64,000 nucleotides of DNA, from the NCBI RefSeq assembly GCF_900091465.1, contig NZ_FMHV01000002.1:3844001-3908000 (forward strand), given 5' to 3'. This stretch comes from Micromonospora rhizosphaerae. GTDB taxonomy: Bacteria > Actinomycetota > Actinomycetes > Mycobacteriales > Micromonosporaceae. Both the position numbers and the translations under genes were made by a program. Shown one piece after another: positions 1 to 64,000 of this stretch (the first letter of the stretch is position 1; every line of letters starts with the position of its first letter). Below the pieces are notes generated by a model. The model made no database searches. It had not been told where the DNA came from and saw only the letters and a program-made list of their open reading frames with translations.

Positions 1-1259
1 TCGAGCCCGTGGTACGCCAGCGGCAGCAGCCGGCGCAGCACCAGCTCGGTCACCGGCAGGTAGCCCAGTCCGGGCCAGAACACCTGAGCGTCGATGCCGT
101 GCCGGGCGCAGTTGGTGAAGTTCTCCTCGGCGGCGCTGAACGACATCTGCGACCACAGCGGCCGGTCCGACTCGGCGAGCGCCCGGACCAGCCCGAAGTA
201 GAAGGCGCCGTTGGCGATGGTGTCGAGCACCGTCGGCCCGGCGGGCAGCACCCGGTTCTCCACCCGCAGGTGCGGCCGCCCCTTCAGCACGTCGTAGACC
301 GGGCGGTTCCACCGGTAGACGGTGCCGTTGTGCAGCCGCAGCTCGGCCAGCTTCGGCACGCCGCCGCCGGCGAGGGCCTCGGCGGGGTCCTCCGGGTCGC
401 AGACCGGCAGCAGGGCCGGGAAGTAGCGGACGTTCTCCTCGAACAGGTCGAAGACGCTGGTGATCCAGCGTTCGCCGAACCAGACCCGGGGGCGTACCCC
501 CTGCGCCTTGATCTCCTCCGAGCGGGTGTCGGTGGCCTGCTGGAACAGCGGGACCCGGGTCTCCCGCCACAGCTCCCGGCCGAAGAACAGCGGCGAGTTC
601 GCGCCGAGCGCGACCTGGATGCCGGCGATGGCCTGGGCGGCGTTCCAGTAGTCGGCGAACAGGGCCGGGCTGACCTGCAGGTGGAACTGGGTGCTGGTGC
701 AGGCTGCCTCGGGGGTGATGGTGTCCGCGGTGACGGCCAGCCGTTCCACCCCGCTGATCGAGATCTTCAGGTCCTCGCCGCGGGCGGCGAAGATCTGCTC
801 GTTGAGCATCCGGTAGCGCGGGTTGGCCGACAGCGTCTCGGCGGTCAGGTGCTCGGGGCGCAGGGTGGGCAGGATGCCGATCATCACCATGTGCGCGCCG
901 ACCGTCCGCGCCTTCTCCTCGGCCGCGTTGAGGCTGGCCCGGACGTTCTCCTCGAACTCCCCGGTGCCGGTGCCGGCGAGCCGGCGCGGGGGTACGTTGA
1001 TCTCCACGTTGAACTGCCCCAGCTCGGTCTGGAAGGCCGGGTCCGCGATGGCGGCCAGCACGTCCGCGTTGCGCATCGCCGGCTGCGAGTCGTCGTCGAC
1101 CAGGTTGAGCTCGATCTCCAGGCCGGTCATCGGCCGCTCCACGTCGAAGCGCGACTCGTGCAGCATCTCGGCGAAGACGTCCAGGCAGCGCCGTACCTTC
1201 TCCCGGTAGCGGGCCCGATCCTCGCGGCTGAAGGTTCGCGCGCCGACGTCCTCGCCCAT
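1..1259 (-). CDS. Glutamate-cysteine ligase, GCS2 family (C-terminus beyond window)
   Basis: About 419 codons are visible, running off the left edge. The product is predicted to be a cytoplasmic ATP-dependent ligase joining glutamate to cysteine or a related amine. Conserved GCS2-like stretches are GLEIELNLVD (substrate/metal Glu), ELGQFNVEINV, CTSTQFHLQVS, LGANSPLFFGR and ELRLHNGTVYRWNRPVYD. Translation begins MGEDVGARTF at an ATG preceded by a purine-rich GACAGGGTGGTG. Since mycothiol is the expected thiol here (mshC lies about 49 kb away), the true substrate is uncertain; an ergothioneine-type (EgtA) or other gamma-glutamyl product is possible. Family assignment is secure, exact reaction is inferred. 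Confidence 0.85.
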   Translation of the reverse strand, partial: MGEDVGARTFSREDRARYREKVRRCLDVFAEMLHESRFDVERPMTGLEIELNLVDDDSQPAMRNADVLAAIADPAFQTELGQFNVEINVPPRRLAGTGTGEFEENVRASLNAAEEKARTVGAHMVMIGILPTLRPEHLTAETLSANPRYRMLNEQIFAARGEDLKISISGVERLAVTADTITPEAACTSTQFHLQVSPALFADYWNAAQAIAGIQVALGANSPLFFGRELWRETRVPLFQQATDTRSEEIKAQGVRPRVWFGERWITSVFDLFEENVRYFPALLPVCDPEDPAEALAGGGVPKLAELRLHNGTVYRWNRPVYDVLKGRPHLRVENRVLPAGPTVLDTIANGAFYFGLVRALAESDRPLWSQMSFSAAEENFTNCARHGIDAQVFWPGLGYLPVTELVLRRLLPLAYHGL

Positions 1260-1390
1260 GGTCACCACCCTGTCACCGCTGGTCCCCCCTAACCTCGCAT
1301 GCCGTATGCGGGGCGGGGAAGACCCGAAGGTCTTTTACGTACCCACCCACGGTCCGCGTGATCCCCGTCGCGCACCGTGTCGCCGACCCG

Positions 1391-2111
1391 TCAGCCGGCG
1401 AGGAAGCCGGCCAGCACGGCGGCGAGTTGCTCCGGCGCCTCCTCCGCCATGTGGTGCCCGGAATCCATGGCGGCGGCGCGGACGTCGTCGGCCCACTCCC
1501 GCCAGATGGCGGCCGGGTCGCCGTAGAGGTCGACCAGGTCGTCCCGCTCGGACCACACGAAGAGCACCGGGCAGGCGATTCGTCGCCCGGCGGCCCGGTC
1601 CGCGTCGTCCGCCGCGCGGTCCGGCCCGAGCCCGGCCCGGTAGTCCTCGCACATCGCGTGCACCGTGGCCGGGTCGTGGATGGCCCGGCGGTAGTCGGCG
1701 TACGCCTCCTCGCCCATCTGCGCGGCCGAGCCGCCGTACCAGGCGTCCGGATCGGCGTTGATCAGCCGCTCGGCCGGCTTGTCGAGCTGCCCGAGGAAGA
1801 ACCAGTGCCACCAGCGGTGCCCGGTCGTGGCCGAGCGCGTCCAGCAGCCCCACCACGTCCGCGGCCATCGCCCGCTTCGAGTACGGGATGTGCGCGTCGT
1901 CGCTCGCCGGCTTCGACGATCCGCCGTAGCCGCGCAGGTCCGGGCAGATCACCGTGTGCCGGTCGGCCAGCAGCGGCGCGATCCGGTGCCAGGTGGCGTG
2001 GGTACGCGGCTGGCCGTGCAGCAGCACCACCGGCGGCCCCGACCCGCCGTGCCGAACCCGCAGCCGCACCGGGCCGACGTCGATCTCCTCGAGGGTGAAT
2101 CCGGCGAACAT
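1391..2111 (-). pseudogene. Alpha/beta hydrolase (haloacetate-dehalogenase-like) with internal deletion
   Basis: The N-terminal part (MFAGFTLEEIDVGPVRLRVR, oxyanion motif VVLLHGQPRTHATW, CPDLRGYGGSSKP, VVGLLDALGHDR) reads in one frame. The C-terminal part (HWFFLGQLDKPAERLINADP, MGEEAYADYRRAIHDP, CPVLFVWSERDDLVDLYGDP, SGHHMAEEAPEQ) reads in another. The switch is near 1815. Relatives carry roughly 50 residues at this point, including the nucleophile elbow (GHDRG type), and these are missing. The encoded enzyme would have acid Asp and His regions but no nucleophile, so it is annotated as a deletion-plus-frameshift pseudogene. An assembly artefact cannot be excluded from sequence alone. Confidence 0.8.
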
Positions 2112-2147
2112 GGCCGCACCGGTGCCCCCGCCCGGCCGAGCGGAAAC

Positions 2148-2690
2148 CTAGGTGAGCGTTGCGCAGGCGGCGATGCCGAGCAGCAGCAGCGCGCCGAGCG
2201 CCGCCTGCAGCAGCAGGGCGGGACCGAGGTGGGACCAGACCGTCGCGGTACGCGGGGTGAGCAGCTGCCCGGTGGTCAGATTGACGATCCGCTCGATCCG
2301 GGGCGGCAGCTTCGGATCCCGCTGGGGACGCAGCGTGAGCTGCACCTGGTCGGCCGGGTGCAGGGCGCTCTGCGGCAGGTGCCCGTGCAGCTCGACCTCG
2401 ACGAGCCGGTCGGCGGCGTCGCGCAGCCGCAGTGGGGTGACCAGGAACTCGGGCCCCTTCTTCAGCTCCTTGAAGCTGCGCCGGCTGCCCCGGCCGCCGC
2501 CGGCGAGCAGCGAGCGGACCAGCAGCACCAGCAGCCCGATCAGCACGGCCGCGGTGAGCACCGCGACCAGCAACGGCTGGTCCACCCGCACCTCGCGGGG
2601 ATAGCCCTCCAGCAACCGGACCACCCGTCCGGTGACGATCCGCTCCGTCGGATGGACGACGAAGCGTCGGGTGTGGAGGTCATTGTCCAT
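2148..2690 (-). CDS. Hypothetical membrane protein, two transmembrane segments
   Basis: 180 residues from the ATG giving MDNDLHTRRF; an in-frame upstream start at 2720 would add ten residues. There is a hydrophobic segment around residues 41-60 (LLVAVLTAAVLIGLLVLLVR), a soluble middle with basic KELKKGPEFL, and a C-terminal hydrophobic stretch (LLLQAALGALLLLGIAAC). The topology suggests both ends near the membrane and a soluble loop of about 90 residues. The family is not recognised. It is divergent from the Vms1-like gene at 2840, so the 150-bp gap between them must hold both promoters. No function is proposed. Confidence 0.7.
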   Translation of the reverse strand: MDNDLHTRRFVVHPTERIVTGRVVRLLEGYPREVRVDQPLLVAVLTAAVLIGLLVLLVRSLLAGGGRGSRRSFKELKKGPEFLVTPLRLRDAADRLVEVELHGHLPQSALHPADQVQLTLRPQRDPKLPPRIERIVNLTTGQLLTPRTATVWSHLGPALLLQAALGALLLLGIAACATLT

Positions 2691-2839
2691 GATCACCACC
2701 GAGAGTCCGGTTCCGTGCACCGATGGTATCGGTTGGACGGGTTGAACGACGTGAATGAACGCCGGTCACCCGGCGCCCGGCCAGGTGACATCCGCACCGG
2801 CGCGGGTATGCGTGCGGCCGAGTCGGAAAGGGGTCGAGC

Positions 2840-3964
2840 ATGGAGCTGTCCTTCCTGCGCCCGCTCTACAACCGTCCCGGGCCGTGGTGCTCGGTCTACC
2901 TGGACGCCTCCCGGGACACCCACGACTCCCGTCCCCAGGTCGACCTGCGCTGGCGGGCCCTCAAGGGCCAACTGCTGGAGCAGGGTGCCGACATGCCGAC
3001 CATCAACGCGGTGGAACGGGTGGTCCGTGGGCACGACCCGATGCCGGGCGACTACGGCCTGGCCGTCTTCGCCACCAACGGCCGGGTGGTGCTCTCCGAG
3101 TACCTATCCGCGCCGCCGCTGAAGGACCTGGCCAGCTGGTCCAGCCTGCCGCACACCATGCCGCTGGTCGCCCAGCGCGGCGAGCAGATCGCCTGGGTAC
3201 GGGTGCTGGCCGACCGGACCGGGGCCGACGCCATCGCGGTCAGCGCGGGCGGAGTGCCCCGGAAGGCGCACGTCAAGGGCCGGGAGAGCTACCAGCTGCG
3301 CCGGGTGCGGCCGGGCGGGTGGGCGCAGTCCCGCTACCAGCGCGCGGCGATGGAGGCCTGGCACCACAACGCCGGCGACGCCGCCGCGGCCACCGCGGAG
3401 CTGGCCGAGAAGGTGGGTGCCGACGTGGTGGTGGTCGCCGGCGACATCCGGGCGACCGGCATGATCGCCGCCCAGCTCCCCGAGCGGTTGCAGGAGAAGA
3501 TGGTCCGCACCGACGCCGGCTCCCGGACCGGCGGTGCCGACCCGTGGGCCATGGACGACCTGACGGTGCAGACCATCGCGGAGGTCGCCGACCAGCGGGT
3601 CAACGCCGCGCTCGACCGGTTCGGCGTACAGGAGGACGTCGGGGCCGGCCTCGACGCCGTGGTCTCCGCGCTGCAACGCAACCAGGTCGACACGATGCTG
3701 ATCGTCGATGACCCCTCCGCGAACGGACAGCTCTGGATCGGCCCCGGACCGACCGAGATCGCCACCGACCCGCAGCAACTCGCGGCCATGTCGGTGGCCG
3801 ACCCGCAGCGGGTACGCGCCGACGCCGCCCTGCTCCGGGCGCTGGTCGGCACCGAGGCCGAGCTGACCGTGCTGGCGCCGGAGGAGGCGCCGGAGCTCAC
3901 CGACGGGGTCGGCGCCGTGCTGCGCTTCGTCGACGCGAGCACGCCCGGGCGGGGCGGTTCCTGA
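2840..3964 (+). CDS. Vms1/Ankzf1-type (bacterial eRF1-like) protein
   Basis: 374 residues starting MELSFLRPLY at an ATG preceded by GAAAGGGG. The sequence matches the actinobacterial Rv2629/baeRF group: an N-terminal domain (WCSVYLDASRDTHDSRPQVD), a central RNase-H-like eRF1 domain (GADVVVVAGDIRATGMIAAQ) and a C-terminal part resembling eRF1 domain 3 (DTMLIVDDPSANGQLWIGP). Family members are thought to act on peptidyl-tRNA or stalled ribosomes and are often stress-induced. No GGQ tripeptide is present, so classical peptide release is unlikely. It appears monocistronic and is followed by a degraded gene. Confidence 0.75.
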   Translation: MELSFLRPLYNRPGPWCSVYLDASRDTHDSRPQVDLRWRALKGQLLEQGADMPTINAVERVVRGHDPMPGDYGLAVFATNGRVVLSEYLSAPPLKDLASWSSLPHTMPLVAQRGEQIAWVRVLADRTGADAIAVSAGGVPRKAHVKGRESYQLRRVRPGGWAQSRYQRAAMEAWHHNAGDAAAATAELAEKVGADVVVVAGDIRATGMIAAQLPERLQEKMVRTDAGSRTGGADPWAMDDLTVQTIAEVADQRVNAALDRFGVQEDVGAGLDAVVSALQRNQVDTMLIVDDPSANGQLWIGPGPTEIATDPQQLAAMSVADPQRVRADAALLRALVGTEAELTVLAPEEAPELTDGVGAVLRFVDASTPGRGGS

Positions 3965-3971
3965 CCGGACG

Positions 3972-4185
3972 GTGGTGGAGCGGCTGCGCGCCTGGCGCGT
4001 GCCGCGCGCCTTCGGCTGTCCGGAAGCGGCCATCGCCCCCTGGTGGCCGCCCTGGACCGCGCCGGCGAGGACCCGGAGTTCATTTCGACGCGGCAACGCC
4101 GAGACCGCCGCCTGCATGGAGCCACCGGGCACGCCAAGTTCACCGGCGAGATCGGGGTCTGCCTGGCCACCCAGGGGCCGCCTCG
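3972..4185 (+). pseudogene. N-terminal remnant of a thiamine-pyrophosphate (pyruvate-oxidase-like) enzyme
   Basis: No intact gene is present, but pieces in different frames align to the start of the PoxB-like TPP family. VERLRAWRVPRAFG reads in one frame, then PLVAALDRAGEDPEFI and GHAKFTGEIGVCLATQGP in another, with the expected HEEM cofactor motif scrambled to RRDRRLHG. At least two frameshifts are needed, and nothing recognisable of the remaining ~500 residues follows. The 110 bp up to the next gene show no clear feature. This is an old fragment, not an expressed gene. Confidence 0.65.
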
Positions 4186-4299
4186 ACGCGAGTGGGCGCG
4201 GTGCGTGCCTACCGCCCCGTCGCCGCGACACCCGAGGATTGATCCCACCCGTGGGGGGATGCCCCGTTTAGACCCCATAGGGACGGGAAGCCGGGCCGC

Positions 4300-5742
4300 G
4301 TGGTGAGCGAACGAGGCAAGGTGGGGCCGGTGCGCAAGGTGCAGGTGGGGCTCACGGCGGAGGGCGCCGGCCTGTCCGGCGACCGGGTCGTGGCGGTGGG
4401 GAGTACCGCCCGGGTCCTGGTCGCGGCGGCCGCCCGGGCGCTGCGCGGTGAGGACTGCGCCGACCTGGGCCACGCCAGCCCGCTGTCCCGCTTCACCGGG
4501 GCGCCCGAGCCGGTACGGCGTGCCGCGGCGGCCCGGGCCGCCGGTCGGGTCGCCCTCACCCCGGCGCAGACGGCCGAGGTCGACGCCGAGCGGGTGGGCC
4601 GCTGGATCGTCGACCAGTACCCGCGCCGTCGCTATCCGGGCGCGGTGCTCGGTTCGCCGCACGGCGCGGCGGTGCACCTCGCGATGGCCCTCGGGGTGCC
4701 GTGGCTGCCCGCCGCCTTCGAGATGACCGTGCACTGGACCCGTGGGGCGGTGGATCGGCCGCGCGCCGCCCTCGACCACGGCGCCGCCCTCGCCGCCCGC
4801 CTGCTGGCCGCCAACGGCGGCGTGCACGTCCGGCAGGTGCACTGCCCGGCCAGCCGCGGCGCCCTCGCCGGCGCGACGGTCTCACTCGCCGTGCGCTGGC
4901 AGTCGCTGCCGGCGGCGTACGCCCGGTTCCTGGCCGACGTGCTCGAGCCCGGCGCACCGGTGCTGCTGCTGCGCGACGCCCGCACCTGGCCGGTACTCGA
5001 CGAGGGCCGGGGGCACAGCTTTCAGGTCGGCTGTCCGGCCAGCGGGCTCGACCCGGTGGACTTCCACCCGGACGCGCACGCGCTGCGCCAGGTGCTCCGT
5101 TCCGCCGGCGGCGACGGCGCGCACTGGGAGCCGCCCGAGGTCTCCTGCCCGCAGGGCTACGCCGAGAACGGGGTGGAGTCCGGCTTCGAACTGAACGCCC
5201 GGGAGTGGGCCGGCCGGCACGGGCACCGGCTGCACCGGGTGCTCTTCCCCCAGCCGGACGCGCTCAGCGCGGCCACCGCCGACCTCTACCGGCGCTGGTT
5301 GCGCGGCAGCGGCAAGACGGGGAACCGGTTGGTGGTCGAGTGCGGCCGGCTGCTCGACCCGTGGCAGGTGGTCCGGGCGGGGCTGGTCCCGTACTGGTGC
5401 GAGAACGCGACCCGGCGCCGGGTGGAGGGGGTGGAGTGGTGGCTCGCCGGCAGCGAGCCGTTCAGCTCGGTCGACGTGCTGCCCGAGCCGCCGGGCGTTC
5501 GGTCGCCGGCGCTGGCCGGCCTGCCGCAGTGGCTCGCGGTGGCCTCGTTCGGGCGTCGTCGGCGGGCGCTGGACCGGGGTTCGGCGCGCGGCTACCCGGT
5601 CACCTCGGTACCGACCCGGCGTGCCACAGAGGTGCTGCGCAACCAGGCGTACGACCTGCCGGTCCCGCCGCCGCTGACCATGGGCGAGGCCCTGGACGCG
5701 CTCCGGGACGCCGGCTCCCACCAGGGGTTGCTGGTCTCCTGA
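4300..5742 (+). CDS. Conserved hypothetical protein, 480 residues
   Basis: Starts at GTG (MVSERGKVGPVRKVQVGL); an adjacent GTG one codon later is equally possible. Soluble, with no signal peptide or membrane segment. It contains several Cys residues (VHCPASRG, QVGCPASGLDP, VSCPQGYAENG, VVECGRLLDPW, PYWCENATRRR) and Trp-rich stretches (EGVEWWLAGSEP). I do not recognise the family and offer no function. High-GC codon use and a long uninterrupted frame support it as a real gene. It stands alone between a pseudogene and the sigma-factor promoter region. Confidence 0.7.
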   Translation: MVSERGKVGPVRKVQVGLTAEGAGLSGDRVVAVGSTARVLVAAAARALRGEDCADLGHASPLSRFTGAPEPVRRAAAARAAGRVALTPAQTAEVDAERVGRWIVDQYPRRRYPGAVLGSPHGAAVHLAMALGVPWLPAAFEMTVHWTRGAVDRPRAALDHGAALAARLLAANGGVHVRQVHCPASRGALAGATVSLAVRWQSLPAAYARFLADVLEPGAPVLLLRDARTWPVLDEGRGHSFQVGCPASGLDPVDFHPDAHALRQVLRSAGGDGAHWEPPEVSCPQGYAENGVESGFELNAREWAGRHGHRLHRVLFPQPDALSAATADLYRRWLRGSGKTGNRLVVECGRLLDPWQVVRAGLVPYWCENATRRRVEGVEWWLAGSEPFSSVDVLPEPPGVRSPALAGLPQWLAVASFGRRRRALDRGSARGYPVTSVPTRRATEVLRNQAYDLPVPPPLTMGEALDALRDAGSHQGLLVS

Positions 5743-6013
5743 CCCCGCGCTCGGCGCCGTCCCCCGCCGCGCCGGTCCGCGCCCGCGTGCACGAACAGCA
5801 GCGAAACTTCCTCGCGAACCCGCGGTCCCGTGATTGAGTACCTACGGAGCGGGAACACCGCTCGCTGCGACGGCCTGATGACGCCCTGTAGCGAGGTGTC
5901 GCCGCTTCCTGGCGTGCCAGTCACGTAACCCACTTCCGGCCCGGTGCGTGGCCCGACCACGCGCATGACCGGTTTCCCAATCCGGGCGGGGGACCTTCCT
6001 GAGGGAGGCGCGG

Positions 6014-7147
6014 ATGTTCGGACAGACCACCACAACCACACCACCACCCACCGAGCGGGGCCTGGAGGACCTCGACGCCGCGGCCCTGGCGTACGCGGCA
6101 CGGATCGAGGGACTGCCGCCGGAGCGGCGGCAGGAGGCGCGGGACGATCTCGTCCGCTTCGCGCTGCCATTCGCCGGTCGGCTCGCCCGCCGCTACCGCG
6201 GTCGGGGGGAACCACTGGAGGACCTGGAACAGGTGGCCCGCCTCGGCCTGGTCAACGCGGTGGACCGGTACGACCCGGAACGGGGCTCCTTCACCGCGTA
6301 CGCGGCGATCACCATCGTCGGCGAGATCAAACGGCACTTCCGGGACCGCACCTGGGGCGTGCACGTGCCGCGCCGGCTGCGCGACCTGATCCTGGAGGTG
6401 GGGCAGGCGACCGCGGCGCTGACCAGCGAACTGTCCCGCGCGCCCACGGTCGCTGAGCTGGCCGAACGGCTGGAGACCCCGGAGGAGGAGATCCTCGCCG
6501 CGCTGGAGTCGGCCGCCGGCTACAGCCCGGCCTCGCTCAACGCGCCGGTCGGCGGGGAGAGCTCGGCCGAGTTCGGCGACCTGGTCGGCGAGTCGGACAA
6601 CGCGCTGGAATCGGTCGATGATCGGGTGACCGTCAGCGGGCTGCTGCACCGGCTGCCCTGGCGGGAGCGCCGGATCCTCGCCATGCGCTTCTACGGCAAC
6701 CAGACCCAGGCTGAGATCGCCGCCCGGTTCGGCATCTCCCAGATGCACGTCTCCCGGCTGCTCTCCCGCGCGCTGACCTGGCTGCGGCAGGCGATGCTCG
6801 CCGACGCGCCGCCGCCCTGGCAGAACGGCACCGCCGAGGCCGAGCCGGCGAAGACGAAGATCTCGGTGAAGCAGAACGGCGACCGCGTGGTGGTCGAGGT
6901 CGGCGGCGAGGTCGACCGGGACGGCGCGGACCAGCTGCGCAGGGCGATGTTGGAGGCGGTGACCGGGCAGCCCCGCGAGGTGGTGGTCGACCTGGTCGGC
7001 GCGGGCGGCTTCGACGCCGGCGGCATCGCCGCGCTGATGGCCGGCCGGGAGGCCGCGGCCCGCACCGGGGTGCCGCTGCGGCTGACCCGGGTGCAGCCCG
7101 CGGTGCGTCGCTCCCTCGCCGCGGCGGGCCTGCCGGCGGCCGACTGA
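6014..7147 (+). CDS. SigB/SigF-family sigma factor fused to a C-terminal STAS domain
   Basis: 377 residues. Residues ~60-265 are a SigB/SigF/SigG-type sigma factor: region 2 (EDLEQVARLGLVNAVDRYDP, FTAYAAITIVGEIKRHFRD), region 3 (AATAALTSEL-like, APTVAELAERL) and a region 4 helix-turn-helix (TQAEIAARFGISQMHVSRLL). A short linker leads to a STAS (anti-anti-sigma-like) domain at ~283-375. In classical STAS proteins the phosphorylated Ser lies in a D-S-S/T-G motif; here it is D334-A-G-G, so it cannot be switched by phosphorylation. Sigma factors of this group normally have no STAS tail (about 260 residues). The protein may compete for, or recruit, an anti-sigma kinase. The 270-bp upstream gap holds a GAGCG/CGCTC hairpin near 5851 but no convincing autoregulatory promoter. 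Confidence 0.88.
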   Translation: MFGQTTTTTPPPTERGLEDLDAAALAYAARIEGLPPERRQEARDDLVRFALPFAGRLARRYRGRGEPLEDLEQVARLGLVNAVDRYDPERGSFTAYAAITIVGEIKRHFRDRTWGVHVPRRLRDLILEVGQATAALTSELSRAPTVAELAERLETPEEEILAALESAAGYSPASLNAPVGGESSAEFGDLVGESDNALESVDDRVTVSGLLHRLPWRERRILAMRFYGNQTQAEIAARFGISQMHVSRLLSRALTWLRQAMLADAPPPWQNGTAEAEPAKTKISVKQNGDRVVVEVGGEVDRDGADQLRRAMLEAVTGQPREVVVDLVGAGGFDAGGIAALMAGREAAARTGVPLRLTRVQPAVRRSLAAAGLPAAD

Positions 7148-7161
7148 CCCCGTACGCCAGA

Positions 7162-7195
7162 GAGAAGGCCGGCGCCCCGCAGCGCCGGCCTTCTC
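7162..7195. terminator. Bidirectional hairpin between convergent genes
   Basis: A perfect 14-bp inverted repeat, GAGAAGGCCGGCGC with its complement, and a 6-nt loop. It sits between the stop of the sigma-STAS gene and the stop of ctaD, as expected for a shared terminator. No strong T-run follows, which is usual at this GC content. Confidence 0.8.
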
Positions 7196-7210
7196 GCGGT
7201 GGCCCGGGTG

Positions 7211-9211
7211 TCAGTACTCAGGGGTGTCGCCGCGCCCGCGCGGGTGGCGCCACTCCTCGTTTTCCACCGGTGTCCGCTCCGCGCCAAGGACGGTTTCCTC
7301 GGGCTCGTCGGCCTCCTCGAAGCTGGGCCGGAGGATCTCTGCGGGCTCCGGCACGTCGATCGGCCGGGCACCGGACTGCGGGGCGGGTTGGTACTCGGCG
7401 GCGAGGCGGGCGCCGTGCGCACCCTCGGCGGCTGGCGACTCGGGGACGCGCCGCTCGAGGTGTAGCTCCTCGGCAAGGTGCTGCGGCGGCTTGGTGGTGC
7501 GCTGCGGCAGGTCCCCACCGAGGCTGGCGACAAGGCGGCCGTACTTGAGGTCGAAGGCGGGGCGTTCGGAGCGGATGCGGGGCATTCGGTCGAAGTTGCG
7601 CAGCGGGGGCGGGCAGGTGGTGGCCCATTCGAGGGAGTTGCCGAAGCCCCAGGGGTCGTCGACGTTCACCTCCGCCCCCATTCGCCACGACTTCCACACG
7701 TTGTACATGAAGAACAGCGTGGAGGCCCCGAGGACGAAGGCGGAGATGGAGGAGATGGTGTTCAACACGGTGAAGCCATCCGTGCTCAGGTAGTCCGCGT
7801 ACCGGCGGGGCATCCCCTCGTTGCCCAGCCAGTGCTGGACGAGGAAGGTCCCGTGGAAGCCCAGGAACATGGTCCAGAAGTGCGCCTTGCCGAGCCGTTC
7901 GTCAAGCAGCCGGCCGGTCATCTTGGGGAACCAGAAGTAGATGCCGCCGAAGAACGCGAACACCACCGTGCCGAAGACCACGTAATGGAAGTGGGCCACC
8001 ACGAAGTAGGTGTCGGTGACGTGGAAGTCCAGCGGGGGGCTGGCTAGCAGGACACCGGTGAGGCCGCCGAAGAGGAACGTCACCAGGAAGCCGAGGGCGA
8101 ACAACATCGGTGTCTCGAAGGTGATCTGCCCCTTCCACAGGGTGCCGGTCCAGTTGAAGAACTTGACGCCGGTCGGCACGGAGATCAGGAAGCTGAGTAA
8201 CGAGAAGAAGGGCAGCAGCACCTGACCGGTGCCGAACATGTGGTGCGCCCAGACGCTCATCGACAGGACCGTGATCCCGATCGTCGCGGCGACCAGACCC
8301 TTGTAGCCGAAGATCGGCTTGCGCGAGAAGACCGGGATGATCTCGGAGATGATGCCGAAGAACGGGATCGCGATGACGTAGACCTCGGGATGGCCGAAGA
8401 ACCAGAACAGGTGTTGCCAGAGCATCGGCCCGCCGGTGGTCGGGTCGAAGACGTGCGAGTGCAGGATTCGGTCCGAGGCCAGCGCCAGCAGCGCGGCGGC
8501 CAGCAGCGGGAAGATAAACAGGATCAGGACCATGGTGAGCAGGATGTTCCAGGTGAAGACTGGCATCCGGAACATGGTCATCCCGGGCGCCCGCAGGGTG
8601 ACGATGGTGGTGATCAGGTTGACCGCGGTGAGGATGGTGCCGAGGCCGGAGATGACCAGCCCGACCACCACCATGTTGGCCCCGACCCCGGGGGAGTGCT
8701 GCGCCAGGCTCAGCGGGGTGTAGGCGAACCACCCGAAGTCGGCCGATCCGCCGGGCGTCAGGAAGCTGGCATAAAGCATCCCGCCGCCGAACAGGAACAG
8801 CCAGTAGCCGAACGCGTTCAGCCGCGGAAACGAGACGTCCGGGGCGCCGATCTGGATCGGCACGATGTAGTTGGCCACTCCCAACGCCGCGGGCGTGGCG
8901 AAGAGCAGCAGCATCGCAAAGCCGTGGGTGGTGAACAGTTGGTTGTACTGCTCGGGGGAGAGGAACTGCAGACCCGGCCGGGCGAGTTCGGCCCGCATCA
9001 GCATGGCCTGAAGCCCGGCGACCAGGAAGAACCCGAAGGCCGTCATCAGGTACAGCAGGCCGATCTGCTTGTGATCGGTGGTGTACAGGAACCGGGTGAG
9101 TTTGGCACCCGGAAGCGCCGGACGACGGGATCCGGGATAGCCGCCGAAGCGTGCTGGCGCCAGGATCGCCGGATCCCGGTCGCGTGGTTCTGTGGTTACC
9201 CGCTTGGGCAT
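7211..9211 (-). CDS. ctaD: Cytochrome c oxidase subunit I (aa3 type)
   Basis: 666 residues from the ATG ([10 protein letters not shown]), chosen over a GTG three codons upstream because GGGGTGAG lies at correct spacing. A heme-copper oxidase core carries the heme and CuB ligands: TTHGFAML, the HPEVYV motif with the cross-linked Tyr, HHMFGTG and HFHYVVFG, within about 12 membrane helices. It is the catalytic subunit of the proton-pumping terminal oxidase. The last ~110 residues (from [19 protein letters not shown]) form a long acidic Pro/Glu-rich soluble tail. No other oxidase subunit is adjacent, so this may be an accessory copy. A SigB/F-like promoter lies 40 bp upstream. Confidence 0.95.
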
Positions 9212-9250
9212 CGCTCTCACCCCGTCAGGACGACAGACGGACGGGCGTGC

Positions 9251-9275
9251 CTACCCGACCCTATGCCCATCAAAC
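9251..9275 (-). promoter_or_regulatory. SigB/SigF-type promoter for ctaD
   Basis: On the minus strand GGTTT, then GGGTAG, with 15 nt between GTTT and GGGTAG. The -10 element ends about 40 bp before the ctaD ATG. It matches the GTTT-N15/16-GGGTA pattern found at six other strong sites in this window. Confidence 0.6.
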
Positions 9276-9297
9276 CAGGCGAGAGCGGTAATTTCGG

Positions 9298-10029
9298 TCA
9301 GTTCGCGGGGAGCATGGCCCAGACCACCTTGCCGTCGTCGATCGGGGAGCTGCCCCAGCGCCGGGTCAGCTCGCGGACCAGCATCAGCCCGCGGCCACCA
9401 TCGGCCAGTAGATCGCGATCGCCGGCGGGCCGCGCCGCGGCCGGGCTGCCGTCCCGGACCGCCACCTGGAGGTACGGCCGGCGCAGGGTCAGCGTCACCT
9501 GCATCGGGGTTCCCGCGTGCCGGACCACGTTGCCCACCAGCTCGGTGAGCACCAACGAGGCCGGGCCGGCCAGATCCGGGATGTTCCACCGGCCACAGGC
9601 GTCGGCGACCAGCTCCCGGGCCCGGCGGCAGGCACCGGCGACCGGCTCGAGGCGCGCCCGCAGCCGGGGCGCCGCGGCGGCGCCGGCCGCGGCGGTCGCC
9701 TCGGCGCGGTCCCGCCGGACCGGCACCACCCGGCACGCGGTGGACTCGGCCAGCCAGGTCGCCGCCTCCGGCGGCGGGGCGCAGAGCACCATCGGCACGG
9801 CCGGCCAGTCGGCGGCCCGCCGGGCGGCGGCGGCGAAGACGGAGAGCGCCAGCCGGTCCGCGACGGCGAGCCCGGTGAGATCGGCCACCAGCGCGTCCGG
9901 CTGCGCGGTCAGGCAGCGGTCGAGCACCGTGTGCACCGTGCGCATGGTGGCCAGATCCAGCGACCCGGCCAGCCGTACGACGGTGACCCTCGACTCGTCG
10001 CGGACCTCCCAGCTGATCCGGGTCGACAT
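9298..10029 (-). CDS. STAS-HATPase fusion: anti-sigma regulatory protein
   Basis: 243 residues from ATG (MSTRISWEVR). The promoter -10 at 10066-10071 would exclude the upstream GTG at 10065. An N-terminal STAS-like domain (residues ~1-90, VVRLAGSLDLATMRTVHTVL) lacks the usual phospho-Ser (VADRLALSVF). A C-terminal GHKL/HATPase domain has an N-box (LVLTELVGNVVRHA), G1-like VAVRDGSP and G2-like DGGRGLMLV, typical of RsbW/SpoIIAB serine kinases. The likely role is binding or phosphorylating partner-switch proteins that control SigB/F-type sigma factors, possibly the sigma-STAS protein encoded 2-3 kb away. It is preceded by its own SigB/F-like promoter. Confidence 0.85.
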   Translation of the reverse strand: MSTRISWEVRDESRVTVVRLAGSLDLATMRTVHTVLDRCLTAQPDALVADLTGLAVADRLALSVFAAAARRAADWPAVPMVLCAPPPEAATWLAESTACRVVPVRRDRAEATAAAGAAAAPRLRARLEPVAGACRRARELVADACGRWNIPDLAGPASLVLTELVGNVVRHAGTPMQVTLTLRRPYLQVAVRDGSPAAARPAGDRDLLADGGRGLMLVRELTRRWGSSPIDDGKVVWAMLPAN

Positions 10030-10065
10030 CAGGCCCTCGTTTCCGTCTCGTCGCGGACCTGTCAA

Positions 10066-10090
10066 CTACCCGCGACGAGCGCCGTCAAAC
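10066..10090 (-). promoter_or_regulatory. SigB/SigF-type promoter for the STAS-HATPase gene
   Basis: Minus strand GGTTT, 15-nt spacer after GTTT, then GGGTAG. The predicted transcription start falls about 30 bp upstream of the ATG at 10029, consistent with that start choice. Confidence 0.6.
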
Positions 10091-10115
10091 CGGAGCCGAC
10101 GCCCACCCGGGCTGA

Positions 10116-10577
10116 TCAGCGGCGACCCTGGCCACGGGTGGTGACCACGCCGAGCGCGATCATCCCGACGCCGAGCCCCAGGTGCAGCCAGTTGTCGGCG
10201 TTGTTGAGCGGGATGAAGTTCGCCGCGCTGGACATGTCGACCACCAGTCCGTAGAGCCAGAGCACGAGGTAGATCGGCCCGCCGCCGACCAGGAACGTCC
10301 GGGCGCCGGAGACCGTCCGGGCCAGGGCCAGGCCGGCGACGCCGAAGAGCAGGTGCACGATGTTGTGCAGCACCGAGACCTGGAAGAGACCGAGCAGCTT
10401 GGCGTCCGACTCATGGCCGGCGAAGTAGAGGTCGTCGAAGTTGCTGGTGATGCCCGGGATGAAGCCGAGCACGCCGATGACAAGGAAGATCACCCCGACG
10501 GTGGCCGCCGCCCGGCGTACCGGGGCGCGGCCGTCGGCCGGGTTCCGCCGGGCGCGGGAGTGGGCCATCGAGTTCAC
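10116..10577 (-). CDS. DUF4383 family membrane protein
   Basis: 153 residues. Starts at GTG (MNSMAHSRAR) directly after the strong ribosome-binding sequence GAGGAGAG; an ATG three codons on is the alternative. Four hydrophobic segments: VGVIFLVIGVLGFIPG, VLHNIVHLLFGVAGLALA, LVGGGPIYLVLWLYGLVV and WLHLGLGVGMIALGVV. HNIVHLLFGV and NWLHLGLG are typical of DUF4383, a small integral membrane family of unknown function common in actinobacteria. A weak SigB/F-like promoter (GTTT, 15 nt, GGGAAT) lies at 10610-10634. It may belong to the same stress set as its neighbours. Confidence 0.85.
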   Translation of the reverse strand: MNSMAHSRARRNPADGRAPVRRAAATVGVIFLVIGVLGFIPGITSNFDDLYFAGHESDAKLLGLFQVSVLHNIVHLLFGVAGLALARTVSGARTFLVGGGPIYLVLWLYGLVVDMSSAANFIPLNNADNWLHLGLGVGMIALGVVTTRGQGRR

Positions 10578-10686
10578 GGCGCTCTCCTCACCTGAAACGG
10601 ATCGCCCGCATTCCCGCCCCGGCCGGCGGCAAACGCCCGCCCGGCCCGATCCCCGTGCCGGGCCGGGCCGGGACTGGCCGGGACGC

Positions 10687-11844
10687 TCAGGCGGGCTGGA
10701 GCGGGCGGGCCGGTACGAGCTGGCGGACCCGCTCGTACAGGCCGACGTAGCTCTCCGCCATCAGCGCCGGGGTGAACCGCGCGGCGGCCTCCCGCCGGCA
10801 CTCGTCCGGCTCGAGCAGGCTGGCGGCGAGCACCAGGTCGCCCAGCTCCTCCTCGTCCGTGGTGAGCAGCCCGGTGCGGCCGTGCTCGATCAGCTCGGGC
10901 AGGCAGCCGCGGGCGGTGGAGACCACCGGCGTGCCCAGGGAAAGGGACTCGACCACGGCGGTCCCGCCGGGCTCCTCCCAGCGCAGCGGGAAGAGCGACG
11001 CCCGGGCGCCGGCGAGCAGGTCGTCGCGCTCCTGACCGGCGACCGTGCCGACCCAGCGGACCAGGTCGCCGTCGACGTGCGGGGCGACCTGGTCGTAGAA
11101 GAACCGGACGTCCGGGTTCTGCCGGGCCTCGTCGCCGGCCGCGGCCAGGTCCTCCGGCCGGTGGTACGGCCCGACGGGGCCGGCGAGCACCAGCGGGAAG
11201 CCGATCTGCTGGGCCAGCCGGGCGCCGAGGTCCTGTCCCTTGCCCGGGTTGATCCGACCCAGGACGATCGTGTAGTCGCCCTTTTCCACCGGGGGCCGGC
11301 GGTCGGCGCCGACGGCGAGCGGGGTGGACAGGTACACGTGCCCCACCGAGTGGTCCCGCAGCGCCTGCGGGGCGCGGGCCAGCTGCGAGGCGGAGACGCC
11401 GTTGACCCGGACCCGGTCGCCCCCGTCCAGGTTGCCGTAGAGCTCGGGGTGCTTGGCCAGGTCCCAGTGCAGCGTGTGCAGGACCGGCGGAGCGTCCGGG
11501 CCCATCGCGGCCATGGTGGCCAGGCCGACCGCCTCCACGTGGTCGTGCACCAGGTCGATGTCGTCGCGGGTGTGCAGCGCGCGCACCACCCCGTTCAGGT
11601 GTGCCTGTGAGACGCCGCAGACCTGGTTGTAGGGGCGCTGCAGGGCGTGGAACTGCCCGTCCGGGAAGACCCAGATCTTCTCGTCGACCGGCAGGGTGCT
11701 GGTCTCCACCGAGGCGAGCACCACCCGGACGCCGAGGCGACGCAGCTCCGGCACCAGGGTGGCCACCACGTTCTCGATCCCGCCGTAGCCCGGGGGCGGC
11801 ACGGACAACCAGGGACCGGCGTTCATCAGGACGGTCAGACTCAT
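10687..11844 (-). CDS. Family 4 glycosyltransferase
   Basis: 385 residues, GT-B fold. The N-terminal acceptor domain starts MSLTVLMNAG with PPPGYGGIENVVATLVPEL; the C-terminal nucleotide-sugar domain has YTIVLGRINPGKGQDL, FPLRWEEPGGTAVVESLSLG (the EX7E catalytic motif) and GTPVVSTARGCLPELI. It resembles transferases of the glucosylglycerate/capsule type, but donor and acceptor cannot be read from sequence. It follows gpgS on the same strand with a 130-bp gap, so the two may share a pathway. Preceded by GGGAAGGGACC. Confidence 0.9.
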   Translation of the reverse strand: MSLTVLMNAGPWLSVPPPGYGGIENVVATLVPELRRLGVRVVLASVETSTLPVDEKIWVFPDGQFHALQRPYNQVCGVSQAHLNGVVRALHTRDDIDLVHDHVEAVGLATMAAMGPDAPPVLHTLHWDLAKHPELYGNLDGGDRVRVNGVSASQLARAPQALRDHSVGHVYLSTPLAVGADRRPPVEKGDYTIVLGRINPGKGQDLGARLAQQIGFPLVLAGPVGPYHRPEDLAAAGDEARQNPDVRFFYDQVAPHVDGDLVRWVGTVAGQERDDLLAGARASLFPLRWEEPGGTAVVESLSLGTPVVSTARGCLPELIEHGRTGLLTTDEEELGDLVLAASLLEPDECRREAAARFTPALMAESYVGLYERVRQLVPARPLQPA

Positions 11845-11974
11845 CGCGCTGGGTCCCTTCCCTCGGCGGCGCCCCCGTCGGCCGTCCGCGCAACAGCGAC
11901 CGGCCCCTCGGGCCGGCCGTCAACGCCGTGCGCCGGTCCGCTGGACCGGCCGTCCGCACCGCCGTGGGCGGCGC

Positions 11975-12970
11975 TCACGCCGCCACCCGCCGCCGGGGCA
12001 CCCGGTGCCGCAGCTGGGCCAGTGGGGGTCGCTCCTCGATGGAGACGTCGCTGACCACGATCTCCCGGTCCAGGTTGGGCAGCGTGTCCGAGCCGCCGCG
12101 CCGGAACTGGGTGAGCAGGGCGATGGGGTCGCTCCCCGGGCTCGCCCAGCCCCGGCGCTGCAATCGGGACCAGGCGGTGAGCATGATCTGGGCGGACATC
12201 CGGCCCAGCGCCGCGGTGTCCTGGTGGCGGTGCTTGCGCTCGCCGAGGTCCACCTGTGCCAGCGCGTCGAGGCCGACCAGCTCCAGCAGGTCGATCAGCA
12301 TCGCCGTCTCGACGCCGTAGTCGGAGACGAACGGCACCTGCTCCAGCACCTCCCGGCGAGCGGCGTACTCGCCGGCGAGGGGCTGCACGAAGCCGGCCAG
12401 CTCCGGCCAGAAGAGGTTGAGCAGCGGTCGGGCCATCAGCTCGGTCACCCGTCCGCCGCCGTCGGCCTCCACGCTGGTCGTCCCGACCAGCGGCCGGTGG
12501 TAGAAGCCCTTGACGAAGTCGACCGACGGGTCGGTCAGCAGCGGACCGATGAGGCCGGTGACGAAGTGCGGCCGGAACTCGCGCAGGTCGGCGTCGAGGA
12601 ACGCGACCACATCGCCCTCCGCGGCGGCGAGCCCGGCCCAGAGCGCGTCACCCTTGCCGGTCAGTCGGGGCAGGCCCTCGGTCATCTCGTCCTGGCTCAC
12701 CACCTCCGCGCCGGCGGCGCGAGCCACCTGCGCGGTGCGGTCAGTCGACCGGGAGTCCACCACGATCAGCTCGTCGACCAGGGGATTCCGGTCCATCAGG
12801 TGGCCCCGGATCGTCGACACGATCGCGCCGACGGTGTCCTCCTCGTTGTGTGCCGGCAGGACCACGCTGACCCGGCTGTGCCCCTTGGCGCGCAGCAGCC
12901 GCCGGGCCGGCCACTCCGTGGCAGAGGTGGTCCGATAGGTGGCCCACGCCTCCACCACAGGTGACACCAT
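11975..12970 (-). CDS. gpgS: Glucosyl-3-phosphoglycerate synthase
   Basis: 331 residues from the ATG giving MVSPVVEAWA; a GTG at 12994 would add eight. GT81 family: transfers glucose from a nucleotide sugar to 3-phosphoglycerate, the first step to glucosylglycerate and polymethylated polysaccharides. Diagnostic features match Rv1208-type enzymes: VSVVLPAHNEEDTVGAIV, VDELIVVDSRSTD, the LDADLR metal motif, GGGRVTELMARPLL and PLAGEYAARREVLEQVPF. No phosphatase (GpgP) gene is adjacent. It is divergent from the Gfo/Idh-MDR pair at 13183. Confidence 0.9.
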   Translation of the reverse strand: MVSPVVEAWATYRTTSATEWPARRLLRAKGHSRVSVVLPAHNEEDTVGAIVSTIRGHLMDRNPLVDELIVVDSRSTDRTAQVARAAGAEVVSQDEMTEGLPRLTGKGDALWAGLAAAEGDVVAFLDADLREFRPHFVTGLIGPLLTDPSVDFVKGFYHRPLVGTTSVEADGGGRVTELMARPLLNLFWPELAGFVQPLAGEYAARREVLEQVPFVSDYGVETAMLIDLLELVGLDALAQVDLGERKHRHQDTAALGRMSAQIMLTAWSRLQRRGWASPGSDPIALLTQFRRGGSDTLPNLDREIVVSDVSIEERPPLAQLRHRVPRRRVAA

Positions 12971-13182
12971 CGATTCTGTATCCCGCACAGGCACACCCCC
13001 AGGTTGTGGTGGAAACGCGAAGTCGGTTTTCCCAGAAGCGGCCCCGCGCTAACCCGATCATGCCCAATAGCTTGATCAGGGCCGGCGCACCGGACGGTTC
13101 CCCGCCGGTGAACGTTTGATTGCGTGCCTGCGGGGGGAGAGCTGTCGACGTCGTCGTGAACAGTGGCGGGAGGGTCGGTGGA

Positions 13183-14214
13183 ATGCGCACGTGCCGGGTG
13201 GGACTGGTAGGGGCCGGCGGGGTGGCGCAACGCCACGCCCGGGTGTTGACCGGGTTCGAGGACGTGGAACTGCTCGGGGTGACCGATGTCGCCCGGGACG
13301 CGGCGGAGGCGCTCGCCGGGGCGCACGGGGGCCGGGCCTTCGTCGATGTGACGGAGCTGCTCGCGACCGGCCCCGACGCCGTGTACGTCTGCGTTCCGCC
13401 GTTCGCGCACGGACCGGTCGAGGAGGCGGTGATCGACGCCGGCGTGCCGATGTTCGTGGAGAAGCCGGTCGCGGTGGACCTGGCGACCGCCGAGCGGATC
13501 GCCGAGCTGGTCGAGCGGCGCGGACTGCTCACCGCCGTCGGCCACCACTGGCGCTACCTGCATGTGGTGGAGCAGGCCCGGGAGCTGCTCGGCGACCGTC
13601 CGGTGCGGATGGTCAACGGCGCGTGGCTGGACAAGGTCCCGCCGGTGACCTGGTGGGCCCGGTGTGACCGCTCCGGCGGCCCGGTGGTCGAGCAGGCCGC
13701 GCACGTGCTCGACCTGGTCCGGCTGCTGGTCGGAGAGGCCTCCGAGGTGACCGCGTACGGCGACGGCACCCCGCCGCCCGTCGAGGGCGCCGACATCGAC
13801 TCGGTCACCGCGGCGACGCTGCGCTTCACCAGCGGCGCCGTCGGCACCCTCGCCGCGGCCTGCGTACTGGGCTGGAAGCACCGGGCCGGCCTGGAGATCC
13901 TGGCCGACGGGCTGGCGATGTCGCTGGCCGAGGACGGCCTGCTGATCTGCGACGGCGACGGCGAGCGGCAGCTGCCCGCCGACCCGGACGGCGCCCGGGT
14001 GGCCGTCGACCGGGCATTCGTCGACGCGGTCCGGGGCGTCGGCGACGACATCCGTGTCCCGTACGCCGAGGCGCTGCGCACCCAGCGGCTCGCCATCGCG
14101 ATCGCCGAATCCGCCCGGACCGGGCGCAGCGTGGCGCTGCCCACCGGGCCGGCCGCGCGGGTGACCACCCCCGTGGCCCAGGCGGTGCCGACGGGGGTGA
14201 CCGTCGATGCGTGA
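13183..14214 (+). CDS. Gfo/Idh/MocA-family NAD(P)-dependent oxidoreductase
   Basis: 343 residues from ATG MRTCRVGLVG, preceded by GGGAGGGTCGG. N-terminal Rossmann fold with GLVGAGGVAQRHARVL, the EKP motif in PMFVEKPVAVDL (dinucleotide and catalytic Lys) and GHHWRYLHVVEQA; C-terminal mixed alpha/beta domain. The family oxidises or reduces sugars, inositols and related polyols. It overlaps the next gene by 8 bp, so both are co-translated. In some bacteria these two activities are fused in one bi-domain oxidoreductase linked to polysaccharide synthesis, which fits the nearby glycosyltransferases. Confidence 0.9.
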   Translation: MRTCRVGLVGAGGVAQRHARVLTGFEDVELLGVTDVARDAAEALAGAHGGRAFVDVTELLATGPDAVYVCVPPFAHGPVEEAVIDAGVPMFVEKPVAVDLATAERIAELVERRGLLTAVGHHWRYLHVVEQARELLGDRPVRMVNGAWLDKVPPVTWWARCDRSGGPVVEQAAHVLDLVRLLVGEASEVTAYGDGTPPPVEGADIDSVTAATLRFTSGAVGTLAAACVLGWKHRAGLEILADGLAMSLAEDGLLICDGDGERQLPADPDGARVAVDRAFVDAVRGVGDDIRVPYAEALRTQRLAIAIAESARTGRSVALPTGPAARVTTPVAQAVPTGVTVDA

Positions 14215-15295
14215 CAAGGTCGTGGTGGTCAGCGGCCCCGGCAAGGTGGAACTGGTCGAGCAGGACGCCGCCGAGCTGCGGGACGGCACCTTCCGGGTGC
14301 AGACCCTCTACAGCGGCGTCTCCGCGGGCACCGAGCTGAGCTACGTCAAGGGCACCAACCCCTACCTCAACGTCAACTGGAACGCCGACCTCGGCCTGTT
14401 CCAGCCGGGCGAGGCGAGCAGCCCGTACCCGGTGACCCGGCTCGGCTACATGCAGGTCGGCCGGGTGGTGGAGAGCCGTACCCCGGCGATCCCGGTGGGC
14501 ACGATCGGCGCGATGACGTACGGGCACCGCACCGGCCACGTCGCCGACCCGGTCGCCGAACGCTTCGTGCCGCTGCCGGACGACCTCGACCCGGTACTCG
14601 GCGTCTACGTCGCGCACATGGGCCCGATCTGCGCCAACGGGCTGCTGCACGCCGCCGCCGACCTTTGCGGCACCGACGTGCGGTCGCTCGGCGACGGCGT
14701 CCGTGGCCGCCGGGTCGCGGTGGTCGGCAGCGGGGTGGTGGCGCTGCTCACCGCGCTCTTCGCCAAGCGGTACGGTGCCGCCTCCGTGGTGGTGCTCGAC
14801 CCGACCCCGCAGCGGCGGGAGGTGGCCGAGGCGCTCGGCCTGGAGGCGCTCGACCCGGAGGCCGACGACCCGGCGGTGGTGCTCAAGACCCGATGGAACC
14901 ACGCCGCTGGTGACCGCGGCGCCGACGTGGTCTTCCAGTGCCGGGGCCAGGCCTGGGCGTTGCACCTCGCGCTGCGCCTGCTGCGCCCGCAGGGCACGGC
15001 CATCGACCTGGCCTTCTACCAGGCCGGCGCGGACGAGGTCCGGCTCGGCGAGGAGTTCCACCACAACGGGCTGTCGCTGCGCTGCGCGCAGATCGCCCGG
15101 GTGCCCCGGGGGCTCGCCCCCATCTGGGACCGGGAACGGCTCTCCGCGGAGACCATCGAGCTGCTGCGGCAGTACGGCGACCTGATCCGCAAGCATGTGG
15201 TCTCGGCGGTGGTGCCGTTCGAGGAGGCCCCGGCGCTGCTGACCGACCTGGCCGAGCGCCGCCGGCAGGAACTCCAGGTGGTGCTGACCGGCTGA
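14207..15295 (+). CDS. MDR-superfamily dehydrogenase, zinc-ligand-poor type
   Basis: 362 residues, starting inside the 3' end of the Gfo/Idh gene. Medium-chain dehydrogenase fold with the nucleotide-binding motif RVAVVGSGVVALLTALFAKR and an acidic strand end (VVVLDPTPQ). The catalytic-zinc Cys usual near residue 38 is replaced in YSGVSAGTELSYVKG, as in BchC and bi-domain oxidoreductase relatives. It probably reduces or oxidises the same sugar- or polyol-like substrate as its partner. The substrate is not deducible. Confidence 0.85.
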   Translation: MRDKVVVVSGPGKVELVEQDAAELRDGTFRVQTLYSGVSAGTELSYVKGTNPYLNVNWNADLGLFQPGEASSPYPVTRLGYMQVGRVVESRTPAIPVGTIGAMTYGHRTGHVADPVAERFVPLPDDLDPVLGVYVAHMGPICANGLLHAAADLCGTDVRSLGDGVRGRRVAVVGSGVVALLTALFAKRYGAASVVVLDPTPQRREVAEALGLEALDPEADDPAVVLKTRWNHAAGDRGADVVFQCRGQAWALHLALRLLRPQGTAIDLAFYQAGADEVRLGEEFHHNGLSLRCAQIARVPRGLAPIWDRERLSAETIELLRQYGDLIRKHVVSAVVPFEEAPALLTDLAERRRQELQVVLTG

Positions 15296-15414
15296 CCCGG
15301 CGCGGCCCGCTCAACCCTCGCGAACCGGGATGACGAGACGTATTCCGGACAGCCCGAGGGGCCCCAACCGGCCGGGCCGCGAAAGCCGGCCCAGTTCGCG
15401 TACCGTTGCCGCTC

Positions 15415-17709
15415 ATGGGTGTGTCGCAACGGTTCAAGAGCAGGTTCCGCCGGTTCCTCCAGCGCCCCGGCACGACGGTCGACCTGGGCCCGCTGGAGAA
15501 GCTGCTGCCGGCCATCGAGGCGCGCGAGGAGGAGCTGAAGGCGCTCGACGACGCCGAGCTGACCGAGGCCGCCGCCGCCGCCTCCGGCTACGAGGAGCTC
15601 TGCGCGATCGGTCGGGAGGCGGCCCGCCGCGGGCTCGACCAGCGGCCGTACGACGTGCAGCTGCTCGGCGCGATGGCGCTGCTCTCCGGCAAGGTCGCCG
15701 AGATGGCCACCGGTGAGGGCAAGACGCTCACCGCGACCATCGCCGCGTACGGCCACGTCCGGATGGGCAACGGACCGGTGCACGTGCTCACCGTCAACGA
15801 CTACCTGGCCCGCCGGGACGCCGAGTGGATGGGGCCCGTCTACACCCTGCTCGGGCTCACCGTCGGCTGGGTCAACGAGGCGTCCACCCCCGAGGAGCGC
15901 CGCGCCGCGTACGCCTGCGACGTCACCTACGTCTCGGTCAGCGAGGCCGGCTTCGACTACCTCCGCGACCAGCTCGTCACCGACCTCGACGACCGGGTCC
16001 AGCGGCCGCTGAAGACCGCGATCGTCGACGAGGCCGACTCGATCCTGATCGACGAGGCCCGGGTGCCGATGGTCCTCGCCGGCGCGGTCCCCGGCGAGCA
16101 GGACCCGGTGCACGCCGCCGCCGCGCTGGTCCGCGGGCTGCGCAACGGCAAGCACTACACCATCGCCGAGGACGGCCGCAGCGTCGCCTTCACCTCCGCC
16201 GGCCTGGCCGCCGTCGAGGCCAAGCTCGGCGGCATCGACCTGTACGACACCGAGCACGTCGAGCAGCTCTCCGCGATCAACGTGGCGCTGCACGCGCACG
16301 CCCTGCTGCACCGCGACGTCGACTACATCGTGCGGGACGGCTCGGTCGAGCTGATCGACGAGATGCGCGGCCGGGTCGCCCAGCGCCGCCGCTGGCCGGA
16401 CGGGCTCCAGGCGGCGGTCGAGGCGAAGGAGGGCCTCGACGCGACCGCCGAGGGCGAGGTGCTCGGCACGATCGCCGTGCAGGCGTACATCGCGCTCTAT
16501 CCGACGGTCTGCGGGATGACGGCGACCGCGGTGCTGGTCGGCGACCAGCTCCGTGAGTTCTTCGGCCTCGAGGTGGCGGTGATCCCGCCGAACACCCCGT
16601 GCATCCGGGAGGACGAGCCGGACCGGATCTACGCCACCCAGGCGGAGAAGGAGGAGGCGCTGATCGACGAGATCAAGCGCTGCCACTCCGCCGGGCGGCC
16701 GGTGCTGGTCGGCACCCTGGACGTGAAGGAGTCCGAGCAGCTGGCCGCCGGGCTGAACGCCGCCGGGGTGCCCTGCATGGTGCTCAACGCCAAGAACGAC
16801 GACGAGGAGGCGGCGATCATCGCCGAGGCCGGCGCGTACGGCGCGGTCACCGTCTCCACCCAGATGGCCGGGCGGGGCGTCGACATCCGGCTGGGCGGCA
16901 GCGACCAGGCCGACCGGGAGCGGGTGGCCGAGCTGGGCGGGCTCTACGTGATCGGCAGCGGCCGGCACGACAGCCGCCGGGTCGACGACCAGCTCCGCGG
17001 CCGGGCCGGCCGGCAGGGTGACCCGGGCGGCTCGGTCTTCCTCGTCAGCCTGGAGGACGACCTGGTGGTCCGGCACGCCGGCGACACCGTCCCGCCGTCG
17101 CCCCGGATGAACGCCGACGGCCTGGTCACCGACCCGCAGGTGGACTACGCCGTCGAGCACGCCCAGCGGGTCGCCGAGGGGGTCAACCACGAGATCCACC
17201 GCAACACCTGGCGCTACAGCGTGGTGATCGAGCAGCAGCGCAAGGCGCTCGCAGAGCGGCGGGAGCGGCTGCTCACCAGCGACATCGCGGCGCTGATGCT
17301 GCTCGAGCGGGTGCCGGAGAAGGCCGGCGAGATGGACGAGGACCTGCTCGCCGACGCGGCCCGGTCGATCGCCCTCTACCACCTGGACCGGCTCTGGGCC
17401 GAGCACCTGGCCGAGCTGTCGGAGGTCCGCGAGGGCGTGCACCTGCGGGCGCTGGGGCGCCTCGATCCGCTGGACGAGTTCCACCGCAGCGCCGTCCCGG
17501 CGTTCAACGCGCTGATCCCCGAGATCGAGACCCGCACCATCGCCACCTTCGAGGAGACGGAGTTCGACGAGGGCTGGCAGCCGGACGCCGCGAAGCTGGT
17601 CCGGCCGAGCGCCACCTGGACCTACCTGGTCCACGACAACCCGTTCGGCTCCGAGCTCGACCGGCTGATCGCCTCGGTCGGCCGGCGGCTCAGCTCCGCC
17701 TCGCGCTGA
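15415..17709 (+). CDS. secA2: Accessory preprotein translocase ATPase SecA2
   Basis: 764 residues from ATG MGVSQRFKSR; a TTG nine bases earlier is less likely. SecA motor: Walker A EMATGEGKTLTAT with Lys103, VLTVNDYLARRDAEWMGPVY, the DEAD-like VDEADSILIDEAR, QMAGRGVDIRLGG, and RRVDDQLRGRAGRQGDPGGS. Shorter than housekeeping SecA (about 900 or more residues) and without the C-terminal zinc-binding tail, as expected of SecA2, which exports a subset of proteins. It is alone, with no accessory SecY2 or Asp genes nearby, like actinobacterial SecA2 systems that use the normal SecYEG channel. Confidence 0.92.
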   Translation: MGVSQRFKSRFRRFLQRPGTTVDLGPLEKLLPAIEAREEELKALDDAELTEAAAAASGYEELCAIGREAARRGLDQRPYDVQLLGAMALLSGKVAEMATGEGKTLTATIAAYGHVRMGNGPVHVLTVNDYLARRDAEWMGPVYTLLGLTVGWVNEASTPEERRAAYACDVTYVSVSEAGFDYLRDQLVTDLDDRVQRPLKTAIVDEADSILIDEARVPMVLAGAVPGEQDPVHAAAALVRGLRNGKHYTIAEDGRSVAFTSAGLAAVEAKLGGIDLYDTEHVEQLSAINVALHAHALLHRDVDYIVRDGSVELIDEMRGRVAQRRRWPDGLQAAVEAKEGLDATAEGEVLGTIAVQAYIALYPTVCGMTATAVLVGDQLREFFGLEVAVIPPNTPCIREDEPDRIYATQAEKEEALIDEIKRCHSAGRPVLVGTLDVKESEQLAAGLNAAGVPCMVLNAKNDDEEAAIIAEAGAYGAVTVSTQMAGRGVDIRLGGSDQADRERVAELGGLYVIGSGRHDSRRVDDQLRGRAGRQGDPGGSVFLVSLEDDLVVRHAGDTVPPSPRMNADGLVTDPQVDYAVEHAQRVAEGVNHEIHRNTWRYSVVIEQQRKALAERRERLLTSDIAALMLLERVPEKAGEMDEDLLADAARSIALYHLDRLWAEHLAELSEVREGVHLRALGRLDPLDEFHRSAVPAFNALIPEIETRTIATFEETEFDEGWQPDAAKLVRPSATWTYLVHDNPFGSELDRLIASVGRRLSSASR

Positions 17710-17716
17710 CCGTTGC

Positions 17717-17760
17717 AAGGGGTCCCTTTCCGCCCGTAACCCGGAGGAAAGGGACCCCTT
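17717..17760 (+). terminator. Intrinsic-type hairpin after secA2
   Basis: A perfect 15-bp inverted repeat AAGGGGTCCCTTTCC, a 14-nt loop and the complementary arm, just after the secA2 stop. The exact stem may be a dispersed element in this genome; only one copy occurs in the window. Confidence 0.8.
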
Positions 17761-17765
17761 TGCGC

Positions 17766-17792
17766 GGTTTCGATCCTGGTTTGGGAGGGTAG
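17766..17792 (+). promoter_or_regulatory. SigB/SigF-type promoter for the GAF-ANTAR gene
   Basis: GGTTT followed after 16 nt by GGGTAG; the start codon lies about 105 bp downstream. It begins immediately after the secA2 terminator, as expected for an independent unit. Confidence 0.6.
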
Positions 17793-17899
17793 TAGCCCGG
17801 GGCTTTCGAGTCGGGAGAGATCAAGAGGATGAGGCAGGCAATGGCGCCGAAGGGGAACACCAGGCGGTCGTACGCGGGGGCGGCGGGGGCCGTGGCCCG

Positions 17900-18640
17900 G
17901 TGAACCTGGATACGCGGGGGCCGGCGATCGACACCCTCGGAGTGCTGGAGACCGCCGCCCTGCTGCGGGAGCTGACCGCCGGCCTGATCTCCGCCACCGA
18001 CTTCGACGAGGCGCTGAACCAGCTGGTCCGGATCGCCCGGGACGCCGTGCCGGGGGTGGCCTGGTGCGGGTTCACCGCGCTGCGGGCCGGCGAGCCGGCC
18101 GGCGTGACGGCCTCCGACCCGCGCCTGGCCGAGCTGGACGATCTCCGGCACGGCTCGGACTCGCCGGCCATGAGCGCCATCCAGCGGCGCGAGATGGTCA
18201 TCGCGGAGGACCTCAAGCAGGAGACGCGCTGGCCGGCCTGGATCGGTCGGGCGCGCGGCCTGGGCGTGCACGGGGTGATCTCCGCGCCGGTTGACGTGGA
18301 CGAACAGGTGATCGGGGCGATCAACCTGTACGCCGACTCGGCGGCGGCGCTGACCACCCGGCATCAGCTCACCGCGATGCTCCTCGCCGAGCACGCCGGG
18401 CTGCTCCTGGCCGCGGTGCGGGACCGGGCCCGGGAGGCCGCGCAGGCCGGTCAGCTGGACTCCGCACTGCTCGAGGAGGGCGTCATCGGCCAGGCCATCG
18501 GAGTGATCATGACCCAGCGCGGCTGCCCGGCGCCGGAGGCGCTGGACGTGCTGCGCAGCGCGGCCTCCTCGTTGGACATTCCGCTGCGCGAGGTGGCCGA
18601 GCGGCTGGTGATCACCGTCTCCCGCCCGCGGGAGAGCTGA
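17900..18640 (+). CDS. GAF and ANTAR domain protein (putative antiterminator)
   Basis: 246 residues from GTG. The GAF sensor domain (residues ~20-170) includes LVRIARDAVPGVAWCGFTAL and GVHGVISAPVDVDEQVIGAINLYA. A C-terminal ANTAR RNA-binding domain (~185-240) has EEGVIGQAIGVIMTQRGCPA and LDIPLREVAERLVIT. Such proteins bind paired hairpins in nascent RNA and prevent termination, controlled by a small ligand or redox signal in the GAF domain. No paired ANTAR target hairpins were noticed nearby. The upstream promoter is of SigB/F type. Confidence 0.9.
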   Translation: MNLDTRGPAIDTLGVLETAALLRELTAGLISATDFDEALNQLVRIARDAVPGVAWCGFTALRAGEPAGVTASDPRLAELDDLRHGSDSPAMSAIQRREMVIAEDLKQETRWPAWIGRARGLGVHGVISAPVDVDEQVIGAINLYADSAAALTTRHQLTAMLLAEHAGLLLAAVRDRAREAAQAGQLDSALLEEGVIGQAIGVIMTQRGCPAPEALDVLRSAASSLDIPLREVAERLVITVSRPRES

Positions 18641-18649
18641 GTCGCTCTC

Positions 18650-18675
18650 GTTTCACCCAGTTGGCGCCCGGGTAG
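18650..18675 (+). promoter_or_regulatory. SigB/SigF-type promoter for the DUF2231 gene
   Basis: GTTT, a 16-nt spacer and GGGTAG, about 40 bp before the ATG at 18717. It starts ten bases after the preceding stop codon. Confidence 0.6.
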
Positions 18676-18716
18676 CAACGTGGACTGGTGTGCTGTGCCG
18701 ACGTGGGGAGGATTCG

Positions 18717-19223
18717 ATGGAGAGCCGGCTGCGGGTGCAGGGGCACCCCATCCAACCGATGCTGATGACGTTCCCGTTCGGACTCTTCATCAGCGCCACC
18801 GTCTTCGACCTGGCCGACGTCGCCGGCGGCCCGGCCTTCCTCGGCGAGGTCGGCTACTGGACCGCTATCGCCGCCCTGGTCGCCACCGCCCTCGCCGCCG
18901 TCGCCGGAATGGTCGACCTCTGGGACATGCGCGCCGGCTGGACCCGCCGCACGGCGGTCACCTTCAACCTGGTCAACCTCGGGATGGCCGCGCTCTTTGT
19001 GCTCTCCTGCCTGGTCCGGGCGGACTCGCCGGAGCGCGGCGCCACCGCCATGCTGGTCTTCACCGAGATCGTCGCCCTGGCCGTCGGCGGCGTGGGCGTG
19101 GCGCTGGGAGCCCGGCTGATGCGCCAGTTCGACCGCACCCGCATCGAGCCGAGCGGCTTCGAGACGCTCGACGGCGTCCCGCCCGGTGGCTCCACCGTGG
19201 AGATCGCCCGCCCGCCCGCCTGA
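18717..19223 (+). CDS. DUF2231 family membrane protein
   Basis: 168 residues from ATG MESRLRVQGH, with GGGGAGGA eight bases upstream. Opens with the family signature GHPIQPMLMTFPFGLF, followed by four hydrophobic segments (FLGEVGYWTAIAALVATALA, FNLVNLGMAALFVLSCLV and TEIVALAVGGVGVALGARL among them). DUF2231 proteins are small inner-membrane proteins of unknown function, often beside redox or heme-related genes and stress-induced. A long-loop inverted repeat follows and separates it from the convergent DUF3500 gene. Confidence 0.85.
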   Translation: MESRLRVQGHPIQPMLMTFPFGLFISATVFDLADVAGGPAFLGEVGYWTAIAALVATALAAVAGMVDLWDMRAGWTRRTAVTFNLVNLGMAALFVLSCLVRADSPERGATAMLVFTEIVALAVGGVGVALGARLMRQFDRTRIEPSGFETLDGVPPGGSTVEIARPPA

Positions 19224-19277
19224 CCGCGTCCGCAGGCCGCCCGCCTGACCGCCCCGAGCCCCGCCGCGGGCGTTGAC

Positions 19278-19330
19278 CATGAAGTTGTTGTCCCGACACG
19301 CCGTCGCGAGTGGCGACAACTTCATGATCA
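19278..19330. repeat. Dispersed long-loop inverted repeat, copy 1
   Basis: The left arm CATGAAGTTGTTGTC and right arm GACAACTTCATG pair over about 10-12 bp around a 22-nt loop. It sits between the ends of two convergent genes. A better-conserved copy is at 29378-29432 in the same kind of location. Confidence 0.7.
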
Positions 19331-19366
19331 TCGGTGCCGGAGGGGGACGGGGCGGCGGCGGGCGGG

Positions 19367-20314
19367 TCAGTGGGCGGTGGCGTGGTGGGCGGCGAGGACG
19401 TCGGCGCCGAAGTCGCTGGCCGGGCGGCGCAGGACCGTGTGCGCGTGGTTCCCGTCGTCGGTGGTGTTGTCGTACTCGATCAGCAGGTCGTCGCCCTGCA
19501 CTCGGTAGTAGTGCCGCTGCCCGGGCCGGGTCGGGCCGGCCCACGCGAAGTGCAGCTCTCCGCCGTCGAGCCGCCCGGCCTCCCGGATGGCCAGCTCCGG
19601 CGGGAGTCGGTCGAGGTAGAGCGCGACGAGCTGGTCGAGCAGCGCCCGCCCGGTCGGCGCCAGCCGATCGCGGGGGACGCCGAGCGGCTCGATCGCCCCC
19701 GGCGCGGTCGGCCGGGTGGCGCTGATGATGTCGGCCGGGGCCTCGTCGGCGACGATCGCCGCGGCCCGACCCGCCGGCCCGAGCGCGTCCAGCAGCTCAC
19801 GGGCCAGGTCCTCCTCCACGCCGAGCGGACGGGAGACCGGCCGACCGCCGTGTCGGACCGCCGCCGGATTGGCGCCGAAGAAGAGCGGGGCGGGGGAGAC
19901 CTGGTCGTCCGCCACCGTCATGCTGACCGACAGGTGATGCCCCTCGATCCGCCAGCCCCACCGGTCGTCGCGTGCCGGGTCGCCGAAGACGGCAACCCAG
20001 TAGTCCCCGCTGTGCCGCCCGCGCCGCCACTCCTCGGCCCGGTCCAGCACCTCCTCGAGCGCGATGATCGCCATCGCCTGGGCGTACGCGGGCGGGCTGA
20101 GCGCGGTGGCGAGGAGTCGGTGCGCGGCCTTGCGGGCGGGGACGTCCAGCTCGGCGAGGCAGGCGCCGGGTCGGGGGCGGGGCCGGTACTCCAGCCAGCG
20201 CCGGGCCGCGTCGTCGTCGAATGAATGGCTCGCGCGCTGCCGCACCGGCTCGTCCAGGGCCGCCAGCAGGGCACTGGCCGCCACGCGCATCTGCTCGGGT
20301 ATGGGATCCTCCAC
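19367..20314 (-). CDS. DUF3500 family protein
   Basis: 315 residues from GTG (VEDPIPEQMR); an ATG eight codons in is the alternative. Recognisable stretches are WRRGRHSGDYWVAVFGDP, WGWRIEGHHLSVSMTVADDQ, PLFFGANPA and HFAWAGPTRPGQRHYYRVQG, which match DUF3500, a family of unknown function predicted to be a lyase or binding protein. Soluble, with no signal peptide. It is 53 bp downstream of the ankyrin-repeat gene on the same strand, so the two are probably co-transcribed. Confidence 0.8.
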   Translation of the reverse strand: MEDPIPEQMRVAASALLAALDEPVRQRASHSFDDDAARRWLEYRPRPRPGACLAELDVPARKAAHRLLATALSPPAYAQAMAIIALEEVLDRAEEWRRGRHSGDYWVAVFGDPARDDRWGWRIEGHHLSVSMTVADDQVSPAPLFFGANPAAVRHGGRPVSRPLGVEEDLARELLDALGPAGRAAAIVADEAPADIISATRPTAPGAIEPLGVPRDRLAPTGRALLDQLVALYLDRLPPELAIREAGRLDGGELHFAWAGPTRPGQRHYYRVQGDDLLIEYDNTTDDGNHAHTVLRRPASDFGADVLAAHHATAH

Positions 20315-20367
20315 CGCCTCTGTATACCGTCCGCGCGACCGCCGCACCGGCAGGCCGCCGCGGTCGG

Positions 20368-20760
20368 TCAGCTCCGGCCCAGCACCGTCAGCATGTCGGG
20401 CAGGTCGAAGAAGCGGGCGGTCTCCACCGCCGACGGGCTGCCGTGGTCCGGGTCGGCGCCGGCGTCCAGCAGCGCCCGGACCGCCTCGGCGTTGCGCCGG
20501 AAGACCGCGGCGGCGAGCGCCGTCTGCCCCCGGTCGCTGGTGCGGGAATGGTCGGCGCCGCGGGCCAGCAGCGCCGCCACCGTGGCCGGATGGGCGTGGT
20601 ACGCGGCCAGGATCAGCAGCGTGTCGCCCTTGTCGTCGGTCATGTTGACCGGCAGCCCGGCGTCGACGTACCCGGCCAGCTCCTCGGTCGCCCCGCCGCG
20701 CGCCAGGTCGAACATCCGGTGCGCGAAGGCGAGGGTCTCGCCGTCGAGATCGTCGGTCAC
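20368..20760 (-). CDS. Ankyrin-repeat protein
   Basis: 130 residues, starting MTDDLDGETL. About three ankyrin repeats are visible: GLPVNMTDDKGDTLLILAAY, HPATVAALLARGADHSRTSD and NAEAVRALLDAGADPDHGSP. These form a stack of helix-loop-helix units for protein-protein contact. Short stand-alone ankyrin proteins of this kind are common in actinobacteria, with no fixed function. Its position directly ahead of the DUF3500 gene suggests a partner role. Confidence 0.85.
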   Translation of the reverse strand: MTDDLDGETLAFAHRMFDLARGGATEELAGYVDAGLPVNMTDDKGDTLLILAAYHAHPATVAALLARGADHSRTSDRGQTALAAAVFRRNAEAVRALLDAGADPDHGSPSAVETARFFDLPDMLTVLGRS

Positions 20761-20827
20761 CCGTCCAGGCTAGTGCGACCCGGCCGGCCACGCCTGATAG
20801 CTTCCCAGCCCGGAACGGGAGGGGTGG

Positions 20828-21205
20828 ATGGACGATTCGGTGTACGTCGGCAACGCGGGCGTGGACGGGACCATCGAAGGCGGCTGGCTGCTCGGCCACT
20901 TCATGCCGCCCGGAGATGTCCGGCACAGCACCGAGGTCGAGGTGAAGTGGGGTGTGCACCCGGCGGGGGAGGCCCGGTCGCAGTGGGCCACCGGCGAGCG
21001 TCGCGTCGCCCTGCTGGTGCTGATCAGCGGCCGGTTCCGGGTGGAGTTGCCGGATCGCACGGTGGTGCTCGGCGCGCCCGGCGACTACGTGGTCTGGGGC
21101 CGGGGCGTCGACCATTCCTGGTACGCCGAGCGCGAGTCGGTGGTGCTGACCGTGCGCTGGCCGTCGGTGCCCGGCTACAAGGTGAACCCGCCGGTCCGCC
21201 GCTGA
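20828..21205 (+). CDS. Small cupin-fold protein
   Basis: 125 residues, starting MDDSVYVGNA. The middle and end show a cupin-like beta pattern (EVEVKWGVHPAGEAR, LLVLISGRFRVELPDRTVVL, GAPGDYVVWGRGVDHSWYAE), with a single His in the second motif and no complete metal-binding HxH/E/H set. It may bind a ligand rather than catalyse. Homologues are sometimes mislabelled signal peptidase I; no catalytic Ser/Lys or membrane anchor supports that name. Divergent from the ankyrin gene, with a 67-bp shared promoter gap. Confidence 0.7.
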   Translation: MDDSVYVGNAGVDGTIEGGWLLGHFMPPGDVRHSTEVEVKWGVHPAGEARSQWATGERRVALLVLISGRFRVELPDRTVVLGAPGDYVVWGRGVDHSWYAERESVVLTVRWPSVPGYKVNPPVRR

Positions 21206-21248
21206 CCCCCGCGCCGCGGATGCCGCGCCGTCCCAGCATGCGGTATAG

Positions 21249-21281
21249 CCTATTAAACCGATAGGAATTAGCGTCTATAGT
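21249..21281 (+). promoter_or_regulatory. Promoter with overlapping palindromic operator for the cysteine dioxygenase operon
   Basis: An AT-rich island in otherwise GC-rich DNA. The inverted repeat CCTAT-N7-ATAGG (21249-21265) overlaps a -35-like TTAAAC (21253-21258); 17 nt later comes TATAGT (21276-21281). A repressor bound to the palindrome would block RNA polymerase. The downstream sulfur genes suggest a regulator responding to cysteine or sulfur supply. Confidence 0.55.
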
Positions 21282-21323
21282 GCCGGAGGTACGCCGCTCC
21301 GTAGCCCATGAGGACGAGCCACC

Positions 21324-21776
21324 ATGACCGACACCGATCTGTCCCAGCTGCTCGCCGTCGCCGGCCGGTATTCCGATCCGCTCGGCTGGCCGGTCCCGCT
21401 GCGCTTCGACCATGCCGAGCGGTGGTACGCGCGGCTCGCGGCCGGCCCGGACCATGAGGTGTGGGCGTTGAGCTGGCTGCCCGGACAGGGCACCGACCTG
21501 CACGACCACGGCGGCTCCGCCGGCGCCTTCCTGGTCGTCGCCGGAACGCTCACCGAGGAGACGGTCAGCGGGGGGCAGCTGCGGGCCCGCAGGCTGACCG
21601 CCGGCTCCGGCCGGCGCTTCGGCGCCCGGCACGTGCATGTCGTCACCAACCGGGGGGATCAGCCCGCCGTCAGCGTGCACGTCTACCGGCCCGCCCTGCG
21701 CCGGATGACCCGCTACCGGCTCGTCCGGGGGCAGCTCCTGGTCGCCGATGTGGCCGAGGCCGGTGTCGCCTGGTGA
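21324..21776 (+). CDS. Cysteine dioxygenase family protein
   Basis: 150 residues, cupin fold. It carries the iron-binding pattern LHDHGGSAGAFLVVAGTLTE (His-x-His plus downstream Glu) and the distal His in FGARHVHVVTNRGD. The expected reaction is oxidation of cysteine, or a related thiol, to the sulfinate with O2. The protein is shorter than mammalian enzymes but typical for actinobacteria. The gene for a rhodanese lies 65 bp downstream on the same strand, a common pairing for sulfur oxidation and sulfane transfer. Regulation is probably through the upstream palindrome. Confidence 0.85.
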   Translation: MTDTDLSQLLAVAGRYSDPLGWPVPLRFDHAERWYARLAAGPDHEVWALSWLPGQGTDLHDHGGSAGAFLVVAGTLTEETVSGGQLRARRLTAGSGRRFGARHVHVVTNRGDQPAVSVHVYRPALRRMTRYRLVRGQLLVADVAEAGVAW

Positions 21777-21841
21777 CCCCGACGACCTTCGACCCGGTAC
21801 GCCCGCAGCTCTGACATCCGCCGCCAGGGAAGGACGCGACG

Positions 21842-22333
21842 ATGACCCGGACCCAGACCCGTACCGACAGCTGTCCCGTGCCGCCGCCCGGCTCCCGGGG
21901 AATCGACGAGATCCTCGCCGCCGCCCGCGCCCGGCTGCGCCGGCTCGACCCCGAGCAGGCCCACCTGGCGTACCGGGACGGGGCGCTGCTGGTCGACATC
22001 CGACCGGCCGGCCAGCGCGCCGCGCACGGCACCGTCCCCGGCGCCCTCGCCGTGGAACGCAACGTCCTCGAGTGGCGGTTCGACCCGCGCTGCCCGGCGC
22101 GGCTGCCCCAGGCGGTCGACTACGACCTGCCGGTGGTCGTCCTCTGCCAGGAGGGCTACACCTCCTCGCTGGCCGCCGCCGCCCTCCAGGATCTCGGCCT
22201 GCACCGTGCCACCGACGTGGTCGGCGGCTTCGCGGCCTGGCGCATCGCCGGGCTGCCCACGCTCGGACCCACCCCACCGCACCGACCCTCGTCCGCCGCG
22301 CCCCCGGTCACCGCAAGCCGGGCGCCCCGCTGA
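21842..22333 (+). CDS. Rhodanese-like sulfurtransferase
   Basis: 163 residues. A single rhodanese domain (residues ~30-140) with [20 protein letters not shown], the active-site loop [11 protein letters not shown] (nucleophile Cys102) and [14 protein letters not shown]. It moves sulfane sulfur via a persulfide on the Cys. The last 25 residues are a Pro/Ala-rich tail. It is probably co-transcribed with the cysteine dioxygenase gene. Confidence 0.88.
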
Positions 22334-22373
22334 CCGCCCGCCGCACCCGGCGTGGCGCGCGCGACCGCCAGCT

Positions 22374-22661
22374 CAGGAGTCCGAGTACGACCTGCTGCTC
22401 TTCCTGGCCGAGCACCCCCGTCGGGTCTTCACCCGGCTCCAGCTGCTGGCCAACGTGTGGGGCTACGAGCACGCGGTGGCCCGCACAGTGGACGTCCACC
22501 TCCGCCGGCTGCGCGCCAAGCTCGGCGCCGACACGCCCTTGGTGACCACCGTGTACGGCGTCGGCTACCGGCTCGCCGACGACGCCAGGGTCATCGTCGA
22601 CCCGGGGCGCTGCGGCGACGGCGCGGCGCGCAGGTGGGGGCGGTCGGACCGGCCAATGTGA
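22374..22661 (+). pseudogene. Truncated OmpR-type winged-helix fragment
   Basis: The frame encodes only a C-terminal DNA-binding domain: [74 protein letters not shown]. It is about 75% identical to the end of the intact regulator 620 bp downstream. No start codon, ribosome-binding site or N-terminal part precedes the homology, and the frame opens inside the rhodanese gene. It looks like a decayed tandem duplicate. Readthrough translation cannot be excluded. Confidence 0.7.
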
Positions 22662-22874
22662 ATCCCGGCAGGTACCCCCCGTATCGGGTCATCTCGGCGC
22701 TCTGCTGTAATCAACTGGTCTCGTACGCAGAGCGAGCATTCGGCTCCGATGTGTTCGTCGATTGTCACATTCATGCAACGTAGCCGCCCCTTGACCCGCA
22801 CCCCGGGGGCCGGGAAGCATCGATGAAGCGGCGTCCCGGGCCGTGGGAGATACCCGGACCAGCCAAGGAGGACC

Positions 22875-23483
22875 ATGTCGGTCAGCCCCGCCTCGTCGCG
22901 CGCCGGATGGCATACGTCCCAGCCCACGGTTCCCGGTCGTCCCCCCGGCGGCCAGCGTCGCCCGGCGAACACCGCCGCACCCGTGCTCACCGTTACCCTG
23001 TCCATCCCACTGGCCTCCGAGGAGTCGCTGACCCCGCCTGCCCGCCGGCTGCTGGAGGCCGCCCGGGAGATGCTGGAACGCGGCGAGGGGGTGATCTCCA
23101 GCGGCGGCCTCCCGGTCGAGCGCCGACCCGATCCGGTGCCCACGGGCCGGTCGCCGTCCCGCCCGCTCGCGCCGACCATCCCGACCCTGCACATCCTCGC
23201 CTCGTCCCGGTCGGTGCTCCGTGACGGCGAGCCGCTGCCGCTCACCCGGCTGGAGTTCGACCTGCTGCTGCACCTGGTCGCCCACCCGCGTCGGGTCTTC
23301 ACCCGGCTGCAGCTGCTCAACGCGGTCTGGGGCTACGAGCACGCCGGCGTCCGCACGGTGGACGTGCACGTCCGGCGGCTGCGCGGCAAGGTCGGCGTCG
23401 ACGTCCCCCTGATCACCACCGTCTACGGGGTCGGCTACCGGCTCGCCGACGACGTCCGGGTCACCATCGACCGCGCCGGCTGA
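22875..23483 (+). CDS. Orphan winged-helix transcriptional regulator (OmpR C-terminal type)
   Basis: 202 residues with the strong ribosome-binding sequence AAGGAGGACC before the ATG. The first ~100 residues are Pro/Arg-rich and lack a receiver domain: no acidic pocket, no phospho-Asp. Residues ~105-198 are an OmpR/PhoB effector domain ([63 protein letters not shown]). It therefore binds DNA without classical two-component phosphorylation. The 213-bp region upstream is AT-richer than average and holds the promoter. Targets are unknown; the neighbouring sulfur genes are candidates. Confidence 0.85.
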   Translation: MSVSPASSRAGWHTSQPTVPGRPPGGQRRPANTAAPVLTVTLSIPLASEESLTPPARRLLEAAREMLERGEGVISSGGLPVERRPDPVPTGRSPSRPLAPTIPTLHILASSRSVLRDGEPLPLTRLEFDLLLHLVAHPRRVFTRLQLLNAVWGYEHAGVRTVDVHVRRLRGKVGVDVPLITTVYGVGYRLADDVRVTIDRAG

Positions 23484-23505
23484 GCCGGCGAGGCACGATG
23501 GTCGG

Positions 23506-24144
23506 ATGCGCGTCCGTCCGATCACCCCCGAGCGGCTCGTCAGCGAGCTCAGCGACCGGCTCACCTCCGCCGCCGTCCCCGGGCGGCTGCGGGTGGCGGT
23601 CGACGGTCCACCGGCCGCCGGCCCGGACGCGTTGGCCGCCGCCCTGGTCGACCCGCTGCGCGCGTCCGGCCGTCCGGTGGTGCACGTGCTGGCCGCCGAC
23701 TTTCTGCGTCCCGCCTCGGTGCGGCTGGAGCACGGCCGGACCAACCCGGACGCCTACTACGAGGGCTGGGTCGACGAGGCCGGGTTGCGCCGGGAGGTGC
23801 TCGACCCGGCCGGCCCGGGCGGGTCGGGCCGGCTGCTCCCCTCGCTCTGGGACGCCAGCACCGACCGCGCCAGCCGGGCCGGCTATGTCGAGCTGCCACC
23901 CGGCGGAGTCGTGCTGGTCAGCGGGGCGTTGCTGCTCGGCGGCGGGCTGCCGTTCGACGTCACCGTCCACCTGGAGCTGACCCCGGCGGCGCTGGCCCGG
24001 CGCACCGACCCGGAGCTGCACTGGACCCTGCCCGCCTTCGCCCGGTACGCCGACGAGGTCGCGCCGGCCTCCTTCGCCGACGTGGTGGTCCGCGCCGACG
24101 ACCCCCGGCACCCGGCCGTGGTGGAGCCGGGAGAGCCCGACTGA
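23506..24144 (+). CDS. Uridine-kinase-like protein with degenerate P-loop
   Basis: 212 residues. The overall pattern follows the uridine kinase/P-loop NTPase family: VAVDGPPAAGPDALAAALV near residue 30, then HVLAADFLRPASVRLEHGR, NPDAYYEGWVDEAGLRREVL and GVVLVSGALLLGG. The phosphate-binding loop is altered: where Walker A has GK(S/T), this protein has G39-P40-D41, so the catalytic Lys and the metal-binding Ser/Thr are both missing. It may have lost kinase activity and act as a nucleoside- or partner-binding protein. It begins 22 bp after the winged-helix regulator gene. Confidence 0.75.
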   Translation: MRVRPITPERLVSELSDRLTSAAVPGRLRVAVDGPPAAGPDALAAALVDPLRASGRPVVHVLAADFLRPASVRLEHGRTNPDAYYEGWVDEAGLRREVLDPAGPGGSGRLLPSLWDASTDRASRAGYVELPPGGVVLVSGALLLGGGLPFDVTVHLELTPAALARRTDPELHWTLPAFARYADEVAPASFADVVVRADDPRHPAVVEPGEPD

Positions 24145-24206
24145 GCGCGCGGCCCGGCGCGGCGGACCGAACCGGACGGCGGGCACTCGACGTCGGAAAA
24201 GTCGTC

Positions 24207-24233
24207 GGTTTGGTCCTTTCGAGGGGTGGGTAA
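24207..24233 (+). promoter_or_regulatory. SigB/SigF-type promoter for the DksA/TraR gene
   Basis: GGTTT, a 16-nt spacer after GTTT and GGGTAA. The start codon is about 110 bp downstream. Spacing is identical to the GAF-ANTAR and DUF2231 sites. Confidence 0.6.
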
Positions 24234-24343
24234 TCGCCCGGCTCACAGGCCACGGGTGATCTCGCCCGTGGACACCTGACCGACCATCCCCGGGGCGCTG
24301 GCCGCCCCGGGCCGACGTGAGGCCCCAGGAAAGGCAGGCAGCG

Positions 24344-24742
24344 ATGCTCGTCCACGACAAGGTAGCCACGGGCCGGTCCCAGGCGGAGACCGAGCAGATC
24401 CGGCAGTCCCTGCAGTCGCGCTACGACGAGCTGACCGCGGAGTACGAGCAGGCGGTGCTGCAGAGCCAGGTGCTGCGACTGGTGGAGGTCGGCGATACCG
24501 CCGGCGACGACCAGGCCGACAGCGGCACCAAGACCGCCGAACGGGACACCGCGCAGTCCCTGCTGCGCACCATCCTGGACCGTCGCGCGCAGTTCGAGCA
24601 CGCCCTCACCCGGCTCGACGAGGGCACCTACGGCTTCTGCGAGGGGTGCGGCGCGCCGATCCCGGTGGAGCGGCTGGAGATCTTCCCGTCCGCCACCTCC
24701 TGTGTGGCCTGCAAGCAGAACCGGGAGCGGCGGGCGGCCTGA
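24344..24742 (+). CDS. TraR/DksA family zinc-finger protein
   Basis: 132 residues from ATG MLVHDKVATG with AGGAAAGGCAGG upstream. An N-terminal coiled-coil part (EQIRQSLQSRYDELTAEYEQ) is followed by DRRAQFEHALTRLDEGTYGF and a C4 zinc finger (CEGCGAPIPVERLEIFP, then CVACKQ). The family enters the secondary channel of RNA polymerase and modulates initiation, often with ppGpp. Its SigB/F-like promoter suggests induction in stress or stationary phase. Confidence 0.88.
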   Translation: MLVHDKVATGRSQAETEQIRQSLQSRYDELTAEYEQAVLQSQVLRLVEVGDTAGDDQADSGTKTAERDTAQSLLRTILDRRAQFEHALTRLDEGTYGFCEGCGAPIPVERLEIFPSATSCVACKQNRERRAA

Positions 24743-24788
24743 GCGACCGGGGGTTGCCGGTCGGTCCCGGACGGGGTGGACTCCACCC

Positions 24789-25661
24789 ATGGGTGAGATC
24801 AAGGTGGGCACCGCATCCTGGACCGACCGGACCCTGCTGGACTCCGGCTGGTATCCGCAGACCGCGGACACCCCGGAGAAGCGGCTGGCGTACTACGCCC
24901 GGAAGTTCCCGCTGGTCGAGGTGGACGCCACCTACTACGCGCCGCCCGCCGAGCGGACGGCGCAGCTGTGGGTGGCCCGCACCCCGCCCGGCTTCGTGTT
25001 CAACATCAAGGCGTTCAGCCTGCTGACCGGGCACCCGACCCGGGTCGGTGCGCTCTACAAGGACCTGCGCCCGGAGACGGACAAGGCGAACGTTTACCCC
25101 GACGACCTGCCGCCGCAGGCGTACGAGGAGGTCTGGACCCGGTTCCTGTCCGCGCTCGACCCGCTGGTGGCGGCGGACCGGCTGGGCGCCCTGCTGTTCC
25201 AGTTCCCGCCCTGGTTCACCATCAGGCGGGACAACAAGCAGTACCTGCTCGAGGTGGCGAAGCGGTGCGGCCCGCTGCGCCCGGTCTTCGAGTTCCGGCA
25301 CGCGTCCTGGTTCGACGGCGCCAATCGGGACGAGACGCTGGGCTTCCTGCGCAGGCACCACCTGGCGTACGTCTGTGTGGACATGCCCCAGGGGCACCGA
25401 TCCTCGGTACCCCCGGTGCTGGAGGCCACCGCGGACCTCGCGGTGATCCGCTTCCACGGGCACAGCGACAAGTGGACCAGCAAGGACATCCACGAGAAGT
25501 TCGGCTATGACTACTCCGACCGGGAGTTGCGCGACTGGGCGCCGAAGCTGCGCGAGTTGGCCGACCGCACCGAGCAGACCCACGTGCTCATGAACAACTG
25601 CTACCGCGACTACGCGCAGCGCAACGGCCAGCAGCTGCAGGCGCTGCTCTCCTCGGACTGA
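24789..25661 (+). CDS. DUF72 family protein (first of two)
   Basis: 290 residues from ATG MGEIKVGTAS. TIM-barrel-like DUF72/YecE family: KVGTASWTDRTLLDSGWYP at the N-terminus, LVEVDATYYAPPAERTAQLW, GALLFQFPPWFTI and VFEFRHASWFD. The biochemical function of the family is not established. It is 46 bp after the DksA/TraR gene and may be read from the same promoter. A second, distinct DUF72 protein is encoded at 26458-27255. Confidence 0.85.
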   Translation: MGEIKVGTASWTDRTLLDSGWYPQTADTPEKRLAYYARKFPLVEVDATYYAPPAERTAQLWVARTPPGFVFNIKAFSLLTGHPTRVGALYKDLRPETDKANVYPDDLPPQAYEEVWTRFLSALDPLVAADRLGALLFQFPPWFTIRRDNKQYLLEVAKRCGPLRPVFEFRHASWFDGANRDETLGFLRRHHLAYVCVDMPQGHRSSVPPVLEATADLAVIRFHGHSDKWTSKDIHEKFGYDYSDRELRDWAPKLRELADRTEQTHVLMNNCYRDYAQRNGQQLQALLSSD

Positions 25662-25790
25662 CGGCCGTGCCGGCCGTGGAATCACCCGAACCGGGTGAGG
25701 CCGGCTCACCTCCCCCCGCGCAGCATGGACGGTGTATGTGCGGTCCGTCGACCGACGCGACCGCGAGGGCCGACAGGCACGGAGGTGGCC

Positions 25791-25985
25791 ATGACGGTGC
25801 GCGTGGTAGCGGATCGGCGCCGCGGTCGGGTGCTGCACGTGGTCGGAAAATCCGACGGCGCCCGGCGCGGCGAGCAACCCGGTCGGTTCAGTCCGACCCG
25901 GCAGTGGCGGGGGCCCAGCGGGCCGCCGGGACGCACCGACGACCGACGGTGGGAAACCGACGTACGGGGGTGGACAGATGGCTGA
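25791..25985 (+). CDS. Possible small basic protein ahead of DUF2267
   Basis: 64 codons from ATG (MTVRVVADRRRGRVLHVVG), preceded by a strong GGAGGTGGCC. The stop overlaps the DUF2267 start by a few bases, allowing translational coupling. The sequence is Arg/Gly-rich with no recognised domain. It may be a true small gene or a leader; composition alone cannot decide. Confidence 0.35.
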   Translation: MTVRVVADRRRGRVLHVVGKSDGARRGEQPGRFSPTRQWRGPSGPPGRTDDRRWETDVRGWTDG

Positions 25986-26406
25986 GCAGCTGCAATCGGC
26001 GTTCGAGTCCTCGTTGCAGAAGACGAACATCATGCTCAAGGACATCGAACAGGCCTACGGTTGGCCGAAGGAGCATCGCAACCAGTCCTACTGTGCGCTG
26101 CGCACGGTGCTGCACCTGCTGCGGGACCGGCTGCCGGTGCAGGAGAGCGTGCAGTTCGCGACGCAGCTGCCGCTGCTGCTGCGCGGGATCTACTTCGACG
26201 GCTGGACGCCGATGGACGTGCCGGTGAAGCTGAGCCGGGACGACTTCCTGCTCGAGGCCCGGCGGCGCTTCCCGTACGACGTCGAGGGGGGGATCGACCG
26301 CCTGGTCCAGGTGGTGCTGGACACCCTGGGCAAGCACCTGAACCCGGGCCAGTGGGAGGAAGTGAAGGACAACATGCCCCGGGACCTGGTACGGATCTTT
26401 CCCTGA
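25978..26406 (+). CDS. DUF2267 family protein
   Basis: 142 residues, starting MAEQLQSAFE. All-helical with the family pattern YCALRTVLHLLRDRLPVQES, FATQLPLLLRGIYFDGW and RFPYDVEGGIDRLVQVVLDT. DUF2267 proteins are small cytosolic proteins of unknown role, frequent in stress-related loci of actinobacteria. It sits between two DUF72 genes. Confidence 0.85.
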   Translation: MAEQLQSAFESSLQKTNIMLKDIEQAYGWPKEHRNQSYCALRTVLHLLRDRLPVQESVQFATQLPLLLRGIYFDGWTPMDVPVKLSRDDFLLEARRRFPYDVEGGIDRLVQVVLDTLGKHLNPGQWEEVKDNMPRDLVRIFP

Positions 26407-26457
26407 CCGAGGCCCCGACCGGCCCGCCCCACCACCGGGTGGAGCGGGCCGTCCGCG

Positions 26458-27255
26458 TCAGCCCCCGGCCGGGCCGGTCGCGTCGCCCGGGCCCGCCTCG
26501 CCCGCCGCCGGCACCCGGCTCACCCGTCGACCGGCGCGCGCGGCGAGGGCCGCGAAGGCCACCGCGTCGACGATGGCCCCGCCGCCGGGGTCGTTGTTGA
26601 AATAGACGTACGTCGGCTCGGCGTCGTCGAAGGTCTGACCCAGCCGGCGTACCCAGGACGCCAGCGCGCCCCGGCCGTACCGCGGCCAGGGGCGCGCCCG
26701 CCCTTCGTGCAGTCGCAGGTAGCCGAAGTCAGTGGTGCGCCACAGCGGCGTCACCGGGCGGCTCAGCCGGTCGGCCCAGACCAGCGCGGCGCGGCGACGC
26801 TCCAGCACCCGGCGGGTCGCGTCGGTCCACCAGGAGGGGTGCCGCGGCTCCACCGCCACCCGCACGTCGGTCGGGAAGAGCCGCAGCGTCGCGTCGAGCG
26901 CGTCGGGGTCGGCCCGCAGGTTCGGCGGGAGTTGGACCAGGACCGGCCCGAGCCGGTCGCCGAGCCCGGTGGCCCGACCGAGGAAGCGGGCCACCGGCTC
27001 GGCCGGGTCGCGCAGCCGCTTGATGTGGGTCAGGTAGCGGCTCATCTTGACCGCCACGCAGAAGTCCGCCGGGGTGCGCGCCCGCCAGGCGACGAAGGTG
27101 TCCCGCTCCGGCAACCGGTAGAAGGCGTTGTTCACCTCGACCGTGGCGAACCGCCCGGCGAAGTACTCCAGCCAGAGCCGCTGCGGCAGCTTCGCCGGGT
27201 AGAAGCGTCCCCGCCAGTCCCGGTACTGCCAGCCGGAGGTGCCGACCAGGATCAT
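26458..27255 (-). CDS. DUF72 family protein (second of two)
   Basis: 265 residues, starting MILVGTSGWQYRDWRGRFYP. Typical DUF72 stretches: TVEVNNAFYRLPERDTFVAW, ADFCVAVKMSRYLTHIKRL, GPVLVQLPPNLRADPDALD, VAVEPRHPSWW and TYVYFNNDPGGGAIVDA. It is only distantly similar to the DUF72 protein at 24789, so it is not a recent duplicate. The small gene at 27265-27534 ends 9 bp upstream of its start, suggesting an operon. Confidence 0.85.
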   Translation of the reverse strand: MILVGTSGWQYRDWRGRFYPAKLPQRLWLEYFAGRFATVEVNNAFYRLPERDTFVAWRARTPADFCVAVKMSRYLTHIKRLRDPAEPVARFLGRATGLGDRLGPVLVQLPPNLRADPDALDATLRLFPTDVRVAVEPRHPSWWTDATRRVLERRRAALVWADRLSRPVTPLWRTTDFGYLRLHEGRARPWPRYGRGALASWVRRLGQTFDDAEPTYVYFNNDPGGGAIVDAVAFAALAARAGRRVSRVPAAGEAGPGDATGPAGG

Positions 27256-27264
27256 CGCGGCCGC

Positions 27265-27534
27265 CTAGCAGAGGTCGAAGCGGAACACCTCGAAGGCCGC
27301 GCCGTGCCGGACGCCGAGGCGGGAGCCGGCGGGCGAGGCGTCCCGGACCGCGTCCAGCACCGCCCGCCCGGTGGCGAGATGGTCGGCGATGAACTCCACG
27401 GTGGACGCCCCGACCAGCGCCGCCGAGGCGTGCTGCTCCCGTTCGCGTACCTCCCGGCTCCGCTCCGGCGGCAGCCCGTCGATGCCGGCGTCCTCGGGCA
27501 GCGGCTCGAGCGGTACGAGGTTCGGCTGCACCAT
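27265..27534 (-). CDS. Hypothetical 89-residue protein
   Basis: Starts at ATG (MVQPNLVPLEPLPEDAGIDG) with GGAGGACAGC directly upstream. Contains an acidic/Pro-rich N-terminus, SREVREREQHASAALVGAST and a C-terminus ending FEVFRFDLC. The family is not recognised. It is divergent from the repeat-protein/JmjC pair with a 197-bp gap, so it may be an accessory part of that locus or of the DUF72 gene downstream. Confidence 0.6.
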   Translation of the reverse strand: MVQPNLVPLEPLPEDAGIDGLPPERSREVREREQHASAALVGASTVEFIADHLATGRAVLDAVRDASPAGSRLGVRHGAAFEVFRFDLC

Positions 27535-27647
27535 GCTGTCCTCCCTGCTCGGATCCGGGCCGGGGTCCATCCTGTCACCGACCGGCACGGGCCGCCCGCC
27601 GCGGGTCGCCCGGCGAAAAGTCCGTTTCGTCGGGCGCCGCCGTCTAC

Positions 27648-27673
27648 GGTTAGAGAAGATCGCGCGTGGGTAC
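27648..27673 (+). promoter_or_regulatory. Possible SigB/SigF-type promoter for the repeat-protein/JmjC operon
   Basis: GGTTA, then after 16 nt from GGTT the element GGGTAC, about 60 bp before the ATG at 27732. The -35 has one mismatch to the GTTT seen at the other sites, so confidence is lower. Confidence 0.4.
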
Positions 27674-27731
27674 CACCCGCCGCACGACGAACCCCGACGC
27701 ACGGCGGGGCGGCACATCCGAGGGAGCACCC

Positions 27732-28073
27732 ATGGCACTCAACGATGACGACATGCAGACCAGCGGCGGCGGCGGTCTCGAGGGTCCGGCCGACGGTGGG
27801 GCCACCCCGGGCCAGCAGGACGGTGGCGCCGACGGTGCGGCGGACCGGGGCGCCGATCGCGGCGCCGACCGTGGTGCCGAGGGTCCGGCCGACGGTGGCG
27901 CGACCCCGGGTGTGCGGGACGGCGGGGCCGACGGTGCCGCTGAGGGTCCGGCGGACGGCGGGGCGACCCCGGGTGTGCGGGACGGCGGGGCCGACGGTGC
28001 CGCCGAGGGTCCGGCCGACGGCGGGGCGACCCCCGGTATGCGGGACGGCGGCGCCGACGGCGCGGCCCGGTAG
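27732..28073 (+). CDS. Repetitive Gly/Asp/Ala-rich small protein, candidate JmjC substrate
   Basis: 113 residues from ATG MALNDDDMQTSGGGGLEG, with AGGGAGCACC upstream. After this 18-residue leader-like part come four copies of a 21-residue unit built as PADGGATPG-xx-DGGADGAA-EG. Copy 1 carries an inserted run of DRGA triplets. Units 2-4 occupy 27885-27947, 27948-28010 and 28011-28070. There is no Cys, Lys, Trp or hydrophobic core, so it is probably unstructured. Only 9 bp separate it from the JmjC gene. Multi-core precursors of modified peptides look like this; a hydroxylated structural or ice/stress protein is another option. Confidence 0.75.
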   Translation: MALNDDDMQTSGGGGLEGPADGGATPGQQDGGADGAADRGADRGADRGAEGPADGGATPGVRDGGADGAAEGPADGGATPGVRDGGADGAAEGPADGGATPGMRDGGADGAAR

Positions 28074-28082
28074 CGGTCCGTC

Positions 28083-29354
28083 GTGACGCACCTCGACCCG
28101 CCGGGCGGCCACGACCGCCCGGCGGTGCCGTCTTCCGCCACCGAGGCGCTCGCCCGCTGCGTCTCGGTGGAGCCCGCCAAGTTCGCCGCCGCCCACTGGG
28201 GGCGCGGCCCGCTGCTCTCCCGCGCGGCCGAACTGCCCAACCCGCACGGCTTCACCGACCTGCTCAGCCCCACCGACGCCGACGAGCTGCTCAGCCGGCG
28301 CGGGCTGCGTACCCCCTTCCTGCGGGTAGCCAAGGACGGCGAGCTCGTACCGGCGGCGCGCTACACCGGCGGCGGCGGCGCGGGCGCCGAGATCGCCGAC
28401 CAGGTCCTCGACGAGCGGATCCTGGAGCTGTACGCCTCCGGCGCCACCCTGGTGCTCCAGGGCCTGCACCGGATCTGGCCGGCGCTGGTCGACTTCGCCC
28501 GCGACCTGGGCACGGCGCTGGCCCAGCCGTTGCAGGTCAACGCCTACCTGACCCCGGCCGGCAGCCAGGGCTTCGCCACCCACTACGACACGCACGACGT
28601 GTTCGTGCTCCAGGTCGACGGCCGCAAGCACTGGCGGATCCACCCGCCGGTGCTGCCCGACCCCCTGGAGAAGCAGCCCTGGGGTGGCCGGGCCGACGAG
28701 GTCTCCGCCACCGCCGAAGGGCCGGCCGCTCTGGACGTGGTGCTCGAACCCGGCGACGCGCTCTACCTGCCGCGCGGCTGGCTGCACAGCGCGCAGGCGC
28801 AGGAGTCCAGCTCGCTGCACCTCACCGTGGGCATCCGGGCGCTGACCCGGTACGCCATGGTGGAGGAGCTGCTCGCCCTCGCGGCCGAGGATCCCCGGCT
28901 GCGCGCCGGGCTCCCGTTCGGCACCGACATCGCCGACCCGGACGCGATCGAGCCGGAGCTGACCGAGACGGTCGAGGCGCTGCGCGACTGGCTGCTCCGG
29001 GCCGACCCGGCCGCCGTCGCGGCCGGGCTGCGCAACCGGGCCTGGCCCGCCGCCCGACCGGCCCCGATCCGCCCCCTCGCCCAGGCCGCCGCCCTGGCCG
29101 GGCTGGACGCGGACACGCGCGTCGCCCTCCGCCCCGGGCTGCGATGGCAGCTCGCCCCGGCAGGGGACGGCCGGCTCGCGCTGCGCCTCTTCGACCGCAC
29201 GATCACCCTCCCGGCACAGTGCGAGCCGGCCCTGCGCACCCTCCTCACCGGCGGGGTGACCCGGGTCGGCGACCTCCCCGGCTTCGACGACGACGCCGAC
29301 CGCCTCGTCCTGACCCGCCGCCTCCTCAAGGAGGCCGTCCTCACCCCCGCCTGA
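28083..29354 (+). CDS. JmjC/cupin Fe(II)-2-oxoglutarate oxygenase (ROX-like)
   Basis: 423 residues from GTG. The N-terminal half is a JmjC double-stranded beta helix: LVLQGLHRIWPALVDFARDL, then the metal site H167-x-D169 in FATHYDTHDVFVLQVDGRKH, and H235 in LPRGWLHSAQA. The C-terminal part (~260-420) resembles the dimerisation and winged-helix regions of ribosomal oxygenases (YcfD/RoxA type). Such enzymes hydroxylate Arg, His or other side chains using O2 and 2-oxoglutarate. Its tight linkage to the repeat protein makes that protein the likely substrate; a ribosomal protein is the alternative. Confidence 0.85.
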   Translation: MTHLDPPGGHDRPAVPSSATEALARCVSVEPAKFAAAHWGRGPLLSRAAELPNPHGFTDLLSPTDADELLSRRGLRTPFLRVAKDGELVPAARYTGGGGAGAEIADQVLDERILELYASGATLVLQGLHRIWPALVDFARDLGTALAQPLQVNAYLTPAGSQGFATHYDTHDVFVLQVDGRKHWRIHPPVLPDPLEKQPWGGRADEVSATAEGPAALDVVLEPGDALYLPRGWLHSAQAQESSSLHLTVGIRALTRYAMVEELLALAAEDPRLRAGLPFGTDIADPDAIEPELTETVEALRDWLLRADPAAVAAGLRNRAWPAARPAPIRPLAQAAALAGLDADTRVALRPGLRWQLAPAGDGRLALRLFDRTITLPAQCEPALRTLLTGGVTRVGDLPGFDDDADRLVLTRRLLKEAVLTPA

Positions 29355-29377
29355 CCGCCCCGGGGTTTCACCCGCGT

Positions 29378-29432
29378 GATCATGAAGTTGTTGTCATCCC
29401 GCCCGGCGTGTCCCGGCAACAACTTCATGATC
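29378..29432. repeat. Dispersed long-loop inverted repeat, copy 2
   Basis: A perfect 16-bp inverted repeat GATCATGAAGTTGTTG with its complement, and a 23-nt loop. It lies between the JmjC gene and the convergent FtsK operon, like copy 1 at 19278. It probably acts as a bidirectional terminator or a REP-like element. Confidence 0.8.
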
Positions 29433-29483
29433 GACTGCCCCCGGCCCGGCCCCGCCGCCGGGACGTAGCGGGGTGGGGTGGGG

Positions 29484-30152
29484 TCAGCGGGGGGCGAGGG
29501 TGAGGAGGAGGACCGTGGTGACCAGGCCGGCGGCCAGGACCACGGTGATCGGGCGAGGGCCCAGGACGGCGTGCCGGCGGTCGGCCAGCAGCCGGGCCGG
29601 CGCCAGGCCCACCAGCGGACCGAGCAACGTCACCACCAACGCCAGCACCGGCATCCCCACCGCCAGGTCGCCGCCGGACCCGGCGCCCAGCGCCCGAGCC
29701 CCCACCCCCAGGGCGTACGCGACGACGGCGCCGCCGACCCCGCAGAGCGCCAGCAGCGGATCGACCGACCCCGGCAGCTCGACCGGCTGACGGGTCCGGT
29801 CCAACAGCTCCCGCACCCGGTGCAGCAGCGGCACCGGGTCGCCCGCCGCGTCCAGGGCCGGTCCGGGCGGGTCGCCCAGCCGTCGCGCGCCGGCGCCGAC
29901 CCGGTCGCGCAGCTGCTGCCACAGGTGGGTGGCCTCGGCGTCCACCCGTTCCACCAGCTCCCGGGCCTCGGCCACCTCCGCCTCGGCGCGCCGCAGCCGC
30001 GCGGTGGCCTCGGCGACGGCCCGGTCGGCGGCCGCGCACTGCTGCGCGTACCAGGTGTGCGCCTCGGCGCGCTGGGCGGCCACCCGGGCGGTCAGCTCGG
30101 CGAGCCGACGGAGCTGGGCGGCGTACGTCTCACTGCTGACCGGTTCGTTCAT
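29484..30152 (-). CDS. Coiled-coil membrane protein of the FtsK operon
   Basis: 222 residues, starting MNEPVSSETYAAQLRRLAEL. Residues ~10-110 form a long coiled coil (AEATARLRRAEAEVAEAREL, VERVDAEATHLWQQLRDRVG). Three or four membrane segments follow (PLLALCGVGGAVVAYALGVG, VGMPVLALVVTLLGPLVGLA, ITVVLAAGLVTTVLLLTLAP). The ATG overlaps the stop of the FtsK-like gene by 4 bp. It probably anchors or regulates that ATPase at the membrane. Family not recognised. Confidence 0.75.
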   Translation of the reverse strand: MNEPVSSETYAAQLRRLAELTARVAAQRAEAHTWYAQQCAAADRAVAEATARLRRAEAEVAEARELVERVDAEATHLWQQLRDRVGAGARRLGDPPGPALDAAGDPVPLLHRVRELLDRTRQPVELPGSVDPLLALCGVGGAVVAYALGVGARALGAGSGGDLAVGMPVLALVVTLLGPLVGLAPARLLADRRHAVLGPRPITVVLAAGLVTTVLLLTLAPR

Positions 30153-32821
30153 CGCGACGGACCATAAGGCATGATCACCTGGCCGGTGCGGTGCACCGCC
30201 CGGTCGAAGTAGAGGCCCCGCCACGGCCGGGGGTACCAATCCGGCCCGCCGGTGCCCGGGTAGAGCGACGCGCCCAGCTCCGCCCCCTGCACGTCGAGGG
30301 CCACCCAGGCGCCGATCTGGTCGGTGCGGGCGGCCGGGCCGCCGAGGTCCGCCCGCATCCGCGCCACCCCGCGCCACCAGGCCAGCACGTGGGTACGCCG
30401 TTCCGGCCCGTCGTGCAGGATCCGGCGTAGCTGCTCCAGCCCGGTCCGCCGCCCGGCCCGCCCGGCGAGCTGGCCGGCCGCCGCGTCGACCGCGTAGAGC
30501 AGCAGGTAGTGCGGCATGGTCGGGGCCCCGGGGGCGCCGAGGGAGTCGCCGACCTCGGCCATCAGCTCCGGCACCGTCTCCTCGTCGTACCAGGCCGCGT
30601 CGTCGGCCAGGTCCTCGTACAGGGCGCGGGCGGCCGGGTCGGCGTCCGGGTCGAGGCAGGCGATGGAGAACCGGGCGGTGCCGGGGCGGTGCTGGCGGGC
30701 CAGGGACCGGGCGGCCGCGTCCAGCACCGCGCACGCCTCGTCCACCCGCGTCCCCAGCACCGCCAGGTTGCGCCCGGGCGCCCGGGGCAGCCGCAGCGCC
30801 GCCGAGCGGGCCTGCACGTCGATGATCTCCCCGAGCAGCGCGACCGCGCCGCGCGGCACCCCCTCGTCGGGCGCGGTGAGTGCCCGGAAGTCCGGCGCCT
30901 CGGCGAGCTTCGGGATCGCGTCGCCGTCGAAGAGCCGAGCCGGGGCCGCGTCCGGCGGGCGCATTCGCCAGAGCCGGTGCTGCAGCTCGCTCCAGGTCTC
31001 CCAGTCGCTGGCCGACGGGATCCGGGCCACCTGGTTCCCTTCGCCCAGTCCGGACTCGGCGTTGACCACGGCGTGGTGCCGGGGCAGCGACTGCGCCGCG
31101 TCGTTGCGCTCGGCCAGGATGCGCAACGCCTTGGGCAGGGCGATGCGCAGGGTGAACTGGGCGACCAGCGCGGGTCGGCCCCACAGCGCCTCGATGCCCC
31201 GCACGTCCTGCGAGGCGAGCACCAGGTGGATGCCCTGCGACCGGCCCCGCCGGGCCAGGTCCTCCAGCAGGTCGGCGGCCTCCCGGGCCACCACGTCCCG
31301 CCCCGCCAGCAGCGCCTGGAACTCGTCCACCACCGCCACGATCCGCGGCCAGTGCCCGGTCGGATCGACCGCCCGCAGCTCGGCGAGCTTGGTGACCTCG
31401 TGCTTCTTGGCCGCGTCCGCCCGGCGGCGCAGCTCCTCGGCGAGGAAGCGCAGCAGCGCCAGCCCGAACTCCCGGTCGGTGTTGACGTTGATACCGACCA
31501 GCCGCAGGTGCGGCAGGAAGCTCGGGTCCCGCCGGCCCTTGGCGAACCGGGCGAAGGACACCCCCTCCTTGAAGTCCAGCAGATAGAACTCCAGCTCGGC
31601 GGGGGAGTAGCGGGCGGCCAGCGCGCCGATCCAGGCGAAGATCAGGTTGGTCTTGCCGGTGCCGGAGGGGCCGCCGATCAGCGCGTGCGGCGGGTAGTCG
31701 CCGAGGGTGAGCAGCACCGGCCGGCCGTGCGGCCCCTCGCCGATCGGCGCGGTCAGCCCGTGCGCCGAATCCTCCTTCCACATCTGCTCGGGCGGGGGCA
31801 GCAGGTCGGTGAAGGGCGCCGGCGGCGGGCCGGCGTTGACCCGGGACGCCAGCTCCCGGCAGGTCTCGGTGACCAGGGTGGCCGGCGGCGGCTCGTCGAC
31901 GGCGACCGGCAGGCCGCCGACCCGGGCGTCGTCCGACTCCGCCACGATCCGGGTGACCGTCGCGTCGTCGGGGAGCTCAATGCCGCGCACCACCAGGTGC
32001 ACCCCGCAGGCCGCGCCGGTGCGGACCACCCGGTCCAACTGGCCGCGTTCGTGTCGGGACAGCTCGTCGCCGCCGAGCAGCACCGCCACCCGCCACGGCT
32101 CGGGGCGCCGGCCGGTCGCCGCGGCCAGCTCGCGCAGCGAGGCGTACTCGCCGGCCAGCACGGTCTCGTTGATCCGGCGGATCTGCTCCACCAGGTCGTC
32201 CAGGAGCCGGCCGAGCCCGCCCGGACCGACGAAGGTGAGCAGCCCGGCGGCGCCGAGCGGGGCGAACCCGGCCAGCCCGCCGCCGAGGTGCTCCGGGTCG
32301 TACCCGAAGAGGCGGACCGCGCCCGGGTCGGCGCGGCCGAGGGAACGCAGCAGCAGAGCCGGCACCACCGAGGCGACGCCCTCCCGGTCGGCGCCGGCGA
32401 GGTGTACGTGCCCGGCGTCCAGCAGCGGCACCAGGGCCGGCACCGGCACCACGTCGGCGATCCGTACGTGGCCGATGCGCACCGCGCCGGGCGACTCGGC
32501 CCGGCCGGCGGGGGTCGCTTGCCAGTTCTCCCAGGGCGCCGAGGCCGCGCCGGGCGCCTCGCGCTGCGCGGCCGCCGCGGCCCGCCGGGCCAGCTCGGCG
32601 ATCCGCGCGGTGTGCCGGGCGTCGATCTCCGCCAGCCGGCGGTCGCGGGCCGCGCCCACCCGTTCCGGTACGGCCGTCGCGGCCCGCCGCACTCGGGCCA
32701 GGCGCTCCTCGCCGGCGGCCAGGTCGGCGTTGGCGGTGGACAGCCGGTTGCGGGTCGCGCCGAGGGCCTCGGAGAGCATCCCCCGGACCCGTGACACCAG
32801 CTGGGCGCGCAGGTCAGCCAT
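30149..32821 (-). CDS. FtsK/SpoIIIE-type ATPase of uncharacterised operon
   Basis: 890 residues. The N-terminal ~100 residues are a coiled coil (GEERLARVRRAATAVPERVG). A degenerate ATPase-like module follows (~110-330: VAVLLGGDELSRHERGQLDR). Then comes an active FtsK motor: PHALIGGPSGTGKTNLIFAW with Walker Lys390, WPRIVAVVDEFQALL (Walker B) and GIHLVLASQDVRGIEALWG. There is no N-terminal membrane segment and no DNA-reading gamma domain. The two-module layout recalls EccC ATPases of type VII secretion more than chromosome segregation FtsK. Embedded in a four-gene operon with small helical proteins. Confidence 0.85.
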   Translation of the reverse strand: MADLRAQLVSRVRGMLSEALGATRNRLSTANADLAAGEERLARVRRAATAVPERVGAARDRRLAEIDARHTARIAELARRAAAAAQREAPGAASAPWENWQATPAGRAESPGAVRIGHVRIADVVPVPALVPLLDAGHVHLAGADREGVASVVPALLLRSLGRADPGAVRLFGYDPEHLGGGLAGFAPLGAAGLLTFVGPGGLGRLLDDLVEQIRRINETVLAGEYASLRELAAATGRRPEPWRVAVLLGGDELSRHERGQLDRVVRTGAACGVHLVVRGIELPDDATVTRIVAESDDARVGGLPVAVDEPPPATLVTETCRELASRVNAGPPPAPFTDLLPPPEQMWKEDSAHGLTAPIGEGPHGRPVLLTLGDYPPHALIGGPSGTGKTNLIFAWIGALAARYSPAELEFYLLDFKEGVSFARFAKGRRDPSFLPHLRLVGINVNTDREFGLALLRFLAEELRRRADAAKKHEVTKLAELRAVDPTGHWPRIVAVVDEFQALLAGRDVVAREAADLLEDLARRGRSQGIHLVLASQDVRGIEALWGRPALVAQFTLRIALPKALRILAERNDAAQSLPRHHAVVNAESGLGEGNQVARIPSASDWETWSELQHRLWRMRPPDAAPARLFDGDAIPKLAEAPDFRALTAPDEGVPRGAVALLGEIIDVQARSAALRLPRAPGRNLAVLGTRVDEACAVLDAAARSLARQHRPGTARFSIACLDPDADPAARALYEDLADDAAWYDEETVPELMAEVGDSLGAPGAPTMPHYLLLYAVDAAAGQLAGRAGRRTGLEQLRRILHDGPERRTHVLAWWRGVARMRADLGGPAARTDQIGAWVALDVQGAELGASLYPGTGGPDWYPRPWRGLYFDRAVHRTGQVIMPYGPSR

Positions 32822-33695
32822 GGGAGCTCCGGGAGGGGTCCCGCTCGTCGGCGTCGCCGGGCAGGTCCCGGCCGAGCCGGGCCAGCAGCACGCCGGTGAC
32901 CACCCCGGCGGTGACCGCCGAGTCGGCCGCGTGCGGCTGCGCCTGCTCGCCGGACCGGCGCGGCGGGGGCATCCGGCACACCCGGCTCAGCAGGGTGTCC
33001 AGCACCGGCGGGGGCAGGCCGGGCAGCAGGTCGCGGACCCGGCCGTCCAGCTCCCGGCGCAGCCGGCCGAGGTCGGCGGCGCGGGGTGGGTGCCCGAGCA
33101 GCTCCCCGGCCAGGTCTCGCAGCAGCGGCGGGGCGACCGCGGCCAGCCCGAGCCCGACGTCGGCGGGCGCCCGGCGCAGCTCGCGGTGCAGCCGGTCCCG
33201 GTCCCCGGCGCGTACCCCGGTCGCCACCCGGCGCAGCAGCTCCCGGGGGTCGCCGACCCGCTCGTCGGACTCGTCCGGCGGCCCGTCCCGACCGCCGGAC
33301 AGCTCCGCCACCCGCGTCGACCACCAGCGCCGCATCGTCGGGTCGGCGGCCTTCTCCCGCGCCGCGACCGGCGGCGGTACGTCCCGTCGCGCGTCGTGCT
33401 TCGGCCGCCGGTCCGCCGGCCGGGGCCCGGGCGTGCCGTTCCCGGCCAGCCCGATGGCGGCCAGGTAGCCGGCGAGCTGCTCCTGGGCGACCCGCAGGGC
33501 GTACCCGGCCGTCTCGGCGTGCTCGGTGGCGGCGGAGAGCTCCGGCACACCCATCGGATTGGCCGACTCCTGCCGGACCCAGCGCAGCCGCTCGGTGGCC
33601 TGGCCGAACTTCTCCAGCGCCAACGCCAGCTGCCCGAGCGGCAGCTCCTCGGAGGCGGCGCGGACCCGCGCGCCGATGTCCTCGATGATGGACAC
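32814..33695 (-). CDS. Helical protein of the FtsK operon
   Basis: 293 residues from GTG (VSIIEDIGARVRAASEELPL), with GGACC upstream. The first ~95 residues are helical and amphipathic (LALALEKFGQATERLRWVRQ, EHAETAGYALRVAQEQLAGY), a WXG100-like length and pattern without a clear WxG. A Pro/Arg-rich linker and a second helical part follow. Its stop overlaps the FtsK-like start by 8 bp. No enzymatic motif. It may be a substrate or adaptor for the ATPase. Confidence 0.7.
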   Translation of the reverse strand: MSIIEDIGARVRAASEELPLGQLALALEKFGQATERLRWVRQESANPMGVPELSAATEHAETAGYALRVAQEQLAGYLAAIGLAGNGTPGPRPADRRPKHDARRDVPPPVAAREKAADPTMRRWWSTRVAELSGGRDGPPDESDERVGDPRELLRRVATGVRAGDRDRLHRELRRAPADVGLGLAAVAPPLLRDLAGELLGHPPRAADLGRLRRELDGRVRDLLPGLPPPVLDTLLSRVCRMPPPRRSGEQAQPHAADSAVTAGVVTGVLLARLGRDLPGDADERDPSRSSHG

Positions 33696-33703
33696 GCTCG
33701 GTC

Positions 33704-33964
33704 CTACAGCGTCGACACGTAGAGCTGAGCCTGCTCGACCGCCACCAGCGTCGCGGCGAGGCACTCCTCCAGCTCCTGGCCGGCCTGGGTCAGCGAGGCC
33801 TGCGCCGCCTCGACCGTCTCGTGCCCGCTGCCCTCCAGCGCGCCGGCCAGGGTCTGCTGCGCCTCGGCCAGCTTCTCGCCGGCCGCCTGCACCGCTGTCT
33901 GCCCGTCACCGATCTGCTGGAGGGCGACATCGATGGCTGCCTTCAGCTCGGCGACGCTCGCCAC
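33704..33964 (-). CDS. Small helical protein (WXG100/DUF6244-like), first gene of the FtsK operon
   Basis: 86 residues from GTG (VASVAELKAAIDVALQQIGD), with a strong GGAGG seven bases upstream. Almost entirely helical with a central turn (LEGSGHETVEAAQASLTQAG), like the helical hairpin of WXG100 proteins, but without Trp. It lies 8 bp before the next gene. The family resembles what I recall as DUF6244 in Micromonospora. If the operon is a secretion system, this would be the natural substrate candidate. Confidence 0.7.
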   Translation of the reverse strand: MASVAELKAAIDVALQQIGDGQTAVQAAGEKLAEAQQTLAGALEGSGHETVEAAQASLTQAGQELEECLAATLVAVEQAQLYVSTL

Positions 33965-34205
33965 GGGGGACCTCCTGGGGGCGGGGAGATCTCCATTACA
34001 ACCCATGCCGCATGGGGAGAGAACAACCACCCTGGGGGCTTTCCTGCCCGGCTGTCCGGTTACCCATTTGACGTGCGCGAAGTCCCCTGCGGCGGTGCGG
34101 TCCGGTCCCGCCGGTGCACCGCCCGGTCCCGTACGCGGGCCCGATCCGACCGGCCAGTCCGGTCACCCGACGTCGCCGCGACGCTGGCGCACAGTCCCCT
34201 GCCCG

Positions 34206-34607
34206 TCACGAGGGGAGCCCCGGGGAGTGGGCGCGGTGCAGCCAGCGCGGGCCGTGCACCTCCGCGCCGAGCGCGCCCACCCGCCGGCGCAACTCACGGT
34301 CAGCCGTCACCACCAGCCGCCGGCGGTCCGGCGTCGCCGCCACCAGGTCGACGATCGTGTCGTCACCGGACCCGGCGGCGGCGACCACCCGGACACCCGG
34401 CGCGCCCGGCACGTCCCTCGCCGCCCCCTCGACCACCAGCACCACCTCCACCGGCCCCGGCAGCTCCGGCGGCACCCCCCGCTCGGCCAGCGGCGCCAGC
34501 GCATCCCGCAGCCGGGCCGCCGCGCCGGCCCGGTCCCGCCACCAGCCGTCCGGCCGGGAGCCGACCACGTTGGCGCCGTCCACGATCAGCAACGGCCTCG
34601 TCTCCAT
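34206..34607 (-). CDS. NYN-domain (YacP-like) protein, putative RNase
   Basis: 133 residues from ATG METRPLLIVDGANVVGSRPD; GTG three codons upstream is possible. PIN-like NYN fold with acidic residues in LIVDGANVVGS, GSGDDTIVDLVAATPDRR and VVTADRELRRRVGALGAEVH, the usual metal-binding set. NYN proteins cleave or bind RNA. It stands alone and is divergent from the ClpC-like gene, with a 123-bp gap. Confidence 0.8.
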   Translation of the reverse strand: METRPLLIVDGANVVGSRPDGWWRDRAGAAARLRDALAPLAERGVPPELPGPVEVVLVVEGAARDVPGAPGVRVVAAAGSGDDTIVDLVAATPDRRRLVVTADRELRRRVGALGAEVHGPRWLHRAHSPGLPS

Positions 34608-34632
34608 GGCCACAGCCTGCCACTCGTGAAGC

Positions 34633-34657
34633 GTTTGTCGCGCCGAGCGCGGGGTAG
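34633..34657 (+). promoter_or_regulatory. SigB/SigF-type promoter for the ClpC-like gene
   Basis: GTTT, a 15-nt spacer and GGGTAG; the ATG at 34731 lies about 75 bp downstream. An induced Clp ATPase fits a general-stress sigma factor. Confidence 0.6.
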
Positions 34658-34730
34658 CCACCGCCGACCGTGCCGCGCCCGCGGGTTGACCTCGGCGACC
34701 ATCCCGCGCCCGACTCCGGAGGACAGAGAT

Positions 34731-37274
34731 ATGCGACCCGGTGAATTCGGCCCCGACCCGTGGGACGAGTTTCTGGCCCGGTACTTCGGCCGGGGCGAGG
34801 GGGGACGTCGGCCGCCGCACCGGGTCGACATCACCCGGCTGATGACCGCCGACGCGCGCGAGATGCTGGCCGACGCGGCCCGGCGGGCGGCCCAGCGGCA
34901 CAGCAACGACCTGGACACCGACCATCTGCTCTGGGCGGCGTTGCAACGCGAGCCCCTGCGCGACCTGGTACGGCGGGCCGGCGCGGACCCGGACGCCCTG
35001 CTCAATGCCCTCGGTGGGCGCGGTGACGGCGCGCCCCGGGGGGAAGTGCCGCCGAACCTCTCGCTCACCCCGGCGGCCAAGCGGGCGCTGCTCGACGCCC
35101 ATCAACTCTCCCGGGCGATGGGGGCGAACTATATCGGTCCGGAACACATCCTGATGGCCCTGCCGCTGAACCCGGAGTCGCCGGCCGGTCGGATGCTCGC
35201 CGCCGGTCGGGTCCAGCCCGAGTCCTTGCAGGCCGCCAGCGCGGAACGGGGGGCCGGCCCCAGGCCGGATCGCGGCACGCCCACCCTGGACCAGTACGGG
35301 CGGGACCTGACGGACCTGGCCCGGGCCGACCAGATCGACCCGGTGATCGGGCGGGCCGACGAGATCGAGCAGGCGGTCGAGATCCTGTCCCGCCGGACCA
35401 AGAACAACCCGGTGCTGATCGGTGAGGCCGGCGTCGGCAAGACCGCGATCGTGGAAGGGCTGGCCGAGCGGATCTGCGACGGTGACGTGCCGCAGACGCT
35501 GCTCGGCAAGCGGGTGGTCCAGCTCGACCTGGCCGGCCTGGTCGCCGGAACCCGCTACCGCGGCGACTTCGAGGAACGGCTGAAGAAGGTGATCGATGAG
35601 ATCCGGGCGCACAAGGACGAGCTGATCATCTTCCTGGACGAGATCCACACCCTGGTCGGGGCGGGCGGCGCCGGCGCCGAGGGTGGGATGGACGCATCCA
35701 ACATGCTCAAGCCGGCCCTGGCCCGGGGCGAGCTGCGGGTGATCGGCGCGACCACGCTGGACGAGTACCGGCGCAGCATCGAGAAGGACGCCGCGCTGGC
35801 CCGCCGGTTCCAGCCGGTCTTCGTGCCCGAGCCGACCCTCGAGGACACGGTCGCCATCCTGCGCGGCCTGCGCGACCGGTACGAGGCGCACCACCAGGTC
35901 CGGTTCACCGACGAGGCCCTCGTCGCCGCCGCCGAACTCTCCGACCGGTACATCACCGACCGGTACCTGCCGGACAAGGCGATCGACCTGATCGACCAGG
36001 CCGGCGCCCGGGTCCGATTGCGGACCCGCACCCCGGCTGAAGACGTGCGCGACCTGGAGCGGCAGCTCGACGAGATACGCCGGAACAAGGCGCAGGCGGT
36101 CTCCGACGAGCAGTACGAGCGCGCCTCCGAGCTGCGCGACCGGGTGTCCGAGCTGGAGGACCAGATCCGCCGCGCGAGGGGCGACGGCGAAAGCCCCGAG
36201 GTGCCGACGGTCGGGCCGACCGAGATCGCCGAGGTGGTCTCCCGGGCCACCGGCATCCCGGTCGCCCAGCTCACCGAAGAGGAACGCGACCGGCTGCTCC
36301 GCCTGGAGGGGTACCTGCACGAGCGGGTGGTCGGGCAGGACGACGCGGTCAGCGCGGTCGCCGAGGCGGTGCGCCGCTCGCGAACCGGGCTGGCCGACCC
36401 GAACCGGCCGATGGGCAGCTTCCTCTTCCTCGGCCCGACCGGCGTGGGCAAGACCGAACTGGCCCGGGCCCTGGCGGAGGCGCTGTTCGGCGAGTCGGAC
36501 CGGATGGTCCGGGTGGACATGAGCGAGTTCCAGGAGCGGCACACGGTCAGCCGGCTGGTCGGCGCCCCGCCCGGCTACGTCGGGTACGAGGAGGCCGGCC
36601 AGCTCACCGAGGCGGTGCGCCGCCGCCCGTACGCCGTGGTGCTGCTCGACGAGATCGAGAAGGCGCACCCGGACGTGTTCAACATCCTGCTCCAGGTGCT
36701 CGACGACGGCCGCCTGACCGACAGTCAGGGCCGCACGGTGAACTTCAAGAACACCGTACTGATCATGACGAGCAACCTGGGCTCGGAGCTGATCACCGGC
36801 GCCCAGCGCACCGTGGGTTTCGACCTTGCTCAGCCAGGTCGGGAACAGGAAGCCAGCGAGCTGCGGGAACGGCTGCTGCGCCGGTTGCAGGAGAACTTCC
36901 GCCCGGAGTTCCTCAACCGGATCGACGAGGTGATCGTCTTCCAGCGGCTGGAGGCCGAGCAGCTGCGGCAGATCACCGAGCTGATGCTGGAGGAGACCAG
37001 GCGCCGGCTGCACGCCCAGGACATCCAGATCGAGTTCACCCCTGCCGGCATCGACTGGCTCGCCGAACATGGCTACCAGCCGGAGTTCGGCGCCCGACCG
37101 CTGCGCCGGGTGATCCAGCGGGAGGTCGACAACCGGGTCTCCCGGATGCTGCTGGAACACCAGGTCTCGCCCGGCCAGAAGGTCGTCGTCGACGCGCGGG
37201 ACGGACAGCTCGTCATCGACGTGTTTGCCGGTGACCGCGACTACGCCGCCGCCAGCACGTCGCACCCGCGGTGA
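34731..37274 (+). CDS. ClpC-like AAA+ unfoldase
   Basis: 847 residues from ATG with GGAGGACAGAG upstream. Clp N-domain ([17 protein letters not shown]), first AAA+ module ([18 protein letters not shown], Lys237; [20 protein letters not shown]), a UVR-type middle segment ([20 protein letters not shown]) and second AAA+ module ([20 protein letters not shown], Lys574; [20 protein letters not shown]). A VGF tripeptide in [11 protein letters not shown] fits the ClpP-docking loop. The N-terminus begins with an extra ~35 Gly/Arg-rich residues unlike the housekeeping ClpC. It is likely a second, stress-induced ClpC paralogue feeding ClpP. Confidence 0.88.
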
Positions 37275-37288
37275 ACCGGAGGGTGGAC

Positions 37289-37456
37289 ATGACCGAGCCT
37301 GAGGAGACCGGGGAGGACACGGAGCGGACCGAACCGATCGTGGCCCCACCCACCGCGAACCCCGGCCGGGTGAAGGTGCCGCCGGAGGGCCTGCAACAGG
37401 AGACCGACGAGGGCGACCCGACGCCGTCCGGGCCGCCGCCGGGAGAGGAGGCGTGA
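37289..37456 (+). CDS. Small acidic protein after the ClpC-like gene
   Basis: 55 residues from ATG MTEPEETGEDTERTEPIVAP, with GGAGGGTGGAC upstream. Rich in Glu, Pro and Thr, with no hydrophobic core, so probably disordered. It begins 14 bp after the ClpC-like stop and its stop overlaps the next start (TGATG). It could be an adaptor or substrate tag for the unfoldase, but that is speculation. Confidence 0.6.
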   Translation: MTEPEETGEDTERTEPIVAPPTANPGRVKVPPEGLQQETDEGDPTPSGPPPGEEA

Positions 37457-37806
37457 TGGTACGCGAACAGCGGGTGGATCCCGAGGTCGAGGTGATCTGG
37501 GAGGACTTCCACGCCCTCGTGAACGTCCCCTCCGAGCAGCTGCGCCGGTGGCTGCTGACCCGCGGCTCGGGGGAGGAGGCGTTCGGTCCCGACCCGGACC
37601 TGAACCTGCCCGAGCCGGGCCGGCACATCCTGCGGGTCCTGGGCAAGCGCAAGGTGGACCTGACCCGGGAGGACATCGAGGTGATGCAGGAGGCGATCGA
37701 CCGTATCCGGTCGCTCATCGACGCCCGGCCGAGCGGTGGCAACGTCGACAACGAGTGGCGGCACTCCCTGCTCGACCTCGGCCACGACGTCCTGATCGAA
37801 CGCTGA
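37456..37806 (+). CDS. DUF3140 family protein
   Basis: 116 residues, starting MVREQRVDPEVEVIWEDFHA at an ATG overlapping the previous stop. The family pattern is clear: VNVPSEQLRRWLLTRGSGEE, GRHILRVLGKRKVDLTREDI and SLLDLGHDVL. DUF3140 members are small helical proteins proposed to bind DNA, of unknown role. Translational coupling places it in the ClpC-like operon, likely under the same SigB/F-type promoter. A strong terminator follows. Confidence 0.85.
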   Translation: MVREQRVDPEVEVIWEDFHALVNVPSEQLRRWLLTRGSGEEAFGPDPDLNLPEPGRHILRVLGKRKVDLTREDIEVMQEAIDRIRSLIDARPSGGNVDNEWRHSLLDLGHDVLIER

Positions 37807-37814
37807 CCCGACGA

Positions 37815-37844
37815 GACGGCACCCGGGACCTCCCGGGTGCCGTC
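37815..37844. terminator. Bidirectional hairpin terminator
   Basis: Arms GACGGCACCCGGGA and TCCCGGGTGCCGTC pair over 13-14 bp around a 2-4 nt loop. It lies between the convergent DUF3140 gene and the small gene at 37855. Confidence 0.85.
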
Positions 37845-37854
37845 AACCGTGGAC

Positions 37855-38091
37855 TTACTCGGACTCCAAGCTGGGCAGCTGCAGGCCGGCGGCATCGGCG
37901 GCCGCCTGCCGGTCGGCGCGGGCCTGCTCCTCGCGACTGAGCAGGTTGGCGTACTCGGTGATGTCGGCCGGGTCCGGCACCTCCGGCAGGCGGCGCAGGA
38001 AGGCCTCGACGTCCGCGGAGGCGGCGGTGTGCACGGTGGCCGCCTGGCGCAGCAGCTCCCGCTGGTCCGCGGCCGGGTAGAGATCGGTCAT
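37855..38091 (-). CDS. Hypothetical 78-residue helical protein
   Basis: Starts MTDLYPAADQRELLRQAATV. Helical and acidic (ADVEAFLRRLPEVPDPADIT, SREEQARADRQAAADAAGLQ), with no membrane segment. Family not recognised. It lies 19 bp after the LysR gene on the same strand, so it may be co-transcribed with it. Confidence 0.6.
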   Translation of the reverse strand: MTDLYPAADQRELLRQAATVHTAASADVEAFLRRLPEVPDPADITEYANLLSREEQARADRQAAADAAGLQLPSLESE

Positions 38092-38110
38092 GGGAGCCTG
38101 ATACCCGCCG

Positions 38111-39106
38111 TCAGCCGGTTCGCACCCCGCCAGGCGGTCCGGCCGTCGACGGCCGGGCGCCGAAGTCCGGATGGCGCAGCAGCCAGGCCAGGTAGTCCGG
38201 GTGCGGTGCCAGCGAGTCGGTGTACGCCGCCACCGCCGTCTCCAGCATCGTCTCCGCGACCCGGGCGGCCGGCGCGTCCGGGTGCCAGCCCAGCAGCAGC
38301 CGCCAGCGCAGCGGCGTCCCGGTCAGCCGGCGGGTGACCAGCCCGGCGACCGGGCGGAAGGTGGCCTGGCAGAGCGCCACCGCCTCGCCCGCGTCGACCA
38401 GGTCCACGCAGCCCCGCACGTCGGTCTCGTACACCTTCCGTGGGGTGAAACCGGCGCGGGCGCAGGCGGCGGCGAAACAGTCGCCGAAGCAGCCGTCACC
38501 GGGCGCCGCGACCCACTGCTCGCGCCGCAGGTCCGCCAGGCGCACCTCGTCCCGGCCGGCCAGCGGGTGGGTCTGCGGCAGCAGCACGAACACCGGGTCG
38601 ACGGCGATCTCCCGCCAGCTCAACCCGAACTCGGCCGAGGGGCTCGAGTCCCCGCACACGCCGGTCAGCGCGAAGTCCAGCCGCCCGCCAGCCACCAGTT
38701 GGGCCAGCTCGTCCATCGACCAGGAGGCGTACGTGGTGATCTGCACCTGGGGCTGCTCGGCGGCGAGCCGGTGCACCAGCCGGCCCAGGATGGGGCTGTT
38801 CACCCCGCCGAGCCGGTACCGGCTCGGCGGGTCGCCGGCCCCGGCCAGCCGGGCCGCCTCGTCCTGGAGGCCCTTCATCGCCGGCAGCAGCACCCGGGCC
38901 CGGGCCAGCACCAACTCACCCAGGGCGGTGGGGCGGGCACCCCGGCGGTCCCGCTCGAACAGCGGGCCGCCCAGGGTCCGCTCGATCCGCTGGAGCTGGG
39001 CGGTCAGGGCCGGCTGGGCGAGGCCGAGCGTCGAGGCCGCCTTGGTCACGCTTCCCGTCTCCGCGATGGCGCACACCACCCGCAGGTGTCGCAGCTCCAG
39101 ATTCAT
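38111..39106 (-). CDS. LysR-family transcriptional regulator
   Basis: 331 residues, starting MNLELRHLRVVCAIAETGSV. N-terminal winged helix (SVTKAASTLGLAQPALTAQL, ERTLGGPLFERDRRG), a linker helix, and a periplasmic-binding-like effector domain from ~residue 92 (YRLGGVNSPILGRLVHRLAA). It binds a small effector and controls usually divergent targets. No divergent neighbour exists here (the upstream hemerythrin gene is on the same strand), so targets are not predicted. Confidence 0.9.
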   Translation of the reverse strand: MNLELRHLRVVCAIAETGSVTKAASTLGLAQPALTAQLQRIERTLGGPLFERDRRGARPTALGELVLARARVLLPAMKGLQDEAARLAGAGDPPSRYRLGGVNSPILGRLVHRLAAEQPQVQITTYASWSMDELAQLVAGGRLDFALTGVCGDSSPSAEFGLSWREIAVDPVFVLLPQTHPLAGRDEVRLADLRREQWVAAPGDGCFGDCFAAACARAGFTPRKVYETDVRGCVDLVDAGEAVALCQATFRPVAGLVTRRLTGTPLRWRLLLGWHPDAPAARVAETMLETAVAAYTDSLAPHPDYLAWLLRHPDFGARPSTAGPPGGVRTG

Positions 39107-39184
39107 ACAGTGACGGTAGGACCACGGCCCGCTTGGGGGAAGGCCCGAACGGCATCGCTCGCTACCGATGCGTACCGGCTCCGC

Positions 39185-39805
39185 TCAGGCCTTCGGCGGC
39201 CGCTTCAGGTCGGCCAGGTAGGTCCGCCGCCCGGTCACCACGTCCCGCACCTTGTCCACCACGCCCACCGCCGGTTCGACGATCCGGTTCCAGGGCGGCG
39301 TCGCCGGGGTGCCCGGGTGCGGCCGAGTCGGTGCCGCCTCCTCGGCGATCTCCCACCGGTTGCCCAGCCGGATCAGCTCGGCATCGGTGGCCACCTCGCG
39401 CAACGGGGTCACCAGCGCGGCGACCCGGCGGACGTGACCGCGCACCCGGTCGGCCACCTCGATCAGTGCCGGGTCCTCCGGCCCGGTCAGTCCCTTGAGG
39501 GCGGTGAGCAGTGCCGCGTCCGCCTCGATCTCCCGGTCGACCAGCGCCGCGCTCGCCGGCACGACGGCCCGGGCGGCGGGGAAGAGGTACTGCTCCTCGG
39601 CGGAAAGGTGCCGGGACACCGTGGCGGTGAGCACGTCCACCACCTCCCGCCGGCGCTCCGCCGTCAGGTCCGGGTCCGCGGCCTGGTCACAGAGGCCGAG
39701 CAGCTGCCGGTGCTCCCGGTCGGCGATGTCGGCCATGTTCCGGCCGCCGGGCCGGTAGGCGTCATCGGCGGCGGGCGGCAGCGGCGGCAGCGGGACGGTC
39801 ATCAT
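39185..39805 (-). CDS. Hemerythrin-domain protein
   Basis: 206 residues from ATG, with GAGGAGGGC just upstream. Residues ~20-130 form a HHE-type four-helix bundle: ADIADREHRQLLGLCDQAAD, TVSRHLSAEEQYLFPAARAV and a distal His in RVRGHVRRVAALV. These His and Glu residues bind a di-iron centre that senses or carries O2 or NO. The C-terminal 70 residues are basic and Pro-rich. A SigB/F-type promoter lies about 75 bp upstream. Confidence 0.85.
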   Translation of the reverse strand: MMTVPLPPLPPAADDAYRPGGRNMADIADREHRQLLGLCDQAADPDLTAERRREVVDVLTATVSRHLSAEEQYLFPAARAVVPASAALVDREIEADAALLTALKGLTGPEDPALIEVADRVRGHVRRVAALVTPLREVATDAELIRLGNRWEIAEEAAPTRPHPGTPATPPWNRIVEPAVGVVDKVRDVVTGRRTYLADLKRPPKA

Positions 39806-39881
39806 GCCCTCCTCGATCGGTGGCCGGCCGGTCACGGCAGGGCCGGCGGCCCGGTGGGCGGTGCCGGGGACGCCAGCGGCG

Positions 39882-39907
39882 GTACCCGGACGCCGTTGCG
39901 GCGAAAC
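39882..39907 (-). promoter_or_regulatory. SigB/SigF-type promoter for the hemerythrin gene
   Basis: Minus strand GGTTT, 16-nt spacer after GTTT, then GGGTAC. Spacing is the same as in the DksA/TraR and DUF2231 promoters. Confidence 0.58.
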
Positions 39908-39970
39908 CGCGCCCCGACTTCGCCGGGGCGCGGCGAACCGGGCATCGGCCCCGGCTGGTATGAAGAAGCG

Positions 39971-41299
39971 ATGACGAGCGACTCCGCTTCCGCCCACCCC
40001 CGCCAAACCGACGAGGTCGTCGACCTCTGCCGCGACCTGCTGCGCATCGACACGACCAACACCGGGGACAACGACACCAGCGTCGGGGAACGCCGCGCCG
40101 CGGAGTACGTGGCGGAGAAGCTGGCGGAGGTCGGCGTGGACGCGGAGATCTACGAGTCGGCGCCGGGCCGCGCGAACCTGGTCGCCCGGATCGCCGGCAC
40201 CGACCCGGGCCGGGACGCGCTGCTGGTGCACGGCCACCTCGACGTGGTGCCCGCGGACCCCGACGAGTGGTCGGTGGACCCGTTCTCCGGCGAGATCCGC
40301 GACGGCTACCTCTGGGGCCGGGGCGCGATCGACATGAAGGACTTCGACGCCATGGTGCTCGCCGTCGTCCGCGGCTGGCAGCGCACCGGGGTGCGCCCGT
40401 CCCGGGACATCGTGCTCGCCTTCACCGCCGACGAGGAGGCCGGCAGCGACTACGGCGCGCACTTCCTGGCGCAGCGGCACCGCGACCTCTTCGACGGCTG
40501 CACCGAGGCGATCGGCGAGGTGGGCGGCTTCTCCTACTCCGTCAACGAGCAGCAGCGGCTCTACCTGATCGAGACCGCCGAGAAGGGCATCGACTGGCTG
40601 CGGCTGCACGCCAAGGGCCGCCCGGGGCACGGCTCGTTCATCCACGACGACAACGCGGTCACCGCGCTCGCGGAGGCCGTCGCCCGGGTCGGCCGGCACC
40701 ACTTCCCGGTCACCGTCACCGCGACCGTGCGGGCCTTCCTCGAGGAGGTCTCCGAGGTGCTCGGCGTGGAGGTGGACCCGAATGACCCGGAGACCGCGAT
40801 CGCCAAGCTCGGCCCGATCGCCAACATCATCGGCGCGACCATCCGCAGCACCGCCAACCCGACGCGGCTCGCCGCCGGCTACAAGGACAACGTCATCCCG
40901 GGCCGGGCCACCGCCACCATCGACTGCCGCAGCCTGCCGGGCCAGTCGGAGATGCTGGAGGCGCAGGTGCGGGAGCTGGTCGGCCCGGACATCGACATCG
41001 AGTACATCCAGCGGCAGCCCGCGCTGGAGACCACCTTCGACGGCGATCTGGTGGCCGCGATGTCGGCCGCCCTGCGCGCCGAGGACCCGGGCGCCCGGCC
41101 GGTGCCGTACATGCTCTCCGGCGGCACCGACGCCAAGGCCTTCTCCCGGCTCGGTATCCGCTGTTTCGGCTTCGCGCCGCTGCGGTTGCCGCCCGACCTC
41201 AATTTCTCCGGCCTGTTCCACGGCATCGACGAGCGGGTCCCGGTGGACGGGCTACAGTTCGGCGTGCGGGTTCTGGACCGGTTTCTCCGCAGCTGCTAA
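39971..41299 (+). CDS. M20-family metallopeptidase
   Basis: 442 residues, starting MTSDSASAHPRQTDEVVDLC. Di-zinc exopeptidase or deacylase with the metal and catalytic motifs LLVHGHLDVVPADPDEW, GRGAIDMKDFDAMVLAV, AFTADEEAGSDYGAHFLA and the dimerisation segment GRPGHGSFIHDDNAVTALAE. Cytosolic; hydrolyses a peptide or amide bond, substrate unknown. The gene at 41359 follows on the same strand after 59 bp. Confidence 0.9.
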   Translation: MTSDSASAHPRQTDEVVDLCRDLLRIDTTNTGDNDTSVGERRAAEYVAEKLAEVGVDAEIYESAPGRANLVARIAGTDPGRDALLVHGHLDVVPADPDEWSVDPFSGEIRDGYLWGRGAIDMKDFDAMVLAVVRGWQRTGVRPSRDIVLAFTADEEAGSDYGAHFLAQRHRDLFDGCTEAIGEVGGFSYSVNEQQRLYLIETAEKGIDWLRLHAKGRPGHGSFIHDDNAVTALAEAVARVGRHHFPVTVTATVRAFLEEVSEVLGVEVDPNDPETAIAKLGPIANIIGATIRSTANPTRLAAGYKDNVIPGRATATIDCRSLPGQSEMLEAQVRELVGPDIDIEYIQRQPALETTFDGDLVAAMSAALRAEDPGARPVPYMLSGGTDAKAFSRLGIRCFGFAPLRLPPDLNFSGLFHGIDERVPVDGLQFGVRVLDRFLRSC

Positions 41300-41358
41300 C
41301 CGCGTCCGTGGCGTCACCATCGGCGCGGATCCTCCCCCATCGCGAAGGGACTGTTCAT

Positions 41359-42012
41359 ATGACCGACCAGCAGGGTGAGCTGGACGCCGCCCTTGAGCGG
41401 GTGTTCGACGCGGCCCGCGCCCACCTGGCCGCGGTCCGCGCCGCGCAGGGCCGGATCGACGACGACGACGTCTGGCAGGCGTACGTCGCCTTGAACAACG
41501 CCTCCTACGAGTACGACGAGCAACTCCTCGACGTGTTCGGCGAGGTGACTCCGTGGGACGTCGAGTTGATCGACCCGAACGAGGCCGACGAGCGCTTCGG
41601 CGGTGTCGAGGGCGTCGAGGCGACGGACCCGCACCCGCGGGTGATCTCGGTCCGGCAGCGCCGGGACTACCGGGTGCCGAGCGTCTCCGCCCTGATCCGG
41701 GTCGCCGAGGCCGCCCGCCGGCAGGGCACCCCGGAGGGGGACGAGGCGGCGTCGGTCGAGGGGGTCGGCGAGGCGGTGCTGGAGCTGCTGCAGAGCGGTG
41801 ACGGCTCGCTCAGCGCGCTGGACGTCCCGGAGCTGGAGCCGCTCGACGGGGTGGTCATGGTCAGCGAGGTCAGCACGCCGGTCGACCTGGAGTCGTTCGA
41901 GGACGACGACCCGGTGGGCCCGTTCCAGCCCGCCGCCGACGACCGGCTGATCGGCCGGCTCGACGAGCATCCGTTCCTGGAGCTCGACGAGGAGCACGAC
42001 CACGCCCACTAG
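41359..42012 (+). CDS. Conserved hypothetical acidic protein
   Basis: 217 residues from ATG MTDQQGELDAALERVFDAAR, with GAAGGGA upstream. An N-terminal helical part (DDVWQAYVALNNASYEYDEQ) is followed by a central strand-rich segment (HPRVISVRQRRDYRVPSVSA) and a very acidic C-terminus ending EEHDHAH. Soluble. I recognise it as conserved in the family of organisms but know no function. A perfect palindrome follows as terminator. Confidence 0.7.
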   Translation: MTDQQGELDAALERVFDAARAHLAAVRAAQGRIDDDDVWQAYVALNNASYEYDEQLLDVFGEVTPWDVELIDPNEADERFGGVEGVEATDPHPRVISVRQRRDYRVPSVSALIRVAEAARRQGTPEGDEAASVEGVGEAVLELLQSGDGSLSALDVPELEPLDGVVMVSEVSTPVDLESFEDDDPVGPFQPAADDRLIGRLDEHPFLELDEEHDHAH

Positions 42013-42024
42013 GCCGTGATGCCG

Positions 42025-42052
42025 CCGGGGCCGGACCGCGGTCCGGCCCCGG
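42025..42052. terminator. Perfect 28-bp palindrome, bidirectional terminator
   Basis: Left half CCGGGGCCGGACCG and its exact complement, centred on GC, between convergent genes. An uninterrupted palindrome would form a cruciform or a very stable hairpin in RNA. Confidence 0.75.
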
Positions 42053-42089
42053 GGCGTCCACGTGCTCCCGGCTACGGCTTACGCCGCGC

Positions 42090-42281
42090 TCAGTACGACA
42101 GACCCGGCTGCGGCTGGTTGATCCGCCGACGGCGCAGCATCACCTGCCGCGTGCCGTCCCGGAACAGCCGCACCCGGGCCAACTCCCATCCGGAGAACTC
42201 CGCCTGGATCGCCAGCTGCGCCGCGGCGGTCAGCCGATCGACGTTCGGCGGCAACCGCAGCGGCGCGTATTCGTAGTCCAT
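42090..42281 (-). CDS. DUF5703 family small protein
   Basis: 63 residues, starting MDYEYAPLRLPPNVDRLTAA. Compact alpha/beta pattern with IQAEFSGWELARVRLFRDGT and RQVMLRRRRINQPQPGLSY. This matches what I recall as DUF5703, a small conserved actinobacterial protein of unknown function. It is convergent with the acidic protein gene. Confidence 0.75.
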   Translation of the reverse strand: MDYEYAPLRLPPNVDRLTAAAQLAIQAEFSGWELARVRLFRDGTRQVMLRRRRINQPQPGLSY

Positions 42282-42374
42282 GGCCCCTATGCTGCCCAGC
42301 CCGGCGGCCCTGCGCCAGCCCCTGACGGTGAGCCGCGTCGCGTTCCCGACAGGCGGCCGGCCCTCCGGCCGTTC

Positions 42375-43346
42375 TCAGCCGTCCCGTTCCGGGTAGCCGA
42401 CCGGCACCGCCGAGACGTCGTCCAGGGCGGTGACGATCTCCTTCGGCAGGGTGATCCGCTCCACCTGGAGGGCGCCGAGGAGCTGACCGACGGTGCGGGC
42501 GCCGAGGATCGGCGCGGTCACCCCGGGCCGGTCCCGGATCCAGGCCAGCGCCACCTCGAGCGGCGACACGCCCAGCCCGCTCGCCGCGGTGGCCACCGCC
42601 TCCACGATGCTGGAGCAGCGGGGGTCCAGGTAGGTGGCGACGAACCGCTCGAAGTGCGGTGACGCGGCCCGGGAGTCCGCCGGCCGGCCGTGCCGGTACT
42701 TGCCGGTGAGCACGCCACGACCGAGCGGCGACCAGGGCAGCACCCCCAGGCCGAGCGCCTCGCAGGCGGGCAGCACCTCGCGCTCCACCCCCCGTTCCAG
42801 CAGTGAGTACTCCACCTGGGCGGCGACCACCGGCGCGCGGCCGGGCCAGGCGGCCTGCCAGGCGGCGGCCCGCGCCGTCTGCCAGCCGGAGAAGTTCGAC
42901 ACCCCGACGTACCGGGCCCGACCGCTGGACACCGCGTGGTCCAGGGCGGAGAGCGTCTCGTCCAGCGGGGTGTCCGGGTCGTACCCGTGCACCTGCCAGA
43001 GGTCGACGTGGTCGGTGCCGAGCCGGCGCAGCGAGGCGTCCAGGGTGCGCAGCAGATGGCCCCGCGAGCCGTCCCGGCGGCGGCCGCTGCCCGGTCGCAG
43101 CCCGGCCTTCGTGGCGATGAGCAGATCCTCGCGGGGGACCAGGCTGCCCAGCAGCGAGCCGATCACCGACTCGGCGTCGCCGTCGGCGTAGACGTCGGCC
43201 GTGTCGACGAGGTTGCCGCCCGCGTCGAGGTAACTCTTCAGCTGGGCGGCCGCGTCGTCGGCGTCGGTGTCCCGTCCCCAGGTCATGGTGCCGAGCGCGA
43301 GCCGCGAAACCGCCAACCCGCTTCGGCCGAGCGGTCGCTGTTGCAT
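42375..43346 (-). CDS. Aldo/keto reductase
   Basis: 323 residues, TIM barrel. Starts MQQRPLGRSGLAVSRLALGT, with the catalytic tetrad regions DTADVYADGDAESVIGSLLG (Asp and Tyr), LIATKAGL (Lys) and LWQVHGYDPDTPLDETL (His), and the NADPH site PILGARTVGQLLGAL. It reduces aldehydes or ketones with NADPH; substrate unknown. It is divergent from the F420-dependent oxidoreductase gene. Confidence 0.92.
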   Translation of the reverse strand: MQQRPLGRSGLAVSRLALGTMTWGRDTDADDAAAQLKSYLDAGGNLVDTADVYADGDAESVIGSLLGSLVPREDLLIATKAGLRPGSGRRRDGSRGHLLRTLDASLRRLGTDHVDLWQVHGYDPDTPLDETLSALDHAVSSGRARYVGVSNFSGWQTARAAAWQAAWPGRAPVVAAQVEYSLLERGVEREVLPACEALGLGVLPWSPLGRGVLTGKYRHGRPADSRAASPHFERFVATYLDPRCSSIVEAVATAASGLGVSPLEVALAWIRDRPGVTAPILGARTVGQLLGALQVERITLPKEIVTALDDVSAVPVGYPERDG

Positions 43347-43512
43347 GGGTGAACCTTATTTCGAACCCGGCGTGACGGATATCCTCGCTCCCGTCAAGTT
43401 CCCGCTCGACCGCTCGCCCGAGGCGGCGGTGAGGGGGTGAGCCGGTGATCGGGTCCGTTCGCCGCATTGCGTAACCTGATGCGACCTGTGGTGCGGATGG
43501 TGGGGAGGACCA

Positions 43513-44565
43513 GTGCGACTCGGGCTCAGCCTCGGATACCAGACGGCGTGGAGCACGCCGGCCGATCACCTGGCGCTAGCTCAGGAGGCGGATCGGCTCG
43601 GCTACTCGGTGGTGTGGGCGGCGGAGGCCTACGGCTCCGACTCGCCGAGCATGCTGGCCTGGATGGCCGGCCAGACCGAGCGGATCGATCTGGGCAGCGC
43701 GGTGATGCAGATCCCCGGTCGCACCCCGGCGATGACCGCGATGACGGCGGCGACCATCGACGCGCTCTCCGGCGGCCGGTTCCGGCTCGGCCTCGGCGTC
43801 TCCGGCCCGCAGGTCTCCGAGGGCTGGCACGGCGTCCGCTTCGCCAAGCCGCTCGCGCGGACCCGGGAGTACGTGGACATCGTCAAGCTCGCCATCGCCC
43901 GCAAGGAGGTCGCGTACGACGGCGAGCACTACACCCTGCCGCTGCCCGACGGCCCGGGAAAGGCGCTGCGGCTGGGCTTCCACCCGCCGCGCGAGCACAT
44001 CCCGATCTACCTTGCCGCGGTCGGCCCGAAGAACCTCGAGCTGGCCGGCGAGATCGCCGACGGCTGGCTCGCCGTCTTCTACGCGCCGGACTTCGCCGAG
44101 GAGCAACTCGCCTCCGTCCGCGCCGGCCGGGCCAGGGCCGGCAAGGAGCTGGCCGGCTTCGACGTGGTGCCGTCCGTCCCCGTGGTGGTCGGCGACGACA
44201 TCGCCTCCTGCGCCGAGCTGGTCCGCTGGTACGCCGCCCTCTACGTCGGTGGCATGGGTAGCCGGCAGCAGAACTTCTACAACCAGCTGGCCACCCGGAT
44301 GGGCTACGGCGACGCGGCCCGGGAGGTCCAGGACCTCTACCTGGCCAAGCGGCAGCGTGACGCCGCGGCCGCGGTGCCGATGGAGTTCATCGACCGCACC
44401 TCGCTGCTCGGGCCGAAGGAGCGCATCGCGGAGCGGATGCGCGAGTACGCCGCGGCCGGCGTGACCACCCTGTCGGTCACCCTCTTCGTCGCCGACCGGG
44501 ACAGTGGTGTGCAGACCCTGCGCACCGTCGCCGACGCGCTGGAGCTCTCCGGAGTCGGCGAGTGA
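43513..44565 (+). CDS. LLM-class F420-dependent oxidoreductase
   Basis: 350 residues from GTG ([20 protein letters not shown]), with GGGGAGGACC upstream. Luciferase-like TIM barrel: [59 protein letters not shown], and [20 protein letters not shown]. Uses reduced deazaflavin F420 for hydride transfer. Its stop overlaps the uppP start (GTGA), so the two are co-translated. This is a frequent gene order in Micromonosporaceae. Confidence 0.9.
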
Positions 44566-45398
44566 CCTGGGTAGAGGCCATCGTCCTGGGCATCGTCCAG
44601 GGGCTCACGGAATTCCTGCCGGTCAGCTCGTCGGGCCACCTGCGGATCACCTCGGCGATCTTCTTCGGCCGGGACGCCGGCGCGTCCTTCACCGCGGTGA
44701 CCCAGCTCGGCACCGAGGCGGCCGTGCTCATCTACTTCGCCAAGGACATCTGGCGGATCGCCCGCACCTGGCTGCTCGGCCTCGTCGACCGCTCGGTCCG
44801 GTCCAGCCTCGACTACCGGATGGGCTGGTACGTCATCGTCGGCTCGATCCCGATCGGGCTGTTCGGCTTCCTGTTCAAGGACCAGATCCGCACCGCCGGC
44901 CGCAACCTGTGGCTGATCTCCTTCACGTTGATCTTCTTCGCGTTCGTGCTCGCCTTCGCCGAGTACTGGGGGCGGCAGACCCGCACGCTGGAGAACTTCC
45001 GGCTGCGCGACGGCATCGTGATGGGCTTCGCCCAGGCCATGGCGCTGATCCCGGGCGTCTCCCGCTCCGGCGGCACGCTCACCGCCGGCCTGCTGCTCAA
45101 CCTCACCCGGGAAACCGCGGCCCGGTACTCGTTCCTGCTGGCCATCCCGGCCGTGGTGATGTCCGGCGTGTTCAGCATCCCGGACGTCTTCGAACCCTCC
45201 GCTCCGGGCACGGCCGCGCCGAGCGGGGCGCAGATGGTGGTCGCCACGCTGATCGCGTTCGTCATCGGCTACGCGGCCATCGCCTGGCTGCTGCGGTACG
45301 TCGCCCACCACACCCTGTACGTCTTCGTGCTCTACCGGGTCGCCCTCGGCACCCTGGTCCTCGCCCTGCTGATGACCGGCACGATCAGCGCCACCTGA
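44562..45398 (+). CDS. uppP: Undecaprenyl-diphosphatase
   Basis: 278 residues, polytopic membrane protein of 7-8 helices. BacA/UppP signatures: [17 protein letters not shown] (Glu17 and SSSGH) and [19 protein letters not shown]. It dephosphorylates undecaprenyl pyrophosphate to recycle the lipid carrier for peptidoglycan and gives bacitracin tolerance. It is translated together with the F420 oxidoreductase. A clear intrinsic terminator follows. Confidence 0.95.
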
Positions 45399-45480
45399 TC
45401 GCCACCCCCGCATACGCCAGTCGTTGCATGTGCCGCCGGCCGGCACCCTCTCGGTGCTGGCCGGTTTCGGTGTGGAGATG

Positions 45481-45529
45481 CCGCTGGCCGGCACCCGGTT
45501 CGGGTGTCGGCCAGCGGTCCCCCTTTTTT
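45481..45529 (+). terminator. Intrinsic terminator after uppP
   Basis: A 17-bp stem (CCGCTGGCCGGCACCCG, one G-T pair) with a 3-nt loop, followed by a six-T run at 45524-45529: a textbook rho-independent terminator. A second GC-rich hairpin lies just upstream near 45434-45466. Confidence 0.9.
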
Positions 45530-45543
45530 GATTAATGCCTGAG

Positions 45544-46143
45544 TCAGCTGTTCCAGTGCTCGGCGACCAGGTCGGCGGCCTGCTGCTCCCACTGGGCGTA
45601 GGCGTGCGGGTAGGCCGACACCTGCACCGTCTGGGCGGCCTCGGTCAGCGGCATGTCGTGCCAGCCGTCGACCTGCTTGAGGCCCTTGAGGAACGCCATG
45701 GTCGAGTACTGCGGGTCGGTGATCTGCTCCGGGGTGCCCCAACCCGAGGACGGGCGCTGCTGGAACAGGCCCAGCGAGTCGTGGTCGTTGCGGTCCCCCA
45801 GGTGACCCAGGTTCTCCAGCTTCGACTCCTGCAGGCTGGTCGCGATCGAGACCACCGCGGCCCGCTCGTCCATACCCGACTTCTTCGTCGCGGCGATGAT
45901 CGCCTTGACGTTGCCGATCTGCTCGTCGTTCAGCTTGATGTGGGACTGGGTGCCCTGCACACCGTGCGGGATCAGCTTGCCCTTGTCGACACCCGGCTTG
46001 TCGGCCTGCACGGCGACGACGGGCTTGGTGTCGACCGCGGCGGTAGTAGTGGTGGTGCCGTGGTTCAGCGGACCGGCGGCCAGGCCACCGGCGAACGCCA
46101 GACCAGCGATACCAAGAACGCTCTTACGCAGAGTCGTGTTCAT
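45544..46143 (-). CDS. Secreted lysozyme/transglycosylase-like protein
   Basis: 199 residues from ATG MNTTLRKSVLGIAGLAFAGG, with GGAGC upstream. The first ~28 residues are a signal peptide. After a Thr/Val/Lys-rich linker, the C-terminal domain (~75-199) has a lysozyme-like pattern: AAVVSIATSLQESKLENLGH with a candidate catalytic Glu, then DSLGLFQQRPSSGWG and YSTMAFLKGLKQVDGW. It is likely to act on peptidoglycan outside the cell. A 550-bp upstream region without genes suggests elaborate control. Confidence 0.8.
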   Translation of the reverse strand: MNTTLRKSVLGIAGLAFAGGLAAGPLNHGTTTTTAAVDTKPVVAVQADKPGVDKGKLIPHGVQGTQSHIKLNDEQIGNVKAIIAATKKSGMDERAAVVSIATSLQESKLENLGHLGDRNDHDSLGLFQQRPSSGWGTPEQITDPQYSTMAFLKGLKQVDGWHDMPLTEAAQTVQVSAYPHAYAQWEQQAADLVAEHWNS

Positions 46144-46695
46144 GATCAAAGCTCCAATTCGGGGGTCAGGCACACCACCCGATGGGGGCCGGGTAGATGC
46201 GCACGCACCACGGACGGGCGCTCAAAACAAAAGGGGAAAGTCTCTGTCCGGCGAAGATCCGCGGGGTGGGGGTGCCACTCGCGGCGCCGGGACCATGTGT
46301 AACGACCGGCGGCCCACCATCATTCCGACCCGGGCCCAACCGGCCCCGCCGAGCGGGGCGCTTCCTCGGTCGTACGCCAGGTATAACGACCCCGCCCCGG
46401 CCACGATTCCGGCCCCAGAATGCCGCCGGTCACACCCCCGAACCGGACATGCCACACCCCGTCGGCGAGTTGGGGCGACGCCGGACACCAAGGTCCCATT
46501 CACCGCAAAAGGCCAGCATCACCCACCGTGATGGCTTGAGCCAACAACACCACAGTCAGCGAGGCCACACCCGCACCGACGCTGGGCGGATCTTGCGACA
46601 GGAAGCCGTACCGCGTAAGGGCCGCGAACGGGAAGCCACGCCATGATCCGGTCGTGTGGGGCGGCTCTGGCGACCAAGGCCCTAGGGTGGTCAGG
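46144..46695. other. 552-bp non-coding region with duplicated 15-bp motif
   Basis: No convincing gene. It contains an A-rich tract (AAAACAAAAGGGG, near 46224) and two near-identical 15-mers: CCATGTGTAACGACC (46293-46307) and CCAGGTATAACGACC (46377-46391). These match at 13 of 15 bases and lie 84 bp apart, exactly eight helical turns. They probably control the minus-strand secreted protein gene. The right end carries the short promoter region of the phosphatase gene. Confidence 0.55.
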
Positions 46696-47400
46696 GTGGC
46701 GACCCTTCTGCTTCTGCGACACGGCCGGACCACCGCGAACGCCGACGGCGGCCTCGCCGGCCGGCAGCCGGTCGAGCTGGACGAGACCGGCCGTGCCCAG
46801 GCCACCGCCGTCGGGGAGCGATTGCGGAGCGTTCCCCTCGCGGCCGTGGTGACCAGCCCGCTGATCCGCTGCCGGCAGACCCTGGACCTGGCCCTGCCAC
46901 AGGCCGAGCCGGTGGTGGCGGAGGGGCTGATCGAGTGCGGATACGGCAGCTGGGAGGGACAGCCGCTGAAGAAGCTGGCCAAGGAGCCGCTCTGGCCGGT
47001 GGTCCAGCAGCATCCGAGCGCGGCCGTCTTCCCCGAGGGGGAGTCGATGGCCGCGATGTCCGCGCGGGCGGTGGCGGCGGTGCGCGCCTGGGATGCCCGG
47101 ATCACCGCCGAGCACGGGCCGGAGGCGGTCTGGCTGGCGTGCAGCCACGGCGATGTGATCAAGGCCATCGTGGCGGACGCGCTCGGCGTACACCTGGATC
47201 TTTTTCAGCGGATCGTCGTGGACCCGGCGTCGGTGACGGCGATCCGCTACACGCCGCTGCGGCCGTTCCTGGTCCGGCTCAACGACACCGGCGGCGACCT
47301 GTCCGGCCTGGTACCGCCGCCGCGCAAGCGGCGACGGCGGGCGGCCCGTACGACGGATTCGGACGCGGCCGTGGGTGGCGGCGCGGGAGCGGCCCGGTGA
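46696..47400 (+). CDS. Histidine phosphatase (MSMEG_4193-type phosphomutase family)
   Basis: 234 residues from GTG. Starts VATLLLLRHGRTTANADGGL with the RHG catalytic His, then SPLIRCRQTLDLAL, CGYGSWEGQPLKKLA, FPEGESMAAMSAR and ACSHGDVIKAIVADALG with the second His. Histidine-phosphatase fold; substrate unknown. The C-terminus is an Arg-rich tail. It heads a conserved actinobacterial block with DUF3090, SCO1664-type and mshC genes. Confidence 0.88.
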   Translation: MATLLLLRHGRTTANADGGLAGRQPVELDETGRAQATAVGERLRSVPLAAVVTSPLIRCRQTLDLALPQAEPVVAEGLIECGYGSWEGQPLKKLAKEPLWPVVQQHPSAAVFPEGESMAAMSARAVAAVRAWDARITAEHGPEAVWLACSHGDVIKAIVADALGVHLDLFQRIVVDPASVTAIRYTPLRPFLVRLNDTGGDLSGLVPPPRKRRRRAARTTDSDAAVGGGAGAAR

Positions 47401-47509
47401 GCCGAACCACCACGCCCGCATGGGCCAACGGCACGCCGCGCGCGGCGCGGCGGCGATTCCCGGTCGGTGCGGTGCGCGATGCTTCCGCGTGCCGGATAGG
47501 GTCGTGGGT

Positions 47510-48088
47510 ATGACCCACCAGGTGCACGCCTTCGAGCCGCCGGAGCGGTTCGTCGCCGGGACCGTCGGCCCGCCGGGGGAGCGTACGTTCTTTCTCCAGG
47601 CGCGCGGCGGTGGCCGGCTGGTCAGCGTCGCGCTGGAGAAGGTCCAGGTGTCCCTGCTCGCCGAGAAGCTGGAGGAGCTGCTCTCCGAGGCGCAGCGCCG
47701 GTTCGGCGTGGACGTGCCGGAGGCGCCCGCGGCGGTGACCGACAACGACCCGCTGGACACCCCGGTCGACGAGGAGTTCCGGGTCGGCACGCTGGGCCTG
47801 GCCTTCGACGTGGACACCGCCACGGTGGTGATCGAGGCGATCGCCGTTGGTGAGGCGGAGGCCGAGGTCGAGCTGGGCGATGCCGATGACGACGAGGACG
47901 AGGACCCGGACGAGCCGGACGACGACCTTGACCGGCTCCGGGTGCGGCTGACCCCCGCGGCGACCCGCGCGTTCATCGAGCGGGCCCGCCGGGTGATCAA
48001 CGCCGGTCGTCCGCCCTGCCCGCTCTGCGGCCAGCCGCTGGATCCCGCCGGCCACCTCTGCCCGCGGTACAACGGTTATCACCGGTGA
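47510..48088 (+). CDS. DUF3090 family protein
   Basis: 192 residues from ATG MTHQVHAFEPPERFVAGTVG. Conserved family start, then FFLQARGGGRLVSVALEKVQ, an acidic run (DDDEDEDPDEPDDDLDRLRV) and a C-terminal zinc-ribbon-like CPLCGQPLDPAGHLCPR. Function unknown; the gene always travels with the phosphatase and SCO1664-type genes. Its stop overlaps the next GTG start by 4 bp. Confidence 0.9.
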   Translation: MTHQVHAFEPPERFVAGTVGPPGERTFFLQARGGGRLVSVALEKVQVSLLAEKLEELLSEAQRRFGVDVPEAPAAVTDNDPLDTPVDEEFRVGTLGLAFDVDTATVVIEAIAVGEAEAEVELGDADDDEDEDPDEPDDDLDRLRVRLTPAATRAFIERARRVINAGRPPCPLCGQPLDPAGHLCPRYNGYHR

Positions 48089-48903
48089 CCTCGTCCGAAC
48101 TCCAGCCTCGACAGGACGGCGCCGCCGCGCTCAGGCTGCTGAGCGACGGTGAGTTCGACCTGGAGGGGCGGCTGGTCGACGCCTCCAACACCACCCTGCG
48201 CGGGATCCTCACCCTCGACGGGGTGACGGCCCGCTGCGTCTACAAGCCGGTGCGCGGGGAGCGTCCCCTCTGGGACTTCCCGGACGGCACCCTCGCCGGC
48301 CGGGAGGTCGCCGCGTACCTGGTCTCCCGCGCCACCGGCTGGGATCTGGTGCCGCCGACCGTGCTGCGCGACGGCCCGTTCGGCCCCGGCTCGTGCCAGC
48401 TCTGGATCGACGAGCCGGAGGACGCCGAGCCGCTGGTCGGGTTCGTGCCGGCGGACGCGGTGCCACCGCGCTGGTTCCCGGTCGCCGCCGCCCGCGACGA
48501 CGACGGCGTCGCGTACGCCCTCGCGCACGCCGACGACCCCCGCCTGGCCCGGCTGGCGGTCCTCGACGCCGTGATCAACAACGCCGACCGCAAGGGCGGC
48601 CACGTGCTCGTCGGGTCGGACGACCGGATCTACGGCGTCGACCACGGGGTGAGCTTCCACATCGAGGAGAAGCTGCGCACCGTGCTCTGGGGCTGGGCCG
48701 GCCGGCGGCTGCCGCCGGACGCGGTGGAGATGCTCGACGCGCTGGCCGGCCAGGTGGCCGGCACGCTCGGTGACGAGCTGGCCGAGCACCTGACGATCGG
48801 CGAGATCGCCGAGCTGGCGGCCCGGATCGACCGGCTGCGGGAGACCGGCAGGTTCCCGCTGCCGCCGGAGGACTGGCCGGCGATGCCCTGGCCACCGATG
48901 TGA
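48085..48903 (+). CDS. SCO1664 family protein (PI3/4-kinase-like fold)
   Basis: 272 residues from GTG overlapping the DUF3090 stop. PI3K/PI4K- or HipA-like kinase pattern: CVYKPVRGERPLWDFPDGTL (ATP Lys), then LDAVINNADRKGGHVLVG (catalytic Asp/Asn) and RIYGVDHGVSFH (DFG-like Asp). The function is undefined; its coupling to mshC suggests a link to thiol or inositol metabolism. Confidence 0.88.
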   Translation: MTSSELQPRQDGAAALRLLSDGEFDLEGRLVDASNTTLRGILTLDGVTARCVYKPVRGERPLWDFPDGTLAGREVAAYLVSRATGWDLVPPTVLRDGPFGPGSCQLWIDEPEDAEPLVGFVPADAVPPRWFPVAAARDDDGVAYALAHADDPRLARLAVLDAVINNADRKGGHVLVGSDDRIYGVDHGVSFHIEEKLRTVLWGWAGRRLPPDAVEMLDALAGQVAGTLGDELAEHLTIGEIAELAARIDRLRETGRFPLPPEDWPAMPWPPM

Positions 48904-48971
48904 GCCGTTGTCGCGTTGATCACTCGTGGGGGCGCCTCCCCGCGGCCTGACAGATCGTTAGGCTGACGGTC

Positions 48972-50210
48972 ATGGAGTCTTGGGCGGGACACGAGGTGCC
49001 ACGGCTGCCGGGCAGGGGCGCGCCACTGAGCTTGTACGACTCGGCGCGGCGCGGTGTCCACCCGATCCAGCCGGACGGCGCCGCCTCGATGTATGTCTGC
49101 GGCATCACCCCGTACGACGCGACCCACCTCGGACACGCCGCCACCATGATCACGTTTGACCTGGTGCAGCGGATGTGGCGGGACGCCGGCGTGACCGTGC
49201 GTTACGTGCAGAACGTCACCGACATCGACGACCCGCTGCTGGAGCGGGCCGAGCGCGACGGCGAGGACTGGAAGGTCCTGGCCATGCGGGAGACCGCGTT
49301 GTTCCGGGAGGACATGGAGGCGCTACGGATCATCCCGCCGGCGCAGTACGTCGGCGCGGTCGAGTCGATCCCGGACATCGCCGAGAAGGTCCTCGTCCTG
49401 CTCAAGGACGGTGCGGCGTACCGCCTCGACGACGGCACCGGCGACGTCTACTTCGACAGCAGCGCCGCCCCCGATTTCGGCTACGAGTCCAACCTCTCCC
49501 GCGAGCAGATGCTGGAGATCTTCCCGGAGCGCGGCGGCGACCCGGACCGGGCCGGCAAGCGGGACCCGCTGGACCCGCTGCTGTGGCGCGGCGCCCGGGA
49601 GGGCGAGCCGTCCTGGCCGGGCGGCGAGCTGGGCCCGGGCCGTCCCGGCTGGCACATCGAATGCGCCGTCATCGCCTTGAACCTGCTCGGTGACCGCATC
49701 GACGTGCAGGGCGGCGGCAACGACCTGATCTTCCCGCACCACGAGTGCTCCGCCGCGCACGCGGAGCGGCTCACCGGCGAGAGGCCCTTCGCCGACCACT
49801 ACGTGCACGCCGGCATGATCGGCCTGGACGGCGAGAAGATGTCCAAGTCCAAGGGCAACCTGGTCTTCGTCTCCCGGCTGCGGGCCGACCAGGTCGACCC
49901 GATGGCGGTCCGGCTGGCCCTGCTGAGCGGCCACTACCGCACCGACCGGTCCTGGACCGACGACCTGCTCGCCACCGCGCAGGAGCGGCTGGCCCGGTGG
50001 CGCCGGGCCGCCGCGGCCCCCGCCGGCCCGTCCGGGGCCGACCTCCTGGCCGCCGTACGCGAGCGCCTCGCCGACGACCTCGACACCCCTGGCGCCCTCG
50101 CCGTCGCCGACGCCTGGGCCGACCGCGCTCTCGCCGGCAGCACCGACGACCCGGAGGGACCGGCCCTCTTCACCGACACGATCGACGCCCTCCTCGGCAT
50201 CCGCCTCTGA
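48972..50210 (+). CDS. mshC: Mycothiol ligase: cysteine--GlcN-inositol ligase
   Basis: 412 residues, starting [20 protein letters not shown]. Class I cysteinyl-tRNA-synthetase-like fold: [20 protein letters not shown] (HIGH-like, His52), [14 protein letters not shown], and the KMSKS loop at Lys289 ([14 protein letters not shown]). It uses ATP to join cysteine to GlcN-Ins in mycothiol synthesis. It lacks the anticodon-binding domain of CysRS, as expected for MshC. Preceded by a 68-bp gap after the SCO1664-type gene. Confidence 0.95.
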
Positions 50211-50270
50211 CGCCGCCCCGGCGCCTTCGGCGGTCCGCCCCACGAGCCAGCCGAGCTCCGCGGTCGTCCT

Positions 50271-50333
50271 GATCGTCTGCGCTTCTCGGAGGGCGTTGAC
50301 GGCGTGTCGCCCCGGTGCACCGCAGACGATCAT
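50271..50333. repeat. Long-loop inverted repeat between convergent genes
   Basis: Perfect 12-bp arms TGATCGTCTGCG and complement, separated by 39 nt, between mshC and the GntR gene. The architecture is the same as the CATGAAGTTG repeats at 19278 and 29378, but the arm sequence is unrelated. Confidence 0.6.
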
Positions 50334-50354
50334 GGGTGCCGTGAGGGGAGGGCG

Positions 50355-51146
50355 TCAGCCGAGGACGAGGCCGGGGTCGGGGTCGGCCTCTTCGGCGGGG
50401 GCGGGGATCTTGTACTCCTCGGTGAGGGTGGTCATCGGGCCGGGCCAGGTGGCCTGGGCGACCTCGATCGGCTTGCGGTGGGCGTCGTACGCGACGTGCA
50501 GCAGGTGCAGCACCGGGGTGTCGGGGCGGATCTGCAGGATCTCCGCCTCCTCCCGGCTCGGCTGGCGGGCGCTGAGCGTGTCGGTGGCGGAGACGTACCG
50601 CCGGCCGGTGGCCTCCTCGGCCTCCTGGTAGAGCGGTCGGCCGAACGCCTCGGCCCGCTCCAGGGTGGTGCCGGCGGTGTCCGTGGGCAGGAACCACGAG
50701 ACGCCCACCTCGACCGGCGACTCGTCGGTGCGCACCAGGTGGCGGCGGCAGAGCAGCTCGGTGCCGTCGGGCACGCCGAAGGCGTCGGCGACCTCCGGCG
50801 GGGCCGGGGAGTGGCCCACCGAGACGAGCTGCTGGCGGTACCGGGCGGCCAGGTCGGTGTGGTAGCCGCGGAACCCGCCGTAGCGGCCCCGGGAGAGCCG
50901 GTTGAGCCGGCGCCGGGTGCCCCGGACGTACGTACCGGAGCCGGGCTTGGTGATCAGAATGCCCTCGACCCGGAGCTGGTCGACGGCGCGCTGCACGGTC
51001 TGCTTCGCGACGCCGAACATCTCGGCGATGGCCGGGATCGACGGCAGCCGCTCGCCCGGCCCCCAGTCGCCCCGGCGCACCTGGGCCTTGAGCTGCGCGG
51101 CGATCTGCCGGTGCGGAAACTCCGCCGCGCCCGGGTTGATCTGCAT
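50355..51146 (-). CDS. GntR-family (HutC/UTRA-type) transcriptional regulator
   Basis: 263 residues, starting MQINPGAAEFPHRQIAAQLK. N-terminal winged helix (GDWGPGERLPSIPAIAEMFG, VAKQTVQRAVDQLRVEGILI, TKPGSGTYV), then a UTRA effector domain (~95-250: LCRRHLVRTDESPVEVGVSW). It senses a small metabolite. No operon partner is evident; PAC2 lies downstream on the same strand, separated by a hairpin. Confidence 0.9.
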   Translation of the reverse strand: MQINPGAAEFPHRQIAAQLKAQVRRGDWGPGERLPSIPAIAEMFGVAKQTVQRAVDQLRVEGILITKPGSGTYVRGTRRRLNRLSRGRYGGFRGYHTDLAARYRQQLVSVGHSPAPPEVADAFGVPDGTELLCRRHLVRTDESPVEVGVSWFLPTDTAGTTLERAEAFGRPLYQEAEEATGRRYVSATDTLSARQPSREEAEILQIRPDTPVLHLLHVAYDAHRKPIEVAQATWPGPMTTLTEEYKIPAPAEEADPDPGLVLG

Positions 51147-51222
51147 GCCCGCCTCCTCCTGACAGCTAGGCTCCTAGGATGCCTTGGAGGGTGTGAGGCC
51201 GTCACGCCGACACGCGAAGAAA

Positions 51223-51253
51223 CAGGCCCGGACGTCGGCGACGTACGGGCCTG
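51223..51253 (-). terminator. Hairpin downstream of the PAC2 gene
   Basis: CAGGCCCG and its complement CGGGCCTG, enclosing an ACGT-rich loop, lie just after the PAC2 stop on the minus strand. This would end the PAC2 transcript before it meets the GntR promoter. Confidence 0.55.
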
Positions 51254-51276
51254 GGGGCTCGGGTGGGGAAGTGGGG

Positions 51277-52146
51277 CTACCAGGAGCCGGCGGTCGGGCC
51301 GGCGGAGCCGCCCCGGCGGCGCAGGTACTTCTCGAACTCCTGGGCGATCTCGTCCCCGGTCAGCGGGGTGATGCCGGCGTCGCCGACGCGCTCCTCCAGC
51401 TCGCGGACGTACTCGCCCAGCTCGGCGTCCTGCTCGGCGGCGCTGCGCACCCGCTGCTCCCACTCGGCCGCCTCCTCGGCCAGGTCGGCCATCGGCACCG
51501 GCAGGTCCAGCACGTCCTCGACCCGGTGCAGCAGCGCGAGTGTCGCCTTGGGACAGGGCGGGTTGTTGGCGTAGTGCGGTACGTGCACCCAGAACGACAC
51601 CGCGTCGACCTCGGCCCGGGTGCAGGCCTCGTGCAACACCCCGACGATCCCGGTCGGCCCGTCGTAGCGGGTGGGGGTGAGCTGGTAGCGCTTGGCGGCC
51701 CCGGTGTCGGAGGCGCTGCCGCTGATCGGCAGCGGCCGGGTGTACGGCACGTCGGCCAGCAGCGCGCCGAGCAGCACCACCCGCTCGACCTCCAGGCTGT
51801 GGCAGATCTCCAGCACCTGCTCGCAGAAGGTACGCCAGCGCATGCTGGGCTCGATGCCCCGGATCAGCACCACGTCCCGCTCGGTGCCCTGCGGGCTGGC
51901 CACCATGAAGCGCGTGGTCGGCCACTCCACCCGGCGGGTCTCGCCCTCGGCCATGGTGATGGTCGGCCGGCTCACCTGGAAGTCGTAGAAGTCCTCCGGG
52001 TCCAGCTCGGTCACCTGCCGGGCCTGCCAGACCTGCTCCAGGTGCTCCACGGCGGCGGTGGAGGCGTCCGCGGCGTCGTTCCAACCCTCGAAGGCGGCGA
52101 TGGCGACCGGGGAGCGCAGCACCGGCAACCCGTCGAACTCGGTCAC
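51277..52146 (-). CDS. PAC2 family protein (proteasome assembly chaperone-like)
   Basis: 289 residues, starting MTEFDGLPVLRSPVAIAAFE. PAC2 fold: AIAAFEGWNDAADASTAAVE, FYDFQVSRPTITMAEGETRR, VVLLGALLADVPYTRPLPIS and FWVHVPHYANNPPCPKATLA. Actinobacterial members are linked to the proteasome or to ATP-grasp neighbours; the role is not settled. The C-terminus is a Glu-rich helix and Gly-rich tail. Divergent from metH. Confidence 0.9.
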   Translation of the reverse strand: MTEFDGLPVLRSPVAIAAFEGWNDAADASTAAVEHLEQVWQARQVTELDPEDFYDFQVSRPTITMAEGETRRVEWPTTRFMVASPQGTERDVVLIRGIEPSMRWRTFCEQVLEICHSLEVERVVLLGALLADVPYTRPLPISGSASDTGAAKRYQLTPTRYDGPTGIVGVLHEACTRAEVDAVSFWVHVPHYANNPPCPKATLALLHRVEDVLDLPVPMADLAEEAAEWEQRVRSAAEQDAELGEYVRELEERVGDAGITPLTGDEIAQEFEKYLRRRGGSAGPTAGSW

Positions 52147-52406
52147 GCCGTCACCTCACCCTGCTCGTCGGGGCCGGCGCCGGGCCGGCGCCCGGTCGTC
52201 CGCCCGCCGTGCGCGGTGGCGTCCCTGTTGTCCCTCACGTCCGTCAGCCTACGTGCCGGGGCCGGATGCGGCCCGTCGGCCGCGCCGGTCGAGGAGTGGA
52301 TCAGCCGGGCGAAAGGGACCCAAAAGACATGGTGATCCAGCTGACAGTATGTGGGAAGGCCAGCATGGCTCGACCCGGTCCCGAACCGCCGCACTAACCT
52401 GGCCCT

Positions 52407-55400
52407 GTGCGGACTTCGTTGCTGGATGTGCTGGCGGATCGGATCCTCATCGCCGACGGGGCGATGGGGACGATGCTCCAGGCGGCCGACCTGACCCTGG
52501 ACGACTTCGACGGTCTGGAGGGCTGCAACGAGATCCTCAACGTGACCCGGCCGGACGTCGTGCGCGGCGTGCACGAGGCCTACCTGGCGGCGGGGGCGGA
52601 CTGCGTCGAGACCAACACCTTCGGCGCCAACCTGGCCAACCTCGGCGAGTACGACATCCAGCACCGGATCCGGGAGCTGTCCGAGGCGGGCGCGCGGATC
52701 GCCCGGGAGGCCGCCGACGCGTACGCCACCCCGGACCGGCCCCGCTTCGTCCTCGGCTCGATCGGTCCGGGCACCAAGCTGCCCACCCTCGGGCACGCGG
52801 CGTACGCGTCGCTGCGCGACGCGTACCAGCAGAACGCCGCGGGTCTGATCGCCGGCGGCGCCGACGCCCTGATCGTGGAGACCTGCCAGGACCTGCTCCA
52901 GGTGAAGGCGGCGGTGGTCGGGTCGCAGCGGGCGATGGCCGAGACCGGCCGGAAGGTCCCGCTGATCTGCCACGTCACCGTCGAGACCACCGGCACCATG
53001 CTGCTGGGCAGCGAGATCGGCGCGGCGCTGACCGCGATCGAGCCGCTCGGGGTGGACCTGATCGGGCTGAACTGCGCCACCGGGCCGGCGGAGATGAGCG
53101 AGCACCTGCGCTACCTCTCCCAGCACGCCCGCGTGCCGCTGTCGGTCATGCCGAACGCCGGCCTGCCCCAGCTCACCGCCGACGGCGCGGTCTACCCACT
53201 GACCCCGGTGGAGCTGGCCGACGCCCTGGAGCGCTTCGTCGCCGAGTACGGCGTCTCCCTGATCGGCGGTTGCTGCGGCAGCACCCCCGAGCACATCCGG
53301 GTGGTCGCCGAGCGGCTGCACGGTGCCCGGCCCGGCCCGCGGGAGCCGCAGCAGGACGCGGGCGTCTCGTCGATCTACCACCACGTCCCGTTCGAGCAGG
53401 ACGCCAGCGTGCTGATGGTGGGGGAGCGGACCAACGCCAACGGCTCCAAGGCGTTCCGCGAGGCGATGCTGGCCGGCGACTGGCAGGCCTGCGTCGAGAT
53501 CGCCCGCAGCCAGGCCCGGGACGGCTCGCACCTGCTGGACCTCTGCGTCGACTACGTCGGTCGGGACGGCACGCGGGACATGCGCGAGCTGGCCGGCCGG
53601 TTCGCCACCGCCTCCACCCTGCCGATCATGCTGGACTCCACCGAGCCGGCGGTGATCGAGGCCGGGCTGGAGATGCTCGGCGGGCGGTGCGTGGTCAACT
53701 CGGTCAACTTCGAGGACGGCGACGGCCCCGACTCCCGCTACGCCCGGGTGATGCCCGTCGTCAAGGAGCATGGCGCCGCCGTGGTCGCCCTGCTCATCGA
53801 CGAGGAGGGCCAGGCCCGGACCAAGGATTGGAAGGTACGCGTCGCGGTCCGGCTGATCGAGGACCTGACCACCCGGTGGGGGCTGCGCCGCTCGGACATC
53901 CTCATCGACGCGCTGACCTTCCCGATCGCCACCGGTCAGGAGGAGACCCGCCGGGACGGCGTCGAGACCATCGAGGCGATCCGGGAGATCGCCGCCCGCT
54001 ACCCGGGGATCAACTTCACCCTGGGCATCTCGAACGTCTCCTTCGGACTCAACCCGGCGGCGCGGCAGGTGCTCAACTCGGTCTTCCTGCACGAGTGCGT
54101 GCAGGCCGGGCTGACCTCGGCGATCGTGCATGCCAGCAAGATCCTGCCGATGTCGAAGATCCCGGCGGAGCAGCGCGCGGTCGCCCTCGACCTGGTCTAC
54201 GACCGGCGTCGCGAGGGGTACGACCCGGTGCAGCGCTTCATCGAGATCTTCGAGGGCGTCGACGCCGCCTCGGCGCGGGCGACCCGGGCCGAGGAGCTGG
54301 CGGCGTTGCCGCTGGACGAGCGGCTGAAGCGGCGGATCATCGACGGTGAGCGCAACGGCCTGGAGGCCGACCTGGACGCCGCGATGGCCGGCGGCCGTTC
54401 GCCACTGTCCATCATCAACGACCTGCTGCTGGACGGCATGAAGGTGGTGGGCGAGCTGTTCGGCTCCGGTCAGATGCAGCTGCCGTTCGTGCTCCAGTCC
54501 GCCGAGGTGATGAAGACCGCGGTGGCCTACCTCGAGCCGCACATGGAGAAGACCGACGACGACGGCGGCAAGGGCCGGATCGTGCTCGCCACGGTCAAGG
54601 GCGACGTGCACGACATCGGCAAGAACCTGGTCGACATCATCCTGTCCAACAACGGCTACGAGGTGGTCAACATCGGCATCAAGCAGCCGATCAACGCCAT
54701 CCTGGACGCGGCCGAGGAGCACCGGGCCGACGCGATCGGCATGTCCGGCCTGCTGGTCAAGAGCACGGTCATCATGAAGGAGAACCTCGCCGAGATGGCC
54801 ACGCGGGGGGTCGCGGAGCGCTGGCCGGTCCTGCTCGGTGGGGCGGCGCTCACCCGGGCGTACGTTGAGGACGACCTGCGGTCGACGTTCCCCGGCCAGG
54901 TGCACTACGCTCGCGACGCGTTCGAGGGACTGTCCCTGATGGACCGGGTGATGGCCGCCAAGCGCGGCGGCGCCCCGGTGGTGGACCCGGAGCGGGAGGC
55001 CGCCCTGGCCGCGCGGCGGGCCCGGCGGGAGCGGCAGCGGGCGATGGTCAGCGAGGCGCTGCCCGAGCTGGACGACGCCTCGGTCCGCTCCGACGTGGCC
55101 ACCGACGTGGAGGTGCCCAGCCCGCCGTTCTTCGGCACCCGGGTGGTCAAGGGCGTACCGCTCGCCGACTACGCGGCGCTGCTCGACGAGCGGGCCACCT
55201 TCCTCGGCCAGTGGGGGCTGCGTGGCGCCCGCGGCGGCAAGGGGCCGTCGTACGAGGAGCTGGTGGAGACGGAGGGCCGGCCGCGGCTGCGCTACTGGCT
55301 GGACCGGTTGATCGCCGACCAGGTCCTCGAGGCCGCCGTCGTGTACGGCTACTTCCCCGCGTACTCCGAGGGCAACGACCTGGTGGTGCTGGACGAGAAC

Positions 55401-55925
55401 GGGCACAGCGAGCGGGCCCGCTTCTCCTTCCCGCGCCAGCGGCAGGAGCGGCGACTCTGCCTGGCCGACTTCTTCCGCCCGAAGGGCGACGAACTGGACG
55501 TGGTGGCGTTGCAGCTGGTCACGGTCGGGCAGCCGATCAGCGAGTACACCGCGAAGATGTTCGCCGGTAACGAGTACCGGGACTACCTGGAGGTGCACGG
55601 CCTGTCGGTGCAGCTCACCGAGGCCCTGGCCGAGTACTGGCACCGGCGGGTCCGGTCGGAGCTCACCCTGCGGGGTGGCCGTACGGTCGCCGACGATGAC
55701 CCGGCGGACCTGGCCGGGTTGTTGCGCACCGACTACCGCGGCTGCCGGTACGCGTTCGGCTACCCGGCCTGCCCGGACCTGGAGGACCGCGCGAAGATCG
55801 TGGAACTGCTCGGGGCGGAGCGGATCGGGGTGCAGCTGTCGGAGGAGTTCCAGTTGGTGCCGGAGCAGGCCACCGACGCGATCGTGGTGCACCACCCGGA
55901 GGCGAACTACTTCAACGCCAAGTGA
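52407..55925 (+). CDS. metH: Cobalamin-dependent methionine synthase
   Basis: 1172 residues from GTG. Modules in order: homocysteine-binding domain (ILIADGAMGTMLQAADLTLD; zinc Cys in GLNCATGP and GGCCGSTPEH), pterin-binding domain (MVGERTNANGSKAFREAMLA), B12-binding domain (GDVHDIGKNLVDIILSNNGY, lower ligand His735) and SAM-activation domain (LRTDYRGCRYAFGYPACPDL). It methylates homocysteine using methyl-folate and B12. All domains are intact. No B12 riboswitch was recognised in the 260-bp leader. Its 3' end is the boundary of the accessory island. Confidence 0.96.
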   Translation: MRTSLLDVLADRILIADGAMGTMLQAADLTLDDFDGLEGCNEILNVTRPDVVRGVHEAYLAAGADCVETNTFGANLANLGEYDIQHRIRELSEAGARIAREAADAYATPDRPRFVLGSIGPGTKLPTLGHAAYASLRDAYQQNAAGLIAGGADALIVETCQDLLQVKAAVVGSQRAMAETGRKVPLICHVTVETTGTMLLGSEIGAALTAIEPLGVDLIGLNCATGPAEMSEHLRYLSQHARVPLSVMPNAGLPQLTADGAVYPLTPVELADALERFVAEYGVSLIGGCCGSTPEHIRVVAERLHGARPGPREPQQDAGVSSIYHHVPFEQDASVLMVGERTNANGSKAFREAMLAGDWQACVEIARSQARDGSHLLDLCVDYVGRDGTRDMRELAGRFATASTLPIMLDSTEPAVIEAGLEMLGGRCVVNSVNFEDGDGPDSRYARVMPVVKEHGAAVVALLIDEEGQARTKDWKVRVAVRLIEDLTTRWGLRRSDILIDALTFPIATGQEETRRDGVETIEAIREIAARYPGINFTLGISNVSFGLNPAARQVLNSVFLHECVQAGLTSAIVHASKILPMSKIPAEQRAVALDLVYDRRREGYDPVQRFIEIFEGVDAASARATRAEELAALPLDERLKRRIIDGERNGLEADLDAAMAGGRSPLSIINDLLLDGMKVVGELFGSGQMQLPFVLQSAEVMKTAVAYLEPHMEKTDDDGGKGRIVLATVKGDVHDIGKNLVDIILSNNGYEVVNIGIKQPINAILDAAEEHRADAIGMSGLLVKSTVIMKENLAEMATRGVAERWPVLLGGAALTRAYVEDDLRSTFPGQVHYARDAFEGLSLMDRVMAAKRGGAPVVDPEREAALAARRARRERQRAMVSEALPELDDASVRSDVATDVEVPSPPFFGTRVVKGVPLADYAALLDERATFLGQWGLRGARGGKGPSYEELVETEGRPRLRYWLDRLIADQVLEAAVVYGYFPAYSEGNDLVVLDENGHSERARFSFPRQRQERRLCLADFFRPKGDELDVVALQLVTVGQPISEYTAKMFAGNEYRDYLEVHGLSVQLTEALAEYWHRRVRSELTLRGGRTVADDDPADLAGLLRTDYRGCRYAFGYPACPDLEDRAKIVELLGAERIGVQLSEEFQLVPEQATDAIVVHHPEANYFNAK

Positions 55926-55974
55926 TCAGCGCAGGTGCGCTGACCCGCGGCGGAGCACCCGGAATGGCCCTGAT
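55913..55974 (+). other. Att-like segments at the metH 3' end
   Basis: CAACGCCAAGT (55913-55923), covering the metH stop, and ATGGCCCTGAT (55964-55974) recur in the same order at 62762-62772 and 62782-62792. Such paired short identities at both edges of an island are typical of integrase attachment sites, here using the 3' end of metH. Confidence 0.45.
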
Positions 55975-55980
55975 TTCCAT

Positions 55981-56005
55981 GATCATGCCGTCTCCAGGCC
56001 GTCAG
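55981..56005 (+). repeat. Island-edge direct repeat, left copy
   Basis: 25-bp sequence GATCATGCCGTCTCC plus AGGCCGTCAG. It matches 62631-62655 at 23 of 25 positions in the same orientation, 6.65 kb away. It lies just beyond the metH stop and before the integrase fragment. Confidence 0.7.
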
Positions 56006-56039
56006 GCGTCTGCGGGTCGCCGGCGAAGGCGTGGTCGAT

Positions 56040-56461
56040 CGCGGAAGGGTGACGTCGACCGGCGGGTACCGCTTGGCGTGCTCGGCGAGCCGGCGCGACA
56101 CCGACTCAGGCAGCGGAACATGCCGGACCTTGCCGCCCTCTGGCGGCGCAATGATCAGGCGTCCCCGCACGAGCTTGACCTGACGAGTCACGTGCAGCAC
56201 GCGACGGACTCGATCGACGTCGTCCGGGCTGACGCCGAAGATCTCACCCTGTCGGAGGCCGCAGCCGGCGCCCAGGTCGACGGTGACCCGGTAGCGGTCG
56301 GCGCCGGACGCTGGGCGGATTCGACGGTCCGTCAGAGGCGCGCGGTCAGCGGCTACTTCTTTAATTTGATCTACGACCTGTGCCCGGCCAGGCTGGGTCG
56401 AGGTGGCTGGCGGGTTGCTCTTTTCCGCGGCTGTCCACGGCGTCATGGGTGTGACTCTCAT
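56040..56461 (-). pseudogene. Tyrosine-integrase fragment
   Basis: An internal piece of a site-specific recombinase: TVDLGAGCGLRQGEIFGVSP (catalytic Arg), VLHVTRQVKLVRGRLIIAPP, EGGKVRHVPLPESVSRRLAE (Lys region). Homology stops after YPPVDVTLP. The His-x-x-Arg and nucleophile Tyr segments are missing, and no N-terminal SAM-like domain precedes it. It is non-functional and marks a decayed integrative element. Confidence 0.75.
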
Positions 56462-56577
56462 CTGGGGTGCGCCCGCCGGCTACCGCCCGGGGAGTGGCTC
56501 AAGAGGGGTTTGTGCAGCTCAAAGTAGCTTTGCCCTCCCTGTCGAATGTCCAGCATTTGCCAGGAGGAAGCCAGCAC
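56462..56577 (+). ncRNA. Possible IS110 bridge-RNA region (left non-coding end)
   Basis: 116 bp between the integrase fragment and the transposase start. IS110-group elements encode a structured bridge RNA in the non-coding end upstream of the recombinase gene. Sequences such as GCCGGCTACCGCCCGGGG could form stems, but no structure was computed. The assignment rests on family knowledge only. Confidence 0.3.
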
Positions 56578-57756
56578 ATGGGTCGTGTAGTGATCGGGAT
56601 GGATCCACACAAGCGGTCGGCCACGATCGAGGTCATCGATGACCGGGAAAAGGTCCTCGCACGGGGGCGGTACGGCACGGACAGCGTCGGCTATCAGGAG
56701 ATGCTCGCGGCCGGTCGCCGGTTCACCGACCGGGTCTGGGCCATCGAGGGGTGCGGCGGAATCGGCCGGCACATCGCTCAGCGGCTGGTCGCCGACGGCG
56801 AGCCGGTCCTGGACGTGCCCGCGAAGCTGTCCGCGCGGGTGCGGGTGTTCGACACCGGTCAGGGCCGCAAGACCGACCCGGTTGACGCGCACAGCGTCGC
56901 GGTGGCCGGGCTGCGCAGCCCGAGCCTACGCCAGGTGACCGCGGACGACGCCACGGTCGTGCTACGGCTGCTGGTCGACCGCCGCGACGAACTCGGCCGG
57001 ACCCGCACCGAGACCGTCAGCCGCATCCACCACCTGCTGCTCGAGCTGATCCCTGGCGGGGCGAAGAAATTCCTCACCCGCGGCCAGGCCAGCTACCTGC
57101 TACGCACCGCGCCGCCACCGGTCGGCATCGTCGCCCAGACCCGCCACGATCTCGCCCGCGAACTCATCGAGGAACTCACCACGATCGACGCCAAGATCCG
57201 CGCAGCGGACAAGCAGTTGCGCCAGCTCGTCGCCGCCTATGGCAGCAGCCTGACCGACCTGTACGGGATCGGCCCCTCCGGCGCAGCCCGGCTGCTGGGC
57301 GACATCGGTGACATCCGCAGGTTCCGTACCGCGGCGCACTTCGCGTCCTGGAACGGCACCGCCCCGCTGGAGGCGTCCTCCGGCGACCAGCGCCGCCACC
57401 GGCTCTCCCGGGTCGGCAACCGGCGTATCAACCGAGTCCTGCACATCATGGCCATCGTCCAGCTCCGCCGTGACACCCCCGGCCGCGCCTACTACCGGCG
57501 CCGCCTCGCCGAAGGCAAGACGACGATGGAAGCGCTCCGCGCGCTCAAACGCCACCTGTCCGACGTCGTCTTCAAGCGGATGCTTCGCGACGCCGCACCA
57601 CAGCGAACCGCAGGGACGGGCCCGGGAGGACACACGGGAGCGACTCTGCAATCCAGCGCGGACGACCCAATCCCGACGGCCATCTCTTCGGACAAGTCAC
57701 AGCCCGGACCCGCCGACAACAAGCCTAAAACAACCTCGCCGCAACCCCTTGACTAG
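56578..57756 (+). mobile_element. IS110-family transposase
   Basis: 392 residues, starting MGRVVIGMDPHKRSATIEVI, with AGGAGGAAG upstream. N-terminal RuvC-like DEDD domain (GMDPHKRS, VWAIEGCGGIGRHIAQ, KTDPVDAHSVAVAGL) and C-terminal Transposase_20 domain with the catalytic Ser region (GIGPSGAARLLGDIGDIRRF, NGTAPLEASSGDQRRHRLSR). The frame is complete. IS110 elements move without long terminal inverted repeats, so exact ends are not marked. The coding frame ends in a low-complexity Thr/Pro tail. Confidence 0.92.
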
Positions 57757-57906
57757 AGGGGAACCAGATCCGTGCACGTGATCTTGATTCGGGCGCGGGT
57801 AAGGTGGCTCCTCGGCGGTTTCAGGTGCTGAGTCATTCGACAAGGGCGTGGTCGGCCTCCCAAGATCGCTCTCGATCTGCGTGCGCGAGGGTGGCGCGGC
57901 TAGGCA

Positions 57907-58680
57907 TCATTCCTGTCTTACTGCGTCCCATAGCTCCGGCTGGCGATAGTGATTCCGGGCGCCGGTCTTCAGCGCCGCGCGCAGCGTGGCAAGGTGTTCG
58001 GTGTCCGGCGGCAAGTTGAGGCGCCCGAGCAGCTCCAGCGCCTGCTCCGGTTCGAGGTCGCCGTAGACGTCGTGGTAGCTGGCCAGCAGGCCCTTGAACA
58101 ACGCCGGCCGCAACTTGGCCGCAGCTACGACAGCCTCGTAGACGTCGTGTTTGTCAGCCCAGCGGACTGGCCCTGAATGTTCGAGGACCCGGGAGACGCG
58201 ACGGCAGAGTGGCGGGTTGGCCAGGTCACCCAGGCGCTGGCGGGCTCGCAGGTTACGTACGTCGTCGCCGATCACGGCCGCGAACGCAGACGCGCTCCTG
58301 CCCGGGTCTTCAAACCAGTCGACCCACAGCGAGTACAGCACCTGTGTGCCCGGCTCGGGTACTTCCAGACGCTGCCGGTAGCCGGCCCAGAAGGCCTCAA
58401 TGACCGCCGGGTCAGCCTGTTCGGCGACGAAGAAACCCAGTTCCACCGTGACCCAGTACTCGTCGAGCAGATCGAGCAGGCCCAGCCCTATGCGCAGCTG
58501 CTGCGACGGGGGTAGTCGGTCGTCCCCGAGAGCTGCGGCCGTCCACTCATGCGCGAGATCGCTATCGGTTCGCTCCAACCCACCTGACGGGGTGACTTCG
58601 CGCCACCGTCCCGGGCCCAGCGGCGTCACGCCCTCCTCGGCCAGCCAGCGCAAGGCTCCGTCCGCCTCCGGGGTATGCAT
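57907..58680 (-). CDS. Hypothetical protein, 257 residues
   Basis: Starts MHTPEADGALRWLAEEGVTP. Helical and acidic, with LRIGLGLLDLLDEYWVTVEL, RSASAFAAVIGDDVRNLRAR and ARNHYRQPELWDAVRQE. Soluble, no signal peptide. Family not recognised. Codon use is less extreme than the chromosome average, consistent with the island around it. Confidence 0.65.
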   Translation of the reverse strand: MHTPEADGALRWLAEEGVTPLGPGRWREVTPSGGLERTDSDLAHEWTAAALGDDRLPPSQQLRIGLGLLDLLDEYWVTVELGFFVAEQADPAVIEAFWAGYRQRLEVPEPGTQVLYSLWVDWFEDPGRSASAFAAVIGDDVRNLRARQRLGDLANPPLCRRVSRVLEHSGPVRWADKHDVYEAVVAAAKLRPALFKGLLASYHDVYGDLEPEQALELLGRLNLPPDTEHLATLRAALKTGARNHYRQPELWDAVRQE

Positions 58681-58999
58681 CCCAACAGTGTCGGCGATTG
58701 GATACCGACGCCGCACCAGGTTTGACCATGCCGCAAGCGACGGCTCAGACGAGCGAGTCGAGCCCCAGCACCGTCGCGAGCCCGAGTCGACGGGCCAACA
58801 ACCCGAACTGGATCCATCGTCACGGCGAGACAGCGCGGCCGACGAGAGACCGGCCACAGACAAACACAGGCACGTCGCAGCCCACCGCGCATTATCGGCG
58901 GCAGATGAGCGCGCCCGCTAGTGGCGCCGTTCGGCCGGCCAGGACCCGAGGCGGGATATTTCTTGACTCTCGACCCGGTCGAGGGCTGACCCTTCCTGG
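58681..58999. other. Intergenic region with no recognisable feature
   Basis: 319 bp between two divergent genes. It must hold promoters for both, but I see no clear -10/-35 pairs, repeats or coding potential. Confidence 0.4.
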
Positions 59000-59443
59000 G
59001 TGACGTCTGAAGAGCGTGACCAACGATCAGTCCCTCTCGCGATTGACCTGGAGATGCTGCGGCCGGTACTGCGCGGCGGCTGGGGAGCGGATACCTGCGA
59101 CCCGCACGATGTGCAGGATTGGCACGCCGGCAACGCAGCCCGTGGTCAATGCGGGGTGACTGCCTTGATCATTCAGGACCTGCTCGGCGGAGAGCTGATC
59201 CTCGGCGAGGTCTTCGCCGGAGACGCCAAGGTCGGCTACCACTACTGGAATCGATTGGCCGACGGCCGCGAGGTCGACCTGACAGCTGACCAGTTCCAGC
59301 CACCGGAAGTTGTTGTCGGCGGTCAAGTCCAGCAACGCCCGCCGGGCCCACCTCGGCGATGCCGCCAGCAGTACGAGATCCTGCGGGACCGCGTCTTCGC
59401 AGCCCTCTACGGCGGCGATCGAACGCAATCCACGCAACCGTGA
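59000..59443 (+). CDS. YunG family protein
   Basis: 147 residues from GTG (MTSEERDQRSVPLAIDLEML). Characteristic stretches LRPVLRGGWGADTCDPHDVQ, NAARGQCGVTALIIQDLLGG and HYWNRLADGREVDLTADQFQ contain Cys, His and Asp in a papain-like arrangement. Function unknown. It is followed by a Nudix gene on the same strand, 43 bp downstream. Confidence 0.78.
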   Translation: MTSEERDQRSVPLAIDLEMLRPVLRGGWGADTCDPHDVQDWHAGNAARGQCGVTALIIQDLLGGELILGEVFAGDAKVGYHYWNRLADGREVDLTADQFQPPEVVVGGQVQQRPPGPPRRCRQQYEILRDRVFAALYGGDRTQSTQP

Positions 59444-59486
59444 CGGCCGGCGAACAGGCCGAGCGCACGAACGGCGGCAGGTCCGC

Positions 59487-59921
59487 ATGGGTCAGGATGT
59501 GCCCATGACGATCTCCGCTGACGACTCCGGTCCGGTCCGGATTGTGACGGCCGTTCTTCGCGACGGCGATCGGGTGTTGCTGTGTCATCGAAGCGCCGGA
59601 CGCCGTTGGTATCCCGACGTGTGGGACCTGCCGGGCGGTCATGTTGAGGAGGGGGAGGATCCGAAAGAGAGCCTTGTCCGCGAGCTTCGGGAGGAGTTGG
59701 GAATCACGGCATCGGAGCCGTCCAGCCCGCCGATGCATGAGATCCGGACCGCGACGTACGACATGCAGATCTGGTTGATCGACAGGTGGACCGGAACACC
59801 CGTCAACGCCGCGCCGGACGAGCACGACGCTGTGGCGTGGTTCGAGACGTCCGACCTTGACAGCCTCCGTCTCGGCCACGAGTCGTATCTCTTGATGCTC
59901 ACCGCCGTGCTCGTCACGTGA
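59487..59921 (+). CDS. Nudix hydrolase
   Basis: 144 residues from ATG MGQDVPMTISADDSGPVRIV, with GGCGGCAGG upstream; ATG at 59505 is the alternative start. A full Nudix box GGHVEEGEDPKESLVRELRE plus ELGI is present (GX5EX7REUXEEXGU). It hydrolyses a nucleoside diphosphate linked to another moiety. Substrate unknown. It is probably co-transcribed with the YunG-like gene. Confidence 0.88.
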   Translation: MGQDVPMTISADDSGPVRIVTAVLRDGDRVLLCHRSAGRRWYPDVWDLPGGHVEEGEDPKESLVRELREELGITASEPSSPPMHEIRTATYDMQIWLIDRWTGTPVNAAPDEHDAVAWFETSDLDSLRLGHESYLLMLTAVLVT

Positions 59922-60027
59922 CGTCGCTCCGGAAGCCAGGGGTGCGCGCTCATCGGCTAGAAGCGGCAGGCCAGCCCTCTCCGCCCGCCCCGCGTTCACA
60001 ACGGGTAGCCGACCAACCGGATCGGGG

Positions 60028-60075
60028 TGTCACGCTTCAAGTGAAGCCACGACGTAACGCGTCATGCGGAGTCGA
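60028..60075 (+). repeat. Dispersed repeat element, copy 1
   Basis: Begins TGTCACGCTTCAAGTGAAGC and contains GTAACGCGTCA. An inverted copy of about 75% identity lies at 63510-63558. Probably the end of an old insertion element. Confidence 0.55.
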
Positions 60076-60097
60076 CATCAGCCGTGATCGGGTGTCA

Positions 60098-60148
60098 GGT
60101 CTCAGGACGTCCGTGACAGAGGAGTCTCGGAACGTGGGTGACACTTCC
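60098..60148 (+). repeat. Inverted repeat flanking ltrA, inner copy
   Basis: 51 bp beginning GGTCTCAGGACGTCCGTGAC and ending near GGGTGACACTTCC. It matches 61444-61494 in inverted orientation at 37 of 51 positions. Adjacent to the ltrA stop. Confidence 0.6.
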
Positions 60149-60150
60149 GG

Positions 60151-61332
60151 CTAGCGGGGCGGTGACGGCGGTTCGGGTGGGCGTCCTCGGGCGCGGGCTG
60201 TATCGGATAGGGCGATCGCGGCCAGGACGAGAGCAGCGGCGATGGCGATCACCAGCCGCGGCGCCCGGATCATCGCCGGTGAGATGGCGGCGAGGACCAG
60301 GACACCGATCAGGCGGTTGCGGGACACGCGGGCGAAGACCGCGTACTCGAAGATGCCGCGCCCGGCCAGGAACAGCGCGGGCCCGCCGAGGATCATGGCG
60401 ATCCAGATCGGCTCTGCGTGTCCGAACGGGTCGGCGAGGACGTGATCGACGCAGTTGGCGGTGATGACGATGCCGGCCACCATGATCGGGTGGGAGTAGG
60501 TTGCCGAGATGCTGAGGCGGAGCGGATCGGGGGCGGCCGCGATGGCTTCCGACAGCAGCTGCCCAGCGCGGTAGAAATAGATTCGCCACAACAGCACGGT
60601 GGTAGTGAAATACACCAAGGCTGCAACGCTGTGCTCGGCCCCGAAGCCACTGGTGCCGAACGCCAGACCCGTGACCAGGATCAACTCGCCGAGCGCAATG
60701 ATGAAGAACTGCCGGAAGCGCTCGGCCAAGTGCTCGCCCAGGATCGCAAGCTCCGATCGCGCAAGGCGACCCAACCCCGGTGTGGGCAGACGGAGTGCGG
60801 TCGCCGTGTAGTCGACGGCCACCGCCAGCGTCCACAGCGCCAGACGCGCCGTATCGTGCGCGACGGCTCCCGCGATCCATGGCACGGCGGACACGCCGTA
60901 CCAGAAGAATTGCCGCAGGAAGGCGCGCTGCGCCTGGTGGCCGCGCAGCAGGAGCACGAGGACGACGCTGGCGCCAATCCGAATGGCGACGTACGCGCCC
61001 GCGAAGAATAGGCCTCGCTTGCCGAACGCCTCCGGCGTCGCGGCGGCCATCACCAGGATGCCAAGCATGGACGCGATGACCAGCAGCTGTATCGGCGGTC
61101 GTTGCGGATCGAACCTGTCGGTTGTCCCCGCAACGCGGGACCAGACCCACCACAGGGCCAGCAGCAACACCAGCGTCTGGAAGGTGCCGATCCACGTCAG
61201 ATTCTGGAGCAGCCCCTGCGTGAGCCGGAAGAGCGCGAGGACGAACACCAGGTCGAAGAACAGTTCCAGGAACGTTGCCTGCTGCGGCTGCCCGGGTCTC
61301 CGCAGCAGGCCGCCCGCCCTACTGGTCGCCAT
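60151..61332 (-). CDS. ltrA: Low-temperature-requirement A family membrane protein
   Basis: 393 residues from ATG MATSRAGGLLRRPGQPQQAT; an ATG at 61356 adds eight. Opens with the family signature FLELFFDLVFVLALFRLTQG. About ten membrane helices follow (LVLLLALWWVWSRVAGTTDR, FFIIALGELILVTGLAFGTS). The function of LtrA is not established; it was first linked to growth of Listeria in the cold. The gene is bounded by inverted 51-bp repeats, suggesting it moved as a unit. Confidence 0.85.
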   Translation of the reverse strand: MATSRAGGLLRRPGQPQQATFLELFFDLVFVLALFRLTQGLLQNLTWIGTFQTLVLLLALWWVWSRVAGTTDRFDPQRPPIQLLVIASMLGILVMAAATPEAFGKRGLFFAGAYVAIRIGASVVLVLLLRGHQAQRAFLRQFFWYGVSAVPWIAGAVAHDTARLALWTLAVAVDYTATALRLPTPGLGRLARSELAILGEHLAERFRQFFIIALGELILVTGLAFGTSGFGAEHSVAALVYFTTTVLLWRIYFYRAGQLLSEAIAAAPDPLRLSISATYSHPIMVAGIVITANCVDHVLADPFGHAEPIWIAMILGGPALFLAGRGIFEYAVFARVSRNRLIGVLVLAAISPAMIRAPRLVIAIAAALVLAAIALSDTARARGRPPEPPSPPR

Positions 61333-61356
61333 AGGCTCGCCCGCTTCTGCCGTCAT

Positions 61357-61787
61357 TGTCGCTTTGAAGCAGTACCACGCTGCGGGCTCTGGTGGATGCG
61401 GATGTGCTGCCATGGCCCGGGTCGAGTGGCGGCGTTCTACAGGGGGGGTGTCAGCCAGGTCCTGATACCTATCCGTCACGTAGGTCCTGGGACCGGTCAT
61501 GTCAGCCCGGTTGATCCGGTGTGAGGAATTTCTGTACGACATCAAGGCGGCCCGCGCCGCGGGCCGCTCGCGCCGCCGAACCTGGGCCGGGCCGATGGCC
61601 CGCCGTCGCGCCTCTGGCCGTCGGCCGCCAGCGCGCCGGTGTTAGCCCGCCGGCGGCGCGACATACGACGGAGCCCCGGACCGCCATGGTTAGTGGCAGA
61701 TCCGGGGCTTCGGCGTCGAGCGCGACGACCACTGACGTGCCTCCGGCGGAGCGCTCAGGCACTCCGGGATGGCAGAGGAGGATGTCG
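61357..61787. other. Intergenic region carrying the outer ltrA inverted repeat
   Basis: 431 bp without a convincing gene. It holds the outer repeat at 61444-61494 and a GC-rich CCGCGCCGCGG palindromic stretch near 61550. A minus-strand open frame at 61502-61804 lacks a ribosome-binding site and family resemblance. Confidence 0.5.
61444..61494 (-). repeat. Inverted repeat flanking ltrA, outer copy
   Basis: Minus strand begins GGTCCCAGGACCTACGTGAC and ends in TGACACCCCC. Partner of 60098-60148. Confidence 0.6.
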
Positions 61788-62030
61788 TCAGTCACGATCG
61801 TCATCCGATTGGTTGGACATAATCTTCCGAATCGCCAACGTGAGCGACAGCGTGGCTCCGAGAACGGCCACTACGGAGAGAGTGCCCTTTGCCCCAAGGT
61901 TGATGAATATGCTCACAAGCGCTGACAGCATCGCCACTGTGGTGCTGATAGTGGCATAGGCGATGGTCTGCTGAGCCGCACGCTTGTTTGGGTCTCGGGA
62001 ACGCTTTTGCTTCCTACTACGCCCAGTCAT
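61788..62030 (-). CDS. Small membrane protein of island pair
   Basis: 80 residues from ATG MTGRSRKQKRSRDPNKRAAQ, with GGGGGTGAAGATC upstream. A basic N-terminus and two membrane segments (TTVAMLSALVSIFINLGA, LSVVAVLGATLSLTLAIR), ending acidic. Lower GC than the chromosome. It overlaps the upstream partner by 14 bp. No family recognised. Confidence 0.6.
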   Translation of the reverse strand: MTGRSRKQKRSRDPNKRAAQQTIAYATISTTVAMLSALVSIFINLGAKGTLSVVAVLGATLSLTLAIRKIMSNQSDDDRD

Positions 62031-62397
62031 AGATCTTCACCCCCACTGTCACGGCGCTTAGGAGGACGATGACCGCGACGGCGTTGGATCCCAGAATCCA
62101 CCACCAGTTTCTCATTTGGTGCGATCCGTTGTAGGCGCTCTTTTCAAGGATCTTGGGCAGGAATCCGAAGCCAAATCCTACAGCGATGAACGCCAGAACC
62201 GCTTGGGCGACCGGGACATCTAGCTTCCTGGCAACGCCATCAATGACTGCACCAACCAGAGTGACACAAGCAGCAGCTATCCACGTTGGCCAGAAGACGG
62301 CATCCTCCCGGTTGAGAGGGCGAGTGCAGTACTTTAACCAGATCTCCAGGCCGGCCGTTCCAACGAGGACGGCCATTGTGATTAGGAGTGAGGTCAA
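62017..62397 (-). CDS. Membrane protein of island pair
   Basis: 126 residues from TTG (MTSLLITMAVLVGTAGLEIW); ATG at 62376 is the alternative. Four hydrophobic segments, including PTWIAAACVTLVGAVIDGVA, AQAVLAFIAVGFGFGFLPKI and WWWILGSNAVAVIVLLSAVT. Lower GC and non-typical codons suggest recent transfer. Translationally linked to the 80-residue gene downstream. Function unknown; two-gene membrane modules in islands are sometimes toxin or superinfection-exclusion type. Confidence 0.55.
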   Translation of the reverse strand: MTSLLITMAVLVGTAGLEIWLKYCTRPLNREDAVFWPTWIAAACVTLVGAVIDGVARKLDVPVAQAVLAFIAVGFGFGFLPKILEKSAYNGSHQMRNWWWILGSNAVAVIVLLSAVTVGVKIYDWA

Positions 62398-62969
62398 CCA
62401 CGGCGGCAGCGTAAGCCCCTCTCCTTCGAGTCAACGGAGGCCGATACTAGTCGAAGTCCGTACGCAAGGGAGCTGGGAGGCTTCCGGCAGGCGGAGGGCG
62501 AGTAGTTCAGCAACCGACTAGCCATGCCGAACCCATGGTGACCAGCGTTGGCCAGTGGGGCGAGCCGAACAGGACCGCATTTGCCGGGGGTCAAGCGGTC
62601 TTCCTGACGTGCCGCCTCTGGGGGGCCCAAGATCAGGCCGTATCCAGGCCGTCAGAGGCGGACCGAGGGCGACGAACAATGACCACCGATCACCAACGAA
62701 CGGCCAGCTCAGGCGGCATCTTGTCCACGTTCATCGACTATGCCCTCACCCTTGATCAATACAACGCCAAGTAGCGACGACATGGCCCTGATCAGGGCTT
62801 TCTGTCGCTCCGAGGGGCGCTGACGTACGTGCGCCGGGGGAACGTGCATCCCGTTGCGCCGGTCGTCATGGATACCGGTCGCGGGGGAGAGGTACTTCAG
62901 CGTGTTCGTCACACCGCGTCACCGGATACCAGGTTGCCTGCTCCCCACACCTGCGGCACCCTTCCACAC
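62398..62969. other. Island right edge: integrase-tail remnants and hairpin
   Basis: 572 bp without an intact gene. Contains TGGGGGGCCCAAGATCAGG at 62620-62638, typical of integrase 3' regions as I recall them. It also holds the right direct repeat (62631-62655), the att-like pair (62762-62792), and a hairpin at 62773-62809 with the perfect core GCCCTGATCAGGGC. It marks where the island meets the chromosome. Confidence 0.5.
62631..62655 (+). repeat. Island-edge direct repeat, right copy
   Basis: GATCAGGCCGTATCC plus AGGCCGTCAG; 23 of 25 positions identical to 55981-56005, same orientation. Confidence 0.7.
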
Positions 62970-63464
62970 ATGATCGAGACGCGTGTGCTCAGCGAGGGCG
63001 ATTGGAAGATGTGGCGGGAGCTGCGGCTCGCTGCGCTGGCGGAGGCGGCGTACGCGTTCGGTGCCCAGCTGGCGGACTGGCAGGGCGAGGGCGACCGCGA
63101 GGAACGCTGGCGCGGTCGGCTGGCCATACCCGGCTCGTACAACATCTTGGCGATGCTCGACGGGCAGCCCGTCGGGATGGCCAGCGGGGTGCCGACCGAT
63201 CAGGACGGGGTCGTCGAGCTGATCTCGATGTACGTGGCGCCGGTGGGACGTGGTCGGAGCGTGGGCGACCACCTCGTGCGGGCGGTCGAGCAGTGGGCCC
63301 GGCTGGTGGGCGCGGGGACGCTGCGGCTGGCCGTGGTGGAGGGCAACAAGAGCGCGTGGGCGCTCTACCAGCGGAACGGCTTCCGCGACACGGGTGAGCT
63401 AGGCGACCTCATGCCCGACGGCGTGCGTCGAGAGCACATTATGGTCAAGAGTCTCGTGGCTTAG
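62970..63464 (+). CDS. GNAT-family N-acetyltransferase
   Basis: 164 residues from ATG MIETRVLSEGDWKMWRELRL. GNAT fold: GQPVGMASGVPTDQDGVVEL, then the acetyl-CoA motif A (ELISMYVAPVGRGRSVGDHL, R/QxxGxG/A type) and motif B (RLAVVEGNKSAWALYQRNGF). It transfers an acetyl group to an amine; substrate unknown. It is the first ordinary gene after the island. Confidence 0.9.
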   Translation: MIETRVLSEGDWKMWRELRLAALAEAAYAFGAQLADWQGEGDREERWRGRLAIPGSYNILAMLDGQPVGMASGVPTDQDGVVELISMYVAPVGRGRSVGDHLVRAVEQWARLVGAGTLRLAVVEGNKSAWALYQRNGFRDTGELGDLMPDGVRREHIMVKSLVA

Positions 63465-63815
63465 CGGTCGGCCGGCGATGGAGAGTACGACAGGCCGGCT
63501 GCCGGCGTATCGGGCTCCACTTGACGCGTTACACATCGGTTTCATTTGAAGGGCGACAGTCGGCGGACTCTCGCCGGCTCTACTGTCACACTGCGTAACT
63601 GGCGCGCCGCCGACTGCTGGGGACATGCGATCATCGATGCCGGTCAAGACGTCCCGGTCGGCCGCAGTTGCGGATGCTGCCGATGTCAGGAGTCAGTTGG
63701 TCGGACCGGGCTCCCGCGGCGGGTTGATCACACGACCAGCGCATGCGACAGTACGGGCATGCCGGCCGCGCCGAGAAGCGGTGCTGACAACGGAGATCTT
63801 CCGTCGGTACCGGCT
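63465..63815. other. Intergenic region with repeat copy
   Basis: 351 bp. Holds the inverted copy of the dispersed repeat at 63510-63558 and the promoter of the next gene. No coding potential recognised. Confidence 0.5.
63510..63558 (-). repeat. Dispersed repeat element, copy 2
   Basis: Minus strand begins TGTCGCCCTTCAAATGAAAC and contains GTAACGCGTCA. Inverted relative to copy 1 at 60028-60075. Confidence 0.55.
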
Positions 63816-64000
63816 GTGACGCATCGTTTCGTGGACGTCGCGGGGGCGAAGGGCCGGGTAGGCCTTCACCTCGCGGAGGCTGGCACCGGGGACGCTGTCC
63901 TCATGCTGCATGGCTGGCCACAGCACTGGTACTGCTGGCGGCGTATCGTCCCCGAGTTGTCGGGGCACTATCGGCTGCTGATGCCCGACCTGCGCGGGTT
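63816..64000 (+). CDS. Alpha/beta hydrolase (truncated by window end)
   Basis: 61 codons visible from GTG (VTHRFVDVAGAKGRVGLHLA). An oxyanion HG motif in DAVLMLHGWPQHWYCWRRIV and LMPDLRG are typical of the epoxide-hydrolase/dehalogenase type. The catalytic residues lie beyond the window. Confidence 0.8.
   Translation, partial: MTHRFVDVAGAKGRVGLHLAEAGTGDAVLMLHGWPQHWYCWRRIVPELSGHYRLLMPDLRG

Follow-up and report, generated by a model that had tools for sequence, protein, structure and literature searches.

Does a JmjC oxygenase of Micromonospora rhizosphaerae modify the small, repeat-built protein encoded directly before it? The question arises from one locus in the window, the whole 64,000-nucleotide stretch of contig NZ_FMHV01000002.1 that was analysed and to which all coordinates refer. 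Here, the stop codon of the repeat gene and the GTG start of the JmjC gene are 9 bp apart, both on the + strand. The features concerned are as follows.

27265..27534, - strand: divergent gene of 89 aa beside the repeat gene
27648..27673, + strand: promoter-like element GGTT-N16-GGGTAC, read from the sequence, preceding the repeat gene
27732..28073, + strand: repeat gene, 113 aa, kept upstream of JmjC in relatives; its product is proposed to be a multi-core JmjC substrate
27732..27779, + strand: leader-like start MALNDDDMQTSGGGGL, residues 1-16 of the repeat protein
27780..27842, + strand: unit 1, EGPADGGATPGQQDGGADGAA, residues 17-37
27843..27878, + strand: 12-residue insert DRGADRGADRGA between units 1 and 2, residues 38-49, with similar inserts in several Micromonospora relatives
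27879..28067, + strand: units 2-4, EGPADGGATPG(VR/VR/MR)DGGADGAA, residues 50-70, 71-91 and 92-112
28083..29354, + strand: JmjC_2 (PF08007) Fe(II)/2-oxoglutarate oxygenase gene, 423 aa, GTG start
28323-28325, + strand: codon of the invariant R81 of JmjC
28581-28583, 28587-28589 and 28785-28787, + strand: codons of H167, D169 and H235, the metal triad of JmjC

The four 21-residue units that a first-pass annotation had described in the 113-residue protein are indeed present, although not in strict tandem order, the 12-residue insert following unit 1. TRF reported a period of 63 bp over 27859-28067 of the repeat gene (3.3 copies, 89% matches), and a single Arg after unit 4 forms the C-terminus. 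Searches of Pfam and NCBIfam with the repeat protein and three relatives returned no family match. One relative (P0038) is called 'BatC protein' by its source, a name for which a literature search gave no paper.

The same annotation had read the downstream gene, 9 bp further on, as a JmjC oxygenase with an H167-x-D169, H235 triad, and this is borne out: the protein matches Pfam JmjC_2 (E 7.2e-30) and Cupin_8 (E 6.2e-11), and H167, D169 and H235 do not vary across an alignment of 50 relatives, nor do R81, N153, Y155, K182 and others. The solved structures nearest to its AlphaFold2 model (mean pLDDT 94.2) are NO66, MINA53, YcfD and YxbC, with the proviso that structures absent from the comparison lists are not thereby excluded as relatives; the structure entries name NO66, MINA53 and YcfD as protein hydroxylases. 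Identity to NO66 is about 26%. The alignments of the model to these structures extend to its last residue, and residues 344-423 are modelled as strands (346-377) and two helices (378-388 and 404-416). Thus, the PF08007 domain, the triad and the ROX-like fold that define the JmjC_2/ROX family are all found, and the predicted structure is a NO66/MINA/YcfD-like fold with an intact HxD...H triad. R81, present in 50/50 rows, falls where the NO66 alignment has a gap; our guess is that it might hold an Asp carboxylate. Among the best 120 of 5984 homologues, most are named 'cupin domain-containing' or, by analogy, NO66/MINA.

The repeat gene and the JmjC gene form a conserved pair

The pairing is seen in both search directions. 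Starting from JmjC, we scored the DNA upstream for DGGA repeats in loci with at least 250 nt there. The repeat gene lies directly upstream in 106 of the 107 loci whose JmjC is at least 70% identical to ours, and in the single miss (L059) Ns mask part of a visible repeat array. At 44-70% identity it is present in 46 of 50 loci; two of the four misses (L111, L114) do show repeats and the other two (L167, L168) have other Asp-rich peptides. The score falls to 2/7 loci at 38-44% identity and 1/19 below 38%, and the control regions of the loci, about 1.15 kb downstream together with the reverse strand, gave no match. Six loci with less than 250 nt upstream were set aside, namely five close ones, none of which scored, and one at mid-distance, which did; in one of the close ones (L028) the repeats run to the contig end. 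The complete set at 70% identity or above, 112 loci, consists of 33 (L001-L030, L128-L130) plus 79 others, both parts being largely Micromonospora with probably overlapping species, so that near-duplicates are included. Likewise, the 80 named loci nearest to our JmjC, all but one of which belong to the 112, are mostly Micromonospora, the rest being relatives such as Salinispora and Plantactinospora.

In the converse direction, we queried 296 genomes of the class with a single repeat protein and obtained 42 matches, spread over 37 genomes. Each of the 42 has a JmjC match downstream on its own strand, at a distance of -39 to 274 nt. No repeat-gene match occurred in the 200 genomes without JmjC at E 1e-15 (Fisher 2.7e-21 for co-occurrence, kinship ignored). 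The 59 of 96 genomes with a JmjC match but without a match to this one query held, in the loci read, diverged DGGA proteins, other core types or a distant JmjC without a recognisable peptide. The protein query was used in place of a genome-wide DGGADG pattern, which was too frequent to discriminate.

The first-pass annotation had proposed searching other genomes for JmjC genes beside such repeat genes in varying copy number, and had held that JmjC homologues usually found alone would speak against its idea. The search yields a conserved pair with 1-6 units. Above about 44% identity, JmjC homologues are not usually without the repeat gene, which speaks for the idea; below it, the DGGA form is rare, and other, mostly Asp-rich, peptides or none were found. 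The DGGA form is therefore confined to the nearer JmjC relatives, and the adjacency sought in RiPP loci, a small precursor gene beside a candidate modifying enzyme and conserved together with it, is present.

Constant units, shared starts and changing cores

Units were cut wherever 21 residues agreed with the consensus at 11 or at 13 positions, with any position free, and either threshold gave 308 units from 87 distinct Micromonosporaceae proteins. E1, G2, D5 and G7 show no variation at all; D14, G15, G16 and A17 vary only in one masked unit, and D18 is kept in 306. Pro3 (307/308) and Pro10 (303/308) are almost as constant, and positions 12, 13 and 20 vary freely. The entropies at codon positions 1, 2 and 3 are 0.143, 0.142 and 0.984 bits, and such low values at the first two positions with a high one at the third indicate that selection acts on the protein and not on the DNA. 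Most of the 87 proteins have four copies (48) or three (35), the others having two (2 proteins), one (1) or six (1). As a separate observation, the Micromonospora pattaloongensis locus (L104) encodes, upstream of position 5001, an expanded repeat protein of 222 residues, which contains many GADRGVERGADAGADV-type units and exceeds its relatives in length.

The element GGTT-N16-GGGTAC resembles the stress sigma-B/F promoter type, and a weak stress-type promoter had indeed been noted at first pass. Of the upstream regions from Micromonosporaceae, 84 of 106 carry its motif class, compared with 7 of 2120 mononucleotide shuffles, which treat the regions as unrelated and ignore kinship; in other families it is present in just 4 of 50. 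The element thus belongs to the Micromonosporaceae version of the locus.

The start of the repeat protein reaches further. A motif LxDDD[I/M]x[T/S], a broad regular expression, is found upstream in 106/107 Micromonosporaceae loci, 28/50 other DGGA loci, 6/6 TDGD-type loci, 1/4 of other long types and 0/9 short-precursor loci, against 1/176 on the reverse strand and 5/165 downstream in the same loci. It was not found in 22 of the 50 non-Micromonosporaceae DGGA loci, 3 of the 4 other long types and all 9 short-precursor loci; the tally covered loci before L191 that have at least 400 nt upstream, apart from eight individually listed ones. Similar starts (LTDEDI, LSDDDI, VEDEDI) are found by reading in 12 loci of other classes. 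Recognition leaders typically betray themselves by staying constant while the cores change, and the presence of this putative leader motif before different cores fits the modified-peptide reading.

The cores themselves differ widely. In families other than Micromonosporaceae the DGGA proteins vary in form, the extreme (L156) having a core of iterated DGGA that consists of D, G and A only. Cores such as TDGDATDTTDGDASDGD accompany further JmjC clades. In other classes of Actinomycetota, 12 of the 13 loci read have DADGTDGDGTDGTDGD or DADASDADASD cores, the thirteenth (L251) having just 125 nt upstream. More distant JmjC genes are accompanied by short peptides ending in TAGGDSDGTDSSSDFI or in an SDGGGTGRSDxND-like sequence, and for some (e.g. 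L125, L179) no such peptide was seen in the loci read. Of the reactive side chains, Asp alone is present in all cores read. Core type also agrees with the JmjC tree: the five precursor groups and a 'none' group require 5 changes, the minimum possible, on a quick tree in which 16 of 47 inner branches are open and four terminal branches are long, the types having been assigned by reading and one locus (L122) labelled 'none' though the leader motif was found there. In one short-peptide class, five loci (L184, L187, L188, L189 and L232:5797-5934) have peptides with ends such as GGGTGRSDGND before the JmjC gene.

Other genes near the pair

The divergent 89-residue gene had been suggested as a possible part of the locus, but it is not conserved with the pair. 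A tblastn scan (E 1e-6) of loci with more than 700 nt upstream found it in 40 of the 107 loci from Micromonosporaceae and in none of the 117 others, 40 of these others being second, longer stretches from genomes already counted, and copies beyond the reach of a locus would be missed; we rejected it as a system member. Besides itself, its product matched two proteins named LmbE-family.

A different gene recurs on the other side. Clustering of the neighbours in 45 loci placed a Suc_Fer-like protein after JmjC in 14, one of which (L205) has a Pfam match of 6.7e-20 (PF06999). Among 77 loci below 70% identity (L111-L182, L191-L222), most with about 1 kb of downstream DNA, a Suc_Fer motif lies on the coding strand downstream of JmjC in 47, compared with one on the other strand downstream and one upstream. 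Of 12 loci from other classes of the phylum that extend 1.4 kb downstream, 10 have a Suc_Fer-like gene after JmjC. The motif is found in none of the 112 Micromonosporaceae loci at 70% identity or above, 102 of them with more than 1 kb downstream, and the genome of M. rhizosphaerae has no match to the Suc_Fer family; the third gene is therefore dispensable. Fusions of JmjC with the repeat or with Suc_Fer are absent from the best 120 of 5984 homologues. Within about 5.5 kb of the DGGA pair, no protease or exporter family is common to at least 4 of the 45 loci (ORFs of at least 130 codons).

Several further arrangements were observed. In four loci (L211-L214), a distant JmjC and a short peptide such as EVEVEDLAEVTSRDITAGGDSDGTDSSSDFI make up a separate RiPP-like cluster, with a peptidase upstream in all four (S9-like by reading) and a FhuF-like protein 1.1-6.1 kb downstream, Pfam FhuF_C having been tested on the L213 protein only. 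Suc_Fer and FhuF are thus two families of ferredoxin or iron-sulfur type beside one enzyme family, from which a redox role may be suggested. Loci L215-L218 have an APH-like gene nearby, the Pfam match of the L218 protein being below the cut-off. On a Streptomyces clavuligerus plasmid (L231:5772-12187), a 48-aa Asp/Pro-rich peptide with IADNDPSDPPIAIADPDPFDPVI is found with JmjC, an annotated S9 peptidase and an ABC transporter. In the window itself, two DUF72-type genes about 0.8 kb apart lie near the locus, assigned by Pfam at 26458-27255 (-) and by resemblance only at 24702-25661 (+). Directly 3' of the JmjC gene is a 53-bp palindrome (29379-29431, ATCATGAAGTTGTTG ... CAACAACTTCATGAT); its perfect arms recur at 8 places in the genome, 53 bp each, with an imperfect pair at 19276-19328, and it is a dispersed element.

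Candidate hydroxylation of the repeat protein

Our preferred reading, to which we assign a probability of about 0.58, is that the JmjC enzyme hydroxylates Asp residues of the neighbouring repeat protein, its dedicated multi-core substrate. The acidic start (LNDDDMQT) would serve as recognition leader and the D-G-G-A and D-G-A-A units as a core in multiple copies, the aspartates of successive units being hydroxylated by the enzyme with Fe(II), O2 and 2-oxoglutarate. The beta carbon of Asp is the most likely position by analogy with YcfD and FIH; FIH also hydroxylates Asp in ankyrin repeats. The product would be a flexible acidic peptide rich in beta-hydroxyaspartate that could bind iron or another metal, and to our knowledge hydroxy-Asp metal ligands are otherwise known only from nonribosomal siderophores. 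In many relatives outside Micromonosporaceae, the Suc_Fer-like (ferredoxin-like) third gene may keep the enzyme iron reduced or act on the product. Each of these elements is our inference, from the choice of the repeat protein as substrate and of Asp as target to the beta position, the binding of metal and what the third gene does.

Asp, Asn-like and Pro residues had all been proposed as targets at first pass. Asp holds up as the candidate, and Pro and Asn are not required, since the L156 core contains D, G and A only. Against Asp hydroxylation it must be said that the nearest solved relatives are His or Arg hydroxylases and that, in the Micromonosporaceae units, Pro3 and Pro10 are nearly as conserved as the Asp residues. 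The preferred reading is further weakened by the rarity of the DGGA form below 44% identity, by the loci in which the leader motif was not found, by the lack of a common protease or exporter family and by the missing Suc_Fer match in the M. rhizosphaerae genome.

The fold and triad match those of ribosomal oxygenases, and some relatives are named NO66 or MINA by their source. JmjC might accordingly be a YcfD/NO66-like ribosomal oxygenase, with the Asp-rich protein an unmodified accessory that binds it as an Fe(II) chaperone, activity regulator or nucleic acid mimic; Asp-rich flexible chains can bind metal. We consider this unlikely. Core sequence and length differ greatly by clade while the composition stays Asp plus small residues, a copy number of 1-6 points to a substrate with several sites sooner than to a single-ion carrier, and the 200 of 296 genomes of the class without a JmjC match at E 1e-15 are not what a general ribosome modifier would lead one to expect.

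Slightly more doubtful still is a true RiPP, in which cleavage would separate the hydroxylated units and export would release them as short hydroxy-Asp peptides, such as a metallophore or signal. Leader, variable core and enzyme do have this layout, and the S9-type peptidase (by reading) and FhuF-like protein of the four short-precursor loci, as well as the S9 peptidase annotated beside the S. clavuligerus copy, point the same way. Yet a cleavage site between units is not obvious, and the DGGA-type loci share no protease or transporter family. The RiPP layout described in the first-pass annotation is therefore retained in part: the conserved pair, the varying copies and the leader motif across cores support it, but without a common protease or exporter family the case for a finished small RiPP is weaker than that for a hydroxylated protein. 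What we claim is a RiPP-like modification pair, rather than a finished RiPP. That JmjC instead targets the leader or another residue (Pro, His, Gln, Arg or Thr), the DGGA part being mere scaffold, seems improbable: the two conserved prolines and the action of the enzyme's relatives on His and Arg would suit it, but unit positions 12-13 vary and the L156 core lacks Pro, His, Arg, Thr and Ser.

Hydroxylation of Asp in the repeat protein being preferred for this locus, we tentatively put forward, as possible though short of probable, a wider generalization, in which an Asp-dense multi-core precursor, a JmjC Asp hydroxylase and often a ferredoxin-like third gene would produce poly-beta-hydroxyaspartyl peptides in several classes of Actinomycetota. 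If true, bacterial JmjC_2 enzymes would gain a natural substrate class, and Actinomycetota would offer a testable precursor-enzyme unit, often including the third gene, which may reveal a ribosomal path to hydroxy-aspartate-rich metal-binding chains.

In the literature searched, whose scope left out most subscription papers, we found no description of DGGA repeats with JmjC. Among known systems, NO66 (RIOX1), MINA53 (RIOX2) and YcfD/RoxA act, according to the titles of their structure entries, on His or Arg of L8, L27A and L16. Their substrates are ribosomal proteins, whereas here an Asp-repeat gene adjoins the enzyme gene. FIH, as described in the available part of its source (PMC3569879), is a JmjC enzyme that modifies Asn and His of ankyrin repeats. 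It likewise combines a JmjC enzyme with repeated protein units. RRE-JmjC (PF08007) fusions were reported with RRE-Finder in 2025, with bacterial homologues in RiPP-like contexts (PMC12710340); the accessible portion of that report mentions neither a precursor family or repeat nor a target residue or third gene. A further likeness, drawn by description, is with the biphenomycin RiPP pathways, where, according to the available excerpts (PMC12707348, PMC12257519), the JmjC or cupin-like BipG/PbsQ hydroxylate Orn. As there, a JmjC oxygenase would here hydroxylate a residue of a ribosomal precursor; BipG/PbsQ, as far as these excerpts go, perform one tailoring step on a short core within a multi-enzyme cluster, whereas here a single enzyme is paired with a multi-unit Asp-rich protein. 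Overall, JmjC enzymes with ribosomal precursors are known in outline, and the Asp-repeat system would add a variant to them.
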